Shown here: piece after piece, positions 1-64,000 of the stretch
Layout of the letters: the number at the start of each line of letters is the position of its first letter
Numbering within the stretch: the stretch's first letter is position 1
Position numbers and translations under genes: made by a program
Origin: Flavobacterium sp. CF136
GTDB lineage: Bacteria; Bacteroidota; Bacteroidia; Flavobacteriales; Flavobacteriaceae
Length of the DNA stretch: 64,000 nucleotides
Direction of reading: 5' to 3'
Assembly (NCBI RefSeq): GCF_000282055.1
Contig: NZ_AKJZ01000040.1
Span: 124,001-188,000 of the forward strand
Notes under the pieces: model-generated
The model's database searches: none
What the model was told of the DNA's origin: nothing
Seen by the model: only the letters and a program-made list of their open reading frames with translations

Positions 1-364
1 TTACTAAAGTGATTCCTGCAAATTCCTGTAAAATAGTTACCGTTGATTGAATATTATTGCTTACCTGTGGTAATTTTTTAATTTCAATTTCCTTGATAGA
101 ACCAATATAACCTGTTGGTGCTTTTTCATTTTTTAAAAAAAACTGATATCCTGTATGTAATGCTACAGATTGCGCCATATGTTCAATTAAACCTGCTTCT
201 AAAAAAATATTATTATCAATGAAAATATTATCTTTTTGAATATCTAAACCTGAGATTAATGAAGTTTCGGTAAACGAATACATTTTGTCTACCATTACAA
301 AAGGAAATTTTTGTGGCAATAAATTCTCTACAGCAGTTTTTTCTAAAAGTAAAGTTGTTTTCAT
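1..364 (-). CDS. hotdog-fold 3-hydroxyacyl-ACP dehydratase-like protein, 3' end cut by window edge
   Basis: This is a reading frame of about 121 codons that continues past base 1. Its ATG overlaps the darB stop codon in a TAATG junction, so it is translationally coupled to darB. The N-terminal text (LLPQKFPFVMVDKM) resembles the start of FabZ/FabA-type hotdog dehydratases. The later stretch AGLIEHMAQSVALHTGY matches the helix that carries the conserved acidic residue. The usual GHFP histidine motif of FabZ is not visible, and the loop before the helix is short. That is more like the COG4706 / ApeP type of dehydratase found in aryl-polyene clusters. Inferred role: dehydration or product handling during flexirubin polyene elongation in the cytoplasm. 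The family call is fairly secure; the exact reaction is not. Confidence 0.7.
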   Translation of the reverse strand, partial: MKTTLLLEKTAVENLLPQKFPFVMVDKMYSFTETSLISGLDIQKDNIFIDNNIFLEAGLIEHMAQSVALHTGYQFFLKNEKAPTGYIGSIKEIEIKKLPQVSNNIQSTVTILQEFAGITLV

Positions 365-1500
365 TAGCAAACTGTTAAATACGCATAGGCAAACGAAAAC
401 CTCCCGCTTTCCGGAACTGATAATAAAATATGTTCTCCTTTTTTTAATTTTCCCGAATTCATCAATTCTTCAAGAGCGATGTAAATGGAGGCTGAGCCAA
501 CGTTACCAACTCTCAGAAGATTCATAAACCATTTTTCATCCGCAATTACAATCCCTTTTTCGTCCAGTCCTTTTTTTAGCCCTTCTACAAAGAAATTGGA
601 TGAAACGTGCGGTAAAAAATAATCAACTTGTTCTGCTGTAATATTATTTTTTGCCATCGCATCGCTCATACTTTCAACACCTTTTGGCAAAATAAATTCG
701 TCTAACAATTTTACATCCTGCTTAACAGCAAATACGGATTCGTTTAACCATTGTTCAGGAGTAAAGTCACTCCATGGTTTTATTTCTCCATTTTCTAATT
801 TATCACCCCCGGCATACATACATGTTTCAAGTTCGAATGCGTACGAATAGGATTCCATCCATTCAATTTTCAATGAAACAGCGCCTTGTCCGGGTTTGTT
901 TTCTAATAAAAAAGCACCGGCACCGTCAGATAACATCCAGCGTAAAAAATCTTTTTTGAAAGCAATAATAGGCTGTTCTTCAAGATTTTTTAAATTGATT
1001 ATTTCGTGATTGTATTTTTGGGCCGAAAGCCATGTTGAAACTTTTTCAGATCCTGTGCAGACAGCATTTTTTGAATTTCCAGACTTTATCGAAAGAAAGC
1101 CGTATTTTAATGCATTCATTCCGGAGCAGCAAATACCCGTAGAAGAATTTAATTCAACCGATTTGTTTTTAAGTAAGCCATGAACCATAGCAGCATGCGA
1201 AGGTGCCAGAACATCAGGCGATGAGGTGCCGCAAGAAAGGACTTCCAAATCCTGGGGCGTAAAATTTTCATCAAATAATTGTACAACAGCATTTCGGGTT
1301 AACTCCGTATTATTATGTGTACTCTTTCCATTTTTATCAATGGCATAGTGGCGACTCGCGATTTTATTATTGCGTAAAATAATACGTCTTGCTTTTGAAG
1401 CAGTATCATTTATCAATCCTAAATAGTTTTCCATTTCATCGTTCGAAACGGCTTCATTTGGCAAATACTTTGCAGCTTTGGTAATATATACTTCAAACAT
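364..1500 (-). CDS. darB: beta-ketoacyl-ACP synthase III-like enzyme DarB (dialkylresorcinol formation)
   Basis: A 378-residue KAS III (FabH) fold condensing enzyme. The nucleophile is probably Cys125 in GICCSGMNALKYG. The His and Asn of the triad are in FLPHVSSNF and RVGNVGSAS. In Bacteroidetes flexirubin loci DarB joins two beta-keto acyl intermediates, and DarA assists formation of the dialkylresorcinol ring. The gene overlaps darA by 8 bp at its start and shares a TAATG junction with the dehydratase that follows, so it sits inside one operon. Length and motifs are normal for the family. The DarB assignment, as opposed to generic FabH, rests on the adjacent DarA-like gene. Confidence 0.85.
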   Translation of the reverse strand: MFEVYITKAAKYLPNEAVSNDEMENYLGLINDTASKARRIILRNNKIASRHYAIDKNGKSTHNNTELTRNAVVQLFDENFTPQDLEVLSCGTSSPDVLAPSHAAMVHGLLKNKSVELNSSTGICCSGMNALKYGFLSIKSGNSKNAVCTGSEKVSTWLSAQKYNHEIINLKNLEEQPIIAFKKDFLRWMLSDGAGAFLLENKPGQGAVSLKIEWMESYSYAFELETCMYAGGDKLENGEIKPWSDFTPEQWLNESVFAVKQDVKLLDEFILPKGVESMSDAMAKNNITAEQVDYFLPHVSSNFFVEGLKKGLDEKGIVIADEKWFMNLLRVGNVGSASIYIALEELMNSGKLKKGEHILLSVPESGRFSFAYAYLTVC

Positions 1501-2419
1501 AATTTAAATTAGTATTCTGAACTCCTTGATAATATTGAGTTTCTCTTTTTATGGTTTTTAGTTTAAAAGGATAGGTAATAATGTGCAATATATATACTAT
1601 TGGTGAGATTAACCATATAGCTAAGAATAAATAAATATAAAATATTTTAAGAAGTGGTTTTCTGTTTTTTTGATTTTTATAAATGAATTTAGACCATTTA
1701 TTAAAAATTTTATTTGCAGTTTTATCAACCGTAATTAAATAAGGACTAATTCTGACACCATCCAGAGCTACCAATTTCGGCTGTAAATTAGTTAAATTAT
1801 TTTGATTGAATTCTGAAAGTATCGCTTCTCCAAATTTTGTTGACTCCTGAATATCCTTTTCAGAAACTCCGGGTAACGGAAAGAAGCCTAAATATTTTTT
1901 CTTTACACCGGAAAACATCCAGTCAACAATGGTAATTACACTAATTAAGTTTCCAACCCGATCTGTCAAAGCTACATTTCCCACTAACTGAGCATTTGCC
2001 TGTTGTAATAAAACCTTAATTTTTTCCTGAGCCATAATCCACATATTTCGGGAACCGTTAATGGTGATTACCGGAGTGTTATCTAAGATTTTTTTGGCTT
2101 CATTACTCTTTAAAAAAGAATTGATGGGAATTGAAGGTGACAAATACCAAACCTGATAATGCAAAAGGACCAAATCAAATTTTGTATTTAATACTTCTTC
2201 GGGAATAGGTTTGAGCGCTGTGGGAATTTGCATAAACGATTCCGGAAAAGCATCAAAAAAAGAAGTTTTATCCCAAGGAAACGGAAATGGTTTTTCTAAT
2301 TGTATTTCATGAAAAGTAACTTTTATTTCTTCGGAATTTAAAAATGGTTTTGCAATGTTTTGTGCAATAGATTCTAATTGTCCGGATTGTGAATAATAAA
2401 TAACGAGAACATTTTTCAT
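1493..2419 (-). CDS. darA: dialkylresorcinol condensing enzyme DarA
   Basis: The N-terminus MKNVLVIYYSQSGQLESIA is a flavodoxin-like nucleotide-binding start, typical of proteins annotated as dialkylresorcinol condensing enzyme in Flavobacterium. The C-terminal third has a hydrophobic stretch (FYIYLFLAIWLISPIVYIL) that may associate with the membrane. I chose the ATG at 2419 rather than the in-frame one at 2446. It begins exactly at the conserved MKNVLVIYYSQSG, and a TACTTTTG promoter-like box lies about 26 bases upstream, overlapping the longer frame. The stop overlaps darB by 8 bp. Inferred role: with DarB, formation of the resorcinol head group of flexirubin. The exact chemistry of DarA is less well established than that of DarB. 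Confidence 0.85.
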   Translation of the reverse strand: MKNVLVIYYSQSGQLESIAQNIAKPFLNSEEIKVTFHEIQLEKPFPFPWDKTSFFDAFPESFMQIPTALKPIPEEVLNTKFDLVLLHYQVWYLSPSIPINSFLKSNEAKKILDNTPVITINGSRNMWIMAQEKIKVLLQQANAQLVGNVALTDRVGNLISVITIVDWMFSGVKKKYLGFFPLPGVSEKDIQESTKFGEAILSEFNQNNLTNLQPKLVALDGVRISPYLITVDKTANKIFNKWSKFIYKNQKNRKPLLKIFYIYLFLAIWLISPIVYILHIITYPFKLKTIKRETQYYQGVQNTNLNYV

Positions 2420-2444
2420 TAGGTTAGCTGCTTTGGTAGATGGC

Positions 2445-2452
2445 AAAAGTAA
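2445..2452 (-). promoter_or_regulatory. possible -7 box before darA
   Basis: On the minus strand this reads TACTTTTG, matching the Bacteroidetes -7 consensus TAnnTTTG. It would put the transcript start about 19 bases before the darA ATG at 2419. No good TTG -33 element is present at the expected distance, so this is a weak or secondary promoter within the operon at best. Confidence 0.35.
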
Positions 2453-2461
2453 GTATTTTTT

Positions 2462-4102
2462 TTAAACGAATTTTCGTATTTTATCAGTTCGTTTGGTGTG
2501 AACCCAATCTGGCCAGGTTGATTTGTCTTCGGCATCATAAATACGTATTTTTTGGTTGGCATCTTCAATCAATAAATCATCCGGGGTACATTTTAAAATA
2601 GAGGCTGCCGCCGAAATTCCGGAATAGGTTGCCCCAGTAACACCATGTGATAATGTACAGGCACCACAAAGATGTAAATTTTCTATTTCGGATTTGTTTT
2701 TAAATGAAAATGGCCCAACCTGATTTAAAGTCTTTTCTGTACCATAAACATTTCCATTGGTCGAATTAATATAAAATTCATTTGTTTTTGGAGTTCCTAA
2801 TTCAGCTTGGATAATATGTTTTTTTGCATCAGGAATAATTTTCTCCACATTATTCATTAATTTTTTGATGACTTTTTCTTTAAACGCAATATACTCCTCA
2901 TTGTGATAGTCTCCGGTATCCGAAAAATTAGGGATATGTTCGTAATTGACATAGGTTACAATTTCGAAATTATGATAGCGTCCGTTAAAACTTGGCGGAT
3001 CTTTAAGCGTTGTACAACTCATAAACAAGGCAGGGAAAGAATCTCCGTCAGCAATAGTATCGCTCATTAAATCATCAAAATTGGCATCGTCATTTTCATC
3101 TTTCATCATCCATATATTTCCGGAATCAATGCCGTAAAGTGTCACATCTATATCCAGGGTCAAAAATAAAATTAGGGAAGTAACCGAATATTTTGTTTTT
3201 TGAAGTTTTTTAAGAAGCGAATTACTCAGATGCTCTTTGCCAATCAGGTTGAGATATGTAATCGACGGATCAGCATTTGAAATAATGTTTTTAGCAAAAA
3301 TCTGATGTCCGTTTTCTAATTGTACACCAACAGCTTTTTTATTTTCGACTATTATTTTTTGAACATTTTGCTGTACCCGAACCTCTCCGCCATATTTTTT
3401 TATTCCGTTTGTCATGGCTTTTACGATTCCGCCACCACCGCCCATCGGATAAAATCCGCCATCAAAATAATGACTCATTACCGAACAATGTACAGGAAAG
3501 CAGGCTTTGTTTGGCGAAAGCCCATGATCACCACACTGAATATTCAAAACAGCTTTCAGTATTGGATTTTCCACATGCCAGCCCACAACTTTTTTTAAGG
3601 GGAATAAAGCAAATTTTCCAAAATGTTTGGTTCGAAATGGAACTGTTATTTTCTGCCACCAGCCTTTTAATTTTGGAATTAGCTGAAGTTCGTAACTTAC
3701 TCTTTCAACTAATGAAAGATATTCGTTGATGTTTTTTTCTTCAGATGGAAAATGTGCGGAAAGTGTTTCTTTAAGATTATTAATTCCTGCAGGCAAATCG
3801 AAAGTTTCATCGCCGATTATACAATGTTCGAAAGCATTTTTGTTCATTCTGAAAAACACCATATCATTGGCAATTCCCAGACCACGATAAAGTTTGTCTG
3901 TTGATTGTCCATCATCCAGAAGCCCGACATAATGTACGCCCGGACTAAAACGTTGACCATTTAGTGTGAAACTATGGCTCCATCCGCCAGGGACATAATG
4001 CTGTTCGAGAACTAAAACCTTTTGTCCTGACCTTGCCAGACAAATTGCAGTTGCTAAACCGCCAACACCAGAACCAATGATAACCGAGTCAAATTCTTCC
4101 AT
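2462..4102 (-). CDS. CrtI/phytoene desaturase-like FAD-dependent oxidoreductase
   Basis: A 546-residue flavoprotein. The Rossmann dinucleotide-binding motif GSGVGG is at residues 10-15, followed by LEQHYVPGG, the pattern of the CrtI / all-trans-retinol saturase family. The C-terminal FAD-binding block is LHLCGACTLSHGVTGATYSGI. It lies between the acyltransferase and darA in the flexirubin operon, with 42-61 bp gaps. Likely role: oxidation or reduction of the polyene chain or the ring during pigment maturation. The neighbours argue against carotenoid biosynthesis, because no crtB- or crtY-like gene is near. Confidence 0.8.
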   Translation of the reverse strand: MEEFDSVIIGSGVGGLATAICLARSGQKVLVLEQHYVPGGWSHSFTLNGQRFSPGVHYVGLLDDGQSTDKLYRGLGIANDMVFFRMNKNAFEHCIIGDETFDLPAGINNLKETLSAHFPSEEKNINEYLSLVERVSYELQLIPKLKGWWQKITVPFRTKHFGKFALFPLKKVVGWHVENPILKAVLNIQCGDHGLSPNKACFPVHCSVMSHYFDGGFYPMGGGGGIVKAMTNGIKKYGGEVRVQQNVQKIIVENKKAVGVQLENGHQIFAKNIISNADPSITYLNLIGKEHLSNSLLKKLQKTKYSVTSLILFLTLDIDVTLYGIDSGNIWMMKDENDDANFDDLMSDTIADGDSFPALFMSCTTLKDPPSFNGRYHNFEIVTYVNYEHIPNFSDTGDYHNEEYIAFKEKVIKKLMNNVEKIIPDAKKHIIQAELGTPKTNEFYINSTNGNVYGTEKTLNQVGPFSFKNKSEIENLHLCGACTLSHGVTGATYSGISAAASILKCTPDDLLIEDANQKIRIYDAEDKSTWPDWVHTKRTDKIRKFV

Positions 4103-4163
4103 ACATTATTTTGAGTTTACTAAAGTATGAAAAACAATAGCCGTTTAATTTTTAATTAAGGAT

Positions 4164-5042
4164 TTATTCTTTATTATTCCAGAAATCGAAATAATTAAAC
4201 CATTGCAGAGGATATTTTTGCAGTATACTTTCAACACTTTCAATATAAGCTTTTAACAGCCCTTTTTCATCACGATGTTTTACGGCTGCTTCTCTTGCAT
4301 ATAAATGATAATGTAAGTTTGGTTCTTTCATTACATATACAAAAACCACCGGTACCTTTAATCGTGAAGCAATTAAAAAAGGACCTGCAGGAAAGTTTGC
4401 TTCCTGTCCCAGAATTTTTTCGGAAAGTGATTTTGTGCCTTCAAAATAACGATCGCCTGTAAAACAAACTAATTCATTATTTGCCAAAGCTGCATTAATC
4501 TCAAAAATATGAGATAAATCATCTTTGATGATGATAAATTTAACGGTTGGTTTCTGTGTAACGGTTTCCAGATATTTTTTAATATCTGAATGTTCTAAAT
4601 CGGTAGTAACTAAATTGATTTGAAAGTCAATATCAATGTCACCTAAAAAATGTTCGGCAATTTCAAAATTTCCGACATGCGCACTAATAAGAACTCCTCC
4701 TTTTTTCTCTGCCAATAGATTTTTTAGAATTTCGATTCCATCAAATTCATAGGTGAATTTATTTCGCATTCCTGCCGAAATGGAAATTTTATCAATGATG
4801 GTCTGACCAAAAGTGTAATAACTTTTGAAAACCATTTTTTTAGATTTAAAATTGGAATACCCTAATCTTTGATTGAAATAATAAAAAATCGCTTTGTTGC
4901 TTTTCTTTAGGAATAAAAAATAATATGAGGCAACAAAATATAGCAATACATAGGCGGCTTTAATACCTGCTTTTTGTATTAAAAAAACGAATATCCTATA
5001 GCCTAAAACAGTTCCTTTTGATTTGCCATCCCATTGACTCAT
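4164..5042 (-). CDS. LpxL/HtrB-like lysophospholipid acyltransferase of the flexirubin locus
   Basis: A 292-residue member of the lipid A biosynthesis acyltransferase family. It shows the catalytic HX4E motif His122-Val-Gly-Asn-Phe-Glu127 and the downstream block FPAGPFLIASRLKVPVVFVY. A hydrophobic segment near residues 28-46 suggests membrane association. The ATG overlaps the stop of the ACP gene (TAATG), so ACP and acyltransferase are coupled. Family members use acyl-ACP donors. Here the enzyme probably transfers the ACP-bound aryl-polyene chain to an acceptor such as the dialkylresorcinol. It is less likely to be the general lipid A enzyme, because it is embedded in the pigment operon. Confidence 0.8.
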   Translation of the reverse strand: MSQWDGKSKGTVLGYRIFVFLIQKAGIKAAYVLLYFVASYYFLFLKKSNKAIFYYFNQRLGYSNFKSKKMVFKSYYTFGQTIIDKISISAGMRNKFTYEFDGIEILKNLLAEKKGGVLISAHVGNFEIAEHFLGDIDIDFQINLVTTDLEHSDIKKYLETVTQKPTVKFIIIKDDLSHIFEINAALANNELVCFTGDRYFEGTKSLSEKILGQEANFPAGPFLIASRLKVPVVFVYVMKEPNLHYHLYAREAAVKHRDEKGLLKAYIESVESILQKYPLQWFNYFDFWNNKE

Positions 5043-5296
5043 TAAGCAGCTTTAGCTTTTAGTTTAGTTTCGATAAGGTCATAAAAATTCTCGAAAGTAG
5101 CAATTCCGACAAAATCGACTTCAACCAGTTTTACACCAAAATTAGCTTCAATAGAAACTACTAAGTCTACATAATCCAAACTGTCAAGTCCAAGTGTATC
5201 TTTTAAATTGGCATCTGGTTGGATTTCATCATTGTCAACTTCAAATTCATCAACCAAAAAACCATTAATTTTTTTTATAATCTCTTCTTTGTTCAT
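5042..5296 (-). CDS. acyl carrier protein of the flexirubin locus
   Basis: An 84-residue acidic protein with the phosphopantetheine attachment motif LGLDSLDYVDL, the modified serine being Ser39. I start it at the ATG at 5296; an in-frame GTG directly before it at 5299 is the alternative. It begins 4 bases after the KAS II stop and shares a TAATG junction with the acyltransferase, so all three are co-translated. It probably carries the growing aryl-polyene chain, and is distinct from the housekeeping fatty acid ACP, which would normally sit beside the housekeeping fabF. Confidence 0.88.
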   Translation of the reverse strand: MNKEEIIKKINGFLVDEFEVDNDEIQPDANLKDTLGLDSLDYVDLVVSIEANFGVKLVEVDFVGIATFENFYDLIETKLKAKAA

Positions 5297-5300
5297 CACT

Positions 5301-6524
5301 TCATTTAAACTTTTTAACTACCAACGCAGAGTTGGTTCCTCCAAACCCGAAGGAATTGGACAAAAATATGTCAAATTTTTTGTTTAACGTAGTTTTAACT
5401 AAATTTAATTTTGCGGAATCGACATCCGGGTTTTCTAAATTGATGTTTGGCGCAATAAAATCATGCTGCATCATTATAATAGAATAGATTACTTCGCTCG
5501 CTCCAGCCATCCAACATTCGTGGCCTGTCATTGATTTTGTAGAACTTACGTACGGATTTTTCTTGCCAAAAACTTCAAAAATAGCTTTGGCTTCATTTTC
5601 GTCACCAACCGGGGTTGAAGTTGCATGGGCATTTATATAATCAATATCAGTTGCTTTTAATTGTGCATCATCAAGTGCTCTTTGCATGGCAGTTGAAGGA
5701 CCTTCGACATTTGGAGTCGAAATATGACCTCCGTTTGATGAAAAACCGTAACCAGCAACTTCGGCAATAATAGTAGCACCACGTGCTATAGCAGATTCAT
5801 AGCTTTCTAAAATTAAGGTTGCGCCGCCGCCACTCGGAATTAAACCATCACGACCAGCATCAAAAGGTCTTGAAGCTTTTGTAGGTTCATTTTCTCTTGA
5901 TCCAAAAACACCTAAACCATCAAAACTGCTCATTGCATATTTGTTGATTTCCTGTGCACCACCGCAAATAATAATATCCTGAAAGCCGCTTTTTATTAAA
6001 AAATAAGCTAATCCAATAGAATGTGAACCACTCGCACAAGCAGCACTTATAGTAAGATTGATTCCTCTAAGTTTAAAAATAGTAGATAAATTCATTGTTA
6101 CCGTAGAATTCATCGATTTAAAAATAGCTCCTGAGCCAATTAAAGCAGTGTCTTTTTTCTCCCGAACAATATCGGTAGCATCAATAATAGCTTTTGAGAC
6201 ACTATCATTTCCGTACATAATCCCAACTTCACGAGTATCAAAAAAAGAATCGTCGATATTGGCGTTTTTCAAGGCTTCGATGGTCGCCATATACGCATAC
6301 TCGGTTTCTTCACCAATACTCATTCGTTGCCTGCGGGTCAGTGAATTTTTTAAATCAGGTTTTGGAACCATTCCCGTTAAGGCAGACTGAAAACCAAATT
6401 CTTTTCGTTCGGCATCAAACTGAATACCGGATTTTCCGTTATATAAAGATTCCTTTACTTCATCTAAAGAAGTCCCGATACAAGAATAAATCCCCATTCC
6501 AGTAATTACAACTCTCTTATTCAT
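5301..6524 (-). CDS. beta-ketoacyl-ACP synthase II-like (KAS II) of the flexirubin locus
   Basis: A 407-residue FabF-like condensing enzyme with a complete Cys-His-His triad: Cys163 in SAACASGSHS, His300 in NAHATSTPVGD and His335 in STKSMTGHECWMAGA. The sequence around the last histidine is unusual (HECWMAG instead of the common HTLGAAG), which may reflect an altered chain pocket. It lies 4 bp upstream of the ACP gene. Inferred role: chain extension of the coumaroyl-type starter made by the ammonia-lyase into the aryl polyene. It is separated from fabG upstream by a 185-bp gap that holds a dispersed repeat. Confidence 0.85.
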   Translation of the reverse strand: MNKRVVITGMGIYSCIGTSLDEVKESLYNGKSGIQFDAERKEFGFQSALTGMVPKPDLKNSLTRRQRMSIGEETEYAYMATIEALKNANIDDSFFDTREVGIMYGNDSVSKAIIDATDIVREKKDTALIGSGAIFKSMNSTVTMNLSTIFKLRGINLTISAACASGSHSIGLAYFLIKSGFQDIIICGGAQEINKYAMSSFDGLGVFGSRENEPTKASRPFDAGRDGLIPSGGGATLILESYESAIARGATIIAEVAGYGFSSNGGHISTPNVEGPSTAMQRALDDAQLKATDIDYINAHATSTPVGDENEAKAIFEVFGKKNPYVSSTKSMTGHECWMAGASEVIYSIIMMQHDFIAPNINLENPDVDSAKLNLVKTTLNKKFDIFLSNSFGFGGTNSALVVKKFK

Positions 6525-6565
6525 CGTCTTTCAAGTAATTTTTTTCCGTTAAATGTAATTTTTTT

Positions 6566-6701
6566 AGCACATAGGTTCATGGTTTTTGTAAACTCAAAAA
6601 AAGCATTTTGCTTTATTTGAAATAAAAACAGCTAACTATGTGAAAGAAATATATTTCTTTTTAGTTCTCTTTTAACACATAAAACCTAGTTTCTATGTGT
6701 T
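6566..6701. repeat. dispersed ~135-139-bp palindromic element, copy A
   Basis: The gap between fabG and the KAS II gene is filled by an element whose ends are imperfect inverted repeats (AGCACATAGG at the left; the right end in reverse complement begins AACACATAGAAAC). It is closely similar in order and sequence to copy B at 50747-50885. Both share TGTAAACTCAAAA near the left end and CTATGTGAAAGAAATATAT in the middle. It has no coding capacity. It could be a MITE, or a palindromic unit acting as an RNA hairpin inside the pigment operon. Confidence 0.8.
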
Positions 6702-6709
6702 AAATGTTT

Positions 6710-7441
6710 TTAAGAATATATTCCTCCGTTTATGTTAATAATTTCTCCTGTGATGTAGCTTGCTTTTTTCGAAATTAAAAAACTCACTAAATCGGCTACT
6801 TCTTCGGCTTCGCCAAAACGATTTACCGGAATTAGTTTTAGTAATTCTTTTTCGTCTAGCTGGCTTGTCATATCGGTTCTTATAAAACCCGGTGCAACTG
6901 CATTTACAGTTATATTACGTTTTGCAACTTCCTGCGCCAATGCTTTTGTTGCGGCAACAATAGCGCCTTTTGCAGCTGAATAATTAGTTTGGCCAGCTGT
7001 TCCTTTTACGCCGGATACAGAAACCATATTTACAATTCGGCCATATTTATTGCGAAGCATTTTTTGGATAAAAAACTGTGTCACATTAAAGAAACCATTC
7101 AAACTTGTGTTGACAACTCCGTTCCAGTCTTCGGGAGTCATCCACATAAAAAGACCGTCTTTTGTAATTCCGGCGTTATTGACAATAGCTTCAACAATGG
7201 CTTCAGGATTTGCATCCTGCCATTGGGTTAACGTTTTTTGTACGTCGTTAAAATTCGAAACATCAAATCCTAAAATTTCTCCGGTTCCGCCTAATTTTAT
7301 TACTTCCTGCAGTGTTTCTTCGGCAGCTGTTTTATTTGAATGATAGTTAATCAGAATATGATAATTGGCTTCAACTGCTAATTTTTTACAAATAGCACTT
7401 CCAATTCCTCTTGAACCACCTGTTACTAATACACACTTCAT
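6710..7441 (-). CDS. fabG: FabG-like 3-oxoacyl-ACP reductase (SDR family)
   Basis: A 243-residue short-chain dehydrogenase. It has the NADPH-binding TGGSRGIGSA at residues 7-16, NNAG in the middle, and catalytic Ser141, Tyr154 and Lys158 in SVSGVKGTAGQTNYSAAKG. The C-terminal block NGGIYS is FabG-like. It is placed between the WG-repeat gene and KAS II. Likely role: keto-reduction during aryl-polyene elongation. It is probably a pathway-specific paralogue rather than the essential fatty acid enzyme. Confidence 0.85.
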   Translation of the reverse strand: MKCVLVTGGSRGIGSAICKKLAVEANYHILINYHSNKTAAEETLQEVIKLGGTGEILGFDVSNFNDVQKTLTQWQDANPEAIVEAIVNNAGITKDGLFMWMTPEDWNGVVNTSLNGFFNVTQFFIQKMLRNKYGRIVNMVSVSGVKGTAGQTNYSAAKGAIVAATKALAQEVAKRNITVNAVAPGFIRTDMTSQLDEKELLKLIPVNRFGEAEEVADLVSFLISKKASYITGEIININGGIYS

Positions 7442-7477
7442 TTATGTAAAATTTTATTTTTTATTGGTCAATATATA

Positions 7478-8674
7478 TTATCGCTTTTTTTTATTTACTG
7501 GTTTTACAGCAGGTTTTGGCTTATCAGCAGCGGTTTCATTTATATTGTTTTTTTCTGTTGTTTTTGAAAATAGTTCAGCATTTTCAAACCATTGGTTACC
7601 TAAAACGGTACCGTCAGGTTTTAGAAATCCCCATTTTCCCTCATTTTTTACTCTTGCGACACCATCAATGAATCCTTTATCCTGTTGAACAAACAGCGCT
7701 ATAATTCCGTTTGACGTGATACCATATTGTGTTGGGATTACTAATTTTCCTGTTTCATTGATGAATCCCCAGTTCTTTTCTTTTACTGGAGCCAATCCGT
7801 TTGCACTGAAAATTTCTGCATCGCTATAAGTTGGCGAAATGATAAATTCTGCTTTTGGGTTGATATATCCCCATTTAGAACCTACACAAACCGGAGCCAA
7901 GTTTTTTGAGAATGCTTTTGCTTTATCATAAATAGGCAGAATTGCCCAGTTTCCTTTTAAGTCAATGAATCCAATTTTTCCGTTCTTTTTGGCATATGTC
8001 AAATCCTGAGTTTCAAAATCCCAGATTTTTTCAGCGCCGTCAACCGGAATAAATTTTCCTGCATTTACAATTCCAAAAGTTTTATCCTTTCTTGCCCATG
8101 TTGTATTTTTAAAATAGTTCCCTATTTCGGCGTAAGCAGGTTCAACGACCTCTTTTCCGTCTGTATTTATAATTCCCCAGTTTTTATTAAGTTCAACTCT
8201 TGCAAAACCATTTTCAAAAGGTTTGATCTGATTGTATTTTGGTTCTAAAACAACAGTCATTTTCGAATTGATCAATCCAACTTTTTCTCCTTGTCTTATA
8301 AAAGCAATTCCGTCATTAAAATCAAATAGTTTTTCTGTTGCAGGAGCTTTTAAAATTTCTCCTTTTGTGTTGATGTAAACCCAAACTTTATCCTTTGACA
8401 CTATACAAACGCCGCTATTAAAATATTTTGCGTCATTAAAAGTTGCCGGAATTGCCCAGTTTCCTTTTACATCTATAAACCCCCATTTTCCATTATCTTC
8501 TACTGCTGCAAGTCCTTCAGAAAAGTTTTTTGCAATCGTGTATTTAGGCTCTATACGAAAAGTACCTTCTTTGGTAATATAACCAAATTTTCCGTTTTTT
8601 TTAACCAATGCCAGTTCCTGACTATTAATAAACTGAATAAATAATAACAATAAAAAAAGGAATGATTTTTTCAT
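7478..8674 (-). CDS. secreted WG-repeat protein
   Basis: Starting at the ATG at 8674 gives a clear signal peptide (MKKSFLFLLLLFIQFINS then QE). An in-frame ATG 15 bases upstream is less likely. The mature protein is built of about eight WG repeats of the form KWGFIDxKGNWAIPxxY, for example NGKWGFIDVKGNWAIPATF, spaced about 45 residues apart. It ends in a Lys/Pro-rich tail (KPKPAVKPVNKKKR). WG repeats are beta-rich and thought to bind partners or ligands; no enzymatic residues are evident. It lies 23 bp downstream of the ammonia-lyase stop and 36 bp before fabG, so it is probably transcribed with the pigment genes. Its role there is unknown. Confidence 0.82.
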   Translation of the reverse strand: MKKSFLFLLLLFIQFINSQELALVKKNGKFGYITKEGTFRIEPKYTIAKNFSEGLAAVEDNGKWGFIDVKGNWAIPATFNDAKYFNSGVCIVSKDKVWVYINTKGEILKAPATEKLFDFNDGIAFIRQGEKVGLINSKMTVVLEPKYNQIKPFENGFARVELNKNWGIINTDGKEVVEPAYAEIGNYFKNTTWARKDKTFGIVNAGKFIPVDGAEKIWDFETQDLTYAKKNGKIGFIDLKGNWAILPIYDKAKAFSKNLAPVCVGSKWGYINPKAEFIISPTYSDAEIFSANGLAPVKEKNWGFINETGKLVIPTQYGITSNGIIALFVQQDKGFIDGVARVKNEGKWGFLKPDGTVLGNQWFENAELFSKTTEKNNINETAADKPKPAVKPVNKKKR

Positions 8675-8711
8675 AGGTTTAAGATTCAAGATTAATAATA
8701 TGTAAAACTAA

Positions 8712-10232
8712 TTAATTATTGATAAGATGATCTTTTACTTTTTGAACAAAAGGATACATTACCTGATCTTCTTTAAATTCAGGAATTATGTTTCGAATAT
8801 CGTCATACCATTTTTTGGTTACCGATGAAATTTTATCTTTTTGAGCTAAATAATCAATTGCCTGAACAATTGTAATCATTTCGATACTCAAAACTTCAAA
8901 AGCATTTTCGATTACCTTTGAGGTAATTACGGCCGCATTTGTACCCATGCTTACAATATCCTGATTGTCATTGTTGTTGGGGATACTGTGAACATACATT
9001 GGGTTTGACAACATCTGACTTTCTGCAGTTGTTGAGGTTGCTGTAAACTGAACGCCCTGCATTCCGAAATTAAATCCTAATGTTCCTAAATTGACAAATG
9101 GAGGAAGGATTTCGTTGAGTTTTGAATTTAGTAAATAATTCAATTGACGTTCTGCTAGCATCGTTAATTTGGTAATAACAATTTTAAGTTTATCCATTTC
9201 AAGCGAAATATAATCGCCATGAAAATTTCCTCCGTGATAAACGTGTTGGTTTTTTACGTCGATAATCGGATTGTCGTTTGCCGAGTTAAATTCGTCTTCC
9301 AAAATAGAAGCGACATTATTTATTGTTTCTAAAACCGGACCTAAAATTTGAGGTACACATCTTAATGAGTAATACTCCTGGACTTTTTCTTTGAAAATTT
9401 CCTCAGTGTTCTCTCCTGAATATAAATGGTCTTCTCTTTTACGGATCAAAGTGCTGTCTGAAAGATTTTGTCTCATTCTTGCAGCAATTTCCTGTTGTCC
9501 TTTATGACGTTTGGTTTGGTTTAATTCTTCAGAGAAATGATCGTCATACGCCTGTACCAATTCGTTTATTGCACAAGAACATTTTAAAGACCAATCTAAT
9601 AATTTATTGGCATGATGCACATTTACCACTCCAATTCCGGTCATTACTGAAGTTCCGTTAATCAATGCCAGGCCTTCTCTGATTTCTACCTGAATTGGTT
9701 TTAGGCCTTCGATTTCGAAAACTTCGGGAGTTGGTCTTCTGTCTCCTTTATAAAAAACTTCGCCTTCACCAATTAAAACTAAAGCTAAGTGCGACAATTG
9801 TACTAAATCCCCACTGGCACCAACGCCGCCATGTTCGAAAATCAATGGTGTAATATCTCTATTGATAAGTTCTGCCATTAAATGGATTACAGATGAGTGA
9901 ACACCTGAATTCCCCAGCGATAAGGAATTTAAACGAGCTAAAATTGCTGCTTTTGCGCAAACCGGGCTTAAAGGTTTTCCCGTTCCGGAAGAGTGGCTTC
10001 GGATTAAATTATATTGTAACTGAATTTGGTCAGATTCTTTAATTCGATATTGTGCCATTGGACCAAAGCCTGTATTTACACCATATATTACTTTGTTCCC
10101 TGAAAATTCTTTTAAGAAATTAAAACTTTCATTTATACGATTTAGCACTAAATCGCTAATTACAACTTTATTATTTCCAAAAATAATAGCTTCAAATTCG
10201 GCTAAACTTAAATATTCATTAATTGTATTCAT
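8712..10232 (-). CDS. tyrosine ammonia-lyase (HAL/PAL family) of the flexirubin pathway
   Basis: A 506-residue aromatic amino acid lyase. The Ala139-Ser140-Gly141 triad in GGVGASGDLVQLSH cyclises to the MIO cofactor. Ser79-His80 in LIRSHSSG is the substrate-selectivity position (His is found in TAL and HAL; PAL has Phe). From memory, the sequence is an orthologue of the characterised F. johnsoniae tyrosine ammonia-lyase, with the same length and near-identical blocks throughout. It would make 4-coumarate from tyrosine as the starter for the aryl polyene. It is the first gene of the minus-strand operon and is divergent from the halogenase-like gene. Histidine ammonia-lyase is the alternative, but no hutU, hutI or hutG gene is nearby. 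Confidence 0.9.
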   Translation of the reverse strand: MNTINEYLSLAEFEAIIFGNNKVVISDLVLNRINESFNFLKEFSGNKVIYGVNTGFGPMAQYRIKESDQIQLQYNLIRSHSSGTGKPLSPVCAKAAILARLNSLSLGNSGVHSSVIHLMAELINRDITPLIFEHGGVGASGDLVQLSHLALVLIGEGEVFYKGDRRPTPEVFEIEGLKPIQVEIREGLALINGTSVMTGIGVVNVHHANKLLDWSLKCSCAINELVQAYDDHFSEELNQTKRHKGQQEIAARMRQNLSDSTLIRKREDHLYSGENTEEIFKEKVQEYYSLRCVPQILGPVLETINNVASILEDEFNSANDNPIIDVKNQHVYHGGNFHGDYISLEMDKLKIVITKLTMLAERQLNYLLNSKLNEILPPFVNLGTLGFNFGMQGVQFTATSTTAESQMLSNPMYVHSIPNNNDNQDIVSMGTNAAVITSKVIENAFEVLSIEMITIVQAIDYLAQKDKISSVTKKWYDDIRNIIPEFKEDQVMYPFVQKVKDHLINN

Positions 10233-10299
10233 TAAACTGGTTTTGATTGTGCTAATTTAATTTTATTTATCAAAATAAATGTAGTTATTTTGATGAAGG

Positions 10300-10307
10300 C
10301 AAATGTA
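10300..10307 (-). promoter_or_regulatory. candidate -7 box for the pigment operon
   Basis: In the 101-bp gap between the ammonia-lyase and the divergent halogenase-like gene, the minus strand reads TACATTTG, an exact TAnnTTTG match. It lies about 68 bases before the ammonia-lyase ATG. A convincing TTG at -33 is not seen. Confidence 0.4.
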
Positions 10308-10333
10308 AGTTAATAAATAATAACATTTCTATT

Positions 10334-11596
10334 ATGACAAAGGAGTTTGTAGACGTTTTAATTATAGGTGCAGGACCTTCGGGATGTGTATCTGCATCAT
10401 ACCTTCATAAAAACAATATTAAGATAAAAGTTGTAGAAAAAACAAAGTTTCCAAGACTTGTAGTTGGCGAAAGCCTTATTCCAAGAGTTATGGATCATTT
10501 TGCGGAAGCTGAACTTTTTGAGTGTCTTGATGCTATGAATTTCGAAAAAAAACTGGGAGCACGTTTTATAAGAGGAGAAGAAATTTGCGTTTTCGACTTT
10601 AGTAAAAAATTTGGAGAAGGCTGGGATTGGACCTGGCAGGTACCCCGGGCTGATTTTGATAACACAATGGCGCAGGAAGTGATCAGAAAAGGAATTGATC
10701 TGGAATTTGAATCGGAGGTTTTGGAAGTTTCCTTTGAAGGGAAAAATTCTAAAACGATTGTAAAAGATAAAGATGGAAATTTAAAAGAAATTCATGCAAA
10801 ATTCATCATTGATTCCAGCGGGTATGGGCGTGTATTGCCAAGACTTTTAGATCTTGATACGCCATCAAAATTAGATCCTCATTCATCTATATTTACACAT
10901 GTAAAAGATATCAACAGACCGGAAGGCGAGGAGGGAACTATGATTTCTTTTGATATTTTGGAAACTGAAGTATGGTTATGGGTGATTCCTTTTTCTAATG
11001 GAAATACAAGTTTGGGAGTTGTGGGCCCAACGGATTTTATCAATTCACTTTCAGAAAATAAAGATAATGCGGAGGCTTTAAAAAATGCCATTCAGCTTTC
11101 TGATTATTATATAAAAAGATTTCAGGGAACGGAGTTTTTGTTCAATCCTGTAAAATTGGAAAATTATTCAAGAGCCGTAAAAAGAATGTACGGAGATGGG
11201 TTTGCCTTGACAGGAAACAGCTCAGAATTTTTAGATCCTGTTTTCTCATCCGGAGTTGCTTTTGCTACAGAATCAGGAATGCTGGCATCAAAATTATATC
11301 TTAAAGAGTCGCAGGGAATTGAAGTTGACTGGGAAGTTGAATTTACAGAATACATGAAACGCGGAATTGCTGTTTTTACCACTTACGTGAAAGAATGGTA
11401 CACGGGAAATTTGCAGACATTATTTTTTCATCAACCTGAAAACCCGGATGTGAAAGAAAAAATTTGCTCAGTTTTGGCAGGATATGTCTGGAATGAAGAA
11501 AATCCATTTGTCAAAAAACATGATAACGTGATTAAGAATATGGCATATCTGTTAGAAATGGAAAAGAAAGAAAAAGAAAACCCTAGTGAAAACTAG
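10334..11596 (+). CDS. FAD-dependent halogenase-like oxidoreductase
   Basis: A 420-residue flavoprotein. The dinucleotide motif GAGPSG is at residues 12-17, and the block FPRLVVGESLIP is typical of flavin-dependent halogenases. The halogenase signature WxWxIP is present as WLWVIP (residues 214-219). Lys73 in KKLGARF sits where phenol/pyrrole halogenases carry their catalytic lysine. It is divergent from the pigment operon. Inference: it may chlorinate the phenolic head group of flexirubin, or act as a related monooxygenase/reductase on the pigment. The halogenase motifs are seen; the activity and substrate are not proven. The stop codon lies inside the terminator hairpin. Confidence 0.75.
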   Translation: MTKEFVDVLIIGAGPSGCVSASYLHKNNIKIKVVEKTKFPRLVVGESLIPRVMDHFAEAELFECLDAMNFEKKLGARFIRGEEICVFDFSKKFGEGWDWTWQVPRADFDNTMAQEVIRKGIDLEFESEVLEVSFEGKNSKTIVKDKDGNLKEIHAKFIIDSSGYGRVLPRLLDLDTPSKLDPHSSIFTHVKDINRPEGEEGTMISFDILETEVWLWVIPFSNGNTSLGVVGPTDFINSLSENKDNAEALKNAIQLSDYYIKRFQGTEFLFNPVKLENYSRAVKRMYGDGFALTGNSSEFLDPVFSSGVAFATESGMLASKLYLKESQGIEVDWEVEFTEYMKRGIAVFTTYVKEWYTGNLQTLFFHQPENPDVKEKICSVLAGYVWNEENPFVKKHDNVIKNMAYLLEMEKKEKENPSEN

Positions 11597-11607
11597 GGCT
11601 TTTTTTT
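11581..11607 (+). terminator. intrinsic terminator of the halogenase-like gene
   Basis: The stem is CCCTAGT / ACTAGGG with a GAAA loop, followed by a run of eight T. The stop codon TAG is part of the right arm. Confidence 0.85.
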
Positions 11608-11613
11608 GGAATA

Positions 11614-12219
11614 TTATTTATATGCTTTTTTCACAAGTAATTTAGCCAGTGATTTTGCAGTTTTGGCATATCCTTCTCCAATTCTGGATTCATTACTAAA
11701 ATTATTTCCCCATTGATCTCCGGGAGCTTCTTCGCTTGAAATTTCCAACAAGACATTCGATTTATTAGCTGTTTCAACAAATTTCAAATTTGTGGAGACT
11801 TTAGCAGGCTGCTTCATGATTGCGGCATCCCAACCTGGATAAATCCAAACGGTTTTTACTATCAAAGTATAAGGAGTGGTTAATCCTTCCTGAAAACTAA
11901 CATCTTTTTTTTCTTTAACTAAAACAACATTTATTAATTCTAAAAACTTTGGAGTCCAGATTAATTCTTTAGAGGATTCCCATTTCTTTTTCCAGATGTT
12001 TCCGTTTCCTTTTAATTTTTCATTTAATTCGGCTGTTCTTTCTTCAACATATTGAGCTTCGGATTTTTTTTCTTTCATCATAGTAAAACTACTATAATCA
12101 AATTCTACGTTGATTTCTTTTTGGTTTTTTAAAAAATCAAAATTTCCGCTTACGACATTCATGTCCTGAGCAAATGTAAGTCCGGTAAAGAATAATAATG
12201 CAAATACTGTTTTTTTCAT
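11614..12219 (-). CDS. secreted protein of unknown function
   Basis: I do not recognise this family. Using the ATG at 12219 (rather than 12246) gives a standard signal peptide, MKKTVFALLFFTGLTFAQ, followed by a mature protein of about 180 residues. The mature part is rich in Lys/Glu with WKKKWES, a beta-type middle (TPYTLIVKTVWIYPGWD) and a C-terminus ending AKSLAKLLVKKAYK. No cysteine, metal or catalytic motif stands out. A TACATTTG-like -7 box at 12244-12251 would give a short leader. The neighbours are the pigment locus and a mutarotase-like gene, which offer no clue. Confidence 0.7.
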   Translation of the reverse strand: MKKTVFALLFFTGLTFAQDMNVVSGNFDFLKNQKEINVEFDYSSFTMMKEKKSEAQYVEERTAELNEKLKGNGNIWKKKWESSKELIWTPKFLELINVVLVKEKKDVSFQEGLTTPYTLIVKTVWIYPGWDAAIMKQPAKVSTNLKFVETANKSNVLLEISSEEAPGDQWGNNFSNESRIGEGYAKTAKSLAKLLVKKAYK

Positions 12220-12336
12220 AAAGAATAGGTTTAAGTTAAAATTCAAATGTAAGTTTTTTATTTAATTTTTAAGGATTAAATTTCATTCCGGTTTGTTTTA
12301 TTTTTTAGCCTCAAAACATAACGCTTTTTGTAATGA

Positions 12337-12678
12337 TTATTGAGGTATTTCGAAAATCTTATCCATTAAAATCCATTTTTCATTTGGTTTTGCCCAAGGC
12401 AAAGCCTGTTGAAATTTCCACATTAAAGTCTCCCATTCCTGGACTTTCGCATTATTTTCATCCATTGCCGATTTTTTCTCAAATGTAAAACCTGCATCGG
12501 CTTCAATAATCATAAACAATCTGTTTCCGGTACAATAAATATCTAAAACAGTAATTCCTGAATTTTTAATACTGTCAATTATTTCAGGCCATACGTTTTC
12601 ATGTAACTTTTTATATTCCCGAATTAAGGTTTCGTCTTCTTTTAAATCCAAAGCAAGACAGAATTTTTGTTTAATCAT
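12337..12678 (-). CDS. L-rhamnose mutarotase-like protein (RhaM/DUF718 family)
   Basis: 113 residues with the family blocks LHENVWPEI (the catalytic-site histidine region), GNRLFMIIEAD, and the C-terminal WxxxMWKFQQALPWAKPNEKWILM. RhaM proteins interconvert the anomers of L-rhamnose, and related ones act on L-fucose. The length matches the family (about 100-115). No rhamnose or fucose catabolic genes are in the window, so the physiological substrate is open. It stands alone on the minus strand. Confidence 0.75.
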   Translation of the reverse strand: MIKQKFCLALDLKEDETLIREYKKLHENVWPEIIDSIKNSGITVLDIYCTGNRLFMIIEADAGFTFEKKSAMDENNAKVQEWETLMWKFQQALPWAKPNEKWILMDKIFEIPQ

Positions 12679-12866
12679 TTTTTTGAAAATTATAGTGGAT
12701 GATTTAATAGTTCAGGTTTCTGTTTCTAAGCAGGAATTTGTAAAGAACAACAACCTGTGAGTATGAATTAAAAGTAGAAATAATTTTGTTATATAGAGAA
12801 TATTTAACGCTTAAAATTTAACTTTCATTTCCAAAAGCATATTGCACTAATCTGTAATTTTGTAAT

Positions 12867-14141
12867 ATGTACGCTTTAGTCGATTGTAATAATTTTTATG
12901 CTTCCTGTGAACGTGTTTTTCAGCCGAAATTCAACGGAAAACCTGTTGCTATATTATCTAACAATGACGGTTGTGTGATTTCCAGAAGCAATGAAGCAAA
13001 GGAAGCCGGTGTTTTAATGGGTGCGCCTGCATTTAAGATTCGGGAATTGGTAAAAGAGAAAAATGTCAAATTGTTTTCATCCAATTATCCGCTGTATGGT
13101 GATTTGAGCAATCGGGTGATGGCAATTCTGGGTCAGTTTACGCCTAATGTAGAAATTTACAGCATTGATGAAGCTTTTCTTAATTTTGATGGTTTAAACG
13201 TTTTGGATTACTATGATTACGGACTTCAGATGAAAACCAGGGTTCAAAAATGGGTAGGAATTCCTGTTTGCATTGGGTTTGCCCCAACCAAGGCATTATC
13301 AAAAGTAGCCAATAAAATTGCAAAGGAATTTCAGTACAGAACCAATGGTGTGTATGTAATTGATACGGAAGAAAAACGTATCAAAGCTTTAAAATGGACA
13401 AAAATTGAAGATGTTTGGGGTATAGGCTATCGCACTAAAAAAAAAGCTAAACTTCGAAATATTATTACAGCCCTCGATTTTACAGCACCACAGCATGAAG
13501 CCTGGATTAAGAAAGAAATGGGTGTTATTGGTCTTCGTCTGAAATGTGAATTGGAAGGCAAATCTGTTCTGGACTTAGAACCTGTTACCGAGCAAAAAAA
13601 GAGTATTGCTACAACAAGAAGTTTTCCTAAACAAATATCAGACTTTGATTTACTGCGAGAACGTATTGCTACTTTTGCAGCTGTTTGTGCCGAAAAACTA
13701 CGAAAACAAAATTCTTGCTGCCATACTATTATTGTAATGTTGGTAGTGGATAAACATTCGGTTAAGGCATCCAAATATTATTTTAATATGGCAGTAACGC
13801 TGCCTTATGCAAGTAATTCGACTTTGACTATTTCGAATGCAGCTATAGAATTACTGAAGAAATTACACAAAGGAAATGAGGGAATCAGGTTTAAAAAAGC
13901 AGGCGTTGTTGTGACCGAATTAATTGATGAGGATAAAAAGCAATTTCAATTGTTTGATGAGGAAAATCCAAAACATCTGGCTTTGATGAAAGCAATGGAT
14001 CAGCTGAACAATAAAATTGGTGATGCAAAAGTAAAGCTGGCTACACAAAACCTTAAATTGACCTGGAATATGAACCAAAATCATCTGTCGCCCAAATATA
14101 CGACCAGGTTTAATGAAATTCTCGAAATAAAATGTCTGTAA
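12867..14141 (+). CDS. umuC: Y-family DNA polymerase UmuC (Pol V catalytic subunit)
   Basis: 424 residues, the standard UmuC length. It begins MYALVDCNNFYASCERVFQP, with the first catalytic Asp and the steric-gate region. The second catalytic block is YSIDEAFLNFDG, followed by the helix-hairpin-helix region VWGIGYRTKKKAKL and the little-finger domain. Error-prone translesion synthesis is the known function. It overlaps umuD downstream by 10 bp. The gene order umuC-umuD is the reverse of the enterobacterial umuDC. A TAATTTTG box ends 4 bases before the ATG (12855-12862) and would imply a nearly leaderless message. Confidence 0.93.
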   Translation: MYALVDCNNFYASCERVFQPKFNGKPVAILSNNDGCVISRSNEAKEAGVLMGAPAFKIRELVKEKNVKLFSSNYPLYGDLSNRVMAILGQFTPNVEIYSIDEAFLNFDGLNVLDYYDYGLQMKTRVQKWVGIPVCIGFAPTKALSKVANKIAKEFQYRTNGVYVIDTEEKRIKALKWTKIEDVWGIGYRTKKKAKLRNIITALDFTAPQHEAWIKKEMGVIGLRLKCELEGKSVLDLEPVTEQKKSIATTRSFPKQISDFDLLRERIATFAAVCAEKLRKQNSCCHTIIVMLVVDKHSVKASKYYFNMAVTLPYASNSTLTISNAAIELLKKLHKGNEGIRFKKAGVVVTELIDEDKKQFQLFDEENPKHLALMKAMDQLNNKIGDAKVKLATQNLKLTWNMNQNHLSPKYTTRFNEILEIKCL

Positions 14142-14572
14142 AAAAAGAACAAAAACTCACGTTTTTTCAGCCTGATTTCGAAAGTGAAATTAAAATTCCT
14201 TTTATAAATGAAGGAGTCTCGGCAGGTTTTCCATCGCCGGCTGCAGATTTTATGGAAACCAGTATTGACCTGAATAAAGAGCTAAGCGAAAATCCTCTCG
14301 CTACTTTTTATATCCGGGTCAAAGGCAATTCTATGATTGATGCCGGTATAAATGATAAAGATGTATTGGTGGTAGACAGAAGCCTGGAACCTCAAAACAA
14401 TAAAATTGCGGTTTGTTTTATCGATGGTGAATTTACCGTAAAACGCATTCAGGTCGAAAAAGACTGTTTGTATCTTATGCCCGAAAATCCGGATTACAAA
14501 CCCATAAAAGTTACCGAAGAAAACCAATTAATTATTTGGGGAATGGTTACTTATGTCATAAAAAAAGTCTGA
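14132..14572 (+). CDS. umuD: UmuD-like S24 autoprotease
   Basis: 146 residues. The self-cleavage site is Ala31-Gly32 in VSAGFPSPA. The Ser-Lys dyad is Ser67 in KGNSMIDAG and Lys104 in FTVKRIQ. There is no N-terminal HTH, so it is UmuD rather than LexA. Self-cleavage would give the UmuD' form that activates UmuC. It overlaps umuC by 10 bp, implying translational coupling, and ends at a strong bidirectional terminator. Confidence 0.92.
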   Translation: MSVKKEQKLTFFQPDFESEIKIPFINEGVSAGFPSPAADFMETSIDLNKELSENPLATFYIRVKGNSMIDAGINDKDVLVVDRSLEPQNNKIAVCFIDGEFTVKRIQVEKDCLYLMPENPDYKPIKVTEENQLIIWGMVTYVIKKV

Positions 14573-14600
14573 AACTATATTCTTAGTTTCAGACTTTTTA
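14567..14600. terminator. bidirectional terminator between umuD and the symporter gene
   Basis: The perfect 12-bp stem AGTCTGAAACTA / TAGTTTCAGACT has a 5-base loop, a T run on the right and an A run on the left. It can therefore stop both convergent transcripts. Confidence 0.85.
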
Positions 14601-14617
14601 TTTAACTCAAAGATATT

Positions 14618-16303
14618 TTACCAGAACTTAGCGTACAAAGCAAAAATAACCAATAGTGTAATGACAATCATTACTGTAGTTTGTGGTTTTACTTTGAACA
14701 TTTCAGTGTCTAATTCAAAAGCTTTTGGATTAATTTTCGGTCCGGCAAAACTTATAGCAATCATCGCTAATGTTGTAAAGAAGAATGATAATCCCATACA
14801 AATGTGGAATGGAATTTCGAAAGTACCTTTACCGTTAGGATAAGCTGTGTACAATAATGTTTCGTTTCCGAATAACATTGGCGCATATTCGTTGAATAAA
14901 ACAGACAATACAAATCCTAAAATTACACCTACAATTGCTGCAGTTCCGGTTGTTCTTCTCCAGAACATACCAAGAATAAACATAGCAAATACTCCAGGAC
15001 TAATAAAACCTGTATACTTTTGGATGTATGTAAATCCACCAACTCCACCAATTCCTAAAAGGTCATTCCAAGTGAATAAAACAGCTAAAAGCATTGCAGC
15101 AAATACGGCAATTCTACCAATATTTACCTGTTGTCTTTCGCCAGCTTCTTTTTGAATGTATTTTTTATGAATATCTAAAGTATAAATAGTCGAAATACTA
15201 TTTACTTTACCCGCTAATGAAGCTACAATTGCAGCAGTTAATGCAGCTACAGAAAGTCCTTTTAAACCTGTTGGCAAAAACGTTAATACAGCTGAGTAAG
15301 CTCCGTCTTTTCCTCCAACTAATTGTGGTAAATGCCCGTTTTGGTATAAAACATAAGCAGCAATACCCGGCAACATTACAATTAATGGCATTAATAATTT
15401 TAAGAAACCTGCAAATAAAATACCTGTACGGGCAGTTTGTAAGTCGGCACCTAAAGCTCTTTGGGTAATGTATTGGTTACAACCCCAGTAATTTAAGTTA
15501 ATAATCCAGATACCGGCAAGGTAAGATAATAATCCAGGGAAAGTTAAATATTTATCAATCTCAAGTTGAGATGAAGTTGCAGTTGGTTTAGGGATAATCA
15601 TTTTGAAATGCTCAGGAGCTTCTCTCATTAAAACTTTAAAACCGGCAATTGCATTTTCACCTACTCCAAAATATTGTCCAACAGTTGTAAGAGCGATGTA
15701 TGAAGTTACTAAACCTCCAATAATTAAAACAGCAACCTGAATAACGTCTGTATAGGCTACAACTTTCATACCTCCTAAAGAAATAAATAAGGCAAATACG
15801 GCTAATCCTACCATGATAACGTGAAGATATTCTCCACCGGCTAAACCATTAATAGCAACAGCCCCTAAATATAAAATTGAAGTTAAGTTTACAAAAACAT
15901 ATAAAAACAACCAAAAAACTGCCATAATCAGCGCTGTCGATTCATTGTAACGTGTTTTTAAGAATTGAGGCATTGTATAAATCTTGTTTTTAAGATATAC
16001 AGGAATGAACCATACCGCTACAATAATCAATGCAATAGCAGCTATCCATTCATAAGCAGCAACAGCGATTCCTAAAAAGAAACCTTCACCACTCATTCCA
16101 ATAAATTGTTCGGCTGATATATTAGAAGCAATTAATGAAGCTCCAATAGCCCACCAAGTCAGGTTTCCTTCTGCAAGAAAATAAGCTTTGGCATCGTGTT
16201 CGTTTTTTTCGCGTTTGCGATAAATCGTATACCCATAAGTGGTAACTACGATAAAATAGATAATAAATACTGCATAATCTGCAAAAGCAAGGTTCTGGCT
16301 CAT
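14618..16303 (-). CDS. sodium/sugar symporter, SSS (SGLT) family
   Basis: 561 residues with about 14 predicted membrane helices. The block GASLIASNISAEQFIGMSGEG is the SGLT signature and is nearly the same as in the Vibrio Na+/galactose transporter vSGLT; NLNYWGCNQYITQRAL is also typical. It imports a hexose or pentose with Na+ across the inner membrane. Its substrate is ambiguous from context. Downstream of galE it could serve galactose. But its promoter region carries an AraR-like palindrome (16479-16499), and no other arabinose importer is in the window, so L-arabinose is a serious alternative. Confidence 0.88.
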   Translation of the reverse strand: MSQNLAFADYAVFIIYFIVVTTYGYTIYRKREKNEHDAKAYFLAEGNLTWWAIGASLIASNISAEQFIGMSGEGFFLGIAVAAYEWIAAIALIIVAVWFIPVYLKNKIYTMPQFLKTRYNESTALIMAVFWLFLYVFVNLTSILYLGAVAINGLAGGEYLHVIMVGLAVFALFISLGGMKVVAYTDVIQVAVLIIGGLVTSYIALTTVGQYFGVGENAIAGFKVLMREAPEHFKMIIPKPTATSSQLEIDKYLTFPGLLSYLAGIWIINLNYWGCNQYITQRALGADLQTARTGILFAGFLKLLMPLIVMLPGIAAYVLYQNGHLPQLVGGKDGAYSAVLTFLPTGLKGLSVAALTAAIVASLAGKVNSISTIYTLDIHKKYIQKEAGERQQVNIGRIAVFAAMLLAVLFTWNDLLGIGGVGGFTYIQKYTGFISPGVFAMFILGMFWRRTTGTAAIVGVILGFVLSVLFNEYAPMLFGNETLLYTAYPNGKGTFEIPFHICMGLSFFFTTLAMIAISFAGPKINPKAFELDTEMFKVKPQTTVMIVITLLVIFALYAKFW

Positions 16304-16441
16304 TTGTTAATAATGTTTGAAATTAATATAAGTGATTTTTGTTTGTTTTATTAGTTGCGAAACTAGTTAATTTAGTTTTTTTAATCCGAAAAAAATACGA
16401 TATATATTTTAATTTTGTTATTTTTTTATTAAATTGAAAAT

Positions 16442-16471
16442 CAAAAGTAAAGTAAAAATAGTTATGGACAA
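16442..16471 (-). promoter_or_regulatory. promoter of the sugar symporter
   Basis: On the minus strand: -33 TTG (16469-16471), 19 bases, then -7 TACTTTTG (16442-16449), a full match to the Bacteroidetes vegetative consensus. The message would have a leader of about 130 nt. Confidence 0.6.
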
Positions 16472-16478
16472 TAAAAAA

Positions 16479-16499
16479 CAAATGTGTTTTTTACATTTG
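16479..16499. promoter_or_regulatory. AraR-like palindrome upstream of the symporter
   Basis: CAAATGT, seven bases, ACATTTG: arms and spacing equal those of the operators before tkt and susC (CAAATGT / TAAATGT, N7, ACACTTA). It lies 8 bases upstream of the -33 element, not over the promoter, so the geometry differs from the tkt and susC sites and the call is tentative. Confidence 0.45.
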
Positions 16500-16557
16500 T
16501 AACAAAAAAGAGGATTAAATAACAAAAAAGATATAATTTCCAGTGTATTTAGACTTT

Positions 16558-17571
16558 TTACTGCCTGATTTTTTGTTCCCACTTCCAGGCACTGGCGATA
16601 GCATCTTCTAATGTTAACTCTGTTTTCCAGCCCAAAACAGTATTGGCTTTATCAGTATTGGCATAAGCTTCTGTAATATCTCCTTCTCTCCTGTCAACAA
16701 TTTTATAAGGCAATTTCTGGCCGCTTGCTTTTTCAAAAGCATGGATAACTTCAAGTACAGAGCTTCCTGTTCCTGTTCCTAGATTGAAAATCTCTAATTT
16801 CTCTGAATTTTTTTTGTTCAGTAACCTTTGCATTGCAATTACGTGTGCTTTCGCAAGATCTACAACGTGTATATAATCACGGATACAAGTTCCGTCTACA
16901 GTTGGGTAATCATTCCCGTAAACAGATAATTCTTTTCGTAATCCTACTCCTGTCTGGGTGATAAAAGGCACCAGATTTTGTGGAACTCCAAGAGGCAATT
17001 CGCCAATTTCGTTTGATGGATGTGCGCCTATAGGATTAAAATAACGCAATAAAATAGCATTCAGATTGCTGATTTTTGTAACATCAGTAATAATTTCCTC
17101 TCCGATTTGTTTGGTATTTCCATAAGGAGACATTGCCGGTTGGACAGGTGTTGATTCTGCAATTGGCATTACTTCGGCCTGGCCATAAACGGTGCAGGAA
17201 GAACTGAATATAATGTTAGCTTCAGGTTTTTCCTGTAGTTCCTGTAAAATGTATACAAGAGAACTAATATTGTTTTCATAATATAATAAAGGATTCTGAA
17301 CACTTTCACCAACTGCTTTCGAGGCAGCAAAATGAATTACTCCTGAAACATCAGGATATTTTTTAAAGAAATCCTTAACAGCAGTTTTATCTCTTAAATC
17401 TATTTGTTCAAAAAGCGGTTTTTTTCCTGTAATTTTTTCGATACCGTCCAGAACTTCAATTGAAGAATTAGAAAGATTGTCAATTACGATTACTTCGAAA
17501 TTTTCGTTTTGTAATTCTACAACGGTGTGTGAGCCTATAAAACCCAACCCACCAGTAACTACTATTTTCAT
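16558..17571 (-). CDS. galE: UDP-glucose 4-epimerase
   Basis: 337 residues, extended SDR fold. NAD-binding GGLGFIGSH is at residues 7-15, the serine region is SSSCTVYG, and the catalytic Tyr-Lys pair is in SPYGNTKQIGEE. It interconverts UDP-galactose and UDP-glucose in the Leloir pathway. It lies 4 bp after galT and is the last gene of the galM-galK-galT-galE run; the 254-bp gap that follows belongs to the symporter promoter. Confidence 0.93.
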   Translation of the reverse strand: MKIVVTGGLGFIGSHTVVELQNENFEVIVIDNLSNSSIEVLDGIEKITGKKPLFEQIDLRDKTAVKDFFKKYPDVSGVIHFAASKAVGESVQNPLLYYENNISSLVYILQELQEKPEANIIFSSSCTVYGQAEVMPIAESTPVQPAMSPYGNTKQIGEEIITDVTKISNLNAILLRYFNPIGAHPSNEIGELPLGVPQNLVPFITQTGVGLRKELSVYGNDYPTVDGTCIRDYIHVVDLAKAHVIAMQRLLNKKNSEKLEIFNLGTGTGSSVLEVIHAFEKASGQKLPYKIVDRREGDITEAYANTDKANTVLGWKTELTLEDAIASAWKWEQKIRQ

Positions 17572-17575
17572 CTGT

Positions 17576-18625
17576 CTATTTTTTTTTATAGTGTATATCT
17601 GATTGTTCCCTTAAAATGGCAGCACTTTTTTCGGGTGTAATATCACGTTGTGATTCACCTAACATTTCATAACCTACCATAAATTTTTTCACACTGGCAG
17701 AACGTAATAAAGGTGGGTAAAAATGCATATGAAATTGCCATTCTTCATGTTTTTCCCCATCTGTCGGAGCCTGATGAATTCCGGAAGAATAAGGGAATGA
17801 AGTACTGAAAAGATTGTCATATTTCGTAGTCAGCTGTTTCAAAATGATGGCGTAAGAAGTTACTTCATCAGATGTGAAATCGGTAATTTTGCTGATATGT
17901 CTTTTACTGATAATCATAGTTTCGTATGGCCAAATTGCCCAAAACGGAACTAATGCTGCAAAATGTTCGTTTTCTATTACAATACGTTCATCTTTTTTTA
18001 ATTCAGCCTGAAGATAATCCTGTAAAAGATTGGTATTATTTTTAGCAAAATATAATTTTAGGTTTTTCTGGGTTTTTTCAACCTGGGTAGGTAATGATGA
18101 CTGAGCCCAGATTTGTCCATGTGGATGCGGGTTGCTGCACCCCATAACACTTCCTTTATTTTCGAAAATCTGAACATGATTGATATAATCAATTTTGCCT
18201 AAATCGGTATATTCTTTTTGCCAGGTACGAATTATATTTTCGATATCCTTAATTTCCATTTCCGGTAAGGTAAGATCATGTCTTGGCGAAAAGCAAACAA
18301 CTCTGGAAATACCTCTTTCGGGCTGTGCCTTGAAAAAAGTTTGTCTAATATCGTCTTCATAAATTATTTCATCCTGCTTCATGGCAGCAAAATCATTTTC
18401 AAAAACAAATGAATTTTTATAATTAGGATTGTTCATACCATTTGCACGAACATTTCCCGGACACAAATAACAGGTTGGGTCATATTCAGGTAGTTTTTCT
18501 GTTGAAATAGCTTCGTTCTGACCTTGCCAAGGGCGTTTTGCACGATGAGGTGAAACCAAAACCCATTCGTTTATTAATGGATTGTAACGTCTGTGCGGAT
18601 CTTCATTAATATCAAAATTTCTCAT
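17576..18625 (-). CDS. galT: galactose-1-phosphate uridylyltransferase
   Basis: 349 residues, GalT/HIT superfamily. The nucleophile histidine is in the HPH motif of CSNPHPHGQIWAQSS, and Cys residues in TCYLCPGN are consistent with the family metal site. It converts galactose-1-phosphate and UDP-glucose to UDP-galactose and glucose-1-phosphate. Its ATG overlaps the galK stop (TAATG), and galE follows after 4 bp. Confidence 0.93.
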   Translation of the reverse strand: MRNFDINEDPHRRYNPLINEWVLVSPHRAKRPWQGQNEAISTEKLPEYDPTCYLCPGNVRANGMNNPNYKNSFVFENDFAAMKQDEIIYEDDIRQTFFKAQPERGISRVVCFSPRHDLTLPEMEIKDIENIIRTWQKEYTDLGKIDYINHVQIFENKGSVMGCSNPHPHGQIWAQSSLPTQVEKTQKNLKLYFAKNNTNLLQDYLQAELKKDERIVIENEHFAALVPFWAIWPYETMIISKRHISKITDFTSDEVTSYAIILKQLTTKYDNLFSTSFPYSSGIHQAPTDGEKHEEWQFHMHFYPPLLRSASVKKFMVGYEMLGESQRDITPEKSAAILREQSDIHYKKK

Positions 18626-19800
18626 TAATTTGTTGTCTTATAAAGTGTTGTTCCGTTTGAGATTTTTACATCATAAATTTTTAAATCAATTCCAAATGTA
18701 TCAAAATAAAGGCTAGTAAACTTTTCTTTTACATTCTTTTCGTTTCCTTTTTTGATTAAAGTGATGGCACATCCTCCAAATCCACCACCCATTAAGCGGG
18801 ATCCGATTACAGTTTCTTCTTTTTTAGCTTGTTCAACTATAAAATCCAGTTCAGGACAACTTACTTCATATTCTTTCGACAATCCGTCATGGGTGTCAAA
18901 AAGCAATTGCCCCAAAAGTTCAATATTTCCGTTATCCAAAGCCTCACAAGCCTCACTAACACGGCGAATTTCTTTTACAACAAAATGAACTCTTTTAAAA
19001 ACAATTTCACTCATTTTATCCTGAATACTCAAGAGCTGTTCTTCTTTGCAATCCCTGAAAGTTTTGATTTCAGGAAAATGAGTCCTGATAATAGAAAGCC
19101 CTTCTTCACATTCCAGTCTTCTGTTATTATACTCAGATGTAAAAAGTGAATGTTTTACATTACTATCAAACAAAATCAAAGAATAATCTTTGAAATCAGC
19201 GTTATGATATTCAAAATCCAAAGTGTTGCAGTCTAATTTTATTACCTTATTTTCAAGACCATGAACGCTTGAAAATTGGTCCATAATTCCGCAATTGATT
19301 CCTACCCAATGTTCTGCTTTTTGTCCTAATAAAGAAATATCTACTTTCTCAATAGTAAGGTTAAAAAGTTCCTTAATACCAAAAATCATCCCGCATTCCA
19401 GTGCTGCCGAAGAAGATAAACCGGAACCAACCGGAATATTACTGCTGAAAACACAATTGAATCCTTCGAAAGAAAAACCATTATCCTGCAATTGTTTGAT
19501 AACGCCAAGAATATAATTGGTCCAGACGACTTCACTTAATTGAATTTTCTGAGTTAAGTCAATTTCGAATTCTTCATTTAAATCGATAGCGATAATTTTG
19601 GATTTTTGAGTGTTGTTTTTCTCAAAAGCAAAACAGATTATTTTGTCAATTGCCGCCGGTAAAACGTAACCGTCGTTATAATCGATATGTTCGCCAATAA
19701 TATTAATTCTTCCTGGAGAAAGGACAATTTTTTGAGGAGTTGTCCCAAAAGACTTCTCAAAAAAAGCAGTGGTGTTTTGTATTAGAATCTCATTCATCAT
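18625..19800 (-). CDS. galK: galactokinase
   Basis: 391 residues, GHMP kinase. The galactose signature SPGRINIIGEHIDYNDGYVLP is near residue 27, the ATP loop is VGSGLSSSAALE, and the C-terminal motif is GSRLMGGGFGG. Two adjacent ATGs open the frame (19800 and 19797). The start overlaps the stop of the upstream GH2 remnant by ATGA, an operon relic. It phosphorylates galactose at C1. Confidence 0.93.
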   Translation of the reverse strand: MMNEILIQNTTAFFEKSFGTTPQKIVLSPGRINIIGEHIDYNDGYVLPAAIDKIICFAFEKNNTQKSKIIAIDLNEEFEIDLTQKIQLSEVVWTNYILGVIKQLQDNGFSFEGFNCVFSSNIPVGSGLSSSAALECGMIFGIKELFNLTIEKVDISLLGQKAEHWVGINCGIMDQFSSVHGLENKVIKLDCNTLDFEYHNADFKDYSLILFDSNVKHSLFTSEYNNRRLECEEGLSIIRTHFPEIKTFRDCKEEQLLSIQDKMSEIVFKRVHFVVKEIRRVSEACEALDNGNIELLGQLLFDTHDGLSKEYEVSCPELDFIVEQAKKEETVIGSRLMGGGFGGCAITLIKKGNEKNVKEKFTSLYFDTFGIDLKIYDVKISNGTTLYKTTN

Positions 19801-20059
19801 TTTGTAATTGTAATAGTATTGTTTTGTAATTTTTCTGATGTTGCTTTAAGCGTTATTTTCTTTTTTAAATTTTTAGTTTTAAGGATAATAGTTGCAATTC
19901 CGGCCTCAGCTTTTATTGGGTTTTGACCAATTAATTCTGCATTTCCTTCACCTACGGAAAAAGTTATTTCGTTTTCCCAATCACCACCAAAATTTACTTT
20001 TGCACGTGATTGCCCTGAATTCCAAACATTGTCAGAATGTGTGCTAAATCTTAATTCGT
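19797..20059 (-). pseudogene. C-terminal remnant of a GH2 glycosidase (beta-galactosidase-like)
   Basis: Between galM and galK an open minus-strand frame of about 87 codons has no start codon. It reads (in part) NEITFSVGEGNAELIGQNP, then IKAEAGIATIILKTKN and KITLKATSEKL. This is the pattern of the last Ig-like domain of GH2 beta-galactosidases (EITFSVEGxGxLIGxNP, then EAGIATxxL). The TGA stop overlaps the galK start as ATGA, so the lost gene was once coupled to galK. The rest of the gene is absent: galM's stop comes just upstream. It is best read as a deletion that removed more than 90% of a GH2 gene. Confidence 0.65.
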
Positions 20060-21109
20060 TTATAATGATTGAAATTTATAAGTTGTTTTTTGAATATATT
20101 CATCTCCTTTTTTCAAAACTGAATTCGGAAAATGTTGGTGATTGGGAGCATCCGGGAAATTTTGGGTTTCAAAGCAAATTCCACTTGCCGAATGATAATC
20201 TGTGTTTTCTTTTCCTTTCAGAATATTAAAACAATTTCCCCCAACATAAACATGAACACTGGGCTGATCCGTATAAACGATCATTTCTAAATTATTTTTC
20301 TGACTGAATAATTTTGCAGCCACTGCATTTTTTGATTCAACAACAAAAGAATTATCAATAACAGAAGGGCAATTTTTAAATGTTCTGAAATCAAAATCAT
20401 GGCTCGCTAAACTTGTGAATTCCCCTGTTGGAATACCTTCTGCAGTAGTTTCCAGAATTTTATCGGAATTGATAAACATAACCTGGTCTAAAACATCAGA
20501 GTCGTGGCCATTGAGGTTAAAATAACTGTGGTGTGTAAGATTTATAATGGTGTCTTCGGTCGTTGTTGCTTTATATTCCAGTTTCAATTCGTTTTCTTCG
20601 GTAAGTATATAAGTTAAAGCTACCTGCAATTCTCCCGGGAAATTTTCTTCTGAATCTTCACTCAAAAGGGATAATGTTATCGAAGGATTTTCACCGATTG
20701 TTATATTGGCAACATTCCATATTTTTCTGCCGAAACCAACAAATCCGCCATGCAAAGTATTTTCGTTGTTGTTTTGGTTTAACTGGAATATTTTATTATT
20801 CAAACTAAAACTACCTTTGTGTATTCTTCCGGCATAACGCCCAACAGTTGTTCCAAAATAAGGAGCACTTGGCAAATCATAAGACTTTATGTAAGAATCT
20901 AAATCATTAAAGCCTAAAACAACATCTATTAATTTATTATTTACAGGGATTTTTAAACTTTTAATGGTTGCCCCGTATGTAATTACCTCCGCCTGCATTC
21001 CATTTTTATTCTCTAGTATATATGAATGTACAGAAATATCGTTTGTTTTTTTACCAAATAATTGTAAAGCAAATTCATCTGGAGACTCTGTGAATGATGT
21101 TGTTTTCAT
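20060..21109 (-). CDS. galM: aldose 1-epimerase (galactose mutarotase)
   Basis: 349 residues with the family blocks YGATIKSLKIP, GTTVGRYAGRI and NTLHGG, plus LTHHSYFNLNG with the catalytic histidine and the C-terminal CFETQNFPDAPNH with the glutamate region. There is no signal peptide, so it is cytoplasmic. It converts beta- to alpha-D-galactose for GalK. It is the first gene of the gal operon, divergent from the GntR regulator. A TACTTTTG box at 21134-21141 on the minus strand is the likely -7 element. Confidence 0.9.
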   Translation of the reverse strand: MKTTSFTESPDEFALQLFGKKTNDISVHSYILENKNGMQAEVITYGATIKSLKIPVNNKLIDVVLGFNDLDSYIKSYDLPSAPYFGTTVGRYAGRIHKGSFSLNNKIFQLNQNNNENTLHGGFVGFGRKIWNVANITIGENPSITLSLLSEDSEENFPGELQVALTYILTEENELKLEYKATTTEDTIINLTHHSYFNLNGHDSDVLDQVMFINSDKILETTAEGIPTGEFTSLASHDFDFRTFKNCPSVIDNSFVVESKNAVAAKLFSQKNNLEMIVYTDQPSVHVYVGGNCFNILKGKENTDYHSASGICFETQNFPDAPNHQHFPNSVLKKGDEYIQKTTYKFQSL

Positions 21110-21162
21110 TGATTTTTATTAAAAGTAGGAGGCCAAAAGTATAAATATTCACCAATAAAACA

Positions 21163-21179
21163 TACCAGTACCTACCAGT
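21163..21179. promoter_or_regulatory. possible operator: two TACCAGT repeats
   Basis: TACCAGT occurs twice with starts exactly 10 bases apart (one helical turn) in the 101-bp gap between galM and the divergent GntR-type regulator. It lies about 20-40 bases upstream of the candidate galM -7 box. This is inferred as a binding site for the neighbouring regulator. Confidence 0.35.
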
Positions 21180-21210
21180 TTTTGTATATTGCACAAAAAA
21201 TCATTGCCGT

Positions 21211-22209
21211 ATGAATATTATTTCTATCCAAAATAATCTTGGTTTACCAAAATATAAACAGATAATTCTATCGATTGAAAAGGCAATCGAAGAAGAAAAG
21301 CTGATAAAAGGTGATCGCCTTCCTTCTGTGAATAAGGTTTGTCTGGCTTTCTCATTATCTCGTGACACTGTTTTGCAAGGGTATGATGAGCTCAAAAAAA
21401 GGGGTATTATTTATGCTATACCAGGAAAAGGCTATTACGTTAAAAGTGTAGAAATCACTATAAAACAAAAGATATTTTTGTTGTTTGATGAGTTAAATAT
21501 TTTTAAGGAAGACATTTATAATTCCTTTTTAAAAAATATCGGAAAAAACGTTCAGGTCGATATATTTTTTCATCATTTTAATGTTCCGGTATTCAAAAAA
21601 CTGATAAATGACAGCAACGGAAATTATACCAAGTATATAATTATGCCGACTAACTTAATCGATATAGTTGATAGCATAAAAACCCTACCAGTAAATGAAG
21701 TGATTATATTAGATCAGACTAATCCGGATTTAAAATCATATCCTGCTATTTACCAAAATCATAAAAAAGACATTTTTGAAGGATTGTATAAAGGAAAATC
21801 AAGACTGAGTAAATACGAAAAGCTTATTTTGATTTTTCCGGGATTCAGAGAACCTCTTGGAATGAAAATCGGCTTTGAAAATTTTTGTGCTGAATATGAT
21901 TTTGAATATGAAATTATAACTGAATTTAAAGACAGGGAGATTTCAACCGGAGATTTATATGTTATTCCTAATGATAGAGATCTCGTTATGGTAATCGAAA
22001 ATGCCAGAAACCATAATTTAAAACTGGGCTTGGATTTTGGAATTATTTCCTATAATGAAACACCGCTAAAAAAAGTTGTAGCGCAGGGAATTACAACAAT
22101 ATCAACACATTTTGAAGCCATGGGGAAAATTTTAGCCGAAATGGTTCTTAAAAGTAAAAATGAACAAATCGAAAATAAATCCTCTTTGATTATGCGTAAC
22201 TCGCTCTAA
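21211..22209 (+). CDS. GntR-type transcriptional regulator with sugar-binding-like effector domain
   Basis: 332 residues. Residues 12-75 form a GntR winged helix-turn-helix (KYKQIILSIEKAIEEEKL, then GDRLPSVNKVCLAFSLSRDT and YAIPGKGYYV). Residues 85-332 resemble a LacI/periplasmic-binding-protein fold, ending DFGIISYNETPLKKVVAQGITTIS. This architecture is common in Bacteroidetes sugar regulators. Divergent placement suggests control of the gal operon with a galactose-related effector; that is inference. The gene stands alone before the tkt promoter. Confidence 0.8.
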   Translation: MNIISIQNNLGLPKYKQIILSIEKAIEEEKLIKGDRLPSVNKVCLAFSLSRDTVLQGYDELKKRGIIYAIPGKGYYVKSVEITIKQKIFLLFDELNIFKEDIYNSFLKNIGKNVQVDIFFHHFNVPVFKKLINDSNGNYTKYIIMPTNLIDIVDSIKTLPVNEVIILDQTNPDLKSYPAIYQNHKKDIFEGLYKGKSRLSKYEKLILIFPGFREPLGMKIGFENFCAEYDFEYEIITEFKDREISTGDLYVIPNDRDLVMVIENARNHNLKLGLDFGIISYNETPLKKVVAQGITTISTHFEAMGKILAEMVLKSKNEQIENKSSLIMRNSL

Positions 22210-22303
22210 GTTATTTCCCGGTTAATTGGTTATATGGTACTTAATTTTATTTCTGCTTATTAAATCATCAAAAAATTAATAAAAAAAATAAGGAAATAAT
22301 TTT

Positions 22304-22335
22304 TTGTTTTTGTGAAATTATTTTACATACATTTG
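22304..22335 (+). promoter_or_regulatory. promoter of tkt
   Basis: -33 TTG at 22304-22306, 21 bases, then TACATTTG at 22328-22335. The AraR-type operator begins at the very next base, covering the expected transcript start. Confidence 0.65.
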
Positions 22336-22356
22336 TAAATGTAAATTTTACACTTA
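22336..22356. promoter_or_regulatory. AraR-type operator before tkt
   Basis: A 21-bp palindrome: TAAATGTAAA, a central T, then TTTACACTTA, with one mismatch between arms. It directly abuts the -7 box, a classic repressor position. It shares its core (TGT, seven bases, ACA) with the sites before susC, araR and araB. Confidence 0.65.
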
Positions 22357-22472
22357 TTATTTAATTTGATTTTACTTCAGAATAGAAAATGATTTCTATT
22401 TAAGATTCAGTTGAAACAAATCATTAAACCACTATAAACAAAACCAATTAGTTTTTAAATTATAACTTAGAA

Positions 22473-24515
22473 ATGAACAACAAAATAGACCAATTAGCCG
22501 CAGATAATATAAGGGCTCTAGCCATTTCGATGGTAGAAAAGGCAAATTCAGGACATCCGGGAGGATCAATGGGAGGAGCTGATTTTATGCACATTTTATA
22601 TTCCGAATATTTAAAATATGATCCAACTGATATGCATTGGATTTTTAGAGACCGCTTTTTTATGGATGCGGGTCATCTTTCAGCTTTAATGTATGCACAA
22701 TATCATTTGTTGGGGAATTATGAAAAATCAGATCTTCAAAATTTCAGACAATGGGGTTCTGTTACACCGGGGCATCCTGAAATTGATGTAAAACGTGGTG
22801 TTGAAAATACTTCCGGACCATTAGGACAAGGACATGCAATGGGTGTTGGAGCTGCAATTGCAGCCAAATTTTTATCGGCAAGATTTGAGAATTTATTTGA
22901 TCATAAAATTTATGGTTTTATAACAGACGGTGGTGTTCAGGAAGAAATTTCGCAAGGTGCAGGACGTATAGCGGGACATTTGGGATTGAATAATTTTATT
23001 ATGTTTTACGATTCAAATGATGTGCAATTGTCCTCAATGACAGATGAGGTTACGACTGAAAACACAGCAATGAAATATAAATCATGGGGATGGAATGTTA
23101 TCACAATTGATGGTCATGACCATACTCAAATCCGTAGCGCCTTAACGGATGCGCATAACGAATCGGAAAAACCAACCTTGATTATTGGAAGAACGATAAT
23201 GGGCAAAGGTTGTGTTACTGCTGATGGAACAATGTATGAAGGACAGTGCGAATTACACGGAAAACCAATTGGTGCCACAAAAGCTGATTTTGATAAAACA
23301 CTATTAAATTTAGGTGCAAAAATTGAAGATTCATTTGCTGTTTATGAAGAAGTTGCGACTTATTATGAAACTATTTTAGCACAAAAAACAAAAGAAGCGG
23401 CTGATAGAAAATCGCAAATTGCAGTGTGGGAAAGTAAAAATTCTGCATTAGCACAAAAAATGAAACAGTTTTTCTCAGGAGATTTACCAGCTTTAGATTT
23501 TAGCAGTATAACTCAAAAACCAAATGCTGCAACCCGTGATGCTTCTGCTGCAGTTTTAGGATATTTGGCTGAAAATGTAGAAAATATGATCGTATCTTCT
23601 GCAGATTTATCAAATAGTGATAAAACAGATGGTTTCTTAAAAAAATCATCAGTTTTACAAAAAAATAATTTCAACGGAGGGTTTTTACAAGCTGGAGTTG
23701 CTGAATTGACGATGGCTGCAATTGCTAACGGAATTGCACTTCATGGTGGAGTAATTCCAGTAGTGGCAACATTTTTCGTTTTTTCTGATTATATGAAACC
23801 GGCAATTCGTTTGGCTGCAATTCAGGAATTACCGGTAAAATATGTCTGGACACATGACTCTTTCCGTGTAGGGGAAGACGGACCTACGCATCAGCCAATT
23901 GAGCAGGAAGCACAAATTCGATTATTGGAAAAAATTAAAAATCATTCCGGAGACCAAAGTTTATTGGCTTTGCGTCCTGCAGATGCTGTTGAAACTTCTG
24001 TAGCCTGGCAAATGGCACTTGAAAATAAGAAAACACCAACAGGTTTAATTCTTTCAAGACAAGATATAAAAGATATTCCAACAGTTGGAAGCTCAAGATT
24101 TGATGATGCTTCACAGGCAAAAAAAGGCGGTTATCTGGTAAAATCTACTCCAAATTCTGATATTACTTTAATTGCAAATGGTTCAGAAGTAGCAACTCTT
24201 ATTGAAGCTGCTGCTGAAATTGAAAAAACAATCAAGATTAAAATAAATGTTGCTTCCATAATTTCCGAAGGATTGTTCAGATCACAATCTGCATCCTATC
24301 AGGAAAGTGTAATTCCAAAAGGAGCATTGGTCTTTGGACTTACTGCGGGACTTCCTGTTAATCTGGAAAGTTTGGTTGGAAGTAACGGAAAAGTATTTGG
24401 ACTGGATCACTTCGGATATTCTGCTCCGGCTTCTGTTTTGGATCAGAAATTCGGTTTTACCAGTAAAAATGCTGCTGAAGAAATCATCAAATATTTAAAA
24501 GAAAACAATTTTTAA
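22473..24515 (+). CDS. tkt: transketolase
   Basis: 680 residues, a full-length single-chain transketolase. The N-terminal thiamine-diphosphate domain has [12 protein letters not shown] and [10 protein letters not shown], with the metal-binding region at [12 protein letters not shown]. The middle pyrimidine-binding domain has the substrate histidine in [16 protein letters not shown]. It moves two-carbon units between pentose and hexose phosphates. It pairs with the transaldolase 23 bp downstream. With an AraR-type operator over its promoter it appears dedicated to arabinose-derived xylulose-5-phosphate; another housekeeping transketolase may exist elsewhere. Confidence 0.93.
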
Positions 24516-24538
24516 TTCATCAAAATAAAAGAAAAAAC

Positions 24539-25195
24539 ATGAAATTTTTTATAGACACAGCAAACTTAAAAGATATTAAAGAAGCCAATGATTTGGGAGT
24601 ATTAGATGGTGTTACAACAAACCCGTCATTAATGGCAAAGGAAGGAATTACCGGAGCACAAAATATTTTGGATCATTATATAAAAATCTGCGAATTGGTT
24701 GAAGGTGACGTAAGTGCCGAAGTTATTTCAACAGATTTTGATGGAATGATTGCCGAAGGTGAAAAATTAGCAGCTTTGCATCCGCAAATTGTGGTTAAGA
24801 TTCCGATGATAAAGGACGGAGTAAAAGCCATTAAATATTTTTCGAATAAAGGAATTAAGACAAATTGTACATTGGTGTTCTCATCAGGTCAAGCATTGCT
24901 GGCTGCAAAAGCAGGTGCAACTTATGTATCTCCATTTATCGGTCGCTTAGATGATATTTCGACAGATGGAATGAATTTGATTGAAGAAATCAGATTGATT
25001 TATGATAATTATGGTTTCGAAACTCAGATATTGGCGGCTTCTGTTAGAAATGTAATGCACATTATTAATTGTGCAAAAACAGGATCTGATGTTATTACAG
25101 GGCCTTTGAGTGCAATTGAAGGTTTACTAAAACACCCTTTAACAGATATTGGTTTGGCTACTTTTTTAGCCGATTATCAAAAAGGGAATAGCTAA
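24539..25195 (+). CDS. transaldolase, fructose-6-phosphate-aldolase-like small subfamily
   Basis: 218 residues, the short TalC/FSA type of transaldolase. The start [16 protein letters not shown] carries the conserved Asp6. [13 protein letters not shown] and the Schiff-base lysine Lys87 in VVKIPM follow, and ILAASVRN is also present. It transfers dihydroxyacetone units in the pentose phosphate pathway. Sequence alone does not separate transaldolase from F6P aldolase, but pairing with tkt favours transaldolase. It shares the tkt transcript and is followed by a terminator. Confidence 0.9.
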
Positions 25196-25245
25196 AAATA
25201 AGAATAATTAGTTTAGTTTTTTAATAAGTAGTTTTTATTGAAGTA

Positions 25246-25288
25246 AAAACCCTGAAAGTTTGAGGCTTTCAGGGTTTTGTTTTTTTAT
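25246..25288 (+). terminator. terminator after tkt-transaldolase
   Basis: The perfect 13-bp stem AAAACCCTGAAAG / CTTTCAGGGTTTT has a 7-base loop and is followed by a T-rich tail. Confidence 0.85.
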
Positions 25289-25307
25289 TAGTTTGAATGT
25301 GGTTTGT

Positions 25308-25351
25308 ACGCAGATTTTTGCAAATTCATTATAATCCTTTTAATCTGTGGC
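25308..25351 (+). repeat. dispersed ~45-bp repeat, copy 1
   Basis: It runs from ACGCAGATT through TGCAAATT and TAATCCTT to AATCTGTGGC. A second copy in the opposite orientation lies at 40171-40217, with the same blocks in the same order. It is intergenic and non-coding. Confidence 0.6.
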
Positions 25352-25364
25352 TCTAAACCTTTTT

Positions 25365-26054
25365 CTATAAATTAAGTACAAAATCGTTTAGTAATTTTTC
25401 TTCATATTTTTCTTTGTTGAAAGTATACAGATACGATCCTTTTCTGGAAGATTGCATGTCTTTTTCGTCCAGTTTATTTAAAATTTCCAAGGAGTTAATC
25501 TTACTGATAAAGTTTCGTTTGTCTAATTCTTTACTTAAAATTGCTTCATATAATTCCAGCAACTGTCGCATGGTGAATTTTTCAGGTAATAATTCAAATC
25601 CAATTGGTTTTATTGAAGTTCTGTAACGCAATCTTCTAATGGCGTGTTGTACCATTTCGTTATGGTCAAAAATAAGATTTGGAGCATCGACAACACTAAA
25701 CCATTGTGCATGATAATTTTTAATTAATTCAGCATTATGGTTTTCAATATTAATTAATGCATAATAGGAAACAGAAATAGTTCGGTCTACGGGATCACGA
25801 TCAATTTCGCTGTAAGAATGTAACTGCTCCATATATATGTCGTGTAACCCGGTATAAGTATTCAAAATCCTGATAGCAGCATTGTCTAATATCTCATCGC
25901 GTTTCAAAAACCCGCCGATCAGAGACCATTTTCCCTTTTCGGGTTCAAAGTCCCTTTTGATTAAAAGTATCTTTAATCCCTGATGGTCAAACCCAAAAAT
26001 GATACAATCTACCGCTAATAAAACCTTATCGGCAGAGCTATAACTGTTTAGCAT
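25365..26054 (-). CDS. araR: AraR: Nudix-related (NrtR-type) transcriptional regulator of arabinose use
   Basis: 229 residues from the ATG at 26054; the frame opens 6 bases earlier with a TTG. Residues 8-140 are a Nudix fold (VLLAVDCIIFGFDHQGLKILLIKRD, then GKWSLIGGFL). The Nudix box is degenerate: GGFLKRDEILDNAAIRIL is followed by NTYTGL, lacking the REXXEE catalytic glutamates, so hydrolysis is unlikely. Residues about 150-229 are the winged-helix DNA-binding domain of the NrtR family. In Bacteroides the NrtR-type AraR represses arabinose genes and is released by L-arabinose. Position between tkt and the arabinan locus, and a palindrome upstream of its own start, support that role. Confidence 0.88.
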   Translation of the reverse strand: MLNSYSSADKVLLAVDCIIFGFDHQGLKILLIKRDFEPEKGKWSLIGGFLKRDEILDNAAIRILNTYTGLHDIYMEQLHSYSEIDRDPVDRTISVSYYALINIENHNAELIKNYHAQWFSVVDAPNLIFDHNEMVQHAIRRLRYRTSIKPIGFELLPEKFTMRQLLELYEAILSKELDKRNFISKINSLEILNKLDEKDMQSSRKGSYLYTFNKEKYEEKLLNDFVLNL

Positions 26055-26108
26055 AATCAATTTTTTATCGGTAAATATATAAACTTCCTAATAGCTTTCA
26101 TAATTTTA

Positions 26109-26129
26109 TTAATGTGTTTTTAACACTTA
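26109..26129. promoter_or_regulatory. AraR-type operator upstream of araR
   Basis: TTAATGTGTT, a T, TTAACACTTA. The right arm is perfect and the left is weaker, but the TGT-N7-ACA core is kept. It lies 55 bases before the araR ATG, suggesting autoregulation. Confidence 0.5.
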
Positions 26130-26392
26130 ACTGAATTTTATCATAACATACCCTTAAATAAGTGCATTTTTCACAAACTCAAGGCATCTTATTTAGCTAA
26201 TAAATTGCTTCTCTGACGTAAATTGCTTTGTTCATTTATATATAAAATGAATTTTAATCAAAAATTAACTTTTTTAAATAGGATTTTGAGTACAAAAAAT
26301 AATTCTTTTTATCTAAAAATGAATCAAAATCAGTCTTTCTTAATAATTTTTTTAATTATCCTTTTTTTGCTTAAAAATCTGCTTTTTCATTA

Positions 26393-26413
26393 AAAGTGTA
26401 AATTTTACACAAA
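26393..26413. promoter_or_regulatory. AraR-type operator, distal site before susC
   Basis: AAAGTGTAAA, a T, TTTACACAAA: an almost perfectly symmetrical site in the middle of the araR-susC gap. Confidence 0.55.
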
Positions 26414-26457
26414 TAATTTGGCCAAAACGCTATTTTTTTGAAAATAATGTCAGGTTT

Positions 26458-26478
26458 TAAATGTAGATTTAACACTTA
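26458..26478. promoter_or_regulatory. AraR-type operator, middle site before susC
   Basis: TAAATGTAGA, a T, TTAACACTTA. Its centre is 65 bases from that of the distal site and 99 bases from that of the proximal site, which would permit looping. Confidence 0.55.
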
Positions 26479-26524
26479 AATTACGAGATGCGTTTTTTTC
26501 ATTGATTTTTTTTACGATATTAAT

Positions 26525-26556
26525 TTGTTTTTGCGCTTTTTTTTTATTTAAATTTA
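26525..26556 (+). promoter_or_regulatory. promoter of susC
   Basis: -33 TTG at 26525-26527, 21 bases, then the weak -7 box TAAATTTA at 26549-26556. The spacing and the operator that follows at the next base are identical to the tkt promoter. The remaining 550-bp araR-susC gap holds the AraR sites and otherwise only AT-rich sequence. Confidence 0.55.
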
Positions 26557-26577
26557 CAAATGTAAAATTAACACTTA
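26557..26577. promoter_or_regulatory. AraR-type operator, promoter-proximal site of susC
   Basis: CAAATGTAAA, an A, TTAACACTTA. It abuts the -7 box exactly as the tkt operator does. Confidence 0.65.
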
Positions 26578-26610
26578 TAATTATACACTAACCAACTTAA
26601 AAAACCTAGT

Positions 26611-29600
26611 ATGATAACAAAACCACAATTATTTCTTTATTGGAATTTTTTATTACCAAAAAAAGAATGGCTCATAGCATTAGTAATGCTATTACTATCT
26701 GTTAATCAAATGTCAGCTCAAGACAAAGAGATTAAGGGAGTTATTACTTCGGCACAGGACAAATTACCTTTGCCGGGAGTAAATATTATGATAAAAGGGA
26801 CTAAAACTGCTGTTACAACAGGATTTGATGGTGAATATTCTATTAAAGCATCACCAAACAATGTATTAGTTTTTTCATTTTTAGGGTATCAAAAACAAGA
26901 AGTTACTGTAGGAACACAATCAACAGTAAATATAGCTTTAGGTGAAGATACTAATAAATTGAATGAAGTAGTAGTTGTAGGATACGGAACACAAAAGAAA
27001 GGAGATCTTACGGGTTCTATTAGTGTCGTAAACATGGCAGATGCTAAAAAGACAGTTACTTATGATCCTGCAAAAATGCTTCAGGGTCAAGTAGCAGGTG
27101 TTACCGTTCAATCTTCTGGAGAACCGGGAGGTTTTGTAAATATTAAAATTAGAGGTGTTAATTCATTTGCTAATAATAATCCGCTTTTTGTTATTGACGG
27201 AATGATAGTTGATTCTCCTTACGATTTTGCCCCGGGAGATATAGAATCTATGCAGGTTTTAAAAGATGCATCTTCAGCTGCGATTTATGGTGTTCGCGGT
27301 GCCAATGGAGTTATTATTATAACTACTAAAAAAGGAAAAGCAGGAAAGTTAGATATTAAATACAAATCAATTGTAGGGTTTCAAAATGTTGCAAAAGAAT
27401 GGTCTTTGACAGACAGAGCAGGTTACCAAAAAATTACTACTGCGGCTGAGATAAATAAAGGTCTTACTATTGCTCCGGGAAATGATCCTACAAGTCCATA
27501 TTATATTAATAATGTAAATACAGATTGGCAAAAGGAAGCTTTTCAAACAGGGATTGTTCAAAATCATTCCTTAACATTCAATGGTGGAGCTGAAAGTTTA
27601 GGTTACAATTTGAATGTTGATTATTTTAAGAACGACAGTTATTTAAAATCGCCGCAGGAATATGAAAGATTATCTACTAATTTGAATTTATACGGTAAAA
27701 AAGGTAAATTTAAGTATGGTGCAAAATTAGGATATACACAGTCTGACAAAGAAAATTTTAATAGTTACTCAGGTGCTTCAGCTATTGCAGATTTATTAGG
27801 TGCTATTCCAACGATGCCGGTTTATGATGCTAACAGACTTGGAGGTTATGGAGGTACGGACGTCTTAACTCAAAAAGCAATTTCGATGAATGTTATAGGT
27901 TTTAATAATTTAATAACCAATAATGGGAAAAGAAATCGTTTTATAGGGGATCTTTGGGCAGAAGTAGAAATTATAAAAGGGTTAAAATATAAATTAGACG
28001 CTAGTTTTGACCGTGTAGATTGGCAAAACAGAAGATACATTCCGGAGAGTGATTTAGGATGGTATTATATCACTAAAGCAGATGAAGCTACATTAGATGT
28101 TTCTACAGGTCATGAATCAAGAACATTTTTGAATAATTTATTAACCTATGAAGTTTCATTAGGGAAGCATAAAATTGATGCTTTGGCAGGTTGGATTCAA
28201 GAGAGAACAGATAATTATAATCACTGGTCAAAAGGAACAGGATATAAATATGGCAGTATCAGTCAGATTGAATATGCTACTGTAGACATTAGTGCAGGTG
28301 AATATAACAGAACCATTACAGGTATTTCTTATTTAAGCAGATTGAATTATTCTTATGATGACCGTTATTTTGTTACCGGAAACTTCAGACAAGATAAAAC
28401 ATCGCTTTTTGCTCCGGAGAATAATACAGGTAATTTCTACTCTTTTTCAGGAGCCTGGAAAATTAGCAATGAAAAGTTCTTACACTTACCAAAATGGTTT
28501 AATACGATTAAAGTAAGAGGTGGTTATGGTGAACTAGGAAATAATACAATAGGGCCATACGCATATACTACTACAATAAACAAATTTGCAGGTTACGATT
28601 TTAATAATGAGCTTGCTCCGGGAACAACGGTGGTTAGTGCAGTTGATCCAAATGTACACTGGGAAAATACAAGTACAGCGAATGTAGCTCTTGAGTTAGG
28701 GTTTTTTAATAATGATCTTCAATTTACTGGAGAATATTATCAAAAAAAATCAACGGATTTATTAATTGGTGTACCATTACCTTTTTCAACAGGAGCATTT
28801 CCGGCAAGTGTTGTAACAAATGCAGGAGCAGTAAAAAATACAGGTTTAGAGTTTACAGCTACTTATAATAACCGTCATAATAAATTTAAATACAACATCT
28901 CTGCAAATTTAGGGACTTTAAAAAATAAAGTAACTCAAATTGGAATTAATGGAAATCCTATATATGGAGCAGCTGCAAAAACAGAAGTAGGCAGATCAAT
29001 TGGTGAAATTTTTGCTTGGGAAACAAATGGTATTTTTCAGGATGCAGCTGATTTAGCATCTTCTCCAACACAAAGTAATGCAGGAATTGGTGATCAGAAA
29101 TTTAAAGATGTAAACGGCGATGGTGCTATTACTGATGCAGATAGAACATACCAAGGAGTTACAATTCCAAAATACAGTTATGGTTTCAACTTCAGTGCAG
29201 AATATAAAAACTTTGATTTTTCAATGTTTTGGCAAGGAGCAGGAGGAAATAAAGTATTCAATGCAATGTATCGTAATTTAATGATTGGAGATTATGGAAA
29301 TCATCATACAGATGAGTTGAATTATTGGACACCAACCAATACTAATACGAATGTTCCTCGTCCAATTATAGGAGATCCAAATGGAAATGCAAGAGATTCA
29401 AATAGATTTATTGAAAGCGGAAATTATGTGAAATTGCAAACTATGCAAATCGGATATACAATTCCGTTAAAAGATAAATTTATTAAAAACGCAAATATTT
29501 ATGTTAACGGACAAAACCTGTTAATTATTAGTAAATACAAAGGCTATGATCCGGATTTTAACAGTAATGACGGATTATTTTCAAGAGGATATGATGCGGG

Positions 29601-29652
29601 ATCTTTCCCAAATCCAAGAACTATTTCTTTAGGAGTTGAAGTACAGTTTTAA
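26611..29652 (+). CDS. susC: SusC/RagA-type TonB-dependent outer membrane transporter
   Basis: 1013 residues. After a signal peptide ending near residue 36 (LLSVNQMSAQ) comes a carboxypeptidase-regulatory-like domain (GVITSAQDKLPLPGVNIMIKG), then a TonB box-like region and the plug (NEVVVVGYGTQKKGDLTGS, DASSAAIYGVRGANGVIII). The 22-strand barrel follows, ending in an aromatic C-terminus (ISLGVEVQF). It imports glycan fragments across the outer membrane using TonB. Paired with susD 29 bp downstream and followed by arabinan-degrading enzymes, it probably imports arabino-oligosaccharides. Three AraR-type sites precede it. Confidence 0.93.
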   Translation: MITKPQLFLYWNFLLPKKEWLIALVMLLLSVNQMSAQDKEIKGVITSAQDKLPLPGVNIMIKGTKTAVTTGFDGEYSIKASPNNVLVFSFLGYQKQEVTVGTQSTVNIALGEDTNKLNEVVVVGYGTQKKGDLTGSISVVNMADAKKTVTYDPAKMLQGQVAGVTVQSSGEPGGFVNIKIRGVNSFANNNPLFVIDGMIVDSPYDFAPGDIESMQVLKDASSAAIYGVRGANGVIIITTKKGKAGKLDIKYKSIVGFQNVAKEWSLTDRAGYQKITTAAEINKGLTIAPGNDPTSPYYINNVNTDWQKEAFQTGIVQNHSLTFNGGAESLGYNLNVDYFKNDSYLKSPQEYERLSTNLNLYGKKGKFKYGAKLGYTQSDKENFNSYSGASAIADLLGAIPTMPVYDANRLGGYGGTDVLTQKAISMNVIGFNNLITNNGKRNRFIGDLWAEVEIIKGLKYKLDASFDRVDWQNRRYIPESDLGWYYITKADEATLDVSTGHESRTFLNNLLTYEVSLGKHKIDALAGWIQERTDNYNHWSKGTGYKYGSISQIEYATVDISAGEYNRTITGISYLSRLNYSYDDRYFVTGNFRQDKTSLFAPENNTGNFYSFSGAWKISNEKFLHLPKWFNTIKVRGGYGELGNNTIGPYAYTTTINKFAGYDFNNELAPGTTVVSAVDPNVHWENTSTANVALELGFFNNDLQFTGEYYQKKSTDLLIGVPLPFSTGAFPASVVTNAGAVKNTGLEFTATYNNRHNKFKYNISANLGTLKNKVTQIGINGNPIYGAAAKTEVGRSIGEIFAWETNGIFQDAADLASSPTQSNAGIGDQKFKDVNGDGAITDADRTYQGVTIPKYSYGFNFSAEYKNFDFSMFWQGAGGNKVFNAMYRNLMIGDYGNHHTDELNYWTPTNTNTNVPRPIIGDPNGNARDSNRFIESGNYVKLQTMQIGYTIPLKDKFIKNANIYVNGQNLLIISKYKGYDPDFNSNDGLFSRGYDAGSFPNPRTISLGVEVQF

Positions 29653-29681
29653 AAAAGACAAAACAATTAAAAAGAATCAAA

Positions 29682-31244
29682 ATGAAATATAAAATATATA
29701 ATTATATCACAATTTTCTTTTCACTTTCTGTCGTAATGACAAGCTGTGTGAATGATGAAGATTTAGTACAGGCAGATCCAAATGTTGAAACTGCGGCGTC
29801 ATATTGGAAAACAGATGATGATGCTTTACGAGGAGTAAATGCTGCTTATGGAAGTTTACTGACAGACGGTACTTATATGAGAAGTACACCACTTTTATTA
29901 GACTTAAAAGGGGATGATACCCGTAGTAATAGTCCATGGGGTTCGATGGCTAATGTAGGACGTTTTAATTCAAATGTTACAGATGCCGCTATTTATGGAT
30001 GGGCATTTGAAACATACTATCAGGGAATTTATCGCGCCAATCAGGTTTTGACAAATGTACCAGGTATAGCAATGACAGATGCAGGACTAAAAAACAGAAT
30101 TTTAGGGCAGGCCTATTTTTTAAGAGGATTATATTTGTTTCATGCCGTAAATATGTTCAAAAATGTACCGTTGCCTACAACGTTAGCAACTTTTTACCCT
30201 CAAAAAACTCAAGCTGAAGGCTGGACACAAGTAATCGCCGATTTTAAAGCAGCAGCAGAATTATTACCACCTTCTTATGATAATGTTACAGGAGTAGATG
30301 CAGGAGAAAAAGGGCGTGCTACAAAAGGGGCTGCACTAGGATATTTAGGAAAAGCATATTTGTTTACTAAAGATTTTGATAACGCTAAAACAACTTTCAA
30401 AGAAGTAATCGATTTAGGAGTTTACTCTTTGGTTTCAAACTATCGAGATAACTTTACAGATACGAACGAGAATAACTCAGAGTCTTTATTCGAAGTACAG
30501 TTTAGCAGAGATGCTGGAGGAGTTGATTTAGGTTGGGGTGGAGCCCCAGCGACAGGATGGGGAAAAACTTCAGCAAGAGCGATTACTTACGCGCCAAGAG
30601 GTTTTGGATGGACAGACGTACAGCCAACATGGGCTTTGTTTAATGAATATCAGGAAGAAAAAACAGTTTCGAATCAGGTAGACCCTCGTTTAGATGCTAC
30701 AGTTTTTTATAACAAACCTGGAGGGATGCAATTATACGGTAAAGATTTTGCTACTTTCTATGCTGCAAACCCAGGAGACTTAAATGACTTATTCTGTAGA
30801 AAATATCAAAATTCTGATGGAAATTATGGTGATGAATTTGATTGGCGTTCTGGTATCAACGAGCGTTTGCTTAGATATGCTGATATTCTTCTAATGTATG
30901 CTGAATGTTTAAATGAAACAGGTGATACTCCGGGAGCTTATACTTATATTCAGAAAGTGAGAGACAGAGTTGGTTTGCCAAATTTAGCTACTGCTAAACC
31001 TGGGTTGACTAAAGAACAAATGAGAGAACAAATTGGTCATGAAAGATTTCTTGAATTCCCTCTTGAAGGTCACCGTTTTGATGATATTCGTCGTTGGGGA
31101 TGGCTACAGGATGCTACTAAATTAGCCTGGTTAAAATCAAGAGATGCTGAATTTAATTCATATTTGCCAGGAAGAGAATTTTTCCCAATACCGCAAACAG
31201 AAAAGGATAATAATCCTGGAACAATACAGAATGACAGTTATTAA
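29682..31244 (+). CDS. susD: SusD/RagB-type surface glycan-binding lipoprotein
   Basis: 520 residues. Lipobox cysteine Cys22 (VVMTSC) is followed by VNDED, an acidic lipoprotein export signal for surface display in Bacteroidetes. Family blocks include ASYWKTDDDALRGVNAAYG, AYFLRGLYLFHAVNMF and the C-terminal RLLRYADILLMYAECLNETGD, ending LEGHRFDDIRRWGW. It forms the lid of the SusC transporter. Only one SusCD pair is present and no SusE/F-like gene follows. Confidence 0.93.
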   Translation: MKYKIYNYITIFFSLSVVMTSCVNDEDLVQADPNVETAASYWKTDDDALRGVNAAYGSLLTDGTYMRSTPLLLDLKGDDTRSNSPWGSMANVGRFNSNVTDAAIYGWAFETYYQGIYRANQVLTNVPGIAMTDAGLKNRILGQAYFLRGLYLFHAVNMFKNVPLPTTLATFYPQKTQAEGWTQVIADFKAAAELLPPSYDNVTGVDAGEKGRATKGAALGYLGKAYLFTKDFDNAKTTFKEVIDLGVYSLVSNYRDNFTDTNENNSESLFEVQFSRDAGGVDLGWGGAPATGWGKTSARAITYAPRGFGWTDVQPTWALFNEYQEEKTVSNQVDPRLDATVFYNKPGGMQLYGKDFATFYAANPGDLNDLFCRKYQNSDGNYGDEFDWRSGINERLLRYADILLMYAECLNETGDTPGAYTYIQKVRDRVGLPNLATAKPGLTKEQMREQIGHERFLEFPLEGHRFDDIRRWGWLQDATKLAWLKSRDAEFNSYLPGREFFPIPQTEKDNNPGTIQNDSY

Positions 31245-31265
31245 TATTTTTTGAGTTAGTAGAAT

Positions 31266-31314
31266 GCATAATATCATGTGGCGGCTTAAAATTGCTATGT
31301 GATATTATGTTTTT
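31266..31314 (+). terminator. hairpin between susD and the first GH43 gene
   Basis: CATAATATCA / TGATATTATG, a perfect 10-bp stem with a 23-base loop, followed by TTTTTT. It probably acts as a partial terminator, giving more SusCD than enzymes. Confidence 0.65.
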
Positions 31315-31372
31315 TAAAAGAATTGAAATACAGAGAAGTGAATTTAAGCAGTAACTAAAAAATTATATCACA

Positions 31373-32374
31373 ATGAAAACAATAACAAGTTTGGTTTTAT
31401 TAGCAATATTATTAGGAAGTTGTCAAAATGAAGATGTTATTTCTTCAGATCAGGAAACAAATGCAGTCACTAAAGATTCTCAGATTACAAATATAACGGC
31501 AAAAACAGTTGCCGGAAATGTACCTTCACACGATCCCAGTACCATTGTAAAAAGCGGGGTTAATTATTATGTTTTTACTACAGGAGATAATATCCCGATG
31601 ACATATTCAACGAATTTAACAAACTGGGCCTGGGGCACATCAGTATTTACTTCAACCCCAAGTTGGATTACTGGATATGTTCCGGGTTTTACCAAAACAT
31701 TTTGGGCACCCGATGTAGCCTGGTTTAATAATCGTTGGAACATGTATTACTCTTGTTCTACATTTGGTTCGGCTACTTCTGCAATTGGTTTAGTAACTAC
31801 ACCCGCTATTTCTCAAAGTGCAGGAACAACCTGGACAGACAGAGGAGTAGTAGTATCATCAAGTTCTTCTTCAGATGTAAATGCAATTGACCCTTCGATT
31901 TTAGTAGATGGTTCAAATGTATATATGGCTTATGGTTCCTGGCATGCTGGTATAGGCGTGGTTCAGATTAACGCTTCTACAGGTAAACCAACAGGAACAA
32001 GAACTATTGTTGCCGGAGGAAATAGTGCTTCATGGGAAGCTCCTTGTCTGATTAAAGAAGGCAGTTATTATTATATGTTTGTTAACAGAGGTAATTGTTG
32101 TCAGGGAGTGAATAGTACTTATTATATTGTAGTAGGCCGCTCAACAAGTCCGTTTGGACCTTTTGTTGACAAAAATGGAGTGTCTTTAACAAGTGGCGGC
32201 GGAACAACAGTTTTGGCCACACAAGGAAATTATATCGGACCAGGTCATTTGTCCAGAATTGTCGGAACCCAAAAAGGAGCTGTCCATTATTATGACGGTG
32301 CTGATAGCGGTAACCCTAAACTGGAAATTGTTTATTTTACATGGTCATCAGGATGGCCAACCCTTTCTTATTAA
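31373..32374 (+). CDS. GH43 arabinan endo-1,5-alpha-L-arabinosidase-like lipoprotein
   Basis: 333 residues. A lipoprotein signal ends at Cys17 (LLGSC) and is followed by QNED, consistent with surface export. It is a five-bladed GH43 propeller: catalytic base Asp in SHDPSTIV, the pKa-tuning Asp in VNAIDPSILV and the acid Glu in SWEAPCLI. NRGNCCQGVNSTYYIVVGRS is typical of arabinanases. It cuts alpha-1,5-arabinan, probably at the cell surface. Whether it is endo- or exo-acting cannot be read from sequence. Confidence 0.88.
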   Translation: MKTITSLVLLAILLGSCQNEDVISSDQETNAVTKDSQITNITAKTVAGNVPSHDPSTIVKSGVNYYVFTTGDNIPMTYSTNLTNWAWGTSVFTSTPSWITGYVPGFTKTFWAPDVAWFNNRWNMYYSCSTFGSATSAIGLVTTPAISQSAGTTWTDRGVVVSSSSSSDVNAIDPSILVDGSNVYMAYGSWHAGIGVVQINASTGKPTGTRTIVAGGNSASWEAPCLIKEGSYYYMFVNRGNCCQGVNSTYYIVVGRSTSPFGPFVDKNGVSLTSGGGTTVLATQGNYIGPGHLSRIVGTQKGAVHYYDGADSGNPKLEIVYFTWSSGWPTLSY

Positions 32375-32385
32375 AATTAATATTC

Positions 32386-32414
32386 AGAGGAAAGTTTTAT
32401 TAACTTTCCTCTTT
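32386..32414 (+). terminator. hairpin between GH43 and GH51 genes
   Basis: AGAGGAAAGTT / AACTTTCCTCT, a perfect 11-bp stem with a 5-base loop but only a short T tail. It may be an attenuator or a message-stabilising hairpin. Confidence 0.6.
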
Positions 32415-32431
32415 ATAACTTTATCTATAAC

Positions 32432-33979
32432 ATGAAAAAAACGTTTTTAATTTTATTTGTTTTTACATTTTGTAATCAAATTACTTTCGCTCAAAAAGAG
32501 ACCACTATTGTTACATTAAAAAATGATGACAAGGCTCCAATTATTAATAAAAATATCTATGGTCATTTTGCTGAGCATTTGGGTCGTTCTATTTACGGAG
32601 GTTTTTTTGTTGGAGACACATCAAAAATTCCAAATACAAACGGAGTTAGAAATGATATTGTTAAAGCTTTAAAAGAATTAAAAATTCCAAATTTAAGATG
32701 GCCGGGCGGATGTTTTGCAGACACCTATCATTGGAAAGATGGTATTGGTCCGAAAGAACAAAGACCAACTATCGTAAATAAATGGTGGGGTGGTGTAACA
32801 GAAGACAACAGTTTTGGGACACATGATTTCTTAAATATGTGTGAATTACTTGGAGCAGAACCTTACTTATCTGGAAATGTAGGCAGCGGAACCGTTCAGG
32901 AATTATCTGATTGGGTGCAATATGCGAATTTTAGCGGTAAAAGCCCTATGAGCGATTTGCGTAAAAAAAATGGAAGAACTGAACCTTGGAAAGTTAAATT
33001 CTGGGGAATCGGTAATGAAGCCTGGGGATGTGGCGGAAATATGACTGCAGAATATTATGCTGATGAATATAGAAAATTTGCCACATTTATGTCAGATTGG
33101 GAAAACACAGGAGGAATTACCCGTATTGCTTCCGGATCAAATAGTGCAGATTATCATTGGACTGAAGTTTTAATGAAAAATATTCCTCTAAATATGTTAG
33201 GAGGAGTTGGTGTTCACCATTATGCTGTAATCAATTGGGATAAAAAAGGAGATGGAGTTGATTTTACGGAAGATCAGTATTTTCAAACTATGAAATCTGC
33301 CTTAAAAATGGAAGAATTGGTTACCAAACATTCAGCTATTATGGATAAGTATGATGTTGATAAAAAGGTAGCAATGATTGTAGATGAATGGGGCGCCTGG
33401 TATGAAGTTGAAAAAGGATCAAATCCTGGATTTTTATATCAGCAAAACACGATGAGAGATGCAGTTTTAGCCGGATCAACGCTTAATATTTTCAATAACC
33501 ATGCTGACAGGGTTCGTATGGCGAATCTGGCTCAATGTGTGAATGTATTGCAGGCAGTTATCCTTACTGATAAAGCAAAAATGATCTTAACGCCTACTTA
33601 TCATGTGATGCAGTTATATAGTGTACATCAGGATGCAAAATTATTACCAATAAGTTTTAATTCGCCAACGTATACTTTTAACGGAGAAACACTTCCTGCA
33701 ATATCAGTATCGGCTTCAAAAGATAAAAGTGGATCAGTTCATATTTCACTGGTAAATGTAGATGCAAAAAATAATAATAAAGTAGAGATTGATGTGAAAG
33801 ACCTTGGAGTTAAAAACTTTACAGGAAAAATTATCACATCAGCAAAATTGCAGGATTATAATTCATTCGAAACTCCAAACAAAATAGTACCAACTGTTTT
33901 CAAAGGCTTCGAGAATAAAAAAGGAAAACTAGAAATCACGATTCCTCCTTTCTCAGTAGTTGTTTTAGAAGGAAAATAA
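32432..33979 (+). CDS. GH51 alpha-L-arabinofuranosidase
   Basis: 515 residues. A type I signal peptide (MKKTFLILFVFTFCNQITFAQ) sends it to the periplasm. The GH51 (beta/alpha)8 barrel has acid/base Glu196 in WGIGNEAWGCGG and nucleophile Glu319 in MIVDEWGAWYE, and a C-terminal beta-sandwich ends PPFSVVVLEGK. It removes terminal alpha-L-arabinofuranose from arabinan fragments with retention. It is 12 bp upstream of the next GH43 gene. Confidence 0.92.
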   Translation: MKKTFLILFVFTFCNQITFAQKETTIVTLKNDDKAPIINKNIYGHFAEHLGRSIYGGFFVGDTSKIPNTNGVRNDIVKALKELKIPNLRWPGGCFADTYHWKDGIGPKEQRPTIVNKWWGGVTEDNSFGTHDFLNMCELLGAEPYLSGNVGSGTVQELSDWVQYANFSGKSPMSDLRKKNGRTEPWKVKFWGIGNEAWGCGGNMTAEYYADEYRKFATFMSDWENTGGITRIASGSNSADYHWTEVLMKNIPLNMLGGVGVHHYAVINWDKKGDGVDFTEDQYFQTMKSALKMEELVTKHSAIMDKYDVDKKVAMIVDEWGAWYEVEKGSNPGFLYQQNTMRDAVLAGSTLNIFNNHADRVRMANLAQCVNVLQAVILTDKAKMILTPTYHVMQLYSVHQDAKLLPISFNSPTYTFNGETLPAISVSASKDKSGSVHISLVNVDAKNNNKVEIDVKDLGVKNFTGKIITSAKLQDYNSFETPNKIVPTVFKGFENKKGKLEITIPPFSVVVLEGK

Positions 33980-33991
33980 AAAAATAAAAAA

Positions 33992-35608
33992 ATGAAAAAA
34001 TCAAATTCCATTTTAAAAATCGCTTCCTGTTTTGGGCTTTTTTTATTTCTTTTTGCTGCAGTAAGTTGTTCAAGTGATGACCCTGCAACTGAAAATACAG
34101 ATCCTCCGGTAGTGGAGCCGCCTGTGTTGCAGCCTGGTTTTCCAGGACCAACATATGCGGATAATTATATTTCTATTTCTTCCTGGAACAGCAGGGCACA
34201 ATGGAATTTAGCCAATGTACACGATCCATCTGTAGAAAAATGTGGTGAGTATTACTATATGTATCAAACAGATGCCTCCTATGGGAATGCACATGATGGT
34301 CACGGGCATTACCCTTACAGACGTTCTAAAGACCTTGTTACCTGGGAATATATGGGATCGGCTATGGTCACAGCCCCTGCCTGGGTAAAAGATTCCCTGA
34401 ATAATAAAAGAGCAAGAATGTCTCCTGCTTTACCTGCAATTGAAAATCCCAGATATGGTTATTGGGCACCCTACATCAAGAAAGTTGGCAGTAAATACCG
34501 AATGTATTACAGCATTGTAGTAGACGAGCCAATTGTTGGAACCAGTTTTGAAACTTCATGGTCAGAAAGAGCTTTTATCGGATTGGCGGAATCTGACGAT
34601 TTAGCAACAAATGTATGGGTGGACAAAGGAATGGTAGTATGTTCTGAACCTGATGGAGTAAAGCCATATTCTTTTACAGGAACCAGAAATTGGGAAAATG
34701 CTTATTTCAAATTTAATGCTATCGATCCAACTTTTACAGAAACTCCTGAGGGAGATCAATACCTAATTTATGGTTCCTGGCATTCGGGCATTGCATTACT
34801 AAAATTGAATCCAGCCACAGGAAAACCGGATCAATTGAAAACCTTGAGTGATTATGGAACCCGTATAGCATCCCGAAACGCTACAAGTCGTTGGCAGGCT
34901 TCCGAAGGACCGGAAATTATATACAATCCGGATAATCAATATTATTATCTTTTCCTGGCATATGATGGTTTGGATGTTCCTTACAACACCAGAGTTTGCC
35001 GTTCCAAAAGCATTACAGGTCCTTTCTTAGGAATCAACGGAGCCAATGTAACTAACGGAGCTGATTGTTGGCCAATGCTTACGCATCCTTATGGATTCAA
35101 TAATCATACCGGATGGGTTGGATTTTCTCATTGTTCTGTTTTTCAAAACCCGGATACCAAACAATGGTATTATGCATCACAGGCTCGTTTGCCTAAGGAT
35201 GTACCCGGGATCAATGCGTCAAATGCTCTTATGATGGGACACGTTCGTGCCATAAAATGGACAGAAGACGGCTGGCCTGTAGTTGATGCTGAAAGATATG
35301 CAGCTGTACCGGAAACGACTATTACAGAATCTTCTTTTATTGGGACCTGGGAACAAATTACAATGAATTACCAATATGCAGTCATTCAAAAATCAGTTAC
35401 TATTTACTTAACGGCTGACAAAAAAGTGAGTGGAGGTGCTTCTGGTACCTGGTCGTATGACAGTACTGCTAAAACATTAACCGTAAATGGTGTAAAATGC
35501 AAAGTAAGTGATGCCTGGGATTGGGAATCAGCTACCAGAAAAGTAACTATAAGCTATTCTGGACTTACTGCAGCTGGTGTGCCAGTTTGGGGTAAAAAAA
35601 TAAATTAA
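33992..35608 (+). CDS. GH43 endo-arabinanase-like surface lipoprotein with GH43 C-terminal domain
   Basis: 538 residues. Lipobox Cys26 (AAVSC) is followed by SSDDP, matching the Flavobacterium surface-export signal. The GH43 propeller spans about residues 60-440, with Asp in NVHDPSVEK, Asp in NAIDPTFTE and Glu in QASEGPEIIYN. A separate C-terminal beta domain of about 100 residues (FIGTWEQITMNY, then GTWSYDSTAKTLTVNGVKC) resembles the lipocalin-like GH43 C-terminal domain. Larger Bacteroidetes arabinanases of this build act as surface endo-arabinanases, which is the likely role here. Confidence 0.87.
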   Translation: MKKSNSILKIASCFGLFLFLFAAVSCSSDDPATENTDPPVVEPPVLQPGFPGPTYADNYISISSWNSRAQWNLANVHDPSVEKCGEYYYMYQTDASYGNAHDGHGHYPYRRSKDLVTWEYMGSAMVTAPAWVKDSLNNKRARMSPALPAIENPRYGYWAPYIKKVGSKYRMYYSIVVDEPIVGTSFETSWSERAFIGLAESDDLATNVWVDKGMVVCSEPDGVKPYSFTGTRNWENAYFKFNAIDPTFTETPEGDQYLIYGSWHSGIALLKLNPATGKPDQLKTLSDYGTRIASRNATSRWQASEGPEIIYNPDNQYYYLFLAYDGLDVPYNTRVCRSKSITGPFLGINGANVTNGADCWPMLTHPYGFNNHTGWVGFSHCSVFQNPDTKQWYYASQARLPKDVPGINASNALMMGHVRAIKWTEDGWPVVDAERYAAVPETTITESSFIGTWEQITMNYQYAVIQKSVTIYLTADKKVSGGASGTWSYDSTAKTLTVNGVKCKVSDAWDWESATRKVTISYSGLTAAGVPVWGKKIN

Positions 35609-35618
35609 AAAATAAACG

Positions 35619-35645
35619 GCCCTTTCATTTCAGAGAGGGCTTTTT
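35619..35645 (+). terminator. terminator after the GH43 endo-arabinanase gene
   Basis: GCCCTTTC / GAGAGGGC, an 8-bp stem with one wobble pair and a 6-base loop, followed by TTTTT. Confidence 0.75.
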
Positions 35646-35703
35646 CTAAAAATAAAGCTCTGATTTCATTTCATTATTTAAAATGAAAGTCAAACAAATC
35701 ATA

Positions 35704-36681
35704 ATGAAAAATATAATTATAATCCTGTCACTTTTAGTTTTGATTACCTCTTGTAAAACAGCTGAGGTAAAATCGACTGTGGGTAAAACAGAAGCAGTAA
35801 AATTAAACAACCCAATTATCACCGATCAATATACAGGCGATCCGGCAGCATTGGTTTACAAGGATAAAGTGTATTTATATGCCGGTCACGACGAAGCGCC
35901 AAATGATTTTAATTTTTATAAGATGAATGAATGGGTGGTCTATTCTTCTTCAGACATGAAAAATTGGGAACCGCATCCGGTACCGCTTAAAGTAACTGAT
36001 TTTAAATGGGCTTCTAATGATGCCTGGGCTTCGCAGGTAATAGAAAGAAACGGAAAGTTTTATTGGTATGTAACAGTTTCTCACGGAACAGTTCCCGGAA
36101 AGGCAATTGGTATTGCGGTTTCAGACAGCCCGACTGGTCCTTTTAAAGATGCCTTGGGAAAAGCTTTAATTACAAATGACATGACAAAATTTACCGATAT
36201 AAGCTGGGATGATATTGATCCGACGGTTTATATCGATAATGATGGACAAGCTTATTTGTTTTGGGGAAATACAGCTTGTCATTATGCCAAATTAAAAGAC
36301 AACATGATTGAATTAGACGGACCGATTCAGCATATAGATTTACCAAATTATACGGAAGCGCCATGGATTCACAAACATGAAGACTGGTATTATTTATCGT
36401 ATGCATATCAGTTTCCTGAAAAAATTGCCTATGCGATGAGCAAATCAATTACGGGACCTTGGGAATATAAAGGAATTTTGAATGAACTGGCTGGGAATAG
36501 CAATACAAACCATCAATCGATAATAGATTTTAAAGGACAGTCCTATTTTATTTATCACAATGGAGCGATACAACCTCATGGAGGAAGTTTCAGAAGATCT
36601 GTCTGTGTAGATAAATTATATTACAATAAAGACGGAACGATGAAACGAGTTGTGATGACTTCTGAAGGAATTACAGAATAA
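35704..36681 (+). CDS. GH43 lipoprotein (alpha-L-arabinofuranosidase/beta-xylosidase-like)
   Basis: 325 residues from the ATG at 35704, which gives a compact lipoprotein signal MKNIIIILSLLVLITSC. The ATG at 35683 is an in-frame alternative. After the cysteine comes KTAEVKS, without the acidic surface signal, so it is probably periplasmic. The GH43 triad is Asp in YTGDPAALVY, Asp in WDDIDPTVYID and Glu in NYTEAPWIHK. The long HGGSFRRSVCVDKLYYN end is typical of exo-acting GH43 enzymes on arabinoxylan or arabinan side chains. The exact substrate is uncertain. It follows a terminator, so it may have its own promoter. Confidence 0.83.
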   Translation: MKNIIIILSLLVLITSCKTAEVKSTVGKTEAVKLNNPIITDQYTGDPAALVYKDKVYLYAGHDEAPNDFNFYKMNEWVVYSSSDMKNWEPHPVPLKVTDFKWASNDAWASQVIERNGKFYWYVTVSHGTVPGKAIGIAVSDSPTGPFKDALGKALITNDMTKFTDISWDDIDPTVYIDNDGQAYLFWGNTACHYAKLKDNMIELDGPIQHIDLPNYTEAPWIHKHEDWYYLSYAYQFPEKIAYAMSKSITGPWEYKGILNELAGNSNTNHQSIIDFKGQSYFIYHNGAIQPHGGSFRRSVCVDKLYYNKDGTMKRVVMTSEGITE

Positions 36682-36787
36682 TCAGGAAAATTTTGAAAAA
36701 AAACAAAAACATTTTTTGCCATCTATTTTTACTCATTATATATGCATCCCTTTTTAAATACATTTTTTAACAATTATATTTTAACAC

Positions 36788-39103
36788 ATGGTTTTCTCCA
36801 ATATTAAAGTGAGTTTGAAAAAAATAACGACTAAATCATTTTATTTAGTCGCAACTCTCTTAATTACTTTCTCCTCAATTGCACAGATGCAGGAATTTAA
36901 ATTGCAAGAGATAAAATTAACTAGTGGTCCTTTCAAAAATGCTCAAAACGTTGATCTTAAATATTTATTAGATCTAAATCCAGACCGACTATTAGCACCT
37001 TATTTAATATCTGCCGGCATACCTACAAAAGCAGATAGATATGGCAACTGGGAAAACATAGGCCTTGATGGACATATAGGAGGTCATTATTTAGCTGCAT
37101 TATCAATGATGTATGCTTCTACGGGAAATAAGGAGATTAAAAGCCGTTTGGATTATATGATTTCTGAATTAGCACTTTGTCAGGAAAAGGATGGAACTGG
37201 TTATGTTGGAGGTATTCCGGAAGGAAAAGTTTTTTGGGATAGAATTCATAAAGGAGATATAGACGGTAGTGGTTTTGGTTTAAATAATACCTGGGTTCCG
37301 ATCTATAATATTCATAAACTTTTTGCAGGTTTAATTGACGCCTACAATTATACTGGTAATGAAAAGGCAAAAGAAATTGTAATAAAATTAGGAGATTGGT
37401 TTATCGAATTAATCAGACCTCTTTCTGATGAACAAATTCAAAAAATTTTAAAAACAGAACATGGTGGTATAAATGAATCTTTTGCGGATTTATATAGCAT
37501 CACAAAAAACAAAAAATACCTTGAAACAGCTGAAAAGCTTTCGCAAAAAGCCATTCTGGATCCATTAATTAAAAAGGAAGACAAACTAACGGGTTTGCAT
37601 GCTAATACACAAATACCGAAGGTTATTGGTTTTGAGAAAATTGGAAAGCTATCGGATAATAAACAATGGTCCGATGCCGCACAATTTTTTTGGATGAATG
37701 TCACCGAAAAAAGAACTGTCGCTTTTGGAGGAAATAGTGTTGCTGAACATTTCAATCCTATAAATGATTTTAGCGGAATGTTAAAATCAAATCAAGGCCC
37801 GGAAACTTGTAATTCCTATAATATGGAACGTTTAAGTAAAGCGTTATTTTTAGACAAAAACAATGTGAGTTACCTTGATTTTTATGAGCGTACACTTTAC
37901 AATCACATTCTTTCTAGCCAGGAGCCTAACAGAGGTGGTTTTGTGTACTTTACTCCAATTCGACCAAATCATTATCGCGTATACTCGCAGCCAGAAACGA
38001 GCATGTGGTGTTGTGTTGGGACAGGACTTGAAAATCATTCTAAATATGGAGAATTAATTTATAGCCATTCAGAGCGTGATATTTTTGTAAATCTTTTTAT
38101 TCCATCCACTTTAAACTGGAAGGAAAAAGGAATAGAATTAGAGCAAACCACAAAATTTCCTTATGAAAATAACACTGAGATTGTTTTAAAACTTAAAAAT
38201 CCTAAATCTTTTGTTTTGAATATTCGTTATCCAAAATGGGCAACGAATTTCGAAATTTTAGTCAACGGAAAATTGCAAAAAGCAGAAGCCAAACCAACTA
38301 ATTATGTTAGTATGGCAAGAAAATGGAAATCAGGAGATAAAATAACCATTGCATTTAAGACTTCAACACATTTAGAAAAATTGCCAGATGGCTCCAATTG
38401 GGCAGCATTTGTAAATGGTCCTATTGTATTAGCTGCTAAAACCTCTACTGAAAATTTAGATGGTTTGTTCGCTGATGATAGCCGAATGGGACATGTTGCT
38501 CAAGGAAAATACGTTTCGTTAGACAAAGCTTATGCACTAGTAGGAGAAGAGGGAAGTTATGTTTCAAAGCTTAAAGACTTAGGTAATATGCGCTTTAAGT
38601 TAGATTCATTAGAATTACAACCATTCTTTGAAATACACGATGCCCGTTATCAGATGTATTTTCAAACCTATAAACAAGAAGATTACAAAGAAAAACAAGC
38701 ATTGTTAAAGCAACAGGAAATCGAGGCTATGGCTATTGAAGCGAACACTGTCGATAAAATAAATTGTGGAGAACAACAGCCTGAGGTAGACCATCATTAC
38801 AAAGGAGAAAAAAGTGACTCTGGCTATGAGGAAGATGGTTTTTGGAGAAATACCAGTTCGTATATTTCCTATCAAATGGTAAATAAAAATCTAGAGGGCA
38901 AATTTATTGAGATAAGTTTTTTAGGAGACTTTAAAACCGACAACCTGGATGTTTTTATTAATGAAAAAGCTGCGGAGATTATCGCAAAAAAAGACAAAAT
39001 AATTCAATTCAAATTAGACAATACTCAAATTATTAATTTAAAAATTAAGTCTAAAGACGACAAAAAAACGTCTAAAATTTATCAAATAAGAATTGTAAAA
39101 TAA
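36788..39103 (+). CDS. GH127/GH146 beta-L-arabinofuranosidase
   Basis: 771 residues with a signal peptide (LVATLLITFSSIAQ). The (alpha/alpha)6 barrel of the DUF1680 family carries the zinc-thiolate active site: Glu339 and Cys341 in QGPETCNSYN, Cys408 and Cys409 in MWCCVGTGLENH. A beta-sandwich follows, and a C-terminal domain of about 130 residues (INCGEQQPEVDHHY onward) resembles the extra domain of GH146 enzymes. The family hydrolyses beta-L-arabinofuranosides, found in pectic arabinan and hydroxyproline-rich glycoproteins. It lies 9 bp before the next GH43. Confidence 0.88.
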   Translation: MVFSNIKVSLKKITTKSFYLVATLLITFSSIAQMQEFKLQEIKLTSGPFKNAQNVDLKYLLDLNPDRLLAPYLISAGIPTKADRYGNWENIGLDGHIGGHYLAALSMMYASTGNKEIKSRLDYMISELALCQEKDGTGYVGGIPEGKVFWDRIHKGDIDGSGFGLNNTWVPIYNIHKLFAGLIDAYNYTGNEKAKEIVIKLGDWFIELIRPLSDEQIQKILKTEHGGINESFADLYSITKNKKYLETAEKLSQKAILDPLIKKEDKLTGLHANTQIPKVIGFEKIGKLSDNKQWSDAAQFFWMNVTEKRTVAFGGNSVAEHFNPINDFSGMLKSNQGPETCNSYNMERLSKALFLDKNNVSYLDFYERTLYNHILSSQEPNRGGFVYFTPIRPNHYRVYSQPETSMWCCVGTGLENHSKYGELIYSHSERDIFVNLFIPSTLNWKEKGIELEQTTKFPYENNTEIVLKLKNPKSFVLNIRYPKWATNFEILVNGKLQKAEAKPTNYVSMARKWKSGDKITIAFKTSTHLEKLPDGSNWAAFVNGPIVLAAKTSTENLDGLFADDSRMGHVAQGKYVSLDKAYALVGEEGSYVSKLKDLGNMRFKLDSLELQPFFEIHDARYQMYFQTYKQEDYKEKQALLKQQEIEAMAIEANTVDKINCGEQQPEVDHHYKGEKSDSGYEEDGFWRNTSSYISYQMVNKNLEGKFIEISFLGDFKTDNLDVFINEKAAEIIAKKDKIIQFKLDNTQIINLKIKSKDDKKTSKIYQIRIVK

Positions 39104-39112
39104 AAAATAATC

Positions 39113-40096
39113 ATGCAATTGTACACCAAAATAAAATCAGTATTCACGATCCTATTTATTCTAACGGGATCCGCAGTAATAGCACAAGACATTGTGGTTC
39201 ATGATCCGGTTGTAATCAAACAAAAAGGCACTTATTATTTATATTGTACGGGAAACGGAATCAGTGTTTTTAGTTCAAAAGATTTAAAAAAATGGGATAA
39301 ACAGCCTCAGGTTTTCAAAGAAAAACCAGTTTGGGCAGACGGTGTTGCAGTCGATTTTAAAAATCATATTTGGGCACCGGATATTTCGTTTCATAACAAT
39401 ATGTATTACCTGTATTATTCGGTTTCGGCTTTCGCCAAAAATACTTCGGCGATTGGCGTTGCAACCAATACGACCCTGGATCCATCTGATAAAAATTACA
39501 AATGGGTCGATCAGGGAATTGTAATTCAGTCACAGCCAAATCGTGATATGTGGAATGCCATTGACCCGAATTTAACTTTTGACGAAAACAATACACCCTG
39601 GCTGGCTTTTGGTTCTTTTTGGGAAGGATTGAAACTGGTAAAATTAAATCCGGATTTAAAATCGATTGCCCAGCCTCAGGAATGGCATACCATAGCCAAA
39701 CGCAAGAGAAGTTTTGAACTGGCAGATTCTGATCCGGGAGACGGTGCACTTGAAGCTCCCTTTATTTTTAAAAAGAATGGTTATTATTACCAATTTCTTT
39801 CCTGGGATTTATGCTGTCGCGGAGAAAAAAGCACCTACAAAGTGGTGATAGGAAGATCTAAAAACATAACCGGGCCTTATGTAGATAAAGAAGGAAAATC
39901 GTTGGCAGAAGGAGGCGGAAGCATAGTAGTTCAGGGAGATGAAAATTATTTTGGAGTGGGTCACAACAGTGCCTATACTTTTGATGGTAAAGATTATATT
40001 ATTTACCATGCTTACGAAAAGAAAACCAACGGAACACCAAGATTAGTAATAAAAGAAATACAATGGGATGCCGATTTATGGCCTCTTTTAAAATAA
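39113..40096 (+). CDS. GH43 arabinan endo-1,5-alpha-L-arabinosidase-like, periplasmic
   Basis: 327 residues, type I signal peptide ending SAVIAQ. The GH43 triad is Asp in VVHDPVVIK, Asp in NAIDPNLTF and Glu in ALEAPFIFKK. The blocks HIWAPDISFHNNMYYLYYS and CCRGEKSTYKVVIGRS are characteristic of arabinanases. It probably trims imported arabino-oligosaccharides in the periplasm. It is co-transcribed with the GH127 gene and is followed by a 246-bp gap made of dispersed repeats. Confidence 0.88.
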   Translation: MQLYTKIKSVFTILFILTGSAVIAQDIVVHDPVVIKQKGTYYLYCTGNGISVFSSKDLKKWDKQPQVFKEKPVWADGVAVDFKNHIWAPDISFHNNMYYLYYSVSAFAKNTSAIGVATNTTLDPSDKNYKWVDQGIVIQSQPNRDMWNAIDPNLTFDENNTPWLAFGSFWEGLKLVKLNPDLKSIAQPQEWHTIAKRKRSFELADSDPGDGALEAPFIFKKNGYYYQFLSWDLCCRGEKSTYKVVIGRSKNITGPYVDKEGKSLAEGGGSIVVQGDENYFGVGHNSAYTFDGKDYIIYHAYEKKTNGTPRLVIKEIQWDADLWPLLK

Positions 40097-40128
40097 AATA
40101 ATCAATTATAATTAAGAAATTATGCCTT

Positions 40129-40159
40129 TTTAACAAAGAAAACTATGATTCTATGTGTT
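40129..40159 (-). repeat. truncated copy of the dispersed palindromic element (right arm only)
   Basis: CTATGATTCTATGTGTT at 40143-40159 is identical to 17 bases of the right terminal repeat of copy B (50864-50885). The rest of the element is missing. Confidence 0.6.
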
Positions 40160-40170
40160 AAAAAAATAAA

Positions 40171-40217
40171 GCCAAAGATTAAAGGATTAAAACTGCTTCA
40201 ATTTGCATAATCTGCGT
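40171..40217 (-). repeat. dispersed ~45-bp repeat, copy 2 (reverse orientation)
   Basis: The reverse complement reads ACGCAGATTATGCAAATT, then TTTTAATCCTTTAATC and TTTGGC, matching copy 1 at 25308-25351 block by block. Confidence 0.6.
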
Positions 40218-40233
40218 GAGAAAAAAAATATAC

Positions 40234-40257
40234 CTGCAAGGTTTTAAAACCTTGCAG
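40234..40257. repeat. perfect 24-bp palindrome (REP-like)
   Basis: CTGCAAGGTTTT followed by its exact reverse complement AAAACCTTGCAG. There is no loop and no T tail, so it is more like a REP palindrome than a terminator. It is the third repeat in the gap between GH43 and GH51. Confidence 0.7.
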
Positions 40258-40342
40258 TAGAAAAAACTGCAAAAATCAGTTGAATACGTCGTTAAACCCG
40301 TGGCTCAAAAGACCACAAAATATAAAACAAAACACAATTAAA

Positions 40343-42328
40343 ATGAACTCTAAATTAATCACAAAAGCTACAATCTGCGGACTATTATTTAGCAGCATTC
40401 TGGCATCGGCGCAAAAAAATAATCTTCAGGTTGATGTTGCAAAAACAGTTACCAAAATTCAGCCTACCATGTATGGAGTGTTTTTTGAAGACATCAATTT
40501 TGCTGCCGATGGAGGTTTGTATGCTGAGATGATCAAAAACAGATCATTCGAATTTCTGTTTCCAATGATGGGATGGAACGAACCAAACAGCGACCGTCAT
40601 AAATTAAATACACAATCCGGAATTGCAAATGTGATTCAATATTCCCAAAAAGGAACAAATCATAATTACTGCAGAGTAACCATTAATGATGCTTCTGGTT
40701 ATGAGTTGATTAATGAAGGTTTCAGAGGAATGGGAATTAAAAAAGACCTGAAATATAACTTGTCTTTAAAAGCATCAAAAATATCAGGAAATATTTCCAA
40801 AATCAAAGTTCAATTCATCGATAAAGACAGTAAGGTTTTAGGGGAAACTTCAATTGTACCGACATCTAATGACTGGTCAAATTACACGGCGCAATTAACG
40901 TCATCTGCAACAGAAGCAAAAGCAAAATTAAAAATCACTTTTGAAGGAAACGGAGTGATTGATTTAGATAATATTTCGTTGTTTCCGGAAGATACCTGGA
41001 ACGGCAGAAAAAATGGATTGCGTAAAGATTTAGTACAATTATTATACGATTTAAAACCGGGGTTTTTACGTTTCCCAGGAGGTTGTATTGTAGAAGGAAG
41101 AACTTTGGCGGAACGTTACCAATGGAAAAAATCAGTTGGAAATGTTGATGACAGAGAGACTGCCGTAAATCGTTGGAACATGGAATTTGCACACAGACCG
41201 GCTCCGGATTATTTCCAAAGTTTTGGTTTAGGATTCTTTGAATATTTTCAGCTTTCCGAAGATATTGGGGCTTCTCCATTACCAATTTTAAGCTGTGGAA
41301 TGGCTTGTCAGTTTAATACAGGTCAATTAGTTCCTATGGATCAATTAGATCCTTATGTACAGGATGCTTTAGATTTAATTGAATTTGCAAATGGCGGAGC
41401 AGATACAGCCTGGGGGAAAGTAAGAGCAGATATGGGACATCCAAAACCATTCAATTTAAAATTCATCGGAGTTGGAAATGAGCAATGGGGACCGGATTAT
41501 ATTGAGCGTTTTAAAGTGTTTCAAAAAGCAATTAAATCAAAATATCCAAACATCACAATTGTTTCCGGAACAGGACCTTTTCCTGACGGGGATTTTTATG
41601 ATTACGGTATGACTGAACTTAAAAAATTAAACGCGGAAATCGTTGATGAGCATTATTACAAAGACCCGGCCTGGTTCAGAAAAAATGCTACTCGTTATGA
41701 TAATTACGATCGTAAAGGACCAAAGATTTTTGCCGGAGAATATGCAGCTCAAAGCGTAGCGATTGCAAGTCCGGATAACAAAAATAACTGGGAATGTGCT
41801 TTTTCTGAAGCCGCTTTTATGACAGGAATGGAGCGTAATGCTGAGGTAGTTCAGTTAACTTCTTACGCACCATTATTAGCTCATGTTGAAGGCTGGCAAT
41901 GGACACCGGATATGATTTGGTTTAACAATTTGCAATCATACGGAACGCCAAATTATTATGTTCAGAAGTTATTTTCTAACAATAAAGGAACAGATTTAAT
42001 TAACATTACGTTGGACGGAAAAGCAGTAACAGGTCAAAATGATTTGTTTGCATCGGCAGTAAAAGACATGAATTCAAAAGAAGTAATTCTAAAAATTGTA
42101 AATACTGCAGGAACAGTTCAAAATGTTTCAATTGATTTAAAAGGAGCAAAATTAGATGCTAAAGGAACGGCTGTAATTTTGAAAGGAGACGGTTTAAATG
42201 ATGAGAATTCTTTTGACGCACCAACTAAAATTAGCCCTAAAGAAACCGAATTTAAGGTAAAAGGGAGCCAGGTTCAATACAGTTTTCCAGCTTACTCAGT
42301 TACCGTTTTGAAAATAAAGATGAAATAA
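40343..42328 (+). CDS. GH51 alpha-L-arabinofuranosidase with N-terminal carbohydrate-binding-like domain
   Basis: 661 residues from the ATG at 40343, which begins a good signal peptide (ATICGLLFSSILASAQ). The frame opens 63 bases earlier in non-conserved sequence next to repeats, so that start is rejected. Residues about 80-215 form a CBM-like insert (YELINEGFRGMGIKKDLKYNLSLKA, then VIDLDNISLFPEDTW). The barrel has acid/base Glu380 in FIGVGNEQWGP and nucleophile Glu466 in IFAGEYAAQS. It differs clearly from the shorter GH51 at 32432, suggesting a different linkage preference. It ends 166 bp before araB. Confidence 0.9.
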   Translation: MNSKLITKATICGLLFSSILASAQKNNLQVDVAKTVTKIQPTMYGVFFEDINFAADGGLYAEMIKNRSFEFLFPMMGWNEPNSDRHKLNTQSGIANVIQYSQKGTNHNYCRVTINDASGYELINEGFRGMGIKKDLKYNLSLKASKISGNISKIKVQFIDKDSKVLGETSIVPTSNDWSNYTAQLTSSATEAKAKLKITFEGNGVIDLDNISLFPEDTWNGRKNGLRKDLVQLLYDLKPGFLRFPGGCIVEGRTLAERYQWKKSVGNVDDRETAVNRWNMEFAHRPAPDYFQSFGLGFFEYFQLSEDIGASPLPILSCGMACQFNTGQLVPMDQLDPYVQDALDLIEFANGGADTAWGKVRADMGHPKPFNLKFIGVGNEQWGPDYIERFKVFQKAIKSKYPNITIVSGTGPFPDGDFYDYGMTELKKLNAEIVDEHYYKDPAWFRKNATRYDNYDRKGPKIFAGEYAAQSVAIASPDNKNNWECAFSEAAFMTGMERNAEVVQLTSYAPLLAHVEGWQWTPDMIWFNNLQSYGTPNYYVQKLFSNNKGTDLINITLDGKAVTGQNDLFASAVKDMNSKEVILKIVNTAGTVQNVSIDLKGAKLDAKGTAVILKGDGLNDENSFDAPTKISPKETEFKVKGSQVQYSFPAYSVTVLKIKMK

Positions 42329-42428
42329 TCGCAACAGAATAAATGTAAAACTAACGTTTATTTTCTGTTTTGATCTTAAATTCCTGTTTTGGTGCATTAT
42401 TTGTAAAAAACAGTTAACTTATTTTTAT

Positions 42429-42449
42429 TAAGTGTTTTTTGTACACTTA
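42429..42449. promoter_or_regulatory. AraR-type operator before araB
   Basis: TAAGTGTTTT, a T, TGTACACTTA. The outer arms are perfectly complementary over seven bases. The site contains the TTG -33 element of the araB promoter. Confidence 0.6.
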
Positions 42450-42472
42450 TAAATTAATTATTTTTATATTTG
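42439..42472 (+). promoter_or_regulatory. promoter of the araB-araD-araA operon
   Basis: TTG at 42439-42441, 23 bases, then TATATTTG at 42465-42472, an exact -7 consensus. The ATG follows 22 bases later. Confidence 0.6.
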
Positions 42473-42494
42473 TCATTATTAAAATGAAGTTCGA

Positions 42495-44186
42495 ATGAAA
42501 AATTACGTTATAGGATTAGATTACGGAACAGATTCTGTTCGTGCGGTGCTGATAGATACTGAAAATGGGCAGGAGTTAGCATCAAATGTTTCTCATTATA
42601 AAAGATGGAAAAACAAGCAATATTGTAATGCATCCATCAATCAGTTTCGTCAGCATCCTTTGGATCATATTGAAGGTCTGGAAATTACGATTCAAACAGT
42701 TGTAAAAGAGAGCAAAGTTGATCCTTCGTTAGTACGCGGAATCTGTATTGATACAACGGGATCATCTCCTGTTCCGGTTACAAAAGAAGGAATTCCATTG
42801 GCTTTGACAAAAGGTTTTGAGGAAAATCCAAATGCGATGATGGTGTTATGGAAAGATCATACTTCAATAAATGAAGCAAACGAAATCAACGAACTGGCAG
42901 TAAGCTGGGGCGGTGAAAACGTTACTAAATATGTAGGCGGAATTTATTCATCTGAATGGTTTTGGGCAAAAATCCTGCACATTGCAAGAGAAGATGAAGC
43001 CGTTCGAAATGCAGCACACACCTGGTTGGAACACTGTGATTTAATGACATATTTGTTAATTGAAGACAAAGACTTAAAATCATTTAAAAGAAGCCGTTGC
43101 GCAGCAGGTCATAAAGCCATGTGGCATGAAGACTGGAATGGTTTGCCGCCGGTAGAATTTTTAGAAAAATTACATCCTTATTTAGCACAGCTTAGAGGTA
43201 ATTTATATGATAAAACATATACTTCTGATTTAGTTGCCGGAAAATTAAGCAAAGAATGGGCAGATCGTTTAGGACTTACTACAGATACAGTTGTATCCGT
43301 AGGGACCTTCGATGCGCACTCCGGAGCTGTTGGAGCAAAAATCGAAGAGAATACTTTAGTTCGTGTAATGGGAACTTCTACTTGTGATATTTTAGTAGGT
43401 TCTTATGATGAAGTAGGTACAAAAAACGTTCGCGGAATCTGCGGTCAGGTTGACGGTTCAGTAATTCCGGGTTATATTGGTTTAGAGGCGGGACAATCTG
43501 CTTTTGGCGATTTATTAGCCTGGTACAAGGAATTATTGATGTGGCCAACAGAGCAATTATTAGGTTCTTCATCTATTTTAAATGACACTCAAAAAGAACA
43601 GTTAAGAGAAGAATTTAGCGATAAACTAATTGTAGAATTAACAAAAGAAGCTGAAAAGATTCCATTGTCCGAAAGTGTGCCAACCGCTTTAGACTGGATC
43701 AATGGACGCAGAACTCCGGATGCTAATCAGGAAGTAAAAAGTGCTATTTCGAATTTATCTTTAGGATCAAAAGCGCCTCATATTTTTAAAGCTTTAGTAA
43801 ACGCAATCTGCTTTGGATCTAAAAAAATCGTGGATCGTTTTGAAGAAGAAGGTGTAAAAATTGACAGCGTTATTGGTATTGGTGGTGTAGCCCGAAAATC
43901 TCCTTTCATCATGCAGACTTTGGCCAATGTTTTAAACAAACCAATTAAAGTTGCAGCATCAGATCAGGCACCGGCTTTGGGAGCGGCAATTTATGCAGCG
44001 GTAGCCTCTGGAATTTATTCAAATGTAATTGAAGCCAGTCAAAAAATGGGAAGCCCTTTTGAAAGTGAATACATGCCACAGCTTGACAAAGTTGCTGCTT
44101 ACAATAAACTGCTGGTTGCTTACGATCAATTAAGTGCTTTTGCAGATCCATCTATTAAAATTACAGAAAATGAGTTCTCTTTATAA
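42495..44186 (+). CDS. araB: ribulokinase
   Basis: 563 residues, FGGY carbohydrate kinase. The N-terminal ATP/phosphate loop is GLDYGTDSVRAVLID. DTTGSSPVPV is the ribulokinase-type substrate block, and the C-terminal signature is IGIGGVARKSPFIMQTLANVLNKPI. It phosphorylates L-ribulose at C5. It overlaps araD by 17 bp. Confidence 0.93.
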   Translation: MKNYVIGLDYGTDSVRAVLIDTENGQELASNVSHYKRWKNKQYCNASINQFRQHPLDHIEGLEITIQTVVKESKVDPSLVRGICIDTTGSSPVPVTKEGIPLALTKGFEENPNAMMVLWKDHTSINEANEINELAVSWGGENVTKYVGGIYSSEWFWAKILHIAREDEAVRNAAHTWLEHCDLMTYLLIEDKDLKSFKRSRCAAGHKAMWHEDWNGLPPVEFLEKLHPYLAQLRGNLYDKTYTSDLVAGKLSKEWADRLGLTTDTVVSVGTFDAHSGAVGAKIEENTLVRVMGTSTCDILVGSYDEVGTKNVRGICGQVDGSVIPGYIGLEAGQSAFGDLLAWYKELLMWPTEQLLGSSSILNDTQKEQLREEFSDKLIVELTKEAEKIPLSESVPTALDWINGRRTPDANQEVKSAISNLSLGSKAPHIFKALVNAICFGSKKIVDRFEEEGVKIDSVIGIGGVARKSPFIMQTLANVLNKPIKVAASDQAPALGAAIYAAVASGIYSNVIEASQKMGSPFESEYMPQLDKVAAYNKLLVAYDQLSAFADPSIKITENEFSL

Positions 44187-44871
44187 AGATTTAAAACAAG
44201 AATGTTACGAAGCCAATATGCAGTTAAATGCGTTGAATCTGGTTGTATACACTTTTGGAAATGTAAGTGCAGTAGACAGAAAAAATGGTGTTTTTGCCAT
44301 TAAACCAAGTGGTGTTCCTTACGAAGATTTAAAACCTGAAGATATTGTCATCGTAGATTTTGATAACAATATTATCGAAGGAACGATGCGCCCTTCATCA
44401 GACACTAAAACGCATGCTTATTTATACAAAAACTGGCCAAACATTGGAGGTGTAGCACATACACATGCAACTTATTCAGTGGCCTGGGCGCAATCACAGC
44501 AAGATATTCCAATTTTTGGAACCACGCATGCAGATCATTTAACTGCTGATATTCCTTGTGCACCGCCAATGGCAGATTCACTTATTGAAGGAAACTACGA
44601 ACACAATACCGGAATTCAGATTTTGGATTGTTTTAAAGAAAAAAACCTTTCGTACGAAGAAGTAGAAATGGTTTTGATAGGAAATCACGGTCCGTTTGCC
44701 TGGGGAAAAAATGCTGCAAAAGCAGTTTACAATAGCAAGGTTTTAGAAGTTGTAGCCGAAATGGCTTACCTGACTTTACAAATAAATCCAAATGCGCCAA
44801 GATTAAAAGATTCATTAATAAAGAAACATTATAACCGTAAACACGGAAAAGATTCGTATTACGGACAGTAA
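44170..44871 (+). CDS. araD: L-ribulose-5-phosphate 4-epimerase
   Basis: 233 residues from the ATG at 44170 (MSSLYKDLKQECYEAN), which lies inside the last codons of araB. The longer frame from 44134 is not conserved. It is a class II aldolase fold: the zinc histidines are in HTHATYSVAWAQ and a later NHGPFAWGK, and GNVSAVDRKNG and KPSGVPYEDL bind phosphate. It makes D-xylulose-5-phosphate. The gene order araB-araD-araA is typical of Bacteroidetes. Confidence 0.93.
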   Translation: MSSLYKDLKQECYEANMQLNALNLVVYTFGNVSAVDRKNGVFAIKPSGVPYEDLKPEDIVIVDFDNNIIEGTMRPSSDTKTHAYLYKNWPNIGGVAHTHATYSVAWAQSQQDIPIFGTTHADHLTADIPCAPPMADSLIEGNYEHNTGIQILDCFKEKNLSYEEVEMVLIGNHGPFAWGKNAAKAVYNSKVLEVVAEMAYLTLQINPNAPRLKDSLIKKHYNRKHGKDSYYGQ

Positions 44872-44875
44872 AAAT

Positions 44876-45019
44876 TTTGTTTCAGGTTTCAGGTTTTTTA
44901 GTTTCAGGTTATTGGAACGGTGAAACTTGAAACTTGAAACAAAAGAAAACCTGAAACAAAAATTAACAATTCGATTTTCAGATTCCAACAACTTGAAACC
45001 TGAAACTTGAAACAAAAAT
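44876..45019. repeat. clustered direct and inverted GTTTCAG / CTTGAAAC repeats
   Basis: The araD-araA gap is built from short units: GTTTCAGGTTTCAGG and AGTTTCAGG on the left; GAAACTTGAAACTTGAAAC, CCTGAAAC and ACTTGAAACCTGAAAC on the right. The two sides are reverse complements and can fold into alternative hairpins. There is no regular spacer, so this is not a CRISPR. Confidence 0.75.
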
Positions 45020-45031
45020 AACAAAAACAAA

Positions 45032-46540
45032 ATGATAGATATATCTCAAAAAGAAGTTTGGTTCGTAGTAGGAAGCCAGGAATTATATGGTGAAGAAACA
45101 CTTAGAAAAGTTGCGGAACATTCGCAAATAATCGCAAAAGGATTAGGAGCATCATCTCAAATACCGGTAAAAGTAGTTTATAAAGATGTTGTAAAATCGC
45201 CTTCTCAAATCTTAGATGTATGTTTAGCAGCAAACACGACTAAAAACTGTATCGGAATCATTGCTTGGATGCATACTTTTTCTCCGGCAAAAATGTGGAT
45301 TGGCGGATTGAGTATTTTAAAGAAACCATTATGCCATTTGCATACACAATACAATGCTGAAATTCCGTGGGGATCTATCGACATGGATTTTATGAACTTA
45401 AATCAATCGGCTCACGGAGATCGTGAATTTGGTTTTATCATGTCAAGAATGCGTAAAAAACGTAAAGTTGTTGTTGGGCATTGGGAAGACGAAAGAGTAC
45501 AAAAAAAATTAGGTATCTGGACAAGAGTTGCTTTAGGATGGGATGAACTTCAAAACCTGAAAGTAGCCCGTATTGGTGACAATATGCGTGAAGTTGCCGT
45601 TACTGAAGGTGATAAAGTTGAAGCTCAAATTCGTTTCGGTATGTCAGTTAACGGTTTTGATTCTTCTGACGTGACCAAACATATTGAAAAAGTTACCGAT
45701 AAGGAATTAAATGATTTATTAGCGGTTTACGAAGCTTCTTATAATTTAACTGATTCTTTAAAAGAAGGCGGAGCGCAAAGAAGTTCTTTAGCAGAAGCGG
45801 CAAAAATTGAATTAGGTTTAAGAGCTTTCCTTGAAGAAGGAGGTTTTGGAGCTTTTACAGATACATTTGAAAACCTGGGTGCCTGGAAACAATTACCAGG
45901 AATTGCAACACAAAGATTAATGGCTGACGGTTATGGTTTTGGTGGAGAAGGTGACTGGAAAACGGCTGCAATGGTGAGAGCTTTAAAAGTTATGAATGTG
46001 GGTCTTGAAGGAGGAACTTCTTTCATGGAAGATTATACGTATCATTTTACACCTCAAAAATCATATGTTTTAGGATCACACATGTTAGAAATCTGTCCGT
46101 CAATTGCTGATGGAAAACCTTCTTGCGAAGTACATCCTTTAGGAATTGGAGGAAAAGAAGATCCGGCAAGATTGGTGTTTAATTCACCGGCAGGAGATGC
46201 AATCAATGTTTCGCTGGTTGATATGGGAAATCGTTTCCGTTTGATTGTGAACGAAGTTGAAGCAATTAAACCGATGGCAGATTTACCAAAATTGCCTGTA
46301 GCCCGTGTATTATGGGATTGTAAACCGAATTTGGATATTGCTGCAACAGCATGGATTCTTGCAGGAGGTGCGCATCATACAGTATACAGTCAGTCTGTAA
46401 CGACTGAATTTATGGAAGATTTTGCTGATATCGCCGGAATAGAATTATTGGTGATTGATGAAAAAACAACTATCAGGGATTTTAAAGATAAAATCAATGC
46501 CAACGAAGCATACTATCATATGTTTCAACACGGATTGTAA
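45032..46540 (+). CDS. araA: L-arabinose isomerase
   Basis: 502 residues, full length. [13 protein letters not shown] is the family start, and the [18 protein letters not shown] and [10 protein letters not shown] blocks follow. Manganese-site glutamates lie in [16 protein letters not shown] and [14 protein letters not shown], and a conserved C-terminal HHTVYSQ is present. It converts L-arabinose to L-ribulose. It is 160 bp after araD, the gap being filled by short repeats, and is followed by a long-loop terminator. Confidence 0.95.
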
Positions 46541-46586
46541 GGAATAAGAGAAGAGTCATTTCTAAAATATTGAAAGTTTGAAAAGT

Positions 46587-46656
46587 AAACCTCGTTTTTC
46601 TAAAAATTTTGGTTACACTAATTAGTGTTTTTTTTAATTCTTACGAGGTTTTTTTC
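46587..46656 (+). terminator. long-loop terminator after araA
   Basis: AAACCTCGT / ACGAGGTTT with a T tail. The 47-base loop holds a second palindrome, ACACTAATTAGTGT. Confidence 0.6.
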
Positions 46657-46702
46657 TAACTTTCTAACTTTTGATTTATAATGTAATTTAAAACCAGTAT
46701 TT

Positions 46703-47884
46703 ATGAATGTATTAAAACGTTGTGCTTTCGGAATTACGATAATCAGTTTGGCGTCTCTTTCTGTTCAATGTAAAAGTGATAAAAAAATGGATGTTACCTC
46801 AACTCAAGAAGCAAAAGATTCTGTAACGATTGAAAAATCGGCTTACGGAACAACTCCAAAAGGAGAAAAAATTGAAAGCTATAAGCTGAAAAACCATAAT
46901 GGGATGGAAGTGGATATCATCACTTTTGGTGGAATTATCACTGACTTGAAAGTGCCAAATAAAGAAGGCGTTTCTGAAAATGTTGTTACCGGATTTAATT
47001 CTCTGGAACAATATATGAAGCCAAATCCTTTTTTCGGAGCTTTAATAGGGCGTTTTGGAAACAGAATCGCAAAAGGTAAATTTTCATTAGACGGTAAAGA
47101 TTATAAATTGGCTACAAATAATGGACCTAATGCCCTGCACGGAGGACCGGAAGGTTTTTATAGAGCAGTGTGGAAAGCTGAAGAAGCAAAGTCGGGAGAG
47201 TCTGCTGTTTTGAAATTATCTTATTTAAGCAAAGATATGGAGGAAGGTTATCCTGGTAATTTGCAGGTTTTCGTAACCTATACTTTAACCAAAAACAATG
47301 AACTTGAAGTTCTTTATGAAGCTAAAACAGATAAAAAGACAGTTGTGAATTTAACACAACATACGTATTTTAACTTATCAGGTGATTTTTCTAAAACGAT
47401 TTTAGATCATGAACTTACGTTGAATGCTGATAAAATAGTTCCGATTGATGCCACATTAATTCCGACAGGTGAATTAGAAGATGTTGCCAATACACCTTTC
47501 GATTTCAGAAAACCAAAATTAATCGGAAAAGATATCGAAGTTAAAAATGAGCAGTTAGAAAGAGGAAAAGGATACGATCACTGTTGGGTGCTGAACAATC
47601 CTGAAAAAGGAAAAACAATCATTGCAACTGCATACCATCCTGCAAGCGGAAGAGTTTTGGAAATGACGACAGACGAACCTGGAATTCAGTTTTACTCAGG
47701 CAATTTCCTTGATGGGACTTTACCAATGCGCAATGGCGGAACCTATGCACACAGAACAGGTTTTTGTTTAGAAACAGAACATTATCCGGATTCTCCTAAT
47801 CAGAAAAATTTTCCAACGACAGTTTTAAATCCTGGAGAAAATTATAAGACAAAAACAACTTTTAAATTTTCAGTAAAAAAATAA
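46703..47884 (+). CDS. aldose 1-epimerase lipoprotein
   Basis: 393 residues. A lipoprotein signal ends at Cys23 (SVQC) followed by KSDKK, unlike the cytoplasmic galM at 20060. Mutarotase blocks: FGGIITDLKVPNKEG, GRFGNRIAKGKF, NALHGGPEGF, the catalytic His in LTQHTYFNLSG and Glu in CLETEHYPDSPNQ. It likely equilibrates anomers of arabinose or other sugars in the periplasm as glycosidases release them. It lies after the araA terminator and so may have its own promoter. Confidence 0.88.
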   Translation: MNVLKRCAFGITIISLASLSVQCKSDKKMDVTSTQEAKDSVTIEKSAYGTTPKGEKIESYKLKNHNGMEVDIITFGGIITDLKVPNKEGVSENVVTGFNSLEQYMKPNPFFGALIGRFGNRIAKGKFSLDGKDYKLATNNGPNALHGGPEGFYRAVWKAEEAKSGESAVLKLSYLSKDMEEGYPGNLQVFVTYTLTKNNELEVLYEAKTDKKTVVNLTQHTYFNLSGDFSKTILDHELTLNADKIVPIDATLIPTGELEDVANTPFDFRKPKLIGKDIEVKNEQLERGKGYDHCWVLNNPEKGKTIIATAYHPASGRVLEMTTDEPGIQFYSGNFLDGTLPMRNGGTYAHRTGFCLETEHYPDSPNQKNFPTTVLNPGENYKTKTTFKFSVKK

Positions 47885-47911
47885 GTTAAATCAGTTTTGT
47901 TAGTTTAATTC

Positions 47912-47948
47912 AAAAAACCTCGAAAGTTGTGATTTCGAGGTTTTTTTA
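47912..47948 (+). terminator. terminator after the mutarotase gene
   Basis: AAAAAACCTCGAAA / TTTCGAGGTTTTTT, a perfect 14-bp stem with a 7-base loop and T tail. Confidence 0.85.
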
Positions 47949-48105
47949 TGTCTTGTTTTTGGGTATTTATACTTGGTTAGTTTGTGTAATTCTTTTTTAC
48001 TTTGGTAGCTTACATAAATAAAGTTTTGTTTATATATTACTTATTGTTAGTTTGAGACACTTTGTTTGTGATAATGAAGTTATAAATGTAATTAATAAAA
48101 ATCTT

Positions 48106-48780
48106 ATGAAAAGAATATTTCTATTAATCTCTTTCTTTTTCTCAATTTTAATTATTGGACAGAGGCAATTGCCATTTAAAAAGGAGCAAGATAAAAACAC
48201 AAAAAATGAAATTTCTATTTCAATTCCTAAGGAAGTTCAGATAAAGAACATTTCAGCAATTAAGGAAGATAATTTAGACAAAAAAATGCCATGGATTATT
48301 GCATTAGTGATAGGAGTGTTATCCGCAGGAGTCAATTTTTGGATTTCACATCGCTTAAGACAATCAAATGAGAGAAACCTACAGAGACAAGTTGAAAGTG
48401 CACAAAAAATGACATTAACTCAATTTAAAGCAACTATTGCAACAAAGAATAGGCAAGATTGGATAAATGAATTAAGGCACGAATTGAGTGAGCTTTTAAC
48501 TTCAACTACGAGAGTAACAGGCATTGGGCCTAAGAATGAAGATTATGAAAAACACATTGATAAAATTTTATTTACTAAATCAAAAATTCAATTAATGCTC
48601 AATTATGAAAAAATAGAACAAAAAAAGTTGATTGATAGTATTGAAAATCTTTTTGATAAACATATTGAAAGTGATGGAAAGATTGATGATGATGATTTTG
48701 CAGAATTAAGAAGTTCTATAATAAGTGATGCAAGAGTTTTATTTGATATTCACTGGAAAAAAATAAAAAATCTGCAATAA
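48106..48780 (+). CDS. membrane protein of unknown function
   Basis: 224 residues from the ATG at 48106 (the frame opens at 48052). An N-terminal hydrophobic stretch (IFLLISFFFSILIIG) is a signal or anchor, a short linker rich in Lys follows, and a membrane helix lies near residues 64-84 (PWIIALVIGVLSAGVNFWI). A long, charged, probably helical cytoplasmic tail includes TIATKNRQDWINELRHEL, a motif I associate with small membrane proteins of unknown role. It stands alone after a terminator. Its AT-richness and isolation hint at an accessory gene. Confidence 0.65.
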   Translation: MKRIFLLISFFFSILIIGQRQLPFKKEQDKNTKNEISISIPKEVQIKNISAIKEDNLDKKMPWIIALVIGVLSAGVNFWISHRLRQSNERNLQRQVESAQKMTLTQFKATIATKNRQDWINELRHELSELLTSTTRVTGIGPKNEDYEKHIDKILFTKSKIQLMLNYEKIEQKKLIDSIENLFDKHIESDGKIDDDDFAELRSSIISDARVLFDIHWKKIKNLQ

Positions 48781-48900
48781 ACACACACAAAGTTTGTAAG
48801 CAAAATTGCCAATTGTTTTACATAACTTGATATTTCCTAATATTGAGAAAAAATCAGCCTGATATAGTATAAACCAGAATCTTAGCAACGTCCTTAAAAA

Positions 48901-49371
48901 ATGCCATCCAAACACCTCTTCAAAGCAGCAATAAACTGGACTTCTAACCAAAATCAGGAACAATCAGGAAGAAAATTCTACAGTAAAAGTCACAAAATTT
49001 TAATCGAAGGCAAACCAGTTTTAAATGTTTCGGCAGCGAAAACTTTCAAAGGCGATCCGGAATTATACAATCCGGAAGATTTGCTTTTAAGCAGTTTGGT
49101 TTCCTGCCATATGATGTCATACTTATATGTGTGTGCGCAAAACGGAATCGAAGTTCTGGAGTATTCAGACAATGCTGAAGCAACGCTCGAAGTTTCTCCT
49201 GATGGAAGTGGCCGTTTTACGGAAGTTCGTTTACATCCGAAAGTTATAATTGCAAATTCTGATCAAATTGAACTGGCTTTAGAGCTGCATAAAAAAGCCA
49301 ATCAATTATGTTTTATAGCGAACTCCTGTAATTTTCCTGTTGTGCACAATGCTACTTGCGAAGGGGTATAA
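48901..49371 (+). CDS. OsmC/Ohr family protein
   Basis: 156 residues with the OsmC-family cysteine pair, one in LVSCHMMSYLYVC and the other in FIANSCNFPVVHNATCEG. These proteins reduce organic hydroperoxides with thiols in the cytoplasm. PEDLLLSSLVSCHM is the conserved central helix. It is monocistronic. The variant may be an OsmC-like rather than a true Ohr protein. Confidence 0.85.
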   Translation: MPSKHLFKAAINWTSNQNQEQSGRKFYSKSHKILIEGKPVLNVSAAKTFKGDPELYNPEDLLLSSLVSCHMMSYLYVCAQNGIEVLEYSDNAEATLEVSPDGSGRFTEVRLHPKVIIANSDQIELALELHKKANQLCFIANSCNFPVVHNATCEGV

Positions 49372-49372
49372 A

Positions 49373-49401
49373 AAAAGAGACTGTCGTGGAACAGCCTCTT
49401 T
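49373..49401 (+). terminator. hairpin after the OsmC gene
   Basis: AAAGAG-A-CTGT pairs with ACAG-C-CTCTTT around a CGTGGA loop with one internal mismatch. The T tract lies some distance downstream. Confidence 0.5.
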
Positions 49402-49454
49402 GTATATTGTCTTTTTTTCTTTTTTTTTGATTTGGGGTTTTTTTCGAAAGAAAA

Positions 49455-50111
49455 TTAATTTTTTAAGTCTTTAATCACTTTAAAAGCAACATCAACTTGT
49501 TCTTCTCCTACCAGGATCGTAAATTCGTTTGAAGTCGAAATTACTTCATTAATAATAATTCCTTCCCATGCTAAACGCTGAAAAATGAAATAATAAATTC
49601 CCGGTACAACAATGTTTTCTTTTGGTAATTTTACTGTAATAGAAGCCAGATTATCTAATTTCTGAATTAGTTTTTCACGTAAGAAGTGTTTTTCAACTAA
49701 ATGGTTGATACTGCTGCTTACTACAATGTTAGTCTCATTTACACCACGTGATGAGGTATAAAAGATATCAGACAAAACATTGATGTCAGAAATCAAATCA
49801 GCTTGTTTGTTTAAAACTGTGTCAGAAGCTGCAAAAGTGTAATCTGTCAATTCAGAACGAACCGTAATTTCACCAATGTTTTTAATGACTTTGTTGATTT
49901 TGTGGTTCAATTTAAAATCTAATTCTTCGGTTAGTCTTTTTAGGGACATTACTACAGCGCCTTGTTTTACTTCTTTACCGAATTCGCTTTCTAATTCGGT
50001 CATAATGTTACGGGATAAAGAAGTCAAATTGATAATTCCCAAGGATAATGCATTCAGTAAAAAGGGTTTGGTCTTGATGTAATTTTCTACAATAGAAGAA
50101 ACGGTTTTCAT
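49455..50111 (-). CDS. stand-alone ACT-domain protein, aspartate-kinase-regulatory-like
   Basis: 218 residues. The C-terminal 80 (ITVKLPKENIVVPGIYYFIFQRL, then GIIINEVISTSNEFTILVGEEQ) look like the ACT domain of aspartokinases. The N-terminal 60 residues (ALSLGIINLTSLSRNIMTELES, then GAVVMSLKRL) look like a winged helix. No kinase domain is present. Such short proteins are conserved in Flavobacteria and often annotated as aspartate kinase; I infer an amino-acid-responsive regulator instead. The gene is monocistronic. Confidence 0.65.
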   Translation of the reverse strand: MKTVSSIVENYIKTKPFLLNALSLGIINLTSLSRNIMTELESEFGKEVKQGAVVMSLKRLTEELDFKLNHKINKVIKNIGEITVRSELTDYTFAASDTVLNKQADLISDINVLSDIFYTSSRGVNETNIVVSSSINHLVEKHFLREKLIQKLDNLASITVKLPKENIVVPGIYYFIFQRLAWEGIIINEVISTSNEFTILVGEEQVDVAFKVIKDLKN

Positions 50112-50229
50112 AATCTTTTAATTGTTTTTGGTAATGTAATTGTGTTAGTTGGTTGTATGTGATGTTATAAATCTTTGCAAAGATAAATAAAAAAACAATT
50201 TGTTACAAATATAACAATAAAAAATTATG

Positions 50230-50589
50230 TTAAAAATGATAAAAAGCGTCTGTAAGATGTTCAATAGCAAATGATTCTACATTTTTGTGGATAGCAATGA
50301 TGTCAAAACGTACTTCAAAATCTATATCCCTATCGTTTATGTAGGCATTTACTGCTTTTATTAGTAATTGAATTTTTTTTGGCTTCACAAAATCTTGTGG
50401 CAGACCAAAATCTAAATTCGAACGCGTCTTAACTTCAATGATGGCCAAAATATTTTCTTTTTTGGCAATGATATCAATTTCCGCTTTCTGAAAAGTCCAG
50501 TTTCGGTCTAAAATTTCATAGCCATTTTCTAATAAATATGCTACGGCAAGATCTTCTCCTTTTTTCCCAAGTTCGTTATGTTCAGCCAT
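50230..50589 (-). CDS. YraN/UPF0102 family endonuclease-like protein
   Basis: 119 residues, the usual family length. It begins with the conserved GKKGEDLAVAYLLENGYEIL and has the PD-(D/E)XK-type core: the acidic AEIDIIAKKENILAIIEVKTRS holds Asp, Glu and Lys. Family members have a Holliday-junction-resolvase-like fold; a function is not firmly established. Confidence 0.88.
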   Translation of the reverse strand: MAEHNELGKKGEDLAVAYLLENGYEILDRNWTFQKAEIDIIAKKENILAIIEVKTRSNLDFGLPQDFVKPKKIQLLIKAVNAYINDRDIDFEVRFDIIAIHKNVESFAIEHLTDAFYHF

Positions 50590-50746
50590 TTTTGGAGATA
50601 AATTTTAGATTTGAAAAAAAGTAGAAAATAATTAACGAATTGATAATTTTAAAAATAAAAAAAAATAGAAAAGAAACTGCTTTTTGAAACGTAATTCCTT
50701 TTCTATTTTTTATAGCGAAAGTCACTCAGTTGGTGTAATTATTTTT

Positions 50747-50885
50747 AACACATAGAATCATAGATTTTGTAAACTCAAAAATAGGCGTTTCACTTATTTA
50801 AAACACACAAAGCTAGCTATGTGAAAGAAATATATTTCTTTTTGTATTCTTTTTACACACATAAAAATCTATGATTCTATGTGTT
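50747..50885. repeat. dispersed palindromic element, copy B (139 bp, 22-bp terminal inverted repeats)
   Basis: The ends 50747-50768 and 50864-50885 are perfect 22-bp inverted repeats, beginning AACACATAGAATCATAG. The interior shares TGTAAACTCAAAA and CTATGTGAAAGAAATATAT with copy A (6566-6701). It fills most of the 322-bp gap between the YraN-like gene and the LD-carboxypeptidase; the remainder of that gap is AT-rich with nothing recognisable. Confidence 0.85.
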
Positions 50886-50911
50886 GTAAAACTTTTATGA
50901 ATTAATATTTA

Positions 50912-51916
50912 CTATTTATTAAATACCAACGTACTTCCGGATTCATTAACTTCAATGGTAACTGTACTTCCCATAACAAGGGCACGATTGTCCTGAATAT
51001 GACCGGCAGGGAAATTAAAAATCACTGGAATATTGTATTTTTTAGTAACATCATCAACAATTTCAAGCGCATTTTTTCCCCACGGAATTTCGTTGTCCTT
51101 CATTTTGGTCATGGCTCCAATAACAATTCCTTTTAGGTTTTCGATGCAGCCATTGCGTTTCAGGTTCATCATCATACGGTCGATGTGATATAAATATTCA
51201 TCAAGGTCTTCGATAAATAAAATTTTATCCTTGCAGTCTATCGCGGATTGTGAACCCAATAAACTGTATAAAATGGATAAATTCCCACCAACCAATTCAC
51301 CGGTTGCTTTTCCAAAACGATTCATTTTATCCGGACCAACCGAATAAGAAAGCGGTTCGCCAAACAAACTCTTTTTTAATGAACTGATAGCTTCCGGAGT
51401 TGCTCTAGGGATACTCACCGGCATTGCTCCATGAATCGATTTATAACCCATAGTGTTCAGGTGATTGTGTAAAACAGTAACATCACTAAAACCGATAACC
51501 CATTTTGGGTGTTGTCTGAACTTCGTAAAATCCAGTAAATCAATCATTCGAACAGTTCCATAACCACCACGAACACACCATATTGCTTTTATATTAGGAT
51601 TGTCTAACTGATGCTGAAAATCGGCAGCACGTTGTTCGTCAGTTCCGGCTAATTGGTTAAGATCAAGTCCAATGGTGCTGCCAATTACGGCTTCAAGACC
51701 CCAACTGTGCAGTAAATCTAAAGTAGGTTTTAAATTATCATCGATATTTTTTCGGGCTGTGGCTAAAATGGCAACGGTATCGCCTTTTTGTAAATACGGT
51801 GGTGTTATCATATTTTGTTGTGATTGACTGGTAAAAGAGTGTAAAGCAAAAATAAGAAATACAAATCTGTAAAAAGCAAAATATTTATTTATTGGAACTA
51901 ATCTATTGGTGTACAT
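50912..51916 (-). CDS. LD-carboxypeptidase (peptidase S66), exported
   Basis: 334 residues. A hydrophobic N-terminus (FVFLIFALHSFTSQSQ) suggests export, unlike cytoplasmic LdcA; a start at Met36 would remove it. The catalytic serine is Ser144 in WVIGFSDVTVLH, with Glu in ILFIEDLDEYLYHIDR and His in FPAGHIQDNRALVMG completing the S66 triad. CVRGGYGTVRMI is the other conserved block. It trims the terminal D-Ala from muramoyl tetrapeptides. Confidence 0.87.
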   Translation of the reverse strand: MYTNRLVPINKYFAFYRFVFLIFALHSFTSQSQQNMITPPYLQKGDTVAILATARKNIDDNLKPTLDLLHSWGLEAVIGSTIGLDLNQLAGTDEQRAADFQHQLDNPNIKAIWCVRGGYGTVRMIDLLDFTKFRQHPKWVIGFSDVTVLHNHLNTMGYKSIHGAMPVSIPRATPEAISSLKKSLFGEPLSYSVGPDKMNRFGKATGELVGGNLSILYSLLGSQSAIDCKDKILFIEDLDEYLYHIDRMMMNLKRNGCIENLKGIVIGAMTKMKDNEIPWGKNALEIVDDVTKKYNIPVIFNFPAGHIQDNRALVMGSTVTIEVNESGSTLVFNK

Positions 51917-52043
51917 TTTCTCTCTTTTGCTTAAAGTTTATCTAAAAACAAAGATATAGATTTTGAAAAATAAAACTATTAGAAATTTCTGACAAATTAA
52001 TTATTTTGATTAAATTCAACATTTTAAATTCTTAAAATTATTT

Positions 52044-53144
52044 ATGCGGATTATTATATTTAGAACTTGTTTGTTTTTTTGTTTTTCTATCTCATTTTTC
52101 GGGCAATCCAAAAAATATGTTATTCATACTGTCGCATTTTATAATTTCGAAAATCTTTTTGATATTAATGACGATCCTTTTACCAATGACGATGAATGGA
52201 CACCAACGGGTTCCCAGCGCTGGACAAAAGAAAAGTACCATCAAAAACTACTGAATCTTTCTAAAGTTTTATCTGAAACAGGAACGCCGGAAAATCCAAA
52301 TGCACCTACTTTTATTGGAGGTTCTGAAATTGAAAACAGGGGTGTTTTAGAAGATTTAATCAAAGAACCCAAATTGCTCCGTTTCGATTATGGAATTATT
52401 CATTTTGACTCACCGGACAAACGCGGAATAGATGTGGCTTTATTATATCAGAAGAAATTTTTTAAACCTACTTCATTTTCAAATATACCTTTATATGTAT
52501 ACAAAAATAAAGAAGTGGCTGCAGCAGATAAAAAAGAAGAACCTACGGATGAAGAAGTAGAGCCTGTCACACAAAACAATCGTGTTTTTACCCGTGACCA
52601 GCTTTTAATTACCGGTTTTTTAGAGTCTGAAGAGATTCATATTATAGTCAATCACTGGCCATCACGCTCAGGTGGAGAAAAAGCTACAAGTGAATATCGG
52701 GAAGCAGCCGGAAAATTAAACCGTAAGATTATTGATTCATTGCAGCAAATAAATCCAAATGCTAAAGTGATTACAATGGGTGATTTAAACGATGGTCCGT
52801 ATAATAAAAGTCTAAAAATAGCCTTGGGTGCAAAATCCAAAAAATCCGAAGTTGCCGAATTTGGTACTTTTAACCCGTTTGAAGAAATGGCAAAACGCGG
52901 AATGGGATCTACTGCCTTTCGGGATTCCTGGGATATTTTTGACCAGATCATTATTACGGAATCACTCATAAAACCTGATTTTGCTACTTTTAAATTCTGG
53001 AAAGCCGGAATTTTTAATAAACCCTATCTTATTCAGAATTCGGGACAATATAAAGGATACCCATTGCGGCATAGCACAACCGAAGTTGGTTTCAGCGATC
53101 ATTTCCCCGTTTATATTTATCTGATAAAAGAGATGAATCTGTAG
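52044..53144 (+). CDS. secreted endonuclease/exonuclease/phosphatase-family protein
   Basis: 366 residues, signal peptide (IIIFRTCLFFCFSISFFG). EEP-fold motifs: FYNFENLFD with the metal-binding Asn, GGSEIENRGVLED with the Glu, VNHWPSRSGGE with the catalytic His, TMGDLNDGPYN with Asp-Asn, and the C-terminal SDHFPVYI with Asp-His. An insert with KKEEPTDEEVEP is a low-complexity loop. Substrate (nucleic acid or phospho-ester) is unknown. Confidence 0.85.
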   Translation: MRIIIFRTCLFFCFSISFFGQSKKYVIHTVAFYNFENLFDINDDPFTNDDEWTPTGSQRWTKEKYHQKLLNLSKVLSETGTPENPNAPTFIGGSEIENRGVLEDLIKEPKLLRFDYGIIHFDSPDKRGIDVALLYQKKFFKPTSFSNIPLYVYKNKEVAAADKKEEPTDEEVEPVTQNNRVFTRDQLLITGFLESEEIHIIVNHWPSRSGGEKATSEYREAAGKLNRKIIDSLQQINPNAKVITMGDLNDGPYNKSLKIALGAKSKKSEVAEFGTFNPFEEMAKRGMGSTAFRDSWDIFDQIIITESLIKPDFATFKFWKAGIFNKPYLIQNSGQYKGYPLRHSTTEVGFSDHFPVYIYLIKEMNL

Positions 53145-53210
53145 AGGCGCACAGCAGTGCGACTACACAATTATGCGATACGAAAGACGCACTGCTGTGC
53201 GTCTCTACAG
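53139..53210. repeat. REP-like inverted repeat
   Basis: The 23-bp arms 53139-53161 and 53188-53210 (core GCGCACAGCAGTGCG against CGCACTGCTGTGCGT) differ at one position and surround a 26-base loop. It begins inside the last codons of the nuclease gene and creates a false upstream start for the next gene. Confidence 0.8.
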
Positions 53211-53259
53211 AAAACTTTTTCTTAACTTAGCCTCTCAGAAACTTAGTACCTTCAAAAAA

Positions 53260-53799
53260 ATGGCCATAGCAAAACCTTTCAACCTGACAAAATGGATAGA
53301 CGAAAACCGTCATTTATTAAAACCGCCTGTTGGAAATAAAAATCTATATGTAGATTCCGGAGATTATATTGTAATGATTGTAGCGGGTCCAAATGCCCGA
53401 AAAGATTATCATTATAACGAAACCGAAGAGCTTTTTTACCAGCTTGAAGGCTCTATAAAAGTAGTAATTCAGGAAGATGGCGAACGTAAGGAAATGATTT
53501 TGAATGCTGGCGATATGTATCTGCATCCCGCGAAAATTCCACATTCTCCAGTTCGTTCAGAAGGTTCAATAGGTTTGGTAATCGAGCGAAAACGTGTGGG
53601 ATTGGGTTATACCGATGGTTTGCTTTGGCATTGCGATAATTGCAACCATAAATTATATGAAGTATTTTTTGAATTGCACAATATCGAAAAAGACTTCCTG
53701 CCGCATTTCGAACATTTCTACAACTCTGAAGATTTAAGAACCTGTGATAACTGCGGAACCGTGATGGAATCTGATCCGAGGTTTGTGGCTAAAAAATGA
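53260..53799 (+). CDS. nbaC: 3-hydroxyanthranilate 3,4-dioxygenase
   Basis: 179 residues from the ATG at 53260 (MAIAKPFNLTKWIDEN). The frame opens at 53173, but those 29 codons derive from the REP-like repeat and are not conserved. Iron ligands His51, Glu57 and His95 match those of the known bacterial enzyme. The C-terminal WHCDNC and TCDNCG form the rubredoxin-like iron site. It opens the ring in the kynurenine pathway toward quinolinate. No other kynurenine genes are in the window. Confidence 0.93.
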   Translation: MAIAKPFNLTKWIDENRHLLKPPVGNKNLYVDSGDYIVMIVAGPNARKDYHYNETEELFYQLEGSIKVVIQEDGERKEMILNAGDMYLHPAKIPHSPVRSEGSIGLVIERKRVGLGYTDGLLWHCDNCNHKLYEVFFELHNIEKDFLPHFEHFYNSEDLRTCDNCGTVMESDPRFVAKK

Positions 53800-53815
53800 T
53801 TTTTTAAAGATTTAT

Positions 53816-53864
53816 AAAATAATAAACCCGCAAGTTTCTTAAAACCTGTCGGGTTTATTATTTT
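53816..53864. terminator. bidirectional terminator, 15-bp perfect stem
   Basis: AAAATAATAAACCCG pairs with CGGGTTTATTATTTT around a 19-base loop between convergent genes. Confidence 0.8.
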
Positions 53865-54048
53865 AATGTCTTGTCCTGAAAAGATTAAATAGAAAAGAAA
53901 AGAATCCAAACAAAATCATTCCTAAACCAATAAATAAGAATAATTTTCCAATAAAAGGAATAATCCTAATTAATAAAGAAAAAGATAAGATTGTAATAAT
54001 CAAACCTCCAACAACAATCAAAATCGATTTTAATAGATCTCTTATCAT
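53863..54048 (-). CDS. small two-helix membrane protein
   Basis: 61 residues, almost entirely hydrophobic. It has two predicted helices (ILIVVGGLIITILSFSLLI and FLFIGLGMILFGFFSFLF) and a basic end (LFRTRH). The ATG is 4 bases after the stop of the serine hydrolase, so it is probably co-translated. Its stop touches the terminator. No family recognised; the tight coupling and the terminator directly after it argue that it is real. Confidence 0.6.
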   Translation of the reverse strand: MIRDLLKSILIVVGGLIITILSFSLLIRIIPFIGKLFLFIGLGMILFGFFSFLFNLFRTRH

Positions 54049-54052
54049 TAAA

Positions 54053-55399
54053 TTACTTCTTCACACTCTCAATAATCCCTTTCAAAAATCCATTAAAATC
54101 AAAAGCAGGATCTTCTTTCAATCCCATTCTTACGATTACCATATCCAATGACGGAATAATCGCCACCATTTGTCCCTGATAACCGTTGCAATAAAACATA
54201 TCACGTGGTGCGTCCGGAAATTTTCCGCCGGCGTTTAGCCAGAATTGTGCACCGTATTTTCCTTCAGAAGTATTAGTTGGTGTTGCAGTGTATCTTACCC
54301 AGCTTTCATCAAGAATTTGTTCACCGTTCCAGTTGCCTTTATTCAGATACAATAATCCAAATTTAGACCAGTCGCGAGGTGTTGCCCATCCGTAGGACGA
54401 ACCTACAAAAGTTCCGGTCATGTCCTGCTCCACAATCATTGAGTTCATTCCGATTTTGTCGATTACTGCGCTGTACCAAAAATCCAGATATTCCTGTTGT
54501 GTTTTAAATTGATTTCTTAAAATTCGGGACAATAAATTTGTAGTTCCGGAGGAGTAATTCCAATGTGAATTTGGTTTAAACTGTGCGGGTTTATCCATTT
54601 GGACTTTTCCCATATCTTCGGCCAGAAAAAGCATTTTGGTAGCATCACAAATGGTACTGTAATTTTCTTCCCACTCCAAACCGGAATTCATGTGTAGCAA
54701 ATCGTTTATAGTGATGTTTTTACGTTCGTCTTTTTGCCATTCAGCAATTGGCGCAGGTTTGTAAATGTCTATTTTCCCTTGTTTGGCAAGAACTCCAAAA
54801 GCTGAACTTGTAATGCTTTTTGTCATTGACCAGCCTAATATTCTGTTGTCTTTGGTAAATCCGGTATCGTATTTTTCGGCAATCAATTTGTTTTTGTACA
54901 AAACCACAACAGCACGGGTTCGTTTTAATTTTCCGCCTGATTTGTCAAAAGCGTTGTCAATTGCTTTTTTCAATTTCGAATAATCAATGTTAGAAAAAAC
55001 GGTGTCTTTAGGCTCGTTATTACCATACGGGAAAGGTAAATTATTGACTAATTTGTTTCGTTTTGGAACTAAATAGGGTTTCGAAACATCAAAATCATCA
55101 TTAATTAAAGTAGCTCCCAAACCTTCACGATAAATTGCTTTCCGTTCTTTCAATCCATAAACATTCGAGGTTGCAAATTTTCCTGCATCATCAATTGTGT
55201 TGGTTGCCAAATCAATCAGATCAATATCGTTGTCGGTTTTTTCGATTAATTCTTTGGAACGATTATCCAAAAAATGACCTGACGCAATACTTTTGGCTGA
55301 AAAGCCTGAAATCAAATCAAGCTTCGGATAGGTGGTAAATCCGAAATAAAACAGAAATAGTAAAAGTGCAAGACCTAGAATTTTAAATATTTTTTTCAT
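54053..55399 (-). CDS. serine hydrolase, class C beta-lactamase/NylB-like
   Basis: 448 residues. An N-terminal membrane anchor or signal (ILGLALLLFLFYFGF) comes first. The SxxK motif is Ser191-Met-Thr-Lys194, the tyrosine motif is WNYSSGTTNLL, and NDLLHMNSGLEWEENY is typical of the 6-aminohexanoate-dimer hydrolase/EstB branch. It probably acts on small amide or ester substrates in the periplasm; a true beta-lactamase role is unlikely. It is transcribed with a 61-residue membrane protein. Confidence 0.83.
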   Translation of the reverse strand: MKKIFKILGLALLLFLFYFGFTTYPKLDLISGFSAKSIASGHFLDNRSKELIEKTDNDIDLIDLATNTIDDAGKFATSNVYGLKERKAIYREGLGATLINDDFDVSKPYLVPKRNKLVNNLPFPYGNNEPKDTVFSNIDYSKLKKAIDNAFDKSGGKLKRTRAVVVLYKNKLIAEKYDTGFTKDNRILGWSMTKSITSSAFGVLAKQGKIDIYKPAPIAEWQKDERKNITINDLLHMNSGLEWEENYSTICDATKMLFLAEDMGKVQMDKPAQFKPNSHWNYSSGTTNLLSRILRNQFKTQQEYLDFWYSAVIDKIGMNSMIVEQDMTGTFVGSSYGWATPRDWSKFGLLYLNKGNWNGEQILDESWVRYTATPTNTSEGKYGAQFWLNAGGKFPDAPRDMFYCNGYQGQMVAIIPSLDMVIVRMGLKEDPAFDFNGFLKGIIESVKK

Positions 55400-55531
55400 T
55401 GTAGAAATATAAATTTATAGCAATTTAGTAAAAAAACAGAACACAAATTAGATAAATTTTAATGTCGTAATTACTGAAGATTATTTTACTCAAAACAATT
55501 TTAAAATGTAATTACTTAATAAAACATTAAG

Positions 55532-55539
55532 TATATTTG
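55532..55539 (+). promoter_or_regulatory. -7 box of the secreted repeat protein gene
   Basis: TATATTTG, an exact TAnnTTTG match, lies 25 bases before the ATG. A clear -33 TTG is not present. Confidence 0.4.
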
Positions 55540-55564
55540 GCGGATTGTAAAAAAAACATAAATC

Positions 55565-56620
55565 ATGAAACATAAATTACTTTTTCTTTTTGTTACCCTT
55601 TTTTCGTTGAATAACAGCATTGCACAAGATACACCTCTTGGTAATAAAATAGTTGGAAATGGTGATGCTGCCAATTATTATATTGGTCATTTTGCTGTTC
55701 CTGGATCCGATGGATTAGATCTTCATTGGCATGGTGGGATTCGTTTTGGTGATGCGACTAGTAATAGTGTGATGCAAATAACAAATGGGAATGTCGGTAT
55801 TGGTACAATTAGTCCGAGTGCAAGATTGCAAATTTCTAATAACATAGCTGGAATCACATCGTTTAAGGCAGTCGGGGTTAATGGAAACGTGATTATTGAT
55901 AATGTGGGATCAGGAGAAAATTATTATAATGCGAATAAATTTCATCAATTTCAAATAGCTGGAATTCCTAAAATGCACATTAGTACAAACGGAAATATAG
56001 GTATAGGAACAACGGAACCCAGCGTTACCACACACATAGAAAAATCTGCATCAGGTATAGTAGATATTTTAAGAATAAAAAATAATTATGGAGGAACTAG
56101 TGGATTACATGGTACAAGTATTTTATTGGATGGGTATTATTCTCAATCTAAAATAACTTCTTATGAAAATCCACAATCCACACTTGGTGGTAACTTACAA
56201 TTGCAAACTTATAATAATCAAGGTGTTTTAAACGCGGGTATATTATTAGATAGATCAGGGAATGTAGGTATAGGTAGTGTTAATCCAGACTCGAAACTTA
56301 CTGTAAACGGTACCATTCACTCTACTGAAGTCAAAGTAACACAAACCGTTCCTGCAGATTATGTTTTCCAAAAATACTATACAGGTAAATCAGAATTGAA
56401 ATCAGATTACACTATGCCAACACTTGCAGAAGTTGAAAGTTTTACAAAGATAAATAATCACTTGCCTAATGTGCCATCTGCAAAAGAAATGCAACAAAAC
56501 GGTGTGTTACTAGGAGAGATGTCGAATGTATTGCTTCAAAAAATAGAAGAGCTTACACTTTATGTTATTGAACAAAACAAAAAAATAGAAGCATTAGAAG
56601 CAAAATTGAGTAATAAGTAA
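55565..56620 (+). CDS. secreted fibre-like protein with GNVGIGT repeats
   Basis: 351 residues, signal peptide MKHKLLFLFVTLFSLNNSIAQ. At least three repeats of GN(V/I)GIG followed by a Pro (GNVGIGTISPSARL, GNIGIGTTEPSVT, GNVGIGSVNPDSKL) mark the trimeric beta-structure seen in tail-fibre-like and adhesin-like Bacteroidetes proteins. The C-terminus (LPNVPSAKEMQQNGV onward) ends in a coiled coil (IEELTLYVIEQNKKIEALEAKL). No S74 autoprotease dyad is evident. It is probably a surface or secreted protein; there are no phage genes around it. Confidence 0.78.
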   Translation: MKHKLLFLFVTLFSLNNSIAQDTPLGNKIVGNGDAANYYIGHFAVPGSDGLDLHWHGGIRFGDATSNSVMQITNGNVGIGTISPSARLQISNNIAGITSFKAVGVNGNVIIDNVGSGENYYNANKFHQFQIAGIPKMHISTNGNIGIGTTEPSVTTHIEKSASGIVDILRIKNNYGGTSGLHGTSILLDGYYSQSKITSYENPQSTLGGNLQLQTYNNQGVLNAGILLDRSGNVGIGSVNPDSKLTVNGTIHSTEVKVTQTVPADYVFQKYYTGKSELKSDYTMPTLAEVESFTKINNHLPNVPSAKEMQQNGVLLGEMSNVLLQKIEELTLYVIEQNKKIEALEAKLSNK

Positions 56621-56674
56621 TCATATTTAAAAAAATAAAAAGTTAAAGAAATAATTTTTGACTTGTGTAATTAT

Positions 56675-56703
56675 AAAAAAGAGGTGTAATAGCCTCTTTT
56701 TTT
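56675..56703 (+). terminator. terminator after the fibre-like gene
   Basis: AAAAAAGAGG / CCTCTTTTTT with an 8-base loop. The rest of the 317-bp gap to sufS is AT-rich and holds the sufS promoter. Confidence 0.85.
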
Positions 56704-56876
56704 ATAAACTATCAGTTAATCAATATTTTTTTACAATATAAATGTCATTACATATTCTTCTGAAATGTGTGTTCCATAATAAAGTATATTTTATAGTAGT
56801 TATTATAGAACATAAAATAGAAAAATTTAATTTGCGAAATCTACAATTGATAGTGCCATAAAAGGAAATTATAGAA

Positions 56877-56911
56877 TTGACGGATAAAACAATTTAGTTT
56901 TAGTACTTTTG
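56877..56911 (+). promoter_or_regulatory. promoter of sufS
   Basis: TTG at 56877-56879, 24 bases, then TACTTTTG at 56904-56911. The spacing is slightly long. The ATG follows 26 bases later. Confidence 0.45.
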
Positions 56912-56937
56912 TAAAATAGAATTTTTCTAAATAAATT

Positions 56938-58152
56938 ATGCTGGATATTCAAAAAATAAGAGCTGATTTTCCGATACTTTCTGAAAAAGTAAACGGAAAG
57001 CCATTAGTATATTTCGACAATGGGGCAACCTCACAGAAACCACAAATTGTGATTGATGCTATTGCGAAATATTATCAGGAAATAAACGCCAATATTCACC
57101 GTGGGGTTCATACATTAAGTCAGTTAGCGACAGATGCTTATGAAATTTCACGTGTAAAATTGCAACATCATATTAATGCCAAATTCGCACACGAAGTACT
57201 TTTTACTTCAGGGACTACGCACGGAATCAATTTAGTTGCCAATGGTTTTGCCTCTATTTTAAAACCTGGAGACGAAGTTTTGGTTTCTGCTTTGGAACAT
57301 CACAGTAATATTGTGCCCTGGCAGATGTTATGCGAAAAAACAGGAGCAGTTCTTAAAGTCATTCCGATGAATGAAGAAGGCGAGCTTATCATGAGTGCTT
57401 ACGAATCTTTATTATCTGAGAAGACTAAGATTGTTACTGTAAATCATATTTCGAATGCATTAGGAATCATAAATCCAATTAAAGATATGATTGCGAAAGC
57501 ACATGCTGTAGGAGCAGCTGTTTTAATTGATGGTGCACAGGCGGTACCGCATTTAAAACCGGATGTTCAGGATTTAAACTGTGATTTTTATGCTTTTTCG
57601 GGACATAAAATGTGCGGGCCAACCGGAACTGGAATTTTATACGGAAAAGAAGAGTGGTTAAATAAATTGCCTCCATATCAGGGCGGTGGTGAAATGATTA
57701 AGGAAGTCACTTTCGAGAAAACAACCTATGCCGATTTACCTCATAAATTTGAAGCCGGAACTCCAAATATTGCTGGCGGAATTGTGTTAGGAACTGCTGT
57801 CGATTATTTGAATGACATTGGTTTTGGAAATATTCAGCTTCAGGAAAACAAACTTTTGGAACATGCTACCAAGCGTTTACTTGAAATTGAAGGTTTGAAG
57901 ATTTACGGAACCGGAAAAAATAAAGCATCGGTAGTTTCGTTTAATATTGATGGAATTCATCCGTATGATATTGGTTCGATAATTGACAAATTAGGGATTG
58001 CGGTTCGTACCGGGCACCATTGTGCTCAGCCTATCATGAACTTCTTTTGTATTCCGGGAACTATTCGTGCTTCGTTTTCTTTTTACAATACCAAAGAAGA
58101 AATTGATTTAATGGTTGAGGCTGTTAAAAAAGCAAAAACAATGTTAAGCTAA
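56938..58152 (+). CDS. sufS: cysteine desulfurase SufS
   Basis: 404 residues, class V aminotransferase fold, SufS type. It has YFDNGATSQKP at the start, ALEHHSNIVPWQ, DGAQAVPH, the PLP lysine in FSGHKMCGPTGTG, and the active cysteine Cys362 in RTGHHCAQP. It supplies sulfur for Fe-S cluster assembly, with SufE as acceptor. It is the first gene of a run with a lipoprotein and sufE. sufB, sufC and sufD are not adjacent upstream, which is unusual for this phylum. Confidence 0.93.
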   Translation: MLDIQKIRADFPILSEKVNGKPLVYFDNGATSQKPQIVIDAIAKYYQEINANIHRGVHTLSQLATDAYEISRVKLQHHINAKFAHEVLFTSGTTHGINLVANGFASILKPGDEVLVSALEHHSNIVPWQMLCEKTGAVLKVIPMNEEGELIMSAYESLLSEKTKIVTVNHISNALGIINPIKDMIAKAHAVGAAVLIDGAQAVPHLKPDVQDLNCDFYAFSGHKMCGPTGTGILYGKEEWLNKLPPYQGGGEMIKEVTFEKTTYADLPHKFEAGTPNIAGGIVLGTAVDYLNDIGFGNIQLQENKLLEHATKRLLEIEGLKIYGTGKNKASVVSFNIDGIHPYDIGSIIDKLGIAVRTGHHCAQPIMNFFCIPGTIRASFSFYNTKEEIDLMVEAVKKAKTMLS

Positions 58153-58162
58153 AAAACTTTTT

Positions 58163-58588
58163 ATGAGAATATTATCTTTGTTACTCTTAACCATCTTTAT
58201 GGGAACTGGTTGTTCAAGCCAAAAAAAAACAGATATGACATCTACGCAAATTGAATACTCTGCAGTTTCGAGAGGAGTTTATAAAAAGATAACAGTTCAG
58301 AATAAAACAGTTTCGGTTGTTAATGGAAGGAATGCCCAATCGGTAGAAAAGAAAATCGATGATGCAAAATGGAAACAGATTGTTGCTGAATTTTCAAAAA
58401 TAAATTTAGAAAGTATTCCTATTTTAAAAGCACCAACCGAAAAACGTTTTCATGATGGTGCTGCTATCGGGAATTTAAAAATAACTCAGGATCAGAAAAG
58501 CTATGAGACTCAGGGTTTTGATAATGGTTTTCCTCCAAAAGGAATAGAAAAATTGGTAAATTTACTGACTGATTTTGTTAAAGAATAA
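58163..58588 (+). CDS. small lipoprotein of unknown function
   Basis: 141 residues; lipobox FMGTGCSSQ with Cys17. The mature domain (KKITVQNKTVSVVNGRN, then WKQIVAEFSKINLESIPIL) looks like a small alpha/beta fold with no catalytic motif. It lies 10 bp after sufS and 2 bp before sufE, so it is co-transcribed with Fe-S genes although probably periplasmic. Confidence 0.75.
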   Translation: MRILSLLLLTIFMGTGCSSQKKTDMTSTQIEYSAVSRGVYKKITVQNKTVSVVNGRNAQSVEKKIDDAKWKQIVAEFSKINLESIPILKAPTEKRFHDGAAIGNLKITQDQKSYETQGFDNGFPPKGIEKLVNLLTDFVKE

Positions 58589-58590
58589 TT

Positions 58591-59016
58591 ATGACAATAA
58601 AAGAAATACAAAACGAAATAATAGACGAATTCTCGATGTTTGATGATTGGATGCAGCGTTACGAATACATCATCGAATTAGGAAAAAGTCTTCCATTAAT
58701 AAAAGAGGAATACAAAACCGACGAGAATTTAATCAAAGGATGCCAGTCGAAAGTTTGGCTCCAGGGCGAACAAAAAGACGATAAAATTGTATTTACCGCT
58801 GACAGTGATGCTATTCTGACTAAAGGAATAATTGCGATTTTAATTCGTGCATTTTCTAATCAGAAAGCTGAAGATATTATAAATGCTGACACTCAGTTTA
58901 TAGATGAAATTGGTTTAAAAGAACATTTATCGGCTACACGTGCAAACGGTTTGGTTTCGATGATAAAAAATATCAAAATGTACGCATTGGCTTTTGATTC
59001 AAAAAATAAAAATTAA
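58591..59016 (+). CDS. sufE: SufE sulfur acceptor
   Basis: 141 residues, SufE/CsdE fold. The persulfide-accepting Cys51 is in LIKGCQSKVWL. FDDWMQRYEYIIELGKSLP and LSATRANGLVSMI are the other conserved blocks. It takes sulfur from SufS and passes it to the scaffold. It is followed by a repeat-flanked GxxExxY gene that separates it from the DUF59 gene. Confidence 0.93.
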   Translation: MTIKEIQNEIIDEFSMFDDWMQRYEYIIELGKSLPLIKEEYKTDENLIKGCQSKVWLQGEQKDDKIVFTADSDAILTKGIIAILIRAFSNQKAEDIINADTQFIDEIGLKEHLSATRANGLVSMIKNIKMYALAFDSKNKN

Positions 59017-59022
59017 ACTTAC

Positions 59023-59096
59023 TTTTTTACCATATAAGTAATGTAAGTTCATTTGAGAAGAGAACTTATTAAACATCATCTTATATGCTGAAAAAA
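59023..59096. repeat. palindromic repeat upstream of the GxxExxY gene
   Basis: Arm 59023-59054 (containing ACCATATAAGTAATGTAAG) is roughly complementary to 59062-59096 (CATCTTATATGCTGAAAA). It is also nearly the exact reverse complement of the single arm at 59606-59637. Confidence 0.65.
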
Positions 59097-59148
59097 CATT
59101 TAATGTTGTAGGTTTAATCTTTCTTTGTTTATTTGTAAAAAAGTAATA

Positions 59149-59559
59149 ATGACAACAAAGAAATATCTAACGGATTTAATTTATCAGGTTAATGGAGCAG
59201 CAATCGAAGTTCATAAAACTATCGGTCCGGGTCTTTTAGAGAGTATTTATCATAAGTGCATGATTAAAGAACTTTCATTAAGAGGAATAAAATTTCAATC
59301 AGAATTAATAATTCCAATTGAGTATAAAGGTTTAGAATTAGAATCTGATTTAAGATGTGATTTGTTTATCGAAAATTGTTTGGTTCTGGAATTAAAGGCT
59401 ACGGATAAAATTATACCAATTCACATTGCAAAATTGATGTCATATATGAAGCTTTTAGAAACGCCAATTGGACTAATGATTAATTTTAATGTTACAAATA
59501 TTTATCACGAAGGCCAAAAAACATACATTAACGACTTGTATAGATGGCTGGAAGATTAA
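59149..59559 (+). CDS. GxxExxY-family protein (PD-(D/E)XK nuclease-like)
   Basis: 136 residues from the ATG at 59149 (MTTKKYLTDLIYQ). The name-giving motif is GPGLLESIY. Downstream, DLRCDLFIENCLVLELKA carries the Asp...Glu-x-Lys of PD-(D/E)XK folds, followed by LMSYMKLLETPIGLMINF. Activity is unknown in the family. It sits between sufE and the DUF59 gene, flanked by inverted copies of a repeat, so it looks like an insertion into the suf cluster. Confidence 0.85.
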   Translation: MTTKKYLTDLIYQVNGAAIEVHKTIGPGLLESIYHKCMIKELSLRGIKFQSELIIPIEYKGLELESDLRCDLFIENCLVLELKATDKIIPIHIAKLMSYMKLLETPIGLMINFNVTNIYHEGQKTYINDLYRWLED

Positions 59560-59605
59560 AAAAGATATAAAAAAACAAACTCAAAGAAAATGTAAACCCT
59601 ATCTT

Positions 59606-59637
59606 AAATGGACTTACATCACTTATATGGTGAAAAA
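59606..59637. repeat. inverted single arm of the same repeat, downstream of the GxxExxY gene
   Basis: It contains ACTTACATCACTTATATGG and matches the reverse complement of 59023-59054 with two substitutions and one extra base. It supplies a false extra start (59608) for the next gene. Confidence 0.7.
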
Positions 59638-59652
59638 CACAAAAACAACAAA

Positions 59653-59976
59653 ATGGAACAAGTAATAGACACAAATGAATTAGGAGAATCAATCGTAAAA
59701 GTTTTAAAAGGTATTTACGACCCTGAGATTCCTGTAGATATTTATGAGTTAGGATTGATTTACGACGTAATGGTAAACACTGATTACGAGGTAAAAATCC
59801 TGATGACATTAACATCTCCAAACTGTCCGGTTGCGGAAAGTTTACCAAGAGAAGTGGAAGAAAAAGTAAAAACAATCGAAAACATAAAAGAGGTTGATGT
59901 AGAAATTACTTTTGATCCACCGTGGAGCAAAGATTTAATGAGCGAAGAAGCAAAATTAGAATTAGGAATGCTATAA
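59653..59976 (+). CDS. MIP18/DUF59 family Fe-S assembly protein (SufT-like)
   Basis: 107 residues from the ATG at 59653 (MEQVIDTNELGES); the 15 codons before it come from the repeat. Blocks: LKGIYDPEIPVDIYELGLIYDV and MTLTSPNCPVAESLP with the conserved cysteine, then FDPPWSKDLMSEEAKLELG. Such proteins help mature Fe-S proteins. It belongs with sufS/sufE although a GxxExxY gene intervenes. Confidence 0.88.
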   Translation: MEQVIDTNELGESIVKVLKGIYDPEIPVDIYELGLIYDVMVNTDYEVKILMTLTSPNCPVAESLPREVEEKVKTIENIKEVDVEITFDPPWSKDLMSEEAKLELGML

Positions 59977-59998
59977 AAAGTGTACAGTTTATGGTCTC

Positions 59999-60042
59999 AG
60001 TTTTCAGTTTTTCACTGTGACTGAGAACTGCAACTGAAAACT
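59999..60042. repeat. inverted repeat in the DUF59-DUF2480 gap
   Basis: AGTTTTCAGTT (59999-60009) pairs with AACTGAAAACT (60032-60042); the loop contains ACTGTGACTGAGAACTG, which can pair further. It ends 8 bases before the next ATG and may be a translation-affecting hairpin. Confidence 0.6.
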
Positions 60043-60050
60043 AAAAAGAA

Positions 60051-60560
60051 ATGGAAGAAATAATCAATAAAGTTGCTAATAGTGCCTTAGAAGTATTTGA
60101 TCTCGAGGATTATTATCCGAAAGGAAATCGTGTGCAAATTGACATTTCAAAATGGCTTCTGGAAGGGTTTTTATTAAAAGAAAAAGACTTTAGAGAACAT
60201 TTAAAAAATCACGATTGGTCGCAATATCAGGATCAATATGTGGCTGTGCATTGCAGTACAGATGCAATTATTCCGGCTTGGGCATTAATTTTAGTAAGTG
60301 TCCATTTGGCACCTTTTGCCAAAAAAATAGTTAACGGAACCATCGAAGATTTAGATGGAAGTTTATACGAAGAGATCCTGAGTAAAATTGATTATTCAGA
60401 ATACAAAAACAAACCCGTAATCGTAAAAGGATGTTCGAGAAAACCCGTTCCGATGCGTGCTTATATTTTAGCTGTAACTTATTTACAACCTTTTGCCAGA
60501 AGTATCATGTATGGCGAAGCCTGTTCGGCAGTACCTTTGTACAAAGAATCTAAGAAATAA
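60051..60560 (+). CDS. DUF2480 family protein
   Basis: 169 residues with the family text FDLEDYYPKGNRVQIDISKWL, DQYVAVHCSTDAIIPAWALIL and VKGCSRKPVPMRAYILAVTYLQPF. The role is unknown. Conserved cysteines (Cys in HCSTD, GCSRK and EACSA) and constant linkage to suf genes suggest a part in Fe-S metabolism; that is inference. Confidence 0.82.
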   Translation: MEEIINKVANSALEVFDLEDYYPKGNRVQIDISKWLLEGFLLKEKDFREHLKNHDWSQYQDQYVAVHCSTDAIIPAWALILVSVHLAPFAKKIVNGTIEDLDGSLYEEILSKIDYSEYKNKPVIVKGCSRKPVPMRAYILAVTYLQPFARSIMYGEACSAVPLYKESKK

Positions 60561-60606
60561 CGCCACTTCCTGATCAATAAATCCTACAGAATTTAGTGGT
60601 TTTTAG

Positions 60607-60614
60607 TATATTTG
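60607..60614 (+). promoter_or_regulatory. -7 box before the DUF3078 gene
   Basis: TATATTTG, an exact consensus match, lies 23 bases before the ATG at 60638. No -33 TTG is evident. Confidence 0.4.
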
Positions 60615-60637
60615 TTAATACCCTTAAACTAAACACT

Positions 60638-61588
60638 ATGAGAAAGATATTCATATTACTCTTCGTTTTAGCAAATCTTACTTTTGTTCAGGCACAAAAT
60701 TCCGAAAAGGAATTAATTCAAAATACAGAGAAAGCCGTAAAAAAAATCAATGATACAATTGAGGGGGAAGGCTGGAAAGCAAAAGGAACCGTATCACTTT
60801 TATTAAATCAGTCAAGTTTCAATAACTGGCTCGCCGGAGGTGAAGATAGTTTTTCCGGAACCTTAGGAATCAATTACGACTTCAATTACAAAAAAGGCGA
60901 CGTAACCTGGGACAATAAAATCCTGGCTTATTACGGACTTTTACAGACTAAAAATACTGATTTTGGAAAAAAAACTGACGACCGTTTAGAATTTAATTCA
61001 ATCGTAGGAAAAAAAGCTTTTGGGGATTGGTATTATTCATATTTTTTAAATTTTAGAACCCAATTTACAATTGGATACATATATGGCCAGGATGTAAACG
61101 GAAAAGAAATCAGGACAGAAAACACCAAATTTATGTCTCCGGGTTATTTAACTACAGGTCCCGGAATCTATTGGTCAAAAGATGAAAATCTAAAAATAAA
61201 CTTTGCACCATTAACCTCAAAATTCACTTTTGTCGACAGTGCATACACATCTGGAATTGATCAGGGAACAGGTTTGCCTTATGTTGATGGAGACTATTTT
61301 GGAGTAGATGCCAACAAAGCCATGCGATATGAATTAGGTTTTTATACTTCTGTTTATTACAAACTTGCCATTATGACCAATGTAACTGCTGAAAACACAT
61401 TGAATTTATATTCTAATTATTTAGAAGATCCGCAAAATATAGATATCAATTACTCCTTGAATCTTGTCATGAAAGTAAACAAATTTTTATCGGCAAATTT
61501 AGCCTTCCAGGCTATTTATGACGATAATGCTTTTCAAGGTCTTCAAACCAGAGAAGTGTTTGGTTTAGGAGTTAACTTCGGATTCTAA
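60638..61588 (+). CDS. DUF3078 outer-membrane beta-barrel-like protein
   Basis: 316 residues from the ATG at 60638, which opens a signal peptide (MRKIFILLFVLANLTFVQAQ). The mature part has the family block GWKAKGTVSLLLNQSSFNNWLAGGEDSF, repeated amphipathic strands and an aromatic C-terminus (REVFGLGVNFGF) typical of outer-membrane barrels. Function unknown. It is followed by a very strong bidirectional terminator. Confidence 0.82.
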   Translation: MRKIFILLFVLANLTFVQAQNSEKELIQNTEKAVKKINDTIEGEGWKAKGTVSLLLNQSSFNNWLAGGEDSFSGTLGINYDFNYKKGDVTWDNKILAYYGLLQTKNTDFGKKTDDRLEFNSIVGKKAFGDWYYSYFLNFRTQFTIGYIYGQDVNGKEIRTENTKFMSPGYLTTGPGIYWSKDENLKINFAPLTSKFTFVDSAYTSGIDQGTGLPYVDGDYFGVDANKAMRYELGFYTSVYYKLAIMTNVTAENTLNLYSNYLEDPQNIDINYSLNLVMKVNKFLSANLAFQAIYDDNAFQGLQTREVFGLGVNFGF

Positions 61589-61611
61589 TCATAATAGTCA
61601 GGAACAACAAT

Positions 61612-61660
61612 AAAACTAAAACGGCTTTTGATAATTTTTCAAAAGCCGTTTTAGTTTTTT
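61612..61660. terminator. bidirectional terminator, 20-bp perfect stem
   Basis: The arms 61612-61631 and 61639-61658 (core ACGGCTTTTGA / TCAAAAGCCGT) are fully complementary with a 7-base loop. It separates convergent genes. Confidence 0.9.
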
Positions 61661-62888
61661 ACTCCTCTTCTTTTTCAATTGCATCCTTATAATCCGGATA
61701 CAAGAATTTATTATAAGGAAATCTCGTAATATGAATTTGCCTTACCGCTTCATAAACTCTTTCTCTGAATTCTTCAAAATTCTCTTTATTGGTGGCCGAA
61801 ATAAACAGCGCATTATCTTCACCTAAACGATGCATCCAGGTTGTTTTCCACTCTTCAAGGGTATAATGTCTCGGTGTTTTTTCAGTCATTAAGTCATCTT
61901 CATCAATCGTTAAATGTTTGTAGGCATCAATTTTATTGAAAACCATAATAACCGGTTTTTCATGTGCTTTGATATCCTGTAAAGTTTGATTTACAGATTC
62001 GATATGATCCTCAAATTCAGGATGCGAAATATCTACAATATGTAATAGGAGATCGGCTTCACGAACTTCATCAAGTGTGCTTTTAAAAGAATCTACCAAT
62101 TGAGTTGGTAATTTTCTAATAAAACCAACTGTGTCCGAAAGCAAAAATGGTAAGTTTTTAATCACCACCTTACGTACTGTTGTATCTAAAGTTGCGAATA
62201 ATTTATTTTCAACAAAAACATCACTTTTACCAATCGCATTCATCAAGGTCGATTTTCCAACGTTGGTATAACCCACCAAAGCAACACGCACCATTGCACC
62301 ACGATTGCTTCGCTGCACACCCATTTGCTTGTCGATAGTTTTGATTTTATCTTTCAATAACGAAATTCTGTCTCGGACAATACGTCTATCCGTTTCAATC
62401 TCCGTTTCACCCGGACCACGCATACCAATACCTCCTTTTTGGCGTTCAAGGTGTGTCCATAAACCGGAAAGTCTGGGTAATAAATATTGACATTGTGCCA
62501 GTTCAACCTGTGTTCTTGCATAAGATGTTTCGGCTCTTTGCGCAAAAATATCCAAAATCAAATTGGTTCTGTCCAGAATTTTACAATCTATAATTTTAGA
62601 TATATTTTTTTGCTGTGACGGAGTTAGTTCATCATCAAAAATTAAAGTTGATATATCGTTTTCTTTTACATACAGATTGATTTCATCTATTTTTCCGGTT
62701 CCAACAAAAGTCTTTGGATTCGGGCGCTCCATTTTTTGCGAAAAACGTTTAATAACTTCACCTCCTGCAGTAAAAGTCAAAAATTCTAATTCGTCTAAAT
62801 ATTCGTTTAATTTTTCCTCACTTTGATTTTGAGTTACAATACCAACGATGGCTGTTTTCTCAAAATTTATAACTTCTTTTTCTAACAT
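61659..62888 (-). CDS. hflX: GTPase HflX
   Basis: 409 residues. N-terminal HflX domain (GGEVIKRFSQKMERPNPKTFVGTGKI), then the linker block GGIGMRGPGETEIETDRR. G domain: VGYTNVGKSTLMN (G1), DTTVRKV (G2), DTVGFIRKLP (G3) and NKID (G4). It binds the 50S ribosome and rescues or splits stalled ribosomes under stress. Monocistronic. Confidence 0.94.
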   Translation of the reverse strand: MLEKEVINFEKTAIVGIVTQNQSEEKLNEYLDELEFLTFTAGGEVIKRFSQKMERPNPKTFVGTGKIDEINLYVKENDISTLIFDDELTPSQQKNISKIIDCKILDRTNLILDIFAQRAETSYARTQVELAQCQYLLPRLSGLWTHLERQKGGIGMRGPGETEIETDRRIVRDRISLLKDKIKTIDKQMGVQRSNRGAMVRVALVGYTNVGKSTLMNAIGKSDVFVENKLFATLDTTVRKVVIKNLPFLLSDTVGFIRKLPTQLVDSFKSTLDEVREADLLLHIVDISHPEFEDHIESVNQTLQDIKAHEKPVIMVFNKIDAYKHLTIDEDDLMTEKTPRHYTLEEWKTTWMHRLGEDNALFISATNKENFEEFRERVYEAVRQIHITRFPYNKFLYPDYKDAIEKEEE

Positions 62889-62983
62889 ATCTTTGAATAA
62901 GATGCAAATTTAATGATTTGTAAGCTACTACACTTATAGAATTTTGTTTTTAAGTTCTAAATAAATAACTTATTCTACAAAAA

Positions 62984-63022
62984 AAACCATTTAGAGATTA
63001 ACACAAAATCTCTAAATGGTTT
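62984..63022 (-). terminator. terminator of the downstream-most gene
   Basis: AAACCATTTAGAGATT / AATCTCTAAATGGTTT, a perfect 16-bp stem with a 7-base loop. On the minus strand it is followed by a run of eight or more T. Confidence 0.85.
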
Positions 63023-63044
63023 AAAAAAAATAAACTATAAAACT

Positions 63045-63908
63045 TTATTCGTAAATAAAAGTCTTTTCTGTTTTTACAATTCCGTTTTCTTCAATTTGAG
63101 AACAGGAGATAGGGAAATTCAATTTATTGTATTTATATTTTTTGCTTACAGCAACCAAAGCTGTTGAAGAAGGGCTAAAATTCATTTCGTTATTATATGA
63201 AATGTCCTCAAAACTAAATTCATCTTCATGATACGAAATCATTGGTACAATTACTTTATAATTATCTCCAAAAAGGTTCTGAACAATTATTGATGCTACC
63301 GATTTTTTATCATCAAAAGTATATGTTTTAGAAATTTTATCTCCAACCAGTCCTTTGTGCTTTGACACATTATCATTCACATAAACGTATTCAATTTTAC
63401 CAATAATTGCTTTGTTTCTATCACGGGAAGTACGTCTTACAATGATGCCATTCTCAACAATATATTCAATATCCTCCAATATGTTTTGGTGATTTGTACT
63501 TTTTTTAGTGATTACTTTTATTCTGGCCCCATCGTAAGCAAAAGTTACTGTTTTGGTAATATAGTCATTACCTTCGTGATACTTATTTACAAATTTTGTA
63601 ATGTTGTTATCAGCATCATAAGTATAATTGATAACTTCTTTCCAGTCGCTTCCAACTTTTTCTTTCACTGTCATATCCAATAATCCATTTTTATTATAAA
63701 AGAATTTCTGAATAACATCTGAAGTTGTGATGGTTTCTATTTTTCCTTCCTTAAATATAATGGTTTTGTTTACAATTTCACCGTCTTTTGAATTCTGGTA
63801 ATTTGTTTTTACAATATTAATTTGTTTTAATCGGACCGGGGTGTCCTGACTGTGCAATAAAGATGGTAAAACCATCATCATGATGGCAAATAAGTAGATT
63901 TTTTTCAT
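63045..63908 (-). CDS. secreted YD/RHS-repeat-like protein of unknown function
   Basis: 287 residues from the ATG at 63908 (MKKIYLFAIMMMVLPSLLHSQ, a signal peptide); the longer frame from 63944 is unlikely. The mature part consists of degenerate repeats of short beta hairpins: VIQKFFYNKNGLLDMTVKE, VINYTYDADNNITKFVNKY, KTVTFAYDGARIKVITKK. These resemble YD-repeat-like text found in secreted Bacteroidetes proteins. No catalytic residues seen. It stands alone, with its own terminator. Confidence 0.7.
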   Translation of the reverse strand: MKKIYLFAIMMMVLPSLLHSQDTPVRLKQINIVKTNYQNSKDGEIVNKTIIFKEGKIETITTSDVIQKFFYNKNGLLDMTVKEKVGSDWKEVINYTYDADNNITKFVNKYHEGNDYITKTVTFAYDGARIKVITKKSTNHQNILEDIEYIVENGIIVRRTSRDRNKAIIGKIEYVYVNDNVSKHKGLVGDKISKTYTFDDKKSVASIIVQNLFGDNYKVIVPMISYHEDEFSFEDISYNNEMNFSPSSTALVAVSKKYKYNKLNFPISCSQIEENGIVKTEKTFIYE

Positions 63909-64000
63909 AAGAATTTCAATTGATTTGGGATGACCAAAATACAAAATTCTCTCAAATCTTAATAATTTAAAGCTGAAAAAGTAATAATTAGATTTTTAGT

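Follow-up and report, generated by a model that had tools for sequence, protein, structure and literature searches.

A conserved promoter layout in Flavobacterium sp. CF136 predicts start occlusion by AraR at tkt-tal and susC

Analysis of a 64,000 nt stretch of the Flavobacterium sp. CF136 genome (the window; all coordinates count from its first letter) revealed that the promoters of the transketolase and transaldolase genes (tkt-tal) and of susC share one layout, in which a TTG is followed by 21 bases, a -7 box and, after a single base, a palindrome. What was observed directly is the layout with its component parts and register, its recurrence at different genes and in different genera, and its co-occurrence with the regulator AraR. 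The layout is genuine and retained by relatives, although switches of this kind have been described before. It is very probable that the layout represents an arabinose-released AraR start-occlusion switch at tkt-tal and susC. In the proposed mechanism, the main Bacteroidota sigma factor would transcribe tkt-tal and the susC cluster from TTG-N21-TAnATTT[G/A], while the 6-7-6 palindrome AARTGT-N7-ACACTT, positioned exactly one base past the -7 box, would serve as the operator of the Nudix/winged-helix protein AraR. Without L-arabinose, an AraR dimer would lie over about -6 to +19 and compete with RNA polymerase for the start, and L-arabinose bound in the Nudix-like pocket would turn the winged helices off the DNA, thereby freeing the promoter. 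We infer from the sequence that AraR is the binder, that it represses, that L-arabinose is the effector and where transcription starts; the turning of the winged helices by L-arabinose has been shown for AraR of Bacteroides thetaiotaomicron (BtAraR; available part of PMC4666351, as for all statements on BtAraR below).

Layout of the tkt and susC promoters

The features of this region are as follows.

22304..22306, plus strand: -33 TTG of the tkt promoter
22328..22335, plus strand: -7 box TACATTTG of the tkt promoter
22337..22355, plus strand: predicted AraR operator AAATGTAAATTTTACACTT, spanning about -3 to +16 across the tkt start
22473..24515, plus strand: transketolase, tkt (Pfam/NCBIfam)
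24539..25195, plus strand: transaldolase/fructose-6-phosphate aldolase-like, tal (Pfam/NCBIfam)
25365..26054, minus strand: AraR-like repressor, a Nudix-like domain with impaired signature followed by an NrtR/AraR winged helix
26394..26414, plus strand: auxiliary AraR-like site O1 AAGTGTAAATTTTACACAAAT upstream of susC, three mismatches to the 21-mer
26459..26477, plus strand: auxiliary predicted AraR operator O2 upstream of susC
26525..26527, plus strand: conserved -33 TTG of the susC promoter, replacing 26531-26533
26549..26556, plus strand: -7 box TAAATTTA of the susC promoter, replacing TACAAATG at 26555-26562
26558..26576, plus strand: predicted AraR operator O3 AAATGTAAAATTAACACTT, spanning about -3 to +16 across the susC start
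26611..29652, plus strand: SusC/RagA TonB-linked outer-membrane protein, gene 1 of an arabinan-use cluster

At tkt, the original prediction was exact to the base, with TTG at 22304-22306, 21 bases, TACATTTG at 22328-22335 and the palindrome from 22336/22337. At susC it had proposed the TTG at 26531-26533, 21 bases and TACAAATG at 26555-26562; these letters are present, but lie six bases too far downstream of the parse adopted here, namely TTG, 21 bases, TAAATTTA, one base and the operator. The claim that the two promoters are laid out identically nevertheless survives, since the corrected susC promoter likewise has 21 bases between TTG and box and holds its operator in the same register as tkt. 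The companion claim, that the operator begins immediately after the -7 box, is correct for tkt and fails for susC as originally quoted, because the susC operator AAATGT-N7-ACACTT occupies 26558-26576 and its left arm thus falls within TACAAATG.

Were the downstream susC parse correct, the operator would overlap the -7 box in a register unlike that of tkt, and the shared layout would reflect chance spacing. Of the 24 Flavobacterium susC promoters, 23 retain TACAAATG, as do all 26 arabinofuranosidase promoters, although the operator accounts for five of its eight bases. TACAAATG departs from the -7 consensus TAnnTTTG at two nearly invariant positions, and the downstream parse was rejected as the main reading. 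Its TTG is kept in only 9 of the 24 promoters, as opposed to 23 of 24 for the TTG at 26525-26527. At the corrected register TAnnTTT[GA] occurs in 23 of 24 Flavobacterium promoters, the final base being A in 23 (TAnnTTTA), and TAnnTTTG in none of the 24, a lack of the usual G that counts against the corrected box; TAnnTTTG does appear there in three of seven susC promoters of other genera, and distant susC homologues from other genera have it at loci L073, L079 and L087. At two loci, L058 of Lutibacter and L156 of genome G175, the 8-mer at the corrected register reads TTATTTTA, TAAATTTA is absent and TACAAATG is present, which favours the originally proposed box there. The downstream parse appears quite improbable, and the corrected parse is used hereafter.

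The layout had also been described as hard to obtain by chance, which holds for the junction of box and operator and not for the TTG-box spacing. TTG-N21-TANATTTR was found four times in the window against 2.05 expected, and 16 of 100 shuffles reached four, so the spacing alone is not hard to obtain by chance. The looser TTG-N21-TACANNTG, the form in which the spacing was first proposed, is over-represented (five matches against 0.79 expected; 0 of 100 shuffles reached five), a point in favour of the downstream susC parse, yet this pattern was fitted to these very sites and two of its five matches lie inside open reading frames. Box plus operator, in contrast, gave seven matches at up to two mismatches against 0.20 expected, the only exact ones being those of tkt and susC. 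A third TTG-N21-TACAAATG, upstream of a symporter gene (16494-16525), was set aside since most relatives compared do not keep the TACAAATG letters and, in relatives, the distance from the operator start to a TAnnTTT[GA] box is 45-48 bases.

Promoters of the main Bacteroidota sigma factor carry TTTG and TAnnTTTG elements (available parts of PMC6847099, PMC9723704, PMC7366714 and PMC2483708), and those of F. johnsoniae start transcription 4-5 nt after the -7 box, whose final G is nearly invariant, with a -33 motif that is hardly visible genome-wide (available part of PMC6847099). The promoters described here resemble this class in a -7 box of the form TAnnTTT[G/A], an expected start 4-5 nt downstream and the -33 TTTG. 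Within the window, TAnnTTTG is found at tkt, araB and the symporter gene, and TAnnTTTA, without the final G, at susC and araR. Unlike the genome-wide picture in F. johnsoniae, the TTG is kept at 21 bases in AraR promoters within Flavobacterium, and within this set conservation of the -33 element is strong at tkt, tal and susC. Applying the F. johnsoniae distance, starts are predicted at about 22340-22341 and 26561-26562, 1-2 nt from the originally expected 22342 and 26563. The proposal of an operator lying on the start and blocking initiation is supported, in that both operators would span about -3 to +16 in a layout conserved across genes and genera, and repression through blocked initiation at tkt and susC is, as a prediction, well supported by the sequence.

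Start-covering operators are known generally, for example lacO1 of Escherichia coli, where the repressor likewise competes with polymerase at +1, although the protein family and promoter type are different here. The literature searched on AraR, arabinose regulons and Flavobacterium promoters yielded no record of the box-operator layout. The layout offers a base-exact, conserved model of an arabinose repressor meeting a Bacteroidota promoter, would tie pentose-phosphate genes (tkt, tal) to an arabinose signal in Flavobacterium, and may provide a compact arabinose-controlled promoter with clear predictions.

Conservation and co-occurrence with AraR

Promoter counts consider only the operator nearest to the gene, provided that it has at most one mismatch and lies no more than about 300 bases away; as the 80 loci are related, the counts are not independent. 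Among 14 tkt promoters (that of the window and those of 13 AraR loci that also contain a full tkt), 12 carry the composite of box and operator, comprising 10 of 12 from Flavobacterium and both from other genera, while L041 and L042 lack it. All ten Flavobacterium tkt promoters with an operator have TAnnTTTG at the tkt register and TTG at spacing 21, and TAnnTTTG is likewise present in the two others. The box and the TTG at 21 are present in 23 of 24 Flavobacterium susC promoters and in four of four tal promoters. Flavobacterium arabinofuranosidase promoters all possess the box (26/26), with TTG at 21 in 12 of 26; outside the genus, the box at -9 was present in three of seven susC and 3 of 13 arabinofuranosidase promoters.

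Across 299 Flavobacteriaceae genomes the junction occurs 28 times in 18 genomes, compared to one match when the box was shifted by three bases (1/299 genomes) and one with the reversed pattern. Nineteen of the 25 composites outside the CF136 genome precede genes for tkt (4), tal (2), susC (4), arabinofuranosidase (5), GH43 (1) or GH97 (3). The operator consensus was matched 308 times, against 44 for its reversal, and among these 308 the box lies at offset -9 in 94 cases, against a mean of 5.1 per offset. A second peak at +12 (134 matches) was dismissed as a register since the reversed half-site ACATTT itself gives TACATTT. As a background, TTG spacing upstream of 234 intergenic TAnnTTTG boxes in Flavobacterium, AraR promoters included, is most frequent at 21 (0.081) and then 18 (0.060), without a sharp peak.

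AraR at a minimum of 62% identity was detected in 38 of the 299 genomes, and composites occur in 14 of these 38 as opposed to 4 of the other 261 (Fisher p 5.5e-11); 24 of the 38 have no composite at up to one mismatch. One of the 4 composite genomes (of 18) without AraR at this threshold encodes a 53% relative and has an arabinofuranosidase target, while the three others look like chance matches. In a phylum survey, an AraR_C search of 296 genomes matched in 20 and gave 22 loci of about 3 kb, of which only two hold an operator (up to one mismatch), neither with a box within 60 bases. In six longer regions (L152-L157), no box stood at -9; the distant araR of L155 has tandem sites, one of them accompanied by a box at -8, and susC of L156 is preceded by two sites. 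Five genomes of the genus of G315 gave two weak matches.

The possibility that the palindromes are instead bound by a GntR/LacI-like protein (21211-22209) was considered. This gene sits directly 5' of tkt, encodes GntR and periplasmic-binding-protein-like domains in the domain order of the Bacillus AraR, and has a relative of 69-92% identity in 39 of 50 Flavobacterium-grouped loci (L009-L057, L061). Across genomes, however, composites track the Nudix AraR, the operators follow the plan known for the NrtR-type AraR, and the galactose genes, to which 21211-22209 is divergent, are a likelier target. Furthermore, no relative (E 1e-10) is present within the locus stretch at L036, L055, L058, L064, L069, L071, L073, L079 or L087 despite tkt, susC or arabinofuranosidase composites, although it could lie elsewhere in those genomes. 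We regard this regulator as a highly improbable candidate, and AraR (25365-26054) as the likely repressor at these sites.

The predicted repressor and its Bacteroides counterpart

The AraR start codon is the ATG at 26054 (the reading frame as listed opens with TTG at 26060). Pfam identified NUDIX (8.8e-11), NrtR_WHD (3.3e-22) and AraR_C (4.2e-09) domains, and phmmer aligned residues 3-220 to the BtAraR structure 5bs6, a close solved relative, at 6.4e-67. The Nudix signature region reads GFLKRDEILDNAAIRILNTYTGL, with three signature glutamates replaced, and Nudix enzyme activity is presumed to be absent. Residues taken from PMC4666351 were compared on the gapless phmmer alignment to 5bs6. Nine of the ten L-arabinose pocket residues are identical (Y5, R34, F36, G47, G48, F49, R86, F129 and H131), V92 being replaced by T. 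The six DNA-contact residues, termed absolutely conserved in AraR orthologs (PMC4666351), include K179, R180 and N181, which are identical here, and three that are changed (K184 to S, K204 to R and R205 to K), which counts against the proposed switch.

BtAraR recognises operators of the plan GTGT-N7-ACAC, L-arabinose abolishes its DNA binding and its regulon is arabinose-induced (PMC4666351), which is the behaviour expected of a repressor. The window resembles this AraR regulon (NrtR family, BT0354) in having a homologous repressor and, ahead of arabinose genes, predicted GTGT-N7-ACAC operators whose two arms are separated by seven bases. Gene kinds named for the Bacteroides regulon in PMC4666351 also recur, susC and araB in the window and arabinofuranosidase and GH97 in Flavobacteriaceae relatives. 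In contrast to the Bacteroides regulon, tkt and tal are included here ('transketolase' does not occur in the available text of PMC3878776), and araR, which here lies between tkt-tal and susC, stands apart from araB, araD and araA, in addition to the three changed DNA-contact residues. The operators here also stand at fixed registers to the -7 box, a matter that the available part of PMC4666351 does not discuss for BtAraR.

Operator positions at other promoters

Further predicted sites in the window are listed below.

14618-16303: sodium:solute symporter gene
16442..16449, minus strand: predicted symporter -7 box TACTTTTG, read by hand
16480..16498, minus strand: predicted AraR operator of the symporter gene, about -61 to -43
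26072..26079, minus strand: predicted araR -7 box TATATTTA, read by hand
26110..26128, minus strand: predicted araR operator AAGTGTTAAAAACACATTA, about -61 to -43
42341..42359, plus strand: predicted upstream AraR operator of araB
42430..42448, plus strand: predicted AraR operator over the araB -33 region
42465..42472, plus strand: -7 box TATATTTG of araB

Predicted operators are placed in three ways, covering the start at tkt and susC, over the -33 element at araB and near -52 at araR and the symporter gene. That the araB palindrome covers the -33 element had been foreseen and is confirmed by its location at 42430-42448, -47 to -29 from TATATTTG. An operator 48 bases ahead of the box forms a fixed class at araR (35 promoters) and the symporter gene (24 promoters); the relatives' araR promoters inspected have TATATTTA at an offset of 47-48 to the operator, and symporter relatives have a TAnnTTT[GA] box at offset 45-48. 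We tentatively raise the possibility that these gene-specific registers, conserved in relatives (+1 for tkt, tal, susC and arabinofuranosidase; -33 for araB; near -52 for araR and the symporter), constitute a position code of one repressor, which, if true, would permit different basal levels, an order of induction or even activation from a single arabinose signal.

It is also conceivable, though unlikely, that AraR binds and yet exerts its main effect at some promoters, such as araR and the symporter gene near -52, through activation or DNA looping and not simple occlusion. The relief of BtAraR binding by arabinose and the arabinose induction of its regulon speak against this, and the start-covering site at tkt and susC requires no loop, whereas the third fixed class and the auxiliary sites O1 and O2 are in its favour. 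In the window, O2 precedes O3 by exactly 99 bases, and an exact AARTGT-N7-ACAYTT recurs at 99 in 17 of 27 relatives, while AAGTGT-N7-ACAC stands at the place of O1 in 18 of the 27 relatives' susC upstream stretches, L053, L055, L056 and L057, in which a misplaced gene start meant that no site could appear, being entered as misses in both counts.

Promoter and operator parse at tkt and susC

The promoter-operator layout at tkt and susC is real and conserved, with one of the two sites having been misplaced by 6 bases in the original prediction, and it belongs, as a further member, to an already known kind of regulon. The window is Flavobacterium DNA (contig 40 of a 5.1-Mb assembly), the genus being assigned from named relatives whose AraR is up to 97% identical. 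The genes concerned are:

22473-24515, tkt
24539-25195, tal
25365-26054, minus strand, araR (putative arabinose repressor), divergent
from 26611 on, arabinan-use cluster with susC at its head

In the window araB, araD and araA lie further along, beyond the susC-led cluster. Both promoters had been proposed to consist of TTG, 21 bases, a -7 box and an operator palindrome. At tkt this parse, as read from the sequence, is exact: TTG at 22304-22306, 21 bases, TACATTTG at 22328-22335 and the palindrome from 22336. At susC the quoted letters are present, but the operator AAATGT-N7-ACACTT starts at 26558, within the quoted box TACAAATG. The corrected parse shifts both promoter elements 6 bases upstream, to TTG at 26525-26527, 21 bases, TAAATTTA at 26549-26556, one base and the operator at 26558; the layouts claimed to be identical had unequal registers as proposed, and are equal, operator register included, once corrected.

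In the window TTG-N21-TANATTTR was found 4 times against 2.05 expected, while box plus operator with up to 2 mismatches was found 7 times against 0.20 expected, the only exact matches being tkt and susC.

Occurrence of the composite and conservation in relatives

The composite, i.e. a -7 box joined at fixed register to a predicted AraR operator, yielded 28 matches at up to 1 mismatch in 18 of 299 Flavobacteriaceae genomes, the reversed pattern giving 1 match and a slightly looser control with the box 3 bases further off also giving 1, in 1/299 genomes. Of the 25 composites outside the own genome, 19 precede tkt (4), tal (2), susC (4), arabinofuranosidase (5), GH43 (1) and GH97 (3) genes; the Bacteroides AraR regulon is likewise listed as including GH97 genes. 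Of the remaining six, one precedes a sulfatase and one an AIR-synthase-like gene, two are facing copies before a solute-binding protein and a secreted protein, and two have no long ORF within 400 bases. On contig 12 of the own genome, outside the window, a further composite stands before a GH43 enzyme, and a near-perfect predicted AraR operator was observed before a GH42 beta-galactosidase-like gene.

This multi-genus search with its shifted control is a better test than the locus counts tabulated below, which do not represent independent trials because the loci are related.

Table. Conservation of promoter elements, with positions taken relative to the gene-proximal operator; only promoters that have an operator with at most 1 mismatch are counted.
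Promoter; -7 box; TTG at 21 bases
tkt, Flavobacterium; 10/10 (TAnnTTTG); 10/10
tkt, other genera; 2/2; 0/2
tal; 4/4; 4/4
susC, Flavobacterium; 23/24 (TAnnTTT[GA]); 23/24
susC, other genera; 3/7; 3/7
arabinofuranosidase, Flavobacterium; 26/26; 12/26
arabinofuranosidase, other genera; 3/13; 1/13

Upstream of most susC genes of relatives TTAATTTGTTT and TTAAATTTAC are retained; the TTG originally assigned to susC varies, being kept in 9 of 24 Flavobacterium promoters as opposed to 23 of 24 for the TTG at 21. The 8-mer at the corrected register reads TTATTTTA in two susC loci (L058 and L156), which is counted as a weak point. Among all composites of these loci TTG stands at 21 bases in 56/94 and at 15 in 28/94, and among the 19 arabinose-linked composites outside the own genome it stands at 20-22 in 10, two of these in a single same-genus genome. 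The spacing and box counts across genera thus indicate that the box-operator junction is wider-spread and that a spacing of 21 bases is found mainly in Flavobacterium.

The box ends in A in 23/24 Flavobacterium susC promoters (TAnnTTTA; position 26556 in the window) and in 26/26 arabinofuranosidase AraR promoters (relatives L009-L061), and in G at tkt (10/10) and tal (4/4); the final G occurs in none of the 24 susC promoters, which is likewise a weak point, and is also absent from araR. This split may set promoter strength.

In L041 and L042, both Flavobacterium loci in which tkt and araR lie close together, no operator at up to 1 mismatch precedes tkt. In L011, L014, L046 and L061 the stretch covered contains no tkt, and tal alone stands behind the same composite promoter; the promoter divergent to araR can also be followed by a susC or arabinofuranosidase gene.

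The probable regulator and its predicted action

The 25365-26054 product aligns with Bacteroides thetaiotaomicron AraR (BtAraR, structure 5bs6) at 6.4e-67, gapless across 218 residues, with 9 of the 10 listed sugar-pocket residues identical; of six DNA-contact residues, three are identical and three different. The own genome encodes four further NrtR-type relatives (34-44% identity), and cross-talk is therefore possible. AraR at 62% identity or more occurs in 38/299 genomes, 13 more having only 49-54% relatives, and composites occur in 14 of these 38 as compared to 4 of the 261 others (p 5.5e-11). Three composite genomes lack an AraR match at E 1e-70, and none of their composites (L106, L109, L115) is followed by an arabinose gene.

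Many F. johnsoniae transcripts start 4-5 nt past the -7 box (PMC6847099), which would place +1 at 22340-22341 (tkt) and 26561-26562 (susC); the 19-bp operator would then span about -3 to +16. BtAraR is described as covering 25 bp and being displaced by L-arabinose (PMC4666351). Given this placement, coverage and displacement, the most economical reading is that AraR would occlude the transcription start at tkt and susC; the blocked initiation originally proposed appears correct as far as the sequence can tell.

A GntR plus LacI-type regulator at 21211-22209, divergent to galM/galK/galT/galE, has the domain order of Bacillus AraR; its intergenic region carries, by eye, a different repeat, ACCAGTACCTACCAG.

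Other operator registers

At araB the operator lies 33-35 bases before the box, over -33, in 27 promoters; its predicted position was right, but several relatives lack the TTG inside the palindrome. The operator-box offset is 47-48 in 37 araR promoters and 45-48 in 28 symporter promoters; in the window both are 49 by hand count. The symporter (16480-16498) and araR (26110-26128) sites share a geometry, kept in relatives, in which the predicted operator precedes the start of the -7 box by 48-49 bases. Upstream of susC two extra AraR-like sites were observed, O1 (26394-26414) and O2 (26459-26477); O2 precedes the site over the predicted start by exactly 99 bases, both in the window and in 17/27 relatives, and O1 shifts by a few bases. 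In a distant Bacteroidota araR region (L155:9659-9720), two tandem AraR-like palindromes stand 43 bases apart, 6-9 kb from araB, araD and araA relatives, and resemble the tandem AraR sites described for Bacteroides.
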